Shown here piece after piece: positions 1-21,069 of a stretch of DNA of 21,069 nt. The stretch's first letter is position 1; each line of letters opens with the position of its first letter. The notes under the pieces were generated by a model. That model was not told where the DNA came from. It made no database searches and saw nothing but the letters and a program-made list of their open reading frames with translations. This stretch comes from a virus, in the IMG/VR virus record IMGVR_UViG_3300047546_000892, positions 1 through 21,069 of that record, one strand, 5' to 3'. The translations under genes were made by a program, and so were the position numbers.

Positions 1-343
1 CAAACAAATTATTATTGGTCACATTTTTATCTGGAACACTATCATCTTTTTCCAGATCTTTTTGGACTTTTGCTAATTGTAAAAGATCTTTATTTGTTTC
101 TGCCATTGTCTTAATAAGATTAGTAACCACTTCGAATGCACGAGCAGATTCAGATTGTTTTGCAATATCAACAATGTGTTCTAATGCATCATTACCTTTT
201 TCAATTATATCATAAAGATTTCTACGAGCATACTCATAATCATCATTCTTTTGTGCTTTTAATGCAGGAAGAACTTGTGTTATTTTTGATGTAGGTTCTA
301 ATGGTTCTATACCAAGAGTTTGTGAAATTATATCCTTAGCCAT
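1..343 (-). CDS. 16: Terminase small subunit, gp16-like (3' end beyond window)
   Basis: The ATG is at 343-341, and 114 codons are visible before the window edge cuts off the C-terminus. The protein starts MAKDIISQTLGIEP. It contains an acidic DDYEYARRNLYDII segment at about residues 35-48, then a long, probably helical stretch ending in KTMAETNKDLLQLQKDLEK. This matches the T4 small terminase pattern, in which a DDYxxxRRN motif precedes paired helices carrying TxTNxxxLxLxKxM. In T4-like phages gp16 forms a ring that recognises DNA and stimulates the gp17 packaging ATPase. The start overlaps the end of the gp15-like gene by 8 bases, consistent with translational coupling. The order 13-14-15-16 also supports the call, and gp17 would be expected just beyond the window. 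The fragment is intact as far as it goes. Confidence 0.93.
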   Translation of the reverse strand, partial: MAKDIISQTLGIEPLEPTSKITQVLPALKAQKNDDYEYARRNLYDIIEKGNDALEHIVDIAKQSESARAFEVVTNLIKTMAETNKDLLQLAKVQKDLEKDDSVPDKNVTNNNLF

Positions 344-1154
344 TATTTTTGTCCACTATATCAATAATAAATCCATAATTATCAGTTTCATCAATCTGTG
401 ATAGTGCAACTGAAAGATCTGCATTAGAGGTTGGTTCGCCATCTATAGTTAATCCTGGTCTTACAGTAGTGGTTACCAACATACTATTAGCTGTTGTATC
501 AGGGTAGATATTAACAGTAGCAAGTTTAATAATTTTACTTTCTGTAACAGGACCATAGAAATAACACTTCATGGTAAAGTTTAATGTAAATGTAAGTACT
601 TTTCTTGCAATAAAATTATCTTCATATTGATCTTCTATTTGTACTTCATCCAATACTAGAGGGATGTCAGTAACGTTATCAAACTCAGTTCCAAGCAATT
701 TAGCACTTACAGTCCATTCTGGTGTAAAATATGGAAGAATTTGTTCTACGATTCTAAGACCATCTTCCATAGTTTTTGCTAATATTTGTAATCTAAATCC
801 AACATCGTATGGAACAGGATTATATACCTTACTGTATACATTAACACCATTAACATCTTTTTTAGATGCAACCTTGTTTATTGTTTGTAATTTTCTACTA
901 GGCGCATAGTTTATTGAGGAAATAGAAAATGCCATTCTAGGAAGCTTGATAGACGTCTGAGCTATAGCATCTGGATTATCTTGGATACGAGCTAAAAACT
1001 TTTCACGAGGACCATATGCAATTGGAACCTTAAAATTTTGTTCTAAAACTCCAGCTTCATTTCTGCGCTCTATTTTAATATTATTAAATAAAGTTCCAAA
1101 AATTACAACATATTTTTTAAATAATGTATTATAAAATGGAGAGCTACCAATCAT
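336..1154 (-). CDS. 15: Tail completion / sheath stabiliser protein, gp15-like
   Basis: 272 aa. The N-terminus (MIGSSPFYNTLFKKYVVIFG, then LFNNIKIERR) has the T4 gp15 pattern: a short FYN.xxF+RY segment, a hydrophobic patch, LFxNIxIxR, then VPIxYGPREKF at about residues 43-53. In T4, gp15 forms a hexameric ring that ends the tail tube and sheath and joins the tail to the gp13/gp14 neck. The length is close to that of T4 gp15. The ATG shares a base with the stop of the gp14-like gene (TAATG at about 1152-1156), behind a strong AAAGGAGAG ribosome site inside the end of that gene. It lies between the gp14-like and gp16-like genes, as in T4. No signal peptide or membrane segment is seen. Confidence 0.93.
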   Translation of the reverse strand: MIGSSPFYNTLFKKYVVIFGTLFNNIKIERRNEAGVLEQNFKVPIAYGPREKFLARIQDNPDAIAQTSIKLPRMAFSISSINYAPSRKLQTINKVASKKDVNGVNVYSKVYNPVPYDVGFRLQILAKTMEDGLRIVEQILPYFTPEWTVSAKLLGTEFDNVTDIPLVLDEVQIEDQYEDNFIARKVLTFTLNFTMKCYFYGPVTESKIIKLATVNIYPDTTANSMLVTTTVRPGLTIDGEPTSNADLSVALSQIDETDNYGFIIDIVDKNNG

Positions 1155-1882
1155 TATGCTCTCCTTTCAAATTCACTAAACGGATCTCTTTCTGTGAAGT
1201 CTAGGAAATCTAAACCTTCTCTTTCAAATAGATTGTTTTGTGATGTAGTATCTAACTTGTCAATATCATATGCTTCTGTAATAATTGGATCACCATTTTC
1301 ATCTGTAATTGGTGTACCACTTTCAGATTGCATGTAGTATGGTTCTGTAGTTGTTAAGAATGCGTTATATGTTTGATCAATAACATCTACACCAGTATTA
1401 AATATTTCATTAGAATATTCAAACAACTCACAAACAATATCGTAGAATTGTAGTGAACCCATCTGATAAAATACTGGCTTTTTATTAACAAACTTGATTG
1501 CATAGAGAGCTTTAGTAAATGGGAAGAATATAAGATCGCCTTCAAGCGGTCTATCTCTGCTAAGGACAGCACCTACTTCTGTTTCAAATGTTCTTAGTGC
1601 CATAGAGAATGTAATTTGTTCTCTAACTTCAACTCCAAAAGCAGAAAGGAATTCACCCTCACCATCAAAACCATCAACATTACGAACATACATTTCTACT
1701 GATACAGCTGTGCCATACTCAGTAAAGTTTTGTTCTCTAAATGTGTTATTGTAATTAACAATCTTTCTTGGTACATAATAGTTATCAACACCATAGATCT
1801 TGATAGATTCTATTACCAAATCTTCTATTAGTCTTTGTTCACCAGAAGAAGAAAAATTGTTAAAGTATAGTGAGGTTGCCAT
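1154..1882 (-). CDS. 14: Neck protein, gp14-like
   Basis: 242 aa, near the size of T4 gp14. It begins MATSLYFNNFSSSGEQRLIE, followed by a segment about the expected positioning of the neck (IYGVDNYYVPRKI) and then residues that fit an outer-edge beta region (EYGTAVSVEMYVRNVDGFDGEG). The central phrase about a LIFFPFTKALYAIKFVNKK stretch and the acidic, aromatic C-terminus (FLDFTERDPFSEFERR) are typical of this family in T4-like phages. In T4, gp14 joins gp13 in the neck that closes the filled head and accepts the tail. It follows the gp13-like gene by 3 bases and overlaps the gp15-like start by one base, so the three genes read as one translational block. The family call rests on both sequence pattern and gene order. 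Confidence 0.9.
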   Translation of the reverse strand: MATSLYFNNFSSSGEQRLIEDLVIESIKIYGVDNYYVPRKIVNYNNTFREQNFTEYGTAVSVEMYVRNVDGFDGEGEFLSAFGVEVREQITFSMALRTFETEVGAVLSRDRPLEGDLIFFPFTKALYAIKFVNKKPVFYQMGSLQFYDIVCELFEYSNEIFNTGVDVIDQTYNAFLTTTEPYYMQSESGTPITDENGDPIITEAYDIDKLDTTSQNNLFEREGLDFLDFTERDPFSEFERRA

Positions 1883-1885
1883 AAA

Positions 1886-2626
1886 TTATCCAATCATGTC
1901 TGCAACTGGTAAGCTGTAGCTGTTAATCATTTCATCTTCTAGCTTTTCAATCTCATCATGAGCATCATTGTAAATTTTCTCACCATTATACTGTACACCA
2001 CCTGGAAGTTGCATACCAATAAACTTTGTAAGATTAGTACCCCATTGCTTTTTAATCAAAGCAGATGCATATCTTTGTAACCAACGATCGTTCCATACGT
2101 CTTGATATTCTGTAGGATCTACAATTTGATAAGCCTCTACTACAAGATAATATCCTGCAGTAATCTTATCCCAATTTACATCGATATAAAGTTTGTTAGT
2201 ATTTCTGTTATATCTAATTGGTTGTTTTCCAACAAGAAGTTGCTCAAGAAGTTGCAATTGTTGAAATGCCATATAATATGGAACCATTGACTGATATGTC
2301 AAAGTGTAAAGATCGTTGAGAGCAATCTGATATCTGATGTTGAAAATATTGTTAGTTGCAATGTAATCACCAAGATCAAAGATATTGACCGCACCTATAA
2401 TATTTTGAGGTAAGGTGATATATTTGTTGGTTATATCTTCTGATGTAAACTGGTGTTTATAATATACTTTTTCAGTACCATCAAAGTGATAATCCCAATA
2501 ATATTTGAGAGCTTCGTCAATACGATCTTCAACTTGATCATCATCAACGTTAATTTCAATTACAGGCTTGCCTAGTTTTCTAAGGCAATATTCTTTAAAT
2601 TCAGATCTAGATGTTAGTGTAGCCAT
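1886..2626 (-). CDS. 13: Neck / head-completion protein, gp13-like
   Basis: 246 aa. The N-terminal segment (SRSEFKEYCLRKLGKPVIEI, then NVDDDQVEDRIDEALKYYWDYH) is the hallmark of T4-like gp13 proteins: a helical part with CLRxLGxPVIEINVxxxQ and an ExRI.EAL.++.xYH motif. It then has a YKHQFTSEDITNKYITLP stretch and an ADxIG-like C-terminus (SLPVADMIG). T4 gp13 is about 309 aa, so this version is shorter. It acts with gp14 to seal the DNA-filled capsid. The ATG sits behind AAGGATA, and a late-promoter-like CATAAATA lies 18 bases further upstream (2645-2652), so this gene probably opens the gp13-gp16 unit. The upstream neighbour is a Gly-rich fibre-type gene. Confidence 0.92.
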   Translation of the reverse strand: MATLTSRSEFKEYCLRKLGKPVIEINVDDDQVEDRIDEALKYYWDYHFDGTEKVYYKHQFTSEDITNKYITLPQNIIGAVNIFDLGDYIATNNIFNIRYQIALNDLYTLTYQSMVPYYMAFQQLQLLEQLLVGKQPIRYNRNTNKLYIDVNWDKITAGYYLVVEAYQIVDPTEYQDVWNDRWLQRYASALIKKQWGTNLTKFIGMQLPGGVQYNGEKIYNDAHDEIEKLEDEMINSYSLPVADMIG

Positions 2627-2644
2627 GAAAATATCCTTTTTAGA

Positions 2645-2652
2645 TATTTATG
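2645..2652 (-). promoter_or_regulatory. T4-type late promoter (CATAAATA)
   Basis: The minus-strand motif CATAAATA differs from the T4 late consensus TATAAATA only at the first base and fits the NATAAATA form described for cyanophages. It lies 18 bases upstream of the gp13-like ATG and 2 bases after the stop codon of the Gly-rich gene. It would drive the 13-14-15-16 unit. It is recognised by motif only. Confidence 0.6.
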
Positions 2653-2654
2653 AT

Positions 2655-3872
2655 TTATGTCCAGGTTATCTTAAATTTGCCTCTGGCACCAGATCCACCA
2701 GGATATTCAGCAGGTCCTGCAATTCCTCTATCACCCACTGAATATGTTATAGTAGATCTTTGAGGAATTTGACCCTTCACAAAAGAAACGGATGCATATC
2801 CACCACCACCTCCGCCTCCACCACCTGCAGAGTCTTTTACGGATCCACCACCAGATTTCTTACCACCACCAGGTGCAGCACCATTATCATATCCACCACC
2901 ACCGCCACCACCACCTGGAGCTCCACCTGCACCACCTGTACTTCCAGGATTACCTGCAGTACCTGGTGCATTACCTGCTTCACCACCATATCCTGGCGAT
3001 CCATCAACAGCATTGGTACCAGAAGAACCATTCACTTTTATTAATGTACCTACTGGTAATGAACCTGACGATGTACCACCACCTCCTCCAGTTCCAGTTT
3101 TAGTACCATTGTTACCACCAGTACCTCCACCTCCGCCACCAGCTACCACGGAGATATTATTGTAATAGGTTGTTGTAGTTAAAGTTATTGGAGAAGCTAA
3201 TACACCAACTGGAAATCCTCCTTCGTTGGGGTCGGATGTGAAAGGATATCCTTTCTTAGCCCAGTAAATTCTAACTATAAATGTATTTTGAGTAAGTATC
3301 AATGATGTTCCAAAACAAGAAGTATCTCTTCCATAACTATATCTTGGTTCAGAATAAACAAATAATCCATCACTATTTGAAATAAATGGAACACCATTAT
3401 TAAAAAACCATTCTGGTCTCATTAAAGTATAAGTTCCACCAGGTGCTTCGTGAGAATCAGCTAACCATCTATCAACAGTAACTTTCAATCCTTCTGCAAG
3501 TGAAAGAGTTACTCTTCCATTCAAATAACCAGCATATCCGTAACGATCTTTGTCTGATCTATCTGTACCATCAAATCCTCCTACACTTCCTATAGAGAAT
3601 GTAGTTGGATCCCATGGGTTGTTAATTGTTGTAGTGCCAGTTAGTGTGGGAAATAATACGTCTGATTGTGTACCTACACCACCATTAACAGCAATATTGT
3701 GATCGCCACCACCACCTGCTCCACCTCCACCCCACATCTCAAATTTGATTGTGTTGAATGGAGGAAGTGTGAATGTTTTATTTGTTCCTGGTGTATCATC
3801 ATTAAAACCTACTTGTCCAGCAGCAGTGTTGACCCCTCCACCGTAACCTAAGTAGACATTATAGATGCTCAT
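2655..3872 (-). CDS. Gly-rich fibre/adhesin-like virion protein (405 aa)
   Basis: 405 aa with three parts. Residues 20-56 hold a strand-like TFTLPPFNTIKFEMW segment leading into GGGGAGGGG. Residues 57-240 are an ordinary mixed domain. Residues 245-358 are very rich in glycine, with runs of up to nine. The end (GARGKFKITWT) is a closing strand. The layout, TFT.P...I.x.WGGGG opening and Gly-rich block closing with a hydrophobic strand, is common in phage surface proteins. The Gly-rich block recalls the polyglycine-II sandwich of gp38-type adhesins, but that fold is inference here. The ATG overlaps the stop of the upstream 213-aa fibre gene by one base (TAATG), which suggests the two products act together. 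The gene sits where T4 carries wac (fibritin), just before gene 13. The glycine codons give dense CCACC repeats on the plus strand. Confidence 0.75.
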   Translation of the reverse strand: MSIYNVYLGYGGGVNTAAGQVGFNDDTPGTNKTFTLPPFNTIKFEMWGGGGAGGGGDHNIAVNGGVGTQSDVLFPTLTGTTTINNPWDPTTFSIGSVGGFDGTDRSDKDRYGYAGYLNGRVTLSLAEGLKVTVDRWLADSHEAPGGTYTLMRPEWFFNNGVPFISNSDGLFVYSEPRYSYGRDTSCFGTSLILTQNTFIVRIYWAKKGYPFTSDPNEGGFPVGVLASPITLTTTTYYNNISVVAGGGGGGTGGNNGTKTGTGGGGGTSSGSLPVGTLIKVNGSSGTNAVDGSPGYGGEAGNAPGTAGNPGSTGGAGGAPGGGGGGGGYDNGAAPGGGKKSGGGSVKDSAGGGGGGGGGYASVSFVKGQIPQRSTITYSVGDRGIAGPAEYPGGSGARGKFKITWT

Positions 3873-4513
3873 TAGTTGAGCCCTGCACCTGTAATAGCAT
3901 ATGTGTTAGTATCAACACAAAGAATAGTTGCTAAACCTTTAGTATCCAATGTTCTATTGCCAGATGTTCCCAATCCAGCCAAAAGCATGACTCCACCAGT
4001 TTGTGCTATTGTAATAACACCACCGGTTGAGTTGTATATTGTTACGTTATCACCAACGTTAAAAATATTACCAGGCACATTGACTGTACCTGTTGCATAT
4101 ATGAATTTACCAGCATCAGACGATTGTATAGTATAACCATTAGGTTTAGCAGAATCTCTGCTTACCTTTCTAACGTTACCAATACTATCTGATACTACAC
4201 CGGTAGAAACTATATTTCCAGTAACATTAAGACTGCCGCTACTAACTACAATGTTTCCACTGTATATGTTAATGTTATTGTAAAAATTACTTTCACTGTA
4301 AAAATAAGATGGGTTTGTATTTACAACAAACACACCATTTGCAGTTAACTTAGCATTATGAACATGCTCACCAGGAGGACCAATAGGTCTATTTTCCCAT
4401 GAATAAGGTGCACCACCAAACACAAAATAACCATATGTATTCACTGCCTCGTTGAGTGAATTGTTAAGGTCTTCTGCTGTCAGTACATCACCCTGTAAAT
4501 ATGTTACACCCAT
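3872..4513 (-). CDS. Tail-fibre-type protein with glycine-terminated hexad repeats and AGAGL-type end (213 aa)
   Basis: 213 aa. The N-terminus (MGVTYLQGDVLTAEDLNNSL) resembles the start of many phage fibre or baseplate-periphery proteins. Residues about 82-105 carry hexad repeats (YSGNIVVSSGSLNVTG) of the kind seen in trimeric beta shafts. From about residue 112 a domain begins VRKVSRD and contains GYTIQSSDAGKFIYATG, then VTIYNSTGG, and ends NRTLDTKGLATILCV....YAITGAGL. I recognise this C-terminal pattern from many phage tail-fibre proteins; its function is not established. It follows the PAAR gene by 3 bases and overlaps the Gly-rich 405-aa gene by one base, so a shaft-plus-adhesin pair is plausible. 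No catalytic motif is seen. Confidence 0.7.
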   Translation of the reverse strand: MGVTYLQGDVLTAEDLNNSLNEAVNTYGYFVFGGAPYSWENRPIGPPGEHVHNAKLTANGVFVVNTNPSYFYSESNFYNNINIYSGNIVVSSGSLNVTGNIVSTGVVSDSIGNVRKVSRDSAKPNGYTIQSSDAGKFIYATGTVNVPGNIFNVGDNVTIYNSTGGVITIAQTGGVMLLAGLGTSGNRTLDTKGLATILCVDTNTYAITGAGLN

Positions 4514-4516
4514 AGT

Positions 4517-4870
4517 TTATCCTAGTATAAATGTTTGACTTAAAGGAACATTGGGACCACCAAGTACTAAAGGTCCACCAAATCTTCCTGAATTGGATGG
4601 TGATTCTAAAGGAGCATTAGATACTGCTGCTCCTCCATAAATTGTAGCTCCACATCCAGTTTTACTACCATAAACTGAAGTAACTTTTCCTTCAGTTTTA
4701 AAGTTTCCTGAACCATTGACAATCTTAGTTATACCATGACCAGGAATAGGGCAGGAGTGTAAATCTCCTACCCTAGCTGTTAGTACACCTTCAGTCTTTG
4801 TGACAGCAGAGCATGTAATAATAGATCCACCATGACTACTGCTATCATTAAGTCTAGCAATTAATGCCAT
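4517..4870 (-). CDS. 5.4: PAAR-domain tail-spike tip protein, gp5.4-like
   Basis: 117 aa. The core RVGDLHSCPIPGHG (residues 33-46), followed by VNGSGNFKTEGK and TGCGATIYGG (to about residue 80), is the classic PAAR pattern. His13, His38, Cys40, His45 and Cys73 are candidate metal ligands. PAAR proteins sharpen the membrane-piercing spike of contractile tails; in T4-like phages the equivalent is gp5.4, which caps gp5. The C-terminal tail after residue 85 is Pro/Gly/Ser-rich and may contact neighbours. The ATG overlaps the GH19 enzyme stop by one base (TAATG), tightly coupling spike tip and muralytic enzyme. In T4, gp5.4 lies beside gene 5, so its place in a fibre cluster before gene 13 is different. 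The family call is firm; the symbol is by analogy. Confidence 0.9.
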   Translation of the reverse strand: MALIARLNDSSSHGGSIITCSAVTKTEGVLTARVGDLHSCPIPGHGITKIVNGSGNFKTEGKVTSVYGSKTGCGATIYGGAAVSNAPLESPSNSGRFGGPLVLGGPNVPLSQTFILG

Positions 4871-5484
4871 TAAGCACCAAGAATCTGTTTGAACTCTTCA
4901 GTGTGCTTCTGACGATCCTCTAGACCAATAGTACCACCGTTGATCTTTTTAGTAACTGCTGTAACATCGTCAGCATCAGCTAATTTGTTAAGACCATTCT
5001 TGTGCCAGAACCATGCTGCTGATTCAACTGCACCTTCTGGTGTTCCAAGATACTCAACAACCTGATCTAGATCTACACCCATATCACCAGCAAGTGATGT
5101 ATAATTTGAACGACCGGTCAACTGAATTAAACCGCGACCACGAAACTTATATCCATCACCAGATGCTTCATCACCATTTCCCATACGTGAAGAATACACT
5201 ACGTTTGCAATCTTTTCTGGCTGTCTTGCATAATCGTTTGGATCTTTATCCTTAAAATACTTTGGAAAGATCTTCGAAAGGCCATCAGCTGAATAGTTTA
5301 GGTTTTCTTCGATAACTCTGAAACCACCAGACTCGTGTGCAGTTTGTGCAAGAAAATGTGAAAGACGTAGTGCAGAATTAATTTCATATTTTTCTGAAAG
5401 TGTATCTAGACTTGATACGAGAGCTGATACGACATCTGCATCTGAACTTGGATATCCGTGCTTAATTTGTTCTTCAGTAATCAT
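4870..5484 (-). CDS. GH19-type (chitinase-fold) muralytic enzyme
   Basis: 204 aa. The family signature is clear: AQTAHESGGFRVIEENLNYS (residues 46-65) holds the expected catalytic Glu51 and the second acidic residue Glu59 or Glu60. It is followed by YKFRGRGLIQLTGRSNY (112-128) and KKINGG (179-184). Phage GH19 proteins of this size usually cleave the peptidoglycan glycan strand. No signal peptide, membrane segment or separate wall-binding domain is seen. A strong AAGGAG (5491-5496), spaced 6 bases from the ATG and overlapping the upstream stop, suggests high expression. The product is translationally coupled to the PAAR spike-tip gene downstream. It could be an endolysin for release, or a virion enzyme used in entry; the coupling favours the second, but this is inference. 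No holin is recognised nearby. Confidence 0.9.
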   Translation of the reverse strand: MITEEQIKHGYPSSDADVVSALVSSLDTLSEKYEINSALRLSHFLAQTAHESGGFRVIEENLNYSADGLSKIFPKYFKDKDPNDYARQPEKIANVVYSSRMGNGDEASGDGYKFRGRGLIQLTGRSNYTSLAGDMGVDLDQVVEYLGTPEGAVESAAWFWHKNGLNKLADADDVTAVTKKINGGTIGLEDRQKHTEEFKQILGA

Positions 5485-5494
5485 AATAATCTCC

Positions 5495-6961
5495 TTATAC
5501 TATATTTTCGTTATACATTATGAATGCAAGTTGTACTCTTGGAGGTACATAGGAATATGATTGTCCAGCAATAATATTAGTCACATCCTGAGTATCTGTT
5601 ATATTATATTTAAAAGTACTAGCAGTTGAAATTGCATGTGTGTGATTTAATGCATCTTCATAGCTGTGACTTCCAATGTCAGTTGGTGTTCCAGATCCTA
5701 CCTCTTGACCAGTAAGTGGTCCAAGATGGGAATGATTACCATTAGCAGCCATTGATATAGAAGAAATAGTTAACGTATTTGATGAGCTAAAAACCGTATC
5801 GTGACAATTATTTGCAGCATCGAAGTTAGCATAAATGAAGTACCCTCTTAAATCAGGAGTACCATTATTACCATCACAGAAGTGCCAGTTAACTGGAAGA
5901 ACTTCTGAGTTAGAATATATTCCTTGATACAGAGTATTCAATCCTATAGAATACCCAATAATAACACCATTAGCAATTGGTGTATTATTTTGTGTTGTTA
6001 TCCAACCTTTGAGTATCTTGGATCTTGTAGCAACATTGGAAGTATAAGTTACTGCATGGTTATGAACACCAGCATCATTTACGATGTAACCAAGCTGTCC
6101 ACTCTTCTTTGATTTTCTCTTTTGTGATGGCATCACACCACTGTGGTTGTGGTTTGTAACTGTACTTGATGTTATTGAAAATGTAAGAGAGTTTGCTATC
6201 AACAAAGCACCAACATTATCACTCTTACATATTAGAGGCAACACTTTACCAGTAGCCGTATTGCTATGATAATCATCGCTTCTAGAATATGCGTTTGATG
6301 GTAGATTGTTACCAAAAACAACTATGTTTTTAGGAAGATATGTTAGCTTTTTCTCATTATATACTTCATTTAGGTTAGTAACGAGCTGAGGATCTCTCAA
6401 AATAGGTTTAACAGCTACTGCATTGATACCAGCAACTCTATTAGCAAACCCATCATATCTTCCATACTGAACTCCACGAAGACCAGCGGCAATATTGTTT
6501 GCTGTATGGAAATGAGTGTATGATCCTTTTTGTTCAATATAGCTTTGAGGACCAGTTTGTTCACCTGGTGCAGCTCCTAATGCATTGTATACATTAGTGC
6601 GAACTAAAGTAGTTGGATTGTGTGTATGTGATTCGAATAATGTTGCACCAGTATTTGGAAGTGTTGTTGTTGGAGCAAAACACACACCAGTATTTGAATT
6701 CCAATTTGCATCTGCATTGATACAAGTTACAAGAGGATCACACTTTAATAACGAAGGTGTTCCATCTGCATTGTATATTGTTATATTGGGAAAATATATT
6801 TCTTGATAATTTCTATAATTATCTAAGTTTAATGTTCCGCTTGTAAATTCATTATCTTTACCATAGTAAAATAATACAGAATATAACGGAACATATGTTT
6901 GTTCTTTTGGTGCTGAACTTAAACCATCAGTTCTTAGTAAACCTGCTTTTGAAATTGGCAT
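5495..6961 (-). CDS. Tail-collar / short-tail-fibre-like protein with six HxH motifs (488 aa)
   Basis: 488 aa. Near the C-terminus, residues 353-377 read EVLPVNWHFCDG....TPDLRGYF, the core of the phage tail-collar domain (usually GWLLCDG...PDLRGRF). The protein ends PPRVQLAFIMYNENIV, like the usual PPYYALAFIM ending. HxH motifs occur at 112-114, 150-152, 271-273, 300-302, 410-412 and 440-442, in three pairs. In T4 gp12, His residues from HxH in a trimer bind a metal ion at the receptor-binding tip. The N-terminal 100 residues are not recognised. A short, very basic stretch (QKRKSKKSG, 280-288) sits in the second unit. The start is weakly supported by a GGAATG-type site. The protein is probably a trimeric short-tail-fibre or collar protein. 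It lies between a collagen-like fibre gene and the GH19/PAAR pair. Confidence 0.8.
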   Translation of the reverse strand: MPISKAGLLRTDGLSSAPKEQTYVPLYSVLFYYGKDNEFTSGTLNLDNYRNYQEIYFPNITIYNADGTPSLLKCDPLVTCINADANWNSNTGVCFAPTTTLPNTGATLFESHTHNPTTLVRTNVYNALGAAPGEQTGPQSYIEQKGSYTHFHTANNIAAGLRGVQYGRYDGFANRVAGINAVAVKPILRDPQLVTNLNEVYNEKKLTYLPKNIVVFGNNLPSNAYSRSDDYHSNTATGKVLPLICKSDNVGALLIANSLTFSITSSTVTNHNHSGVMPSQKRKSKKSGQLGYIVNDAGVHNHAVTYTSNVATRSKILKGWITTQNNTPIANGVIIGYSIGLNTLYQGIYSNSEVLPVNWHFCDGNNGTPDLRGYFIYANFDAANNCHDTVFSSSNTLTISSISMAANGNHSHLGPLTGQEVGSGTPTDIGSHSYEDALNHTHAISTASTFKYNITDTQDVTNIIAGQSYSYVPPRVQLAFIMYNENIV

Positions 6962-6972
6962 TTGTCATTCCA

Positions 6973-7992
6973 TTATGTAGTTGGGAAGCCTTTAGCAGAT
7001 ATTACTCCATACCAAGATGCTCCAGCATTGGTTGTCATTAGTGTTATAAAGTCTGTGTAGTTTGCTTGTGTAGAGAGAGTAGGACCATTGGGTGAATAGA
7101 TACCTTCACCAGCTGGCCAGTAAATTGTTTGGTTAGACCAATCAACTGTTCTTGATCCTGTTCCATCTTGTTTCAGCATTATTGTAATACTATAAAGACG
7201 ACCTGTTACTAATCCAGCTGTACTCATAACTACCTGTACTATTGGTGCATTAAGAGTTATTGTGTTGATGTTACCATCTCTAACATCTACTGATACAGCA
7301 GATGTTGAATTTCCTGTTGATTTAACAGTTTCACTATAGTTCTTAAAAGTAGGATTTAAAATAGTATTGCTGCTAAAGTTAACGTCAGTAGTAACATTGT
7401 TTGTCATGTATGTGTTAGAATCAAAGAACAAACCATTTGCTGTTGCATTAACTCTTACATAATTTGATGCTTTACCAGAATAGCTTTGAGGAGTATCGGT
7501 TAATTGAGTGAATCCAATTGTTCCTGGACCACCTGCAGATCCTTGATATCCCACTGATCCTTGATATCCAACAGAACCAAGATAACCAGCAGAACCTATT
7601 GGTCCTTGATCGCCTACTGATCCTGAATATCCAACAGAACCTTCGGATCCTTGATAACCTGCCGAACCAACAAAACCTACAGATCCAGTATAACCAGGAC
7701 CACCAGCACCAACTGAACCTTGGTAACCTACAGCACCTTGTGGACCATCACCACCAGTTGATCCTTGGAACCCCACTGATCCAGTGTAGCCACCAAGACC
7801 TTCTGATCCTTGATAACCAGCAGATCCTCTGTATCCTACTATTTCATTTTGATTGATACCTAGAAGTTCTGAAACTGAGGCATTGGACCAATATGGTCCA
7901 CTTGATCCAACAAGAATCAAAGCACCTACTGGAGCTTGACCTCCAGTAGTGTTAGCGGTATCAATCTGGGAAACGTAAATTTTGGTGGCCAT
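6973..7992 (-). CDS. Collagen-like tail-fibre protein (339 aa)
   Basis: 339 aa in three parts. Residues 1-52 (starting MATKIYVSQIDTANTTGG) form a short head resembling attachment segments of phage fibres. Residues 53-159 are a collagen-like run of 35 Gly-X-Y triplets, mostly GYx-GSx, with one break (a two-residue GP unit). Residues 160-339 are globular: FTQLTDTP..YSGKASNYVRVN, a beta-rich body, and an end resembling that of the 245-aa protein at 15603-16340 (SITIMLKQDG...VDW...W..SWYGVISAKG). It is likely a trimeric fibre with a collagen-type shaft. A perfect TATAAATA lies 27 bases before the ATG, and an inverted repeat sits between them. This gene probably opens the unit running to the Gly-rich gene at 2655. 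Confidence 0.82.
   Translation of the reverse strand: MATKIYVSQIDTANTTGGQAPVGALILVGSSGPYWSNASVSELLGINQNEIVGYRGSAGYQGSEGLGGYTGSVGFQGSTGGDGPQGAVGYQGSVGAGGPGYTGSVGFVGSAGYQGSEGSVGYSGSVGDQGPIGSAGYLGSVGYQGSVGYQGSAGGPGTIGFTQLTDTPQSYSGKASNYVRVNATANGLFFDSNTYMTNNVTTDVNFSSNTILNPTFKNYSETVKSTGNSTSAVSVDVRDGNINTITLNAPIVQVVMSTAGLVTGRLYSITIMLKQDGTGSRTVDWSNQTIYWPAGEGIYSPNGPTLSTQANYTDFITLMTTNAGASWYGVISAKGFPTT
7516..7836 (-). repeat. Collagen-like Gly-X-Y repeat tract (35 triplets)
   Basis: This codes for residues 53-159 of the collagen-like protein. Most triplets alternate GYQ/GYT/GFQ with GSV/GSA/GSE, giving an 18-base period at the DNA level (for example repeated gatccttgatatcc on the plus strand). Phase is lost once, at about residues 98-99, where a GP unit lacks its third residue. 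Proline is scarce, so the helix cannot depend on hydroxyproline. Confidence 0.88.
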
Positions 7993-8001
7993 TTTTTGTC
8001 C

Positions 8002-8021
8002 TATACTAGTTTTCTAGTATA
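8002..8021. repeat. Perfect 8-bp inverted repeat with 4-base loop
   Basis: TATACTAG and CTAGTATA are separated by four bases (TTTT on the plus strand, AAAA on the transcribed-sense strand). The repeat lies between the TATAAATA at 8020-8027, which it overlaps by two bases, and the ribosome site of the collagen-like gene. It is not followed by a T-run in the direction of transcription, so it does not look like an intrinsic terminator. It may form a hairpin in read-through RNA or be a protein site; neither is shown. Confidence 0.6.
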
Positions 8022-8027
8022 TTTATA
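8020..8027 (-). promoter_or_regulatory. T4-type late promoter (TATAAATA)
   Basis: A perfect match to the T4 late-promoter motif, 27 bases upstream of the collagen-like fibre ATG and one base after the stop codon of the 119-aa gene. It would drive the unit from 7992 to 2655. It is recognised by motif and position only. Confidence 0.75.
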
Positions 8028-8028
8028 A

Positions 8029-8388
8029 TTACTCAGGTAAGGCTATTTCTTCCCAAACCATACCAAGCTCATTCCACTGATAATTCTTACCATCAGTAGG
8101 ATAGGGTGTAGGTGGTTCCCATTGACATGTATCTTCATTTAATATCCAGCTATCAAATGGTTTTTGTGAATAGAATGCATCTCTATTAGGATCATAGACA
8201 TAGCCAATCCCAGCATAATTCTTACGCAATGGTGTACCACCATTTCTATGTTGACCAGCAAACGTGTTGTAGCTAGTTTGAATCCATTTAGATGGATCGC
8301 CAACAGCACCAGAATCAATAAAATCCTGTTCTGCAACAATCACTTGAGTTACTATATTGTTATCATCTATTTGTGCAAAATGACTCAT
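8029..8388 (-). CDS. Conserved small phage protein, MSHFAQID family (119 aa)
   Basis: 119 aa. It begins MSHFAQIDDNNIVTQVIVAE, then has DPSKWIQTSYNT, LRKNYAGIGYVYDPNRDAF, PFDSWILNEDTCQWEPPTPYPTDG and ends YQWNELGMVWEE. I recognise this pattern as a small protein widespread in marine T4-like phages, usually annotated hypothetical; its role is unknown. It is rich in Trp, Tyr and acidic residues and has no membrane segment or signal peptide. It has its own perfect late promoter (8415-8422) and a GGAGA ribosome site. Another late promoter follows directly after its stop, so it may be expressed alone. It is probably structural, from its surroundings; this is inference. Confidence 0.8.
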   Translation of the reverse strand: MSHFAQIDDNNIVTQVIVAEQDFIDSGAVGDPSKWIQTSYNTFAGQHRNGGTPLRKNYAGIGYVYDPNRDAFYSQKPFDSWILNEDTCQWEPPTPYPTDGKNYQWNELGMVWEEIALPE

Positions 8389-8414
8389 TTTATTTTTCTC
8401 CAGTTAGTTTAAAA

Positions 8415-8422
8415 TATTTATA
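8415..8422 (-). promoter_or_regulatory. T4-type late promoter (TATAAATA)
   Basis: A perfect TATAAATA on the minus strand, 26 bases upstream of the 119-aa ATG. The TAA stop of the Gly-rich 603-aa gene (8418-8420) lies inside the motif, so promoter and coding end share bases. Confidence 0.75.
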
Positions 8423-10229
8423 CAGCTGTTAATGTTCCAGAAGATGTAAATGTGTGAACGATGGTAGTTCCACTATTGATAGCAGTCATAGTACCTCCTA
8501 TAAATCTTGCAGGAGATGGATATGTTAATATTACTATACCAGAACCTCCAGATCCACCTACACCGCCACCAGTTGCACCACCTCCGCCACCTCCACCTGT
8601 ATTAGTTGTACCTGGTGCACCAGCTGCTCCAGAAGATGCAGTATTGCCATTACCACCTCCTCCTATACCGCCAGTACCTATAGTAAAGGTTGCTGTTGCT
8701 CCACCACCACCTCCACCAGCATAAGCAGTATTAGATCCGGATATACTAGTATAAATTCCTATACCACCATTACCGCATGCAACTGTTGTGGCTGCAAATC
8801 CTACAGCTCCTGCGCCTCCTCCTCCACCACCTGGAACTAAGTTTAATCCACCAGCATTAGCTTGACCACCATTATTACCAAAACCAATATACGTAGCTGT
8901 AGGTTGTAGACCTGTTCCTCCTAAACCTGCAGTACCAGCGCTGGTACCTGCTCCACCACCTCCACCAGATCCACCATTAAACCCAGCTACCCCTGATGCG
9001 CCGGCATTATAACCACCACCACCTCCACCAATAGCTGTTAACACACCATCAATTGAAGTATTTGTACCATTAGCAGAAGCTCCCCCACCAGCTCCTATTA
9101 TAATAGTTATTGAACTATTTGTAGTATAGTAAATGTCGTAAGTATTACTAACAACACCACCAGCACCACCACCTCCACCCCAGTTAGTACCACCTCCGCC
9201 ACCACCACCAATTAGCAATATAGAAGTAGTAACTACGTTTATTTGAGGAGCTTCAGTTAATGCATATCTAATAATTACTGCACCGTTAGAACCGTTTGAA
9301 CCACTAGAAGTAGTAGCGGCACCACCCTTACCATAAGATGCAGGATTAGTAAACCATGAATAAGTTAATACTGCTCCCCCATCAGGATTGCCATTAGCTG
9401 AATAAGGGCTGGAACCTAAATTAGAATTGCCACCACCACTATTATCACCAGTAGAAGTATTCTGTCCTGCACCACCTAAAGATCCTCCACCACCACCAGC
9501 AAATCCACCACCATCACCACTAAAGTTTGCACCGGTACCACCTGTAAAGGAACCACCACCTACGTTACCATTAGTTTGAACTCCACCCCCTGCAGATGCA
9601 GCGTCGTTAGCTATACCTTCGTTTGCTCCACCACCTCCGGAACCACCACCAGCTATAACATATTGTATACCACCACCTACAGAAGCAGTTGTAAATGGTC
9701 CTCCTATCACACCAGACCAGCCACCACCACCGCCGCCCCCACCTGATGTGCCGGTAGCACCAGCATTACCACCAGGCCCCCCACCATTGCTTCCTCCAAG
9801 ACCACCGCCAGCGTTTGCAACAGAAGTACTACCAGCCCCACCACCGCCTCCTACATAAACGTTATAACTGCCTGCTAGTAAACTGTGAACTCCGTATACC
9901 AATGCACCTCCAGCACCAGCTCTTCCAGCTACAGCATCAGCACCACCACCGCCACCACCGCCACCAATAGCAATAATTTCTACGTTAACTGTTCCAGATT
10001 TACTACTAATATAAAATGCACCATTAGAAGTAAATGTACGAGTAACATATGTAGAGTTAGCAGTTGCAAAACTAGCATTACTAGTAATAATAAAAAAAGG
10101 GCTGGTGGGTGTAGGAATAGAGGGTAAAAAATTAAAATCTTTAAATCTTGATATTTTACTGCTTACATTACTGTTAGCAATATTACGTTTGGTATTTCTA
10201 TATGTTCTTCCAAATGATTTTACTGCCAT
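8418..10229 (-). CDS. Large Gly-rich fibre/adhesin-like protein (603 aa)
   Basis: 603 aa. Residues 1-44 are a non-Gly head (MAVKSFGRTYRNTKRN..., PSIPTPT) that aligns with the head of the 920-aa LamG protein. Residues about 63-321 form a first Gly-rich unit, opening with TRTFTSNG...VNVEIIAIGGGGG and closing with GAVIIRYAL. Residues 331-570 form a second unit, opening VVTTSILLIGGGGG and closing GSGIVILTYP. Both match the strand/poly-Gly/strand plan of phage Gly-rich surface proteins. Residues 578-603 (GGTMTAINSG..VHTFTSSG) look like the opening of a third unit that stops early. A receptor-contact role is inferred from the family look and location. The ribosome site is weak. The plus strand is full of CCACC repeats, and the apparent proline-rich frames there are shadows. 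Confidence 0.78.
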   Translation of the reverse strand: MAVKSFGRTYRNTKRNIANSNVSSKISRFKDFNFLPSIPTPTSPFFIITSNASFATANSTYVTRTFTSNGAFYISSKSGTVNVEIIAIGGGGGGGGADAVAGRAGAGGALVYGVHSLLAGSYNVYVGGGGGAGSTSVANAGGGLGGSNGGGPGGNAGATGTSGGGGGGGGWSGVIGGPFTTASVGGGIQYVIAGGGSGGGGANEGIANDAASAGGGVQTNGNVGGGSFTGGTGANFSGDGGGFAGGGGGSLGGAGQNTSTGDNSGGGNSNLGSSPYSANGNPDGGAVLTYSWFTNPASYGKGGAATTSSGSNGSNGAVIIRYALTEAPQINVVTTSILLIGGGGGGGTNWGGGGGAGGVVSNTYDIYYTTNSSITIIIGAGGGASANGTNTSIDGVLTAIGGGGGGYNAGASGVAGFNGGSGGGGGAGTSAGTAGLGGTGLQPTATYIGFGNNGGQANAGGLNLVPGGGGGGAGAVGFAATTVACGNGGIGIYTSISGSNTAYAGGGGGGATATFTIGTGGIGGGGNGNTASSGAAGAPGTTNTGGGGGGGATGGGVGGSGGSGIVILTYPSPARFIGGTMTAINSGTTIVHTFTSSGTLTAV

Positions 10230-10241
10230 TTAAATTAACAT

Positions 10242-10625
10242 TTACATACCAATAACAATAAATGGATGTACTATAAATGGTGCATCAACCCATGAATTGT
10301 TAGCACTCGATCCATTAGACATTAATATTTGACCAGCAGTACCGTAGCTTGAGTTTGCTGTTATATTATCAACTGCAATAGTATTAGCATTGATATTATT
10401 TGCATTTAGTGTGTTTATATTTACACTATCAAATGTAGAGTAACCGGTAATAGTAAATGTACCGGATATTGAAACTGGACCGTTGAATGTTGCAGTTCCA
10501 GCAAATGTTGTAGTATTTGAAAATACTGCAGAATTAGTAGTGATAGTATTAGAAAATGTCACTGTTTGCCCTGCAACAAGTGCAGAGTAATCAAACATAT
10601 TAGTGTTTAATTTAGTCAATGACAT
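10242..10625 (-). CDS. Small fibre-shaft-like protein with hexad repeats and GTAGQ module (127 aa)
   Basis: 127 aa. Residues 22-66 are six-residue beta repeats (for example AVFSNTTTFAGTATFNGP). Residues 67-92 are Asn/Ala/Ile-rich (INTLNANNINANTIAVDN), then SSYGTAGQILMSNGSSANNSW at 92-112. The end is APFIVHPFIVIGM. The GTAGQ-x-L block and the final HPF segment recur in the gene at the right edge of the window, and the GTAGQ block recurs in the 245-aa protein. This looks like a short trimeric shaft or linker piece of a tail fibre. It starts 19 bases after the 240-aa gene and is followed 12 bases later by the Gly-rich 603-aa gene, which it may hold. No homologue with known function is recognised. 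Confidence 0.68.
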   Translation of the reverse strand: MSLTKLNTNMFDYSALVAGQTVTFSNTITTNSAVFSNTTTFAGTATFNGPVSISGTFTITGYSTFDSVNINTLNANNINANTIAVDNITANSSYGTAGQILMSNGSSANNSWVDAPFIVHPFIVIGM

Positions 10626-10644
10626 TTTCTATATACCTATTCTA

Positions 10645-11367
10645 TCAGTAAGCCGTAGCTTCATCCCATTCAACAGTTACTACTAGTGCTGCAGTTCCTG
10701 CACCAGTAGTACCACCAATAAATGCAGCATCATTCTTAATTCTAAATCCTTCACTTGCAGCAAGTGTAAGAGGGTATGTAATAGCGCTACCTTGATCAAT
10801 AAAACCAGGTGATGTTGCATTATAAGCAGTAAAGAAATCTCTTAAACCTGCTAATGGAAATGTAGTTACTGAGCCAGCAGTACCACCAAGAATAACTTGT
10901 GCCATCTGTACGGTATCTTCAGTTGAAGCTGTATCACCTGTAATACCAGCACCAGATGCATATATTACCATCGATGCTGCAGATGTGGACATAGATGTTC
11001 TTTTTTTAGCCACTAATGCGTTAGCTTGACCTACACCATATCCAGTACCACCTGTTGTACCTTGTGTAAATGAGGTAGGTACACGATATAGTGAAAATGA
11101 TGGTCTTGCAGTAGTAGTAAACCCGGTAGTAATTATTTGAATACCAATTTGTACTGATTTAATTAAACATAAACCAGTACCTGTATTTCTAAAAGTAAAC
11201 AGAATACCGTTTGCAGATGTAATGCTAGAAAATGTTATCGTACTGCTAACCAAAGAAGTACGATAAGATCCTGTTATTTCATTAGGACGAACAGTTGCTC
11301 TCATAGATGCTGTTGAACGATCAACAGTTACGAGATCATTTGTTACACCAGACTGTATATAACCCAT
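10645..11367 (-). CDS. Phage virion-type protein, paralogue of the preceding gene (240 aa)
   Basis: 240 aa, beginning MGYIQSGVTNDLVTVDRSTA. It shares with the 213-aa protein at 11399-12040 the segments RPNEITGS, LVS.TI, F..TGTG.C..+SVQ, GLRDF, LA.xEGFRIKND.AF and the closing VVTVEW.EATAY, so the two are tandem duplicates. The main difference is length: this copy has extra residues, including an insertion near FITAYNATSPGFIDQGSAIT. It is beta-rich by look, without membrane segments, and is probably a virion surface or fibre component. Function is unknown to me. It has a good AGAAGGAA ribosome site. Confidence 0.72.
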   Translation of the reverse strand: MGYIQSGVTNDLVTVDRSTASMRATVRPNEITGSYRTSLVSSTITFSSITSANGILFTFRNTGTGLCLIKSVQIGIQIITTGFTTTARPSFSLYRVPTSFTQGTTGGTGYGVGQANALVAKKRTSMSTSAASMVIYASGAGITGDTASTEDTVQMAQVILGGTAGSVTTFPLAGLRDFFTAYNATSPGFIDQGSAITYPLTLAASEGFRIKNDAAFIGGTTGAGTAALVVTVEWDEATAY

Positions 11368-11398
11368 TTTGTCAATTCCTTCTCAATTTGAGTTAATA

Positions 11399-12040
11399 TC
11401 AGTATGCTGTTGCTTCTTCCCATTCAACCGTAACAACAAGGTTGCCTGAACCAGTTGCAGCAAATGCAGTATCGTTCTTGATACGGAAACCTTCGTTCTG
11501 TGCAAGTACTAATGGATAAGCAGAAGCATTGTAAGGACCAATAAAGTCACGAAGACCGTCAACAGGTGTTGTTGTAATAGATGCAGGAAGGTTAAGAAGA
11601 ACATGTCCGTATGCAACAGAATCTTCAGCACCCACTGTATCACCAGTAATTACCGTAGTTGTACCAATAACTGCTGCAGCATTTGGTGTTGATTGAGATG
11701 TTCTTTTTTTATTAACTGAGAATGTAGTTAGAGTACCGTTAGTTGTACCTTGTGTGAATGATGAGCGAACTACATAAAGACCAAGACGCATTGAACCCTG
11801 AGTGTATGCAGTTGTTACTTGTTCACCAACTTGTACTGAACGAACTATACAAACACCAGTACCAGTATACTTAAATGTGTAAAGAACACCAGCTGCAGTA
11901 GAGGCAGCAATAGTACCTGAGACTAATGATGCACGGAATGAACCGGTTATTTCATTAGGACGTAGATTAACACGAGCAGCGCTGAGTGTCGGATCAACTG
12001 TCAAAGTTGCAGTAGATGCACCTGATTGAAGTACAGCCAT
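11399..12040 (-). CDS. Phage virion-type protein, tandem paralogue (213 aa)
   Basis: 213 aa, beginning MAVLQSGASTATLTVDPTLS. RPNEITGSFRASLVSGTI, FKYTGTGVCIVRSVQVGEQV, GLRDFIGPYN, EGFRIKNDTAF and VVTVEWEEATAY are shared with the downstream 240-aa protein. An AAGGAG site precedes the ATG. Base use looks slightly less AT-rich than in the 240-aa copy (many gaacc/gcacg stretches), so the two may have diverged some time ago or come from different sources; no numbers were computed. The position in the fibre cluster implies a virion role, otherwise unknown. Confidence 0.72.
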   Translation of the reverse strand: MAVLQSGASTATLTVDPTLSAARVNLRPNEITGSFRASLVSGTIAASTAAGVLYTFKYTGTGVCIVRSVQVGEQVTTAYTQGSMRLGLYVVRSSFTQGTTNGTLTTFSVNKKRTSQSTPNAAAVIGTTTVITGDTVGAEDSVAYGHVLLNLPASITTTPVDGLRDFIGPYNASAYPLVLAQNEGFRIKNDTAFAATGSGNLVVTVEWEEATAY

Positions 12041-12055
12041 TTTATTTTCTCCTTA

Positions 12056-12496
12056 TTAAGATAGAATGTAATTAAAGAAACGAGTATTAGAAACTGGTCC
12101 AGGTGTAGCTACTATGTAATAAGAAATTACACCGTTGGAAGAAACATATGCAGAGCAGTTGAAGTTATCAAACTCACCTTCATCGCCATAGTAGGCTGTT
12201 GTAGAAGAACCATTTGATGCAGCACCGCATGCCCACATTGATACAGAAGTAACATACGTACTATTAGCAATTGCTCTTGGATCAGAAATAGTACCTGCTT
12301 CAGAATAAACTGCATTAGGACCAAAGTCAACACGTACCATTTCTTGAGCTTTTTGTAAAGCCCATCCACCAGGGGTTACTCCGTCATGAACGTGAATAAC
12401 CTCTGTGTCCGTATTGATAGTAATTTCACCATTTGCACCAGTGAATGCTTGTGTTGATGCAATATTGCCTCTTCTAAGTTGAAGCACAGTAGCCAT
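12056..12496 (-). CDS. Protein with tropism-determinant-type N-terminal domain (146 aa)
   Basis: 146 aa. Residues 1-45 (MATVLQLRRGNIASTQAFTG, then NGEITINTDTEVIHVHDG and TPGGW) match the N-terminal fold found at the start of many phage fibre proteins, including the Bordetella phage major tropism determinant: LQxRRG...F.G..GEI..DTD...+.VHDG.T.GG. Residues about 50-146 are an unrecognised beta-rich domain with several aromatic residues (SMWACGA, GDEGEFDNFN, ending FFNYILS). A fibre or baseplate-periphery role is likely. A GAGGAGC-type ribosome site lies ahead of the ATG. No variable repeat or reverse transcriptase is seen, so there is no sign of a diversity-generating system. Confidence 0.78.
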   Translation of the reverse strand: MATVLQLRRGNIASTQAFTGANGEITINTDTEVIHVHDGVTPGGWALQKAQEMVRVDFGPNAVYSEAGTISDPRAIANSTYVTSVSMWACGAASNGSSTTAYYGDEGEFDNFNCSAYVSSNGVISYYIVATPGPVSNTRFFNYILS

Positions 12497-12506
12497 TAAT
12501 TGCTCC

Positions 12507-12848
12507 TCAAATATTTAAATCTATTGTAGCAGTACCGTTGAAGGGAGTAGTAGAACAATCATATGTATAAGCGTACACAGATTCACTACCAAGTGTATTT
12601 GTATAATCTGTAGATAGGTCTCCAAGATCACCAGATGGAAATGCTAACGAAATGGTTCCAACAGGTATCCAGCCACCACCAGCTGTACTTGAAATATATG
12701 TTTCGAAAATACCAAGTGTGGAATTAAAGCGAAATTGTCCAGCTGAATAAGATGTCACACGATCAGTAGTAGTTCCTACTGCAGTAACAAAAGAATTTCC
12801 AACAACTTGCAGGCCATTTTTGACCCTAAAATCTGATTGATTAGCCAT
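12507..12848 (-). CDS. Small fibre-associated protein, KNGLQV start (113 aa)
   Basis: 113 aa. It begins MANQSDFRVKNGLQVVGNSF, a start I associate with small structural proteins and fibre proteins of marine T4-like phages. The middle (GQFRFNSTLGIFETYIS..GGWIPVG) resembles the G.iRyN...g.fE.y....W...G motif common at fibre ends. The end is GTATIDLNI. No enzyme motif or membrane segment is seen. It probably opens a transcription unit, because a perfect TATAAATA lies 32 bases upstream of its ATG. The next gene begins 11 bases after its stop. Confidence 0.7.
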   Translation of the reverse strand: MANQSDFRVKNGLQVVGNSFVTAVGTTTDRVTSYSAGQFRFNSTLGIFETYISSTAGGGWIPVGTISLAFPSGDLGDLSTDYTNTLGSESVYAYTYDCSTTPFNGTATIDLNI

Positions 12849-12880
12849 CTATCCCTTTCCAGACGCTATCTTATATATGC

Positions 12881-12888
12881 TATTTATA
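12881..12888 (-). promoter_or_regulatory. T4-type late promoter (TATAAATA)
   Basis: A perfect TATAAATA directly after the stop codon of the 904-aa gene and 32 bases before the 113-aa ATG. It would drive the genes from 12848 to 8418. It is recognised by motif and position. Confidence 0.75.
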
Positions 12889-15603
12889 TTATCTATCTTC
12901 AAATTTACGAGCAGGTGGGTTAAAGTTAGCAGTATAACGTGCTGATCTAGTTATACGCATTTCATCCACATAACCAGCAAAATAGTTAGTAGCTGCTCCT
13001 GTGATACCACCATAAGCTGCTCCAATGTAAATAAATGCACCAGCAACGCCAGCTGATGCAGCGGCAGTTGCTACGTAGGCAGAAGACACACCTGCTACCC
13101 CATTAATATATATGGTAATAACACTATTATTTAAAACTAGTGCAACATGATTCCATGTATTCAATGTAACCGCTGAAGTAGTTTGATATATTTGAGCAGT
13201 ACCAGTCCAGTATCTCCATACCACGTTTCCAGCACTATTAAGGACTAACTCCCAATTATTACCACCACCGATAGCTGAATTTGATATGATGGGCTTGTAG
13301 TTAGCAAAACTAGTAGGATATATCCATCCTTCTATAGTGTATGAACCTGTTGTAGCCCAATCAAAATTTAAACCTGTAATACTATATGTATGTGATAGAT
13401 AATCTGTAGTACCATTAAAAAACATACTACTTCTACCAAACTTGCTTTGTGTTGTTGAGATGGATGAACCACCGTAAGTAGCAAAATTATATCTTCCTGT
13501 TTGATCTATTATTCCACCATCAGAAGAATTAATAAGAAGTACTGTATTTCCAATTGGTTGTAGTGGAGTTGTAGGTGGTGTAAAAGCAGCAGGGTACAAA
13601 CCTGTACCATTCAATAATCTTATATTAGATACGTATCCAGCTACGTAAGTACTTCCCGCAGGATCTTTACCTGAAGTAAATCTCAATGGGTCAGTCCATG
13701 TTGAGGTGTCGGCAGTATTACCAATTAGAGCACCATTAAGATATAATCTAGAAGTACCACTATTTCTAGATACAGCTATATGGTTCCATCTATTCATGAA
13801 TGCAGCATCTGTGATTGATACAGATATTAAACTAGTTGCAGGAGAACCAACACCAGAGATATAATCTAAATTACCTGTAGTTTGAAATACTAAGCCATAA
13901 CGATTGTTACCAGTTGCAGCAGCAAATTGTATTAAATCGTCCCTATTACCACCAGCAGTAATGTATGCCCAACATTCCATAGTAAAATTATTACTTCCTG
14001 GATTGAAAGATTGTAGATATTGTCCTGATTGTATATAATCTGAACTTGCATTAAATAAAATACTGCTGCCAACTTTATTTTTAGAATAAGCAGCACTAGG
14101 AACAAATGGTGAGAATGGTTGTATAGAAGGAGGAGTGCCGTTAGTAGTTAAAGAAAAATTACTAGTAGAGTTGTCTATAAATCTATTAGATTGACATGTT
14201 AATAATATAGTGTTTGCTATAGCTGTAAGAGGGGTAGTAGGAGGAGTAAAATTATCAGTATAAACTGCTGTGCCTTTAACTACACGAAGATTGGAAATAT
14301 AACCAGCCCAATAATTTGTAACTGCATTAGTTTTAGCACCTATAGTAGGATTACCAGAAAATTGTGTATCAACAAATGTAGTCGTAGATGCTATTGCTTG
14401 AGTAGCCCCTAATACTCCATTAACGTACAATTTAATTGTAGTTGTACTATCTCTTGTTAATACTACATGATTCCATTGATTTAAATTAGCTAACACAGTT
14501 GATGTAGCGGTAACTGCTGTTTGATTTGTACCTCTAATATCAGTAAAGAATGCTCTTGTTGTTCCGTTAAATTGTATATTTAAATTATCTACTGTTGTAC
14601 CATATATTTGAAATACAGTTTGTATAGTACTAGTTGATGAAGTATAAACCCAAGCTTCTATTGTCCAGTTACCTGTACCAAATTGATAAGTTGTTCCAGG
14701 TGATGGAGTAGAGATATAATCTGAACTACCGTTAAAATAATTACTCCAACCTGTTTGACTAAACGGACTAAATGTACCTTGTGCTGGTTTACCACCACCC
14801 AATACTATAGCCGGTCCACCTGTAGATATTGCTGGTGTTCCTGATGTAGTAAAAGTAGGATTGCTTGGACTGTTATCTTTAAATAAAGGTTGTTTAATTG
14901 ATGGAGTTTGAGCTGATGTTGGATTCTGTGCTGTTAATATTTGTGTACCATTAACATAAGGTAATTCAGAAGATGGGGGAGTAAAATTTGATGTATATAC
15001 AGCAACCCCATTAACAACTCTTAAATTTGAAATATAACCAAAAAATGGTTGAATTAATGAAGTACTTTCTATACCTATTCTAGTAGCTCCAGATCCCATA
15101 ACAAAGTTAGTACTGTTAGTAACAGTATTAACTACTGCCCCATTAACAAACAATCTTAAATTTGTTCCTTGTCTTGATGCAGCAACATGAGTCCAAGTAT
15201 TCAATATTGATGAGGGAATAGAAGTGTATTGAATAACAGTTGCAACACCAGCTTGAACAAGATAAAGAGCATTTGTATCACATACAAACCAAAATTGACC
15301 TGAACAGAAAATAGTAGGGTTAGTAGTTGCACCACCTGTTAAATATATCCATGCTTCTATATTAAAATCGTTTGTACCAATTACTGTGTTTGGTGTTAAC
15401 GTAAGGTAATCTGTACTACCGTTAAAATAATAACTAGAAGTACCATTAAATGGAATAAATGTGTTGGCTCCACTACTATCAATAAACATAGTGTTGTTAG
15501 CGTTTACAACACCATCTCCATGTAACAGTAATACTGTATTAGCAAAATTAATATCTTTTGGCTGATTAATAAACGGAGAGCCAATAGACTTAGACACAAA
15601 CAT
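12889..15603 (-). CDS. Tail-fibre-like protein with four LamG-like domains (904 aa)
   Basis: 904 aa. Four concanavalin-type LamG-like sandwiches occupy residues about 57-210, 287-455, 515-677 and 726-897. Each carries the same marks: a YFNGSTDYL-type entry, F.IEAWIY, W.HVA..R, L+VNG, and an exit like GYISNLRVVNG.AVYTSNFTPP. LamG-like domains usually bind sugars or proteins, often with Ca2+, so a role in binding host surface polysaccharide is plausible, though the ligand is unknown. The N-terminus (MFVSKSIGSPFINQPKDINF) is short and differs from the 920-aa relative. The domains match those of the 920-aa protein in order. The ATG overlaps the 245-aa gene stop by one base, making it the last gene of a coupled trio. 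Confidence 0.85.
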   Translation of the reverse strand: MFVSKSIGSPFINQPKDINFANTVLLLHGDGVVNANNTMFIDSSGANTFIPFNGTSSYYFNGSTDYLTLTPNTVIGTNDFNIEAWIYLTGGATTNPTIFCSGQFWFVCDTNALYLVQAGVATVIQYTSIPSSILNTWTHVAASRQGTNLRLFVNGAVVNTVTNSTNFVMGSGATRIGIESTSLIQPFFGYISNLRVVNGVAVYTSNFTPPSSELPYVNGTQILTAQNPTSAQTPSIKQPLFKDNSPSNPTFTTSGTPAISTGGPAIVLGGGKPAQGTFSPFSQTGWSNYFNGSSDYISTPSPGTTYQFGTGNWTIEAWVYTSSTSTIQTVFQIYGTTVDNLNIQFNGTTRAFFTDIRGTNQTAVTATSTVLANLNQWNHVVLTRDSTTTIKLYVNGVLGATQAIASTTTFVDTQFSGNPTIGAKTNAVTNYWAGYISNLRVVKGTAVYTDNFTPPTTPLTAIANTILLTCQSNRFIDNSTSNFSLTTNGTPPSIQPFSPFVPSAAYSKNKVGSSILFNASSDYIQSGQYLQSFNPGSNNFTMECWAYITAGGNRDDLIQFAAATGNNRYGLVFQTTGNLDYISGVGSPATSLISVSITDAAFMNRWNHIAVSRNSGTSRLYLNGALIGNTADTSTWTDPLRFTSGKDPAGSTYVAGYVSNIRLLNGTGLYPAAFTPPTTPLQPIGNTVLLINSSDGGIIDQTGRYNFATYGGSSISTTQSKFGRSSMFFNGTTDYLSHTYSITGLNFDWATTGSYTIEGWIYPTSFANYKPIISNSAIGGGNNWELVLNSAGNVVWRYWTGTAQIYQTTSAVTLNTWNHVALVLNNSVITIYINGVAGVSSAYVATAAASAGVAGAFIYIGAAYGGITGAATNYFAGYVDEMRITRSARYTANFNPPARKFEDR

Positions 15604-16340
15604 TAGAAGTTTTGCCCTGCAACAAATCCAAACCAGCTAGAACCATCACTAATAAATGATAATATATCTCTTTTAGTAGATGATACTGTAACAACTGGTG
15701 CGACGTTATCAGACCATGTAACACCATTCCAACCTACACCGTAGTTACCCGATCCAGTATTAATAATTAATGTAAAGCTTTGGCCAGCATTTGCTGTGGG
15801 CATGTATATTGTTGTATTGCTGGTTAAAGATAGTAAATGTAACGAACCTAGAGCTAAATTGACTGTATAGCTAGCACCAAATGTTGTATTCGTGTATGCT
15901 TGTTCTCTATACTGATTGAATGTAGAGTTGGCAATATACGTGTTGTTAACATTTGCAACTGAGATTGTATTAGAGAACGTTACAGCATTTGCAAATGTAA
16001 CGTTGTTTGCAAAAGTAACATTACTATTATAAGTTGCAAGATTGTTAAATACGATTGTATTACTAACAGCAATTGTACTGAAGTTTAATAATGTATTGAA
16101 TGAACTCCAGCTTACATTAGTTGTACTACCACCGGATATTAGTAACTGACCAGCAGTACCTTGGCTGTTGTTTGCCAAGATATAAGTTAAATTTGAGTTA
16201 CCAGTAACATTAAGATTAATTGTATTTGTAGATGTTGCTGTAGCAAAACCATTTGCAATTGTGTTTGCAAAAGAAACATTAAGGTTAGCATTACTATTGA
16301 CAATTGTTCCTAATGATGATAAATCTCTTGAATTTGACAT
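15603..16340 (-). CDS. Fibre-shaft-like protein with hexad repeats (245 aa)
   Basis: 245 aa. An Asn/Thr-rich N-terminus (MSNSRDLSSLGTIVNSNANL) is followed by NNSQGTAGQLLISGG (58-71), the module also seen in two other proteins here. Residues 107-130 are four hexads (NVTFAN NVTFAN AVTFSN TISVAN), a trimeric-shaft type repeat. Residues about 150-245 form a C-terminal beta domain (GSLHLLSLTSNTTIYMPTA, then W.GVTWS and FISDGSSWFGFVAG) resembling the end of the collagen-like protein. It sits between two TAATG overlaps, with the 321-aa gene upstream and the 904-aa LamG gene downstream, so it may link the two in one fibre. No enzyme motif is seen. Confidence 0.74.
   Translation of the reverse strand: MSNSRDLSSLGTIVNSNANLNVSFANTIANGFATATSTNTINLNVTGNSNLTYILANNSQGTAGQLLISGGSTTNVSWSSFNTLLNFSTIAVSNTIVFNNLATYNSNVTFANNVTFANAVTFSNTISVANVNNTYIANSTFNQYREQAYTNTTFGASYTVNLALGSLHLLSLTSNTTIYMPTANAGQSFTLIINTGSGNYGVGWNGVTWSDNVAPVVTVSSTKRDILSFISDGSSWFGFVAGQNF
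15951..16022 (-). repeat. Hexad repeat (four 18-bp units) in shaft region
   Basis: This codes for NVTFAN, NVTFAN, AVTFSN and TISVAN (residues 107-130 of the 245-aa protein). The 18-bp units are close at the DNA level (gtaac[gt]tt[gt]tttgcaa), so they probably arose by local duplication. Confidence 0.7.
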
Positions 16341-17305
16341 TAGACGCCTACCGCTACTCTATAAATTTTAATAGTATTGTTTGAATTAGTTGGAGTACCA
16401 GTTACAAATAAACTGCTACCCGATACGTTTGCATCAAAAGACATTAGCGAATAACTAGAATAAAGTGTTGCATATTCAGTAATAAAAGCGGATAATCCGT
16501 TATGTAATACCATTAATTCACAAAAATGATATAGGTTATTAGTTGTATCTGTAACTTGTACCATATACTTTGCTGATCTGTATAATGTCATGTTAAGCAC
16601 ATCTAGTGATACAGTCGATGTGGATGTCGTAGATACTTGACCGACAGTTTCGAATGCAACTGAACCAATAGTAACAGATGGTACAGATGACATTGATATA
16701 GATGGAGGAGTATATACTGTAGAAGACTGTGTTACAATTTGTACATCGTCACCAGCATATAGTGCTGTTATGAATGTTATTGAAGTACCATTTGTTGCAG
16801 TGTAATCTACTGTTGGTACAAGTAAAATACCGTTAACATATACTTCTATTGTATTAGGAGTATAGGATAAAGTTGCAGCATTATTGTCAACACCAGATAC
16901 AACAGTCTGGCCAGCTATTGCAGTATAGTAATATCTTGAATATGCTGTTGGTGCAGAATATATGTTATATGTTGAAGGTGTTCTTACTTCAGCTGTTACA
17001 TTGTTTGCAATAGCTTCTGTAAATGTAATTGTCGTACCTGAAATAGAATATGCAGTTGTTGGAAGTTGTCCAAGGCCTGATACAAAAACTATAGAATTAT
17101 TTGTGGTGCTGGATACAGAAAGATTAAACTGAGTATTTGAACCGTTACCAGTAAACGTGTCTGTATAGTAATTAATGGATGAATATAAAGATGATGAAGT
17201 TCCACCAGAACCCGTCCATGAGGTTCCGTTCCAAGTCCATGTCTTGTTATTTACTGTGTAAGTATCGCCAACTAATGGTGAACTTGGAAAATTAATATCA
17301 GCCAT
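16340..17305 (-). CDS. Tail-fibre protein with NFPSSP start and repeat beta domains (321 aa)
   Basis: 321 aa. It begins MADINFPSSPLVGDTYTVNN followed by TWTWNGTSW, a start common in fibre proteins of marine T4-like phages. Residues about 47-112 (TDTFTGNGSNTQFNLS...FVSGLGQLPTTAYSISG.TITFTEA) and about 145-195 (PNTIEVYVNGILLVPTVDYT..TSITFITALYAGDDVQI) are two copies of a fibre repeat sandwich, VFVNGxxx...DYT..G..ITF...P..GD.V.V. The C-terminal part (AKYMVQVTDTTNNLYHFCEL, ending IKIYRVAVG) is an unrecognised beta domain. A late promoter (AATAAATA, 17328-17335) precedes it. The end overlaps the 245-aa start by one base, so it is the first of a coupled trio and may be the virion-proximal piece. 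Confidence 0.8.
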   Translation of the reverse strand: MADINFPSSPLVGDTYTVNNKTWTWNGTSWTGSGGTSSSLYSSINYYTDTFTGNGSNTQFNLSVSSTTNNSIVFVSGLGQLPTTAYSISGTTITFTEAIANNVTAEVRTPSTYNIYSAPTAYSRYYYTAIAGQTVVSGVDNNAATLSYTPNTIEVYVNGILLVPTVDYTATNGTSITFITALYAGDDVQIVTQSSTVYTPPSISMSSVPSVTIGSVAFETVGQVSTTSTSTVSLDVLNMTLYRSAKYMVQVTDTTNNLYHFCELMVLHNGLSAFITEYATLYSSYSLMSFDANVSGSSLFVTGTPTNSNNTIKIYRVAVGV

Positions 17306-17327
17306 TTTAATCCTATATGTTTATTAG

Positions 17328-17335
17328 TATTTATT
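17328..17335 (-). promoter_or_regulatory. T4-type late promoter (AATAAATA)
   Basis: AATAAATA on the minus strand fits the NATAAATA form and lies 22 bases before the 321-aa ATG. The stop codon of the 920-aa gene (17331-17333) is inside the motif, as at 8415-8422. It is recognised by motif only; the first base deviates from T4 consensus. Confidence 0.58.
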
Positions 17336-20093
17336 GGTCTGCAAAAGCTGCTGTTGGTGGTGTGAAGTTAGATGTGTAGCGGGCAACTTTAGAAATGCGT
17401 AGATCGTCAATATAACCATTAAAATAACTGCCTACAACGTTTCCGTCAGCACCTAAAATAGGTCTATTGGCACCATTAATATATGATTGTGAGTCAGATA
17501 ATGTGCTACCAACTTGTATACCGTTTACAAACAATCTAGTAGACGTACCGCTTCTACATAATGCTATATGATACCATTGGTTTGCATTTAAAGCACTCCC
17601 GGTTATCGATGGATTTCCATTATTTGTGTAATAGTTTAATGTACTAGCATAAGTTAAAACTGCATAATTTACAGTAGTACTAGTACCAGATGGTCGACCA
17701 TCAAATAATACTTGCGTACCAGTTGTATTATTAAAATAAACCCACATTTCTACAGTAAAATCACCACTACCAAAAGCTTGTATATTTGAGACACTTGTTG
17801 TAGTAATATAATCTGTAGTTCCGTTAAATGATATACTAGTACCACCAAACTTACTTTGTGTAGAACTAACTGCCGCTGAACCATATGTAGTTAAATTATT
17901 TCTACCTGTGTTATCTATAATACCCGAATTAGTTCCGTTTAACAATAATACAGGTGCATCTGATGTTGTTGCTGGTGCGGTTGGTGGTGTAAATGTTGAT
18001 GTATATAATGCTTTACCATTCACCACTTTATAATTACTAATATAACCAGCAAAATACGTAGAAGCTATAATATTTTGCGGATCTTGTCCTATCCACATAC
18101 TAGTACCTGGTGATACTGTCCCGCTTACCGTACCTGTAGCAGCACTAACACCATTAACCCATAATGTTACCGTTGTTCCCGATCTTACTATTGCTACATG
18201 GTTCCAGGAATTTTTTAAATAAGTTCCAGAAGTCTGATTTAAATTTACCGCAGTTCCACTAATGGTTACTTGACAAGTAAGATTGTTAGCACTATTATTT
18301 CTCTGTAAAATAAATCCTGTATAACTAACACCAGCAGTACGCCATCCTAATAAAGTACCATAAGCAGTACTGCCTAAATCGTATGCCCAACATTCTATAG
18401 TAAAATCGCCTGTGAAATCAATCGATGGTACTTGAGGGGTAATATACTCAGATGTTCCATTTAAATAAAAACTACCACCCACAGATGTTGTCGAGTAGTT
18501 GTTATTAACTATAGGTGAATAAACTTGTACAGAAGGAGTGCCTCCAATAGTTAATGCATTAGCATTTAATGAACTGTCTCTTAATCTGTTATCTCTACAA
18601 GTTAAAAGCGTTGTATTATCTGGAGTGCCAATAGTAGACAATGGTGTAGTAGGTGGATTGAATGGTTCTGTATAAACAGCAATACCTTTTACAATTCTTG
18701 CATTAGAAACATAACCGTTAATAAAATTATAGTTTGTACCATCGGCATTTGTAATACCAATGTTTGTTAACCAGTTCGTTTGTGTACCACCTGTATTTCT
18801 ACTTAAATCAAAATTATATAATACTGGTCTTGCGGCTAATGCACCATTAACGTATAGATTTAAAAAATTATTTTGATCTCTAACTACTGCAATATGGTAC
18901 CAAGTATTAACGCTTATAGCAGAAGAAGATGTTACTACAGCAGGAAATGTATTAAATACTTGTTCTGAAGCTGAAAATACAACAAAACCACTCCCATCGA
19001 CTGCAATGTTCCATCCTCCGTTTTGGCCTGTACTCCAGTATTGGTCAGCAATTATAATGTTAGATGCTTTGTGTGCAGCAATATTAACCCATGCTTCTAC
19101 CGTAAACGGTCCAGTAGTAATTAATCCTGCAGCTCTAGGAAATTGGAGATAATCTGTACTACCATTAAATAAGTTAGACCATCCAGTCTGACTAAACGGG
19201 CTGAATGTACCCTGTAAAGGTTTACCAGCACCAATCTTTACAGCTGTTCCTCCGGATGATATCAAAGGATTTCCAGTAATTGTTATAGTACGATTGTTTG
19301 TACTATTATCAACAATAATAGGTGATTGACAAGTTAATAGTTGTGGTGATGTAGATGAGGTAAGAGGAACAGTCGATGGTGTAAAATTAGAAGTATAAAC
19401 TGCACTATTTGTTACCCTTACGTTAGAAATATGACCTGTAAAAGGAGAATTGTTATTAGTTGGATTGTTTTGTGCAATACTTAAATATGTAGATGTTAAA
19501 TTATTACTTGAAGTAAAAGTGCCTATTGATGTTCCGTTTAAATATACCGTCCAGTTAGTTGTTCCGTTTCTTACTACTGCTACATGATACCATGTATCAA
19601 ATGATACTTGATTAGTAGTACCGGAAAATAAAACTACGTTTTGATATGTAACTACAATTTGACGGTTAGCACCTACACTAATATCAACCCCGTCAGCAGT
19701 ATCACCTGATCTTGAATTTGTGATACAACCAGTTCCTGATGGCAGTCTAAACCATGCTTCGTATGTAACCGAACCGGTACCAGGAGCTGCAACTGTTGCT
19801 ACTAGTTTACTGCTTCCATCAAAATAATTACTATACGTCCCATTAAATGGTATATACGTATTAGCGCCACTGTTATCTAAAAACACTGTATTATTTGCAC
19901 CTGAAGTACCATCAGCGTGTATTAATAGTGTATTATATCTAAAATTGGAATCTATAGAAATAGGTCCAGGAACACTAGGTGAATAATTGAGTCTTTGAAA
20001 CTGAGATTGTCGCTTACCACTTACATTGAATGTAGTAGATTTCTGTAGACTGTTTCTACCTGTTCTTCCTAATACCTGTACTTTTTCAACCAT
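17331..20093 (-). CDS. Tail-fibre-like protein with four LamG-like domains and shared head segment (920 aa)
   Basis: 920 aa. Residues 1-45 (MVEKVQVLGRTGRNSLQKST..., SPSVPGPI) form a basic head that aligns with the head of the Gly-rich 603-aa protein. LamG-like domains lie at about 88-240, 308-482, 541-704 and 754-913, each with an FNGSTDYL-type entry, F.(V/I)E.W, W.H(V/I)A..R, L.VNG and a GYISN.+VV.G.A.YTS.FTPP exit. Linkers and domains match the 904-aa protein one for one (for example GKP.QGTFSPFSQTGWSN). The role is probably binding to a host surface glycan; the ligand is unknown. The ribosome site is weak (AGGT). The gene begins 12 bases after the 109-aa gene and is probably expressed with it. 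Confidence 0.85.
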   Translation of the reverse strand: MVEKVQVLGRTGRNSLQKSTTFNVSGKRQSQFQRLNYSPSVPGPISIDSNFRYNTLLIHADGTSGANNTVFLDNSGANTYIPFNGTYSNYFDGSSKLVATVAAPGTGSVTYEAWFRLPSGTGCITNSRSGDTADGVDISVGANRQIVVTYQNVVLFSGTTNQVSFDTWYHVAVVRNGTTNWTVYLNGTSIGTFTSSNNLTSTYLSIAQNNPTNNNSPFTGHISNVRVTNSAVYTSNFTPSTVPLTSSTSPQLLTCQSPIIVDNSTNNRTITITGNPLISSGGTAVKIGAGKPLQGTFSPFSQTGWSNLFNGSTDYLQFPRAAGLITTGPFTVEAWVNIAAHKASNIIIADQYWSTGQNGGWNIAVDGSGFVVFSASEQVFNTFPAVVTSSSAISVNTWYHIAVVRDQNNFLNLYVNGALAARPVLYNFDLSRNTGGTQTNWLTNIGITNADGTNYNFINGYVSNARIVKGIAVYTEPFNPPTTPLSTIGTPDNTTLLTCRDNRLRDSSLNANALTIGGTPSVQVYSPIVNNNYSTTSVGGSFYLNGTSEYITPQVPSIDFTGDFTIECWAYDLGSTAYGTLLGWRTAGVSYTGFILQRNNSANNLTCQVTISGTAVNLNQTSGTYLKNSWNHVAIVRSGTTVTLWVNGVSAATGTVSGTVSPGTSMWIGQDPQNIIASTYFAGYISNYKVVNGKALYTSTFTPPTAPATTSDAPVLLLNGTNSGIIDNTGRNNLTTYGSAAVSSTQSKFGGTSISFNGTTDYITTTSVSNIQAFGSGDFTVEMWVYFNNTTGTQVLFDGRPSGTSTTVNYAVLTYASTLNYYTNNGNPSITGSALNANQWYHIALCRSGTSTRLFVNGIQVGSTLSDSQSYINGANRPILGADGNVVGSYFNGYIDDLRISKVARYTSNFTPPTAAFADQ

Positions 20094-20105
20094 AAAGATA
20101 CCTAA

Positions 20106-20435
20106 TTAGGTTATCTCTGTGCCAAATAGCGAGAAGCTTACAGTTGAAGAGTTTGCATAGACAGATACAACATCGTTAGCTGCAAGCGTCATTCCTAATG
20201 TTAATGCAATAGTATCGTTAGAAGGAACAAGAGTATCATAGCTGATGTAGTGCTTTGCAGTAATAGCAGCATTGGCAGGTTGAACTGCCACCCTGTAAGA
20301 AGCGTTAGAAGCTGCTTGATTACAAATTGTTAAACTTGATACTATTGTATTAGTACTAGCAGGAGTTGCATATAATTGTGTAAGGGTGTTAATTGTAGGG
20401 TTTTGCTGTCCTAAAACTTTATAAGAAACTGGCAT
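20106..20435 (-). CDS. Small virion-type protein (109 aa)
   Basis: 109 aa, beginning MPVSYKVLGQQNPTINTLTQ, then VSSLTICNQAASNASYRVAV, ISYDTLVPSNDTIALTLGMTL and ending VSVYANSSTVSFSLFGTEIT. The pattern of a short beta-sandwich with LYA.P...T.VVSSL.ICN...A..yRVAV..........I.YD..I...D...L..G..L recurs in small phage structural proteins, where it looks like a decoration or fibre-connector fold. I do not know a proven function. A GAGGAAA ribosome site precedes the ATG. It sits 12 bases before the LamG 920-aa gene and 12 bases after the gene at the right edge. Confidence 0.72.
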   Translation of the reverse strand: MPVSYKVLGQQNPTINTLTQLYATPASTNTIVSSLTICNQAASNASYRVAVQPANAAITAKHYISYDTLVPSNDTIALTLGMTLAANDVVSVYANSSTVSFSLFGTEIT

Positions 20436-20447
20436 TTTATTTCCTCA

Positions 20448-21069
20448 TTAGATAAACAAGAATGGGTGTATTTGATTATATGTATCTGCCCAATAATTGT
20501 TAGCATTTGGGCCACCAGAATAAAGAATTTGTCCTGCTGATCCTGGACTACTATTTGCTATTATTCTTTGAGATACTGTATTTGATGTAGTAACTAAACT
20601 AAATGTACCATTTCCTGATGTTAAATTATTTATTGTAATACCGTTAGCATTTACATTATTGGTTAATGTAATTGTATTTGCAGTTATTACATTTGCACCT
20701 ATGCTATTAGCAGAAAAGAATGGCGATGTCATGCTTGTTGAAGCGTTGATGGTCGCAACAGCTAAACCACCAGAAGTTAAGCTACCTGATACAGATAAGT
20801 TTCCAGTAGTAATACCGCTAGTAATTGTCAACGAATTAGCAGCCGCAGATCCTGTTACAGATAATGATGCACCAGTCAATGAATATGAAACAGCTACTGT
20901 ATTAGCAGTAATCGAACCAGGTATTGATATAGCACTAAATGAGGGTGTTGGATTTGAAGCATCTACCCATTGTCCACTATCAATATCATCGTAGTAGATT
21001 TTAAGTGTACCTTCTTCACTATTCCACCAAAGATCTCCACCATTGGGAGCAACTGGTGCGGTATTAGCT
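20448..21069 (-). CDS. Fibre-like structural protein, 5' end beyond window (at least 206 aa)
   Basis: The frame stays open from its stop at 20448 to the window edge, so the N-terminus is missing and a TTG at 20877-20879 is not the start. The visible part opens with APNGGDLWWNSEEGTLKIYY and DSGQWVDASNPTPS, a repeat I recognise from large fibre/structural proteins of marine T4-like phages. It is followed by Ser/Gly/Thr-rich hexad-like stretches (LSVTGSAAANSLTITSG) and an Asn/Ala/Ile-rich part (GANVITANTITLTNNVNANG). It ends SSPGSAGQILYSGG....NNYWADTYNQIHPFLFI. That end closely parallels the end of the 127-aa protein at 10242. It may be the tail of a long fibre or baseplate-wedge protein; total length cannot be seen. 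Confidence 0.8.
   Translation of the reverse strand, partial: ANTAPVAPNGGDLWWNSEEGTLKIYYDDIDSGQWVDASNPTPSFSAISIPGSITANTVAVSYSLTGASLSVTGSAAANSLTITSGITTGNLSVSGSLTSGGLAVATINASTSMTSPFFSANSIGANVITANTITLTNNVNANGITINNLTSGNGTFSLVTTSNTVSQRIIANSSPGSAGQILYSGGPNANNYWADTYNQIHPFLFI

Follow-up and report, generated by a model that had tools for sequence, protein, structure and literature searches.

Paired linkers and unpaired LamG cores in two four-slot proteins of an uncultured T4-like phage

Gene neighbourhood and domain layout

The window, the whole stretch of DNA analysed here, is a 21,069-bp virus record that carries a T4-like structural cluster on its minus strand. Terminase small subunit, tail sheath stabilizer, head closure Hc2 and head-tail adaptor Ad2 PHROGs are found at 2-2626, and the corresponding gp16-, gp15-, gp14- and gp13-like genes stand in order, as in a T4-like contractile-tailed phage; the gp15-like tail sheath stabilizer is 44% identical to its cyanophage homologues. 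The source is an uncultured, T4-like phage, and no close DNA relatives of the two proteins described below were found among named phages. In a related contig the gp14-like gene is split over two ORFs (L111:9960-10726) and is either broken or mis-sequenced.

Further genes lie elsewhere in the window. A PAAR-motif protein followed by a GH19-like endolysin lies at 4517-5484, and a collagen-like protein with GYxGS repeats (PF01391) at 6973-7992. The neighbouring 240-aa and 213-aa proteins (10645-11367 and 11399-12040) resemble tandem paralogues with a common RPNEITGS(Y/F)R.SLVS motif, and the 146-aa protein at 12056-12496 has the N-terminal domain of the major tropism determinant (Mtd_N, PF18454).

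Proteins A and B (Table 1) each match the PF13385 Laminin_G_3 profile in four stretches, far above its cut-off of 27.6 bits (A, 250.2 bits, E 1e-74; B, 239.1 bits, E 2.6e-71). An earlier note on this DNA had described two proteins of 904 and 920 aa with four LamG-like domains each, flanking a 321/245-aa gene pair and differing at their N-termini; ORFs and profile bear this description out, and the three linker motifs that it quoted are present at their places. Throughout, a core is roughly the PF13385 domain, bounded by the FNG.(T/S)DY strand on one side and the FTPPT edge on the other, and a linker is the stretch preceding a core.

Table 1. Features of the adhesin region of the window, and the replaced core of two cultured cyanophages
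Feature	Position	Strand	Remarks
Protein A	12889..15603	-	ORF, 904 aa, PF13385 Laminin_G_3 x4
A head + linker 1 (residues 1-56)	15436..15603	-	ends in SGANTFIPFNGT; closest: L092 A-slot homologue, 61% over 56 aa
A LamG core 1 (57-214)	14962..15435	-	HMM core; best match L089 d2
A linker 2 (215-286)	14746..14961	-	GKPAQGTFSPFSQTGW; closest: A' (59-66%), B linker 2 (57%)
A LamG core 2 (287-459)	14227..14745	-	sister: L058 d4, 96/95
A linker 3 (460-513)	14065..14226	-	linker type found family-wide
A LamG core 3 (514-681)	13561..14064	-	sister: L053 d2, 96/92
A linker 4 (682-725)	13429..13560	-	GIIDQTGR...TQSKFG; C-terminal linker type found family-wide
A LamG core 4 (726-901)	12901..13428	-	groups with L017 d4 (90/66)
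Protein B	17331..20093	-	ORF, 920 aa, PF13385 Laminin_G_3 x4
B head + linker 1 (1-87)	19833..20093	-	best match: L108 gly603-slot protein, 51% over 81 aa; head matches window gly603
B LamG core 1 (88-244)	19362..19832	-	sister: L014 d3, 100/85
B linker 2 (245-305)	19179..19361	-	GKPLQGTFSPFSQTGW; closest: A linker 2, 57%
B LamG core 2 (306-485)	18639..19178	-	top matches in L037/L042
B linker 3 (486-540)	18474..18638	-	family-wide linker type
B LamG core 3 (541-708)	17970..18473	-	top matches in L080/L059
B linker 4 (709-752)	17838..17969	-	L108 gly603-slot linker, 77% over 44 aa
B LamG core 4 (753-917)	17343..17837	-	100/100 clade with L019, L012, L011 and L070 cores; top three 51-55% identity
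245-aa tail-fibre-like protein, between A and B	15603..16340	-	phrog_9017
321-aa protein, between A and B	16340..17305	-	phrog_2885/2710 tail
113-aa protein adjoining A, conserved flank	12507..12848	-	
603-aa glycine-rich protein (gly603), third adhesin slot	8418..10229	-	PF21722 Gly_rich_2
Head of 603-aa protein, homologous to B head	10101..10229	-	z = 11 against shuffles, reached by 0/500
Replaced LamG core, QB2/WH25-B gp7-like gene	L144:5989-6465, L146:5992-6465		

AF2 renders A as a chain of beta domains (mean pLDDT 70, pTM 0.41), for which Foldseek retrieves neurexin LNS and laminin LG strings. A single unit, linker 4 and core 4 of B, is predicted to be nearly all beta (pLDDT 80, pTM 0.80), from an alignment without one row from a named phage record; its Foldseek matches are ConA-like receptor-binding and lectin domains, a likeness of fold and not of common function. 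In these models the PF13385 stretches adopt the LamG/ConA-like jelly-roll fold. As members of this domain family the cores may bind glycans, and two such arrays, as the earlier note proposed, could widen the range bound.

Colinear linkers and unpaired cores

A and B are colinear, as the earlier note had it, and align end to end with 36% identity over 917 columns (E ~1e-139). Its further claim, that matching domains and linkers are closer between the two proteins than within one, holds for linkers 1 and 2, which are reciprocal best matches among the 447 linkers of the first family set, and fails for the cores. Same-position cores are 35% (A1-B1), 35% (A2-B2), 31% (A3-B3) and 32% (A4-B4) identical, within the range of non-matching pairs such as A1-A2, A2-A3 and B3-B4 (37% each) or A2-B3 (38%). 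Ranked against 455 other cores, B1 is only the 389th match of A1, B2 the 142nd of A2, B3 the 68th of A3 and B4 the 76th of A4. A tree of the eight cores pairs only the two first cores, weakly (76/78), and none of its branches reaches 80; a 64-core tree contains zero same-position A/B sisters, while A2, A3, B1 and B4 have supported sisters in unrelated viruses. The sisterhood of A4 and B4 is rejected by the AU test (p 0.0137), B4 having relatives of 51-55% identity in other viruses versus ~30% to A4; that of pairs 1, 2 and 3 is not (p 0.44, 0.50 and 0.39), because the signal is weak among cores at 30-38% identity. The expected pairing of domains by position is thus not borne out: pair 4 is rejected, pairs 1-3 are without support, and all eight cores find better matches in unrelated viruses. 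Where A and B agree in residue, they use a common codon at 56 of 107 linker and 108 of 215 core positions, about half in both, and there is thus no sign of recent gene conversion between them.

Linkers 1 and 2 pair, and the frame was seen in this phage group only, which supports descent of both four-slot frames from one ancestor. Outside the window the frame is seen in the A slot of L092 and, partly, in the gly603 slot of L094 and L111. Protein identities between L092 and the window are high among the neighbours of A (321-aa protein, 86%; 245-aa, 82%; 113-aa, 86%; 146-aa, 77%; 213-aa, 93%), and the protein in the A slot itself, A', is merely 38% identical to A. A' keeps the head of A (MFVS(K/R)S), its linker 1 (61%), its linker 2 (59-66%) and its tail (ARKFEDR), with cores 1-3 that are not the nearest relatives of those of A; the frame is retained with differing cores in a syntenic relative. 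At the DNA level, homology between the window and L092 extends over 15402-17332 (77.5%), breaks off shortly after entering core 1, is found again at linker 2 (14727-14986) and linker 3 (14028-14204), and resumes where A ends, over 10874-12972 (81%). Some relatedness is left between core 4 of A, A' and L094 (ranks 1-13), and A2 ranks 11th of 501 for B2, so that not every core has been replaced everywhere. As the head and linkers 1-2 of A are closer to A' than to B, the split between A and B predates the divergence of the window and L092 phages.

The proposal that one copy had been re-headed finds support in a third adhesin locus, whose heads are matched by the head of B. The LamG protein of L108 that is matched by B's head, linker 1 and linker 4 sits at the position of the window's 603-aa protein; by these matches B is a composite, with two ends resembling the gly603 adhesin locus and a linker 2 resembling A. 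The gly603 slot holds LamG arrays in L092, L094, L108 and L111 and the glycine-rich 603-aa protein in the window, and the position of B is taken by glycine-rich proteins in L092 (309 aa) and L094 (648 aa). The heads of B, the L108 protein and the window's 603-aa protein, and the slot contents of L092 and L094, indicate that heads and bodies move among at least three adhesin positions.

LamG arrays and glycine-rich proteins trade adhesin slots, and the same head can serve both. Among the glycine-rich proteins (window 8418-10229; L092:9041-9970; L094:8023-9969), PF21722 is recognised in two and weakly in that of L094. The A-slot protein of L094 (L094:11703-14546) is a fusion of both body types, with three LamG domains and a glycine-rich C-terminal part.

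Cores and linkers across the LamG family

LamG arrays are common in uncultured viruses. When B was used for a scan, 463 stretches matched, and all but six of these (457) are relatives. The family set gathered here holds 123 LamG proteins with 502 units (447 linkers in the first set); its members were chosen for their likeness to A, B and the flanking genes and do not make up a random sample. For linkers, the best match lies in the same slot in 324 of 447 cases (shuffled mean 89); for cores the figure is 173 of 456 (shuffled mean 90), a modest positional signal. Behind the 257 pairs of linkers that are at least 90% identical, core identity is below 50% in 232, 50-90% in 6 and at least 90% in 19; when each contig is counted once, 20.9 linker pairs remain, with cores below 50% in 17.0, at 50-80% in 0.7 and at 80% or more in 3.1. 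Gradual divergence does not give such a two-peaked picture behind near-identical linkers. Within the C-terminal unit, variation is concentrated in the core interior, where entropy is 2.47 bits; the linker has 1.42 bits and the core end 1.40.

Cores also turn up in different slots: core 4 of L011 and core 1 of L021 are 86% identical in DNA, core 2 of L011 and core 3 of L021 84%, and core 2 of L024 and core 1 of L080 93%. To the left of these moved cores, similarity is down to background immediately at the edge; to the right this mostly holds too, the similarity of the L024/L080 core running ~30 bases beyond its right edge. Between L022 and L046, DNA identity outside the cores is mostly 90-98%, whereas cores 1 and 3 are replaced; core 2 is 95% identical.

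The same is seen in cultured phages. The gp7-like baseplate gene of cyanophages QB2 and WH25-B is ~95% identical in DNA along its length, drops to 43-73% over the greater part of one LamG core (Table 1) and reaches 95-98% in its second LamG. The WH25-B core shares 89.7% identity with its S-RS29 counterpart and 70% with that of QB2, with much of the gene around it near 70-80% between WH25-B and S-RS29. This replacement between isolates bears on the concern that repetitive LamG genes of co-occurring strains were misjoined in metagenomes, a concern raised by the bulk of the family evidence, which consists of metagenomic contigs with repeated domains. A' recurs, moreover, with identical DNA in L092 and L093, which stem from different metagenomes; the L031-type array is identical in four contigs (L031-L034) and the L046 array in two. 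Identical arrays in independent metagenomes and core replacement in cultured phages make assembly artefact an unlikely cause of the core mosaics in the family, and we consider chimerism highly improbable.

Neither of two candidate details of the process was retained. Copying within a genome as a source of cores finds no echo in the identities, since the within-contig median is 37.5% versus 37.0% for random pairs, and 3 of 1644 pairs reach at least 55%. High slot-to-slot DNA similarity at core edges was likewise considered as a substrate for recombination; the edges vary and are only moderately similar between slots (identity 0.62-0.80 over the first 33 nt, 0.41-0.55 over the last 75 nt). No donor at more than 55% identity was found for any core of A or B.

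Competing histories and known systems

We consider it likely that A and B are virion proteins of the adhesin type with a common four-slot frame, whose LamG cores are cassettes exchanged between phages and between slots. Such a frame would have a head at its N-terminus, a conserved edge at its C-terminus and linkers specific to their positions, and each slot would hold a core of ~160-180 aa, swapped as a cassette. The frames of A and B would be related, probably through an old duplication and recombination, and their cores would have been acquired separately or have diverged beyond recognition. Exchange would proceed by recombination at the core edges; as the latter half of the linker comes out ordered in the prediction, exchange appears to take in most of the jelly roll and to spare its N-terminal hairpin. 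For pairs 1-3 of A and B, cores may have been replaced rather than hypermutated.

The earlier note had instead favoured duplication of a whole four-domain gene. In such a history, set in this phage lineage, both copies would have diverged and the cores would evolve faster than the linkers. The common ancestry of the frame survives from that proposal; a simple whole-gene duplication is not supported, positional pairing having failed. Full-length colinearity, the apparently private linker 1/2 frame, the weak 1-1 pairing and the AU test's sparing of pairs 1-3 speak for such a duplication, but it would have to accommodate the rejection of pair 4, the closer relatives of B4 in other viruses, the two ends of B that are closer to another locus than to A, an A/B split older than the divergence of the window and L092, and the sharp core boundaries seen in relatives; we regard it as rather unlikely. 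Independent acquisition of two LamG family members, the likeness of their linkers reflecting structural constraint only, appears distinctly improbable. It would suit linkers 3 and 4, which are family-wide types, and the full-length A-B score of 427, little above those of A-L017 (409) and B-L011 (414), yet linkers 1 and 2 pair specifically and the frame was seen only in this phage group. The exact pattern GKPxQGTFSPFS also has 0 matches in 2.9 million IMG/VR contigs, a set that may lack close relatives of the window, and since A' carries the variant GKPAPGAFTPYP, this motif alone under-counts the frame.

If cores are exchanged as cassettes, core exchange may alter host attachment, and core swapping offers phages a plausible route to new attachment targets. 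A broader reading, which we offer tentatively and place just short of probable, is that aquatic phages carry combinatorial lectin arrays, in which slot-specific linkers receive LamG cores from a shared pool moved between slots and genomes, cores within a genome being as different as random ones; the repertoire would then evolve by cassette choice and not by point mutation. With interchangeable cassettes, attachment specificity could be predicted from the identity of a core whatever the phylogeny of the phage, and QB2 and WH25-B, both cultured, provide a natural test of core-linked specificity. End-to-end similarity of LamG arrays reflects the frame and is not to be taken as orthology of binding domains.

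Several known systems invite comparison. A review (PMC7824862) reports Laminin_G_3/concanavalin A-like lectin domains (PF13385) in virion proteins of large phages, of the same Pfam family above cut-off as those of A and B; its passages on these domains note their presence and describe neither slot-specific linkers nor core exchange. T-even gp38 (S16-type) adhesins, in which glycine-rich motifs occur together with hypervariable segments (PMC6630733 and references therein), resemble LamG arrays in alternating conserved motifs with reshuffled variable segments, an analogy and not a homology. The variable parts of gp38 are loops of one polyglycine sandwich, whereas in LamG arrays they make up the greater part of a jelly-roll lectin domain, four of which follow one another; no glycine-rich family is recognised in A or B, PF21722 being found in the 603-aa protein instead. 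A 2023 study (PMC10684548) likewise describes recombining protein fragments in receptor-binding proteins; its text is without LamG, lectin or concanavalin domains, whereas in LamG arrays members of one family swap slots in a fixed frame. Diversity-generating retroelements act on phage tail fibres (e.g. PMC6199706) and, as in LamG arrays, what they vary is the binding module of an otherwise conserved protein, but they mutate point positions, whereas LamG arrays change whole cores; among the ORFs searched in the window, itself a fragment, no reverse transcriptase family was recognised. No open paper on LamG core exchange in phages was found, subscription papers lying mostly outside this coverage.

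The adhesin region can also be compared with a near-identical strain (L114/L099), to which the window is 100% identical in DNA from ~10980 downwards. Identity drops abruptly to ~83% at 11000, is back at 97-100% over 12720-12960 and falls anew inside core 4 of A; these steps point to recombination tracts around the adhesin region.
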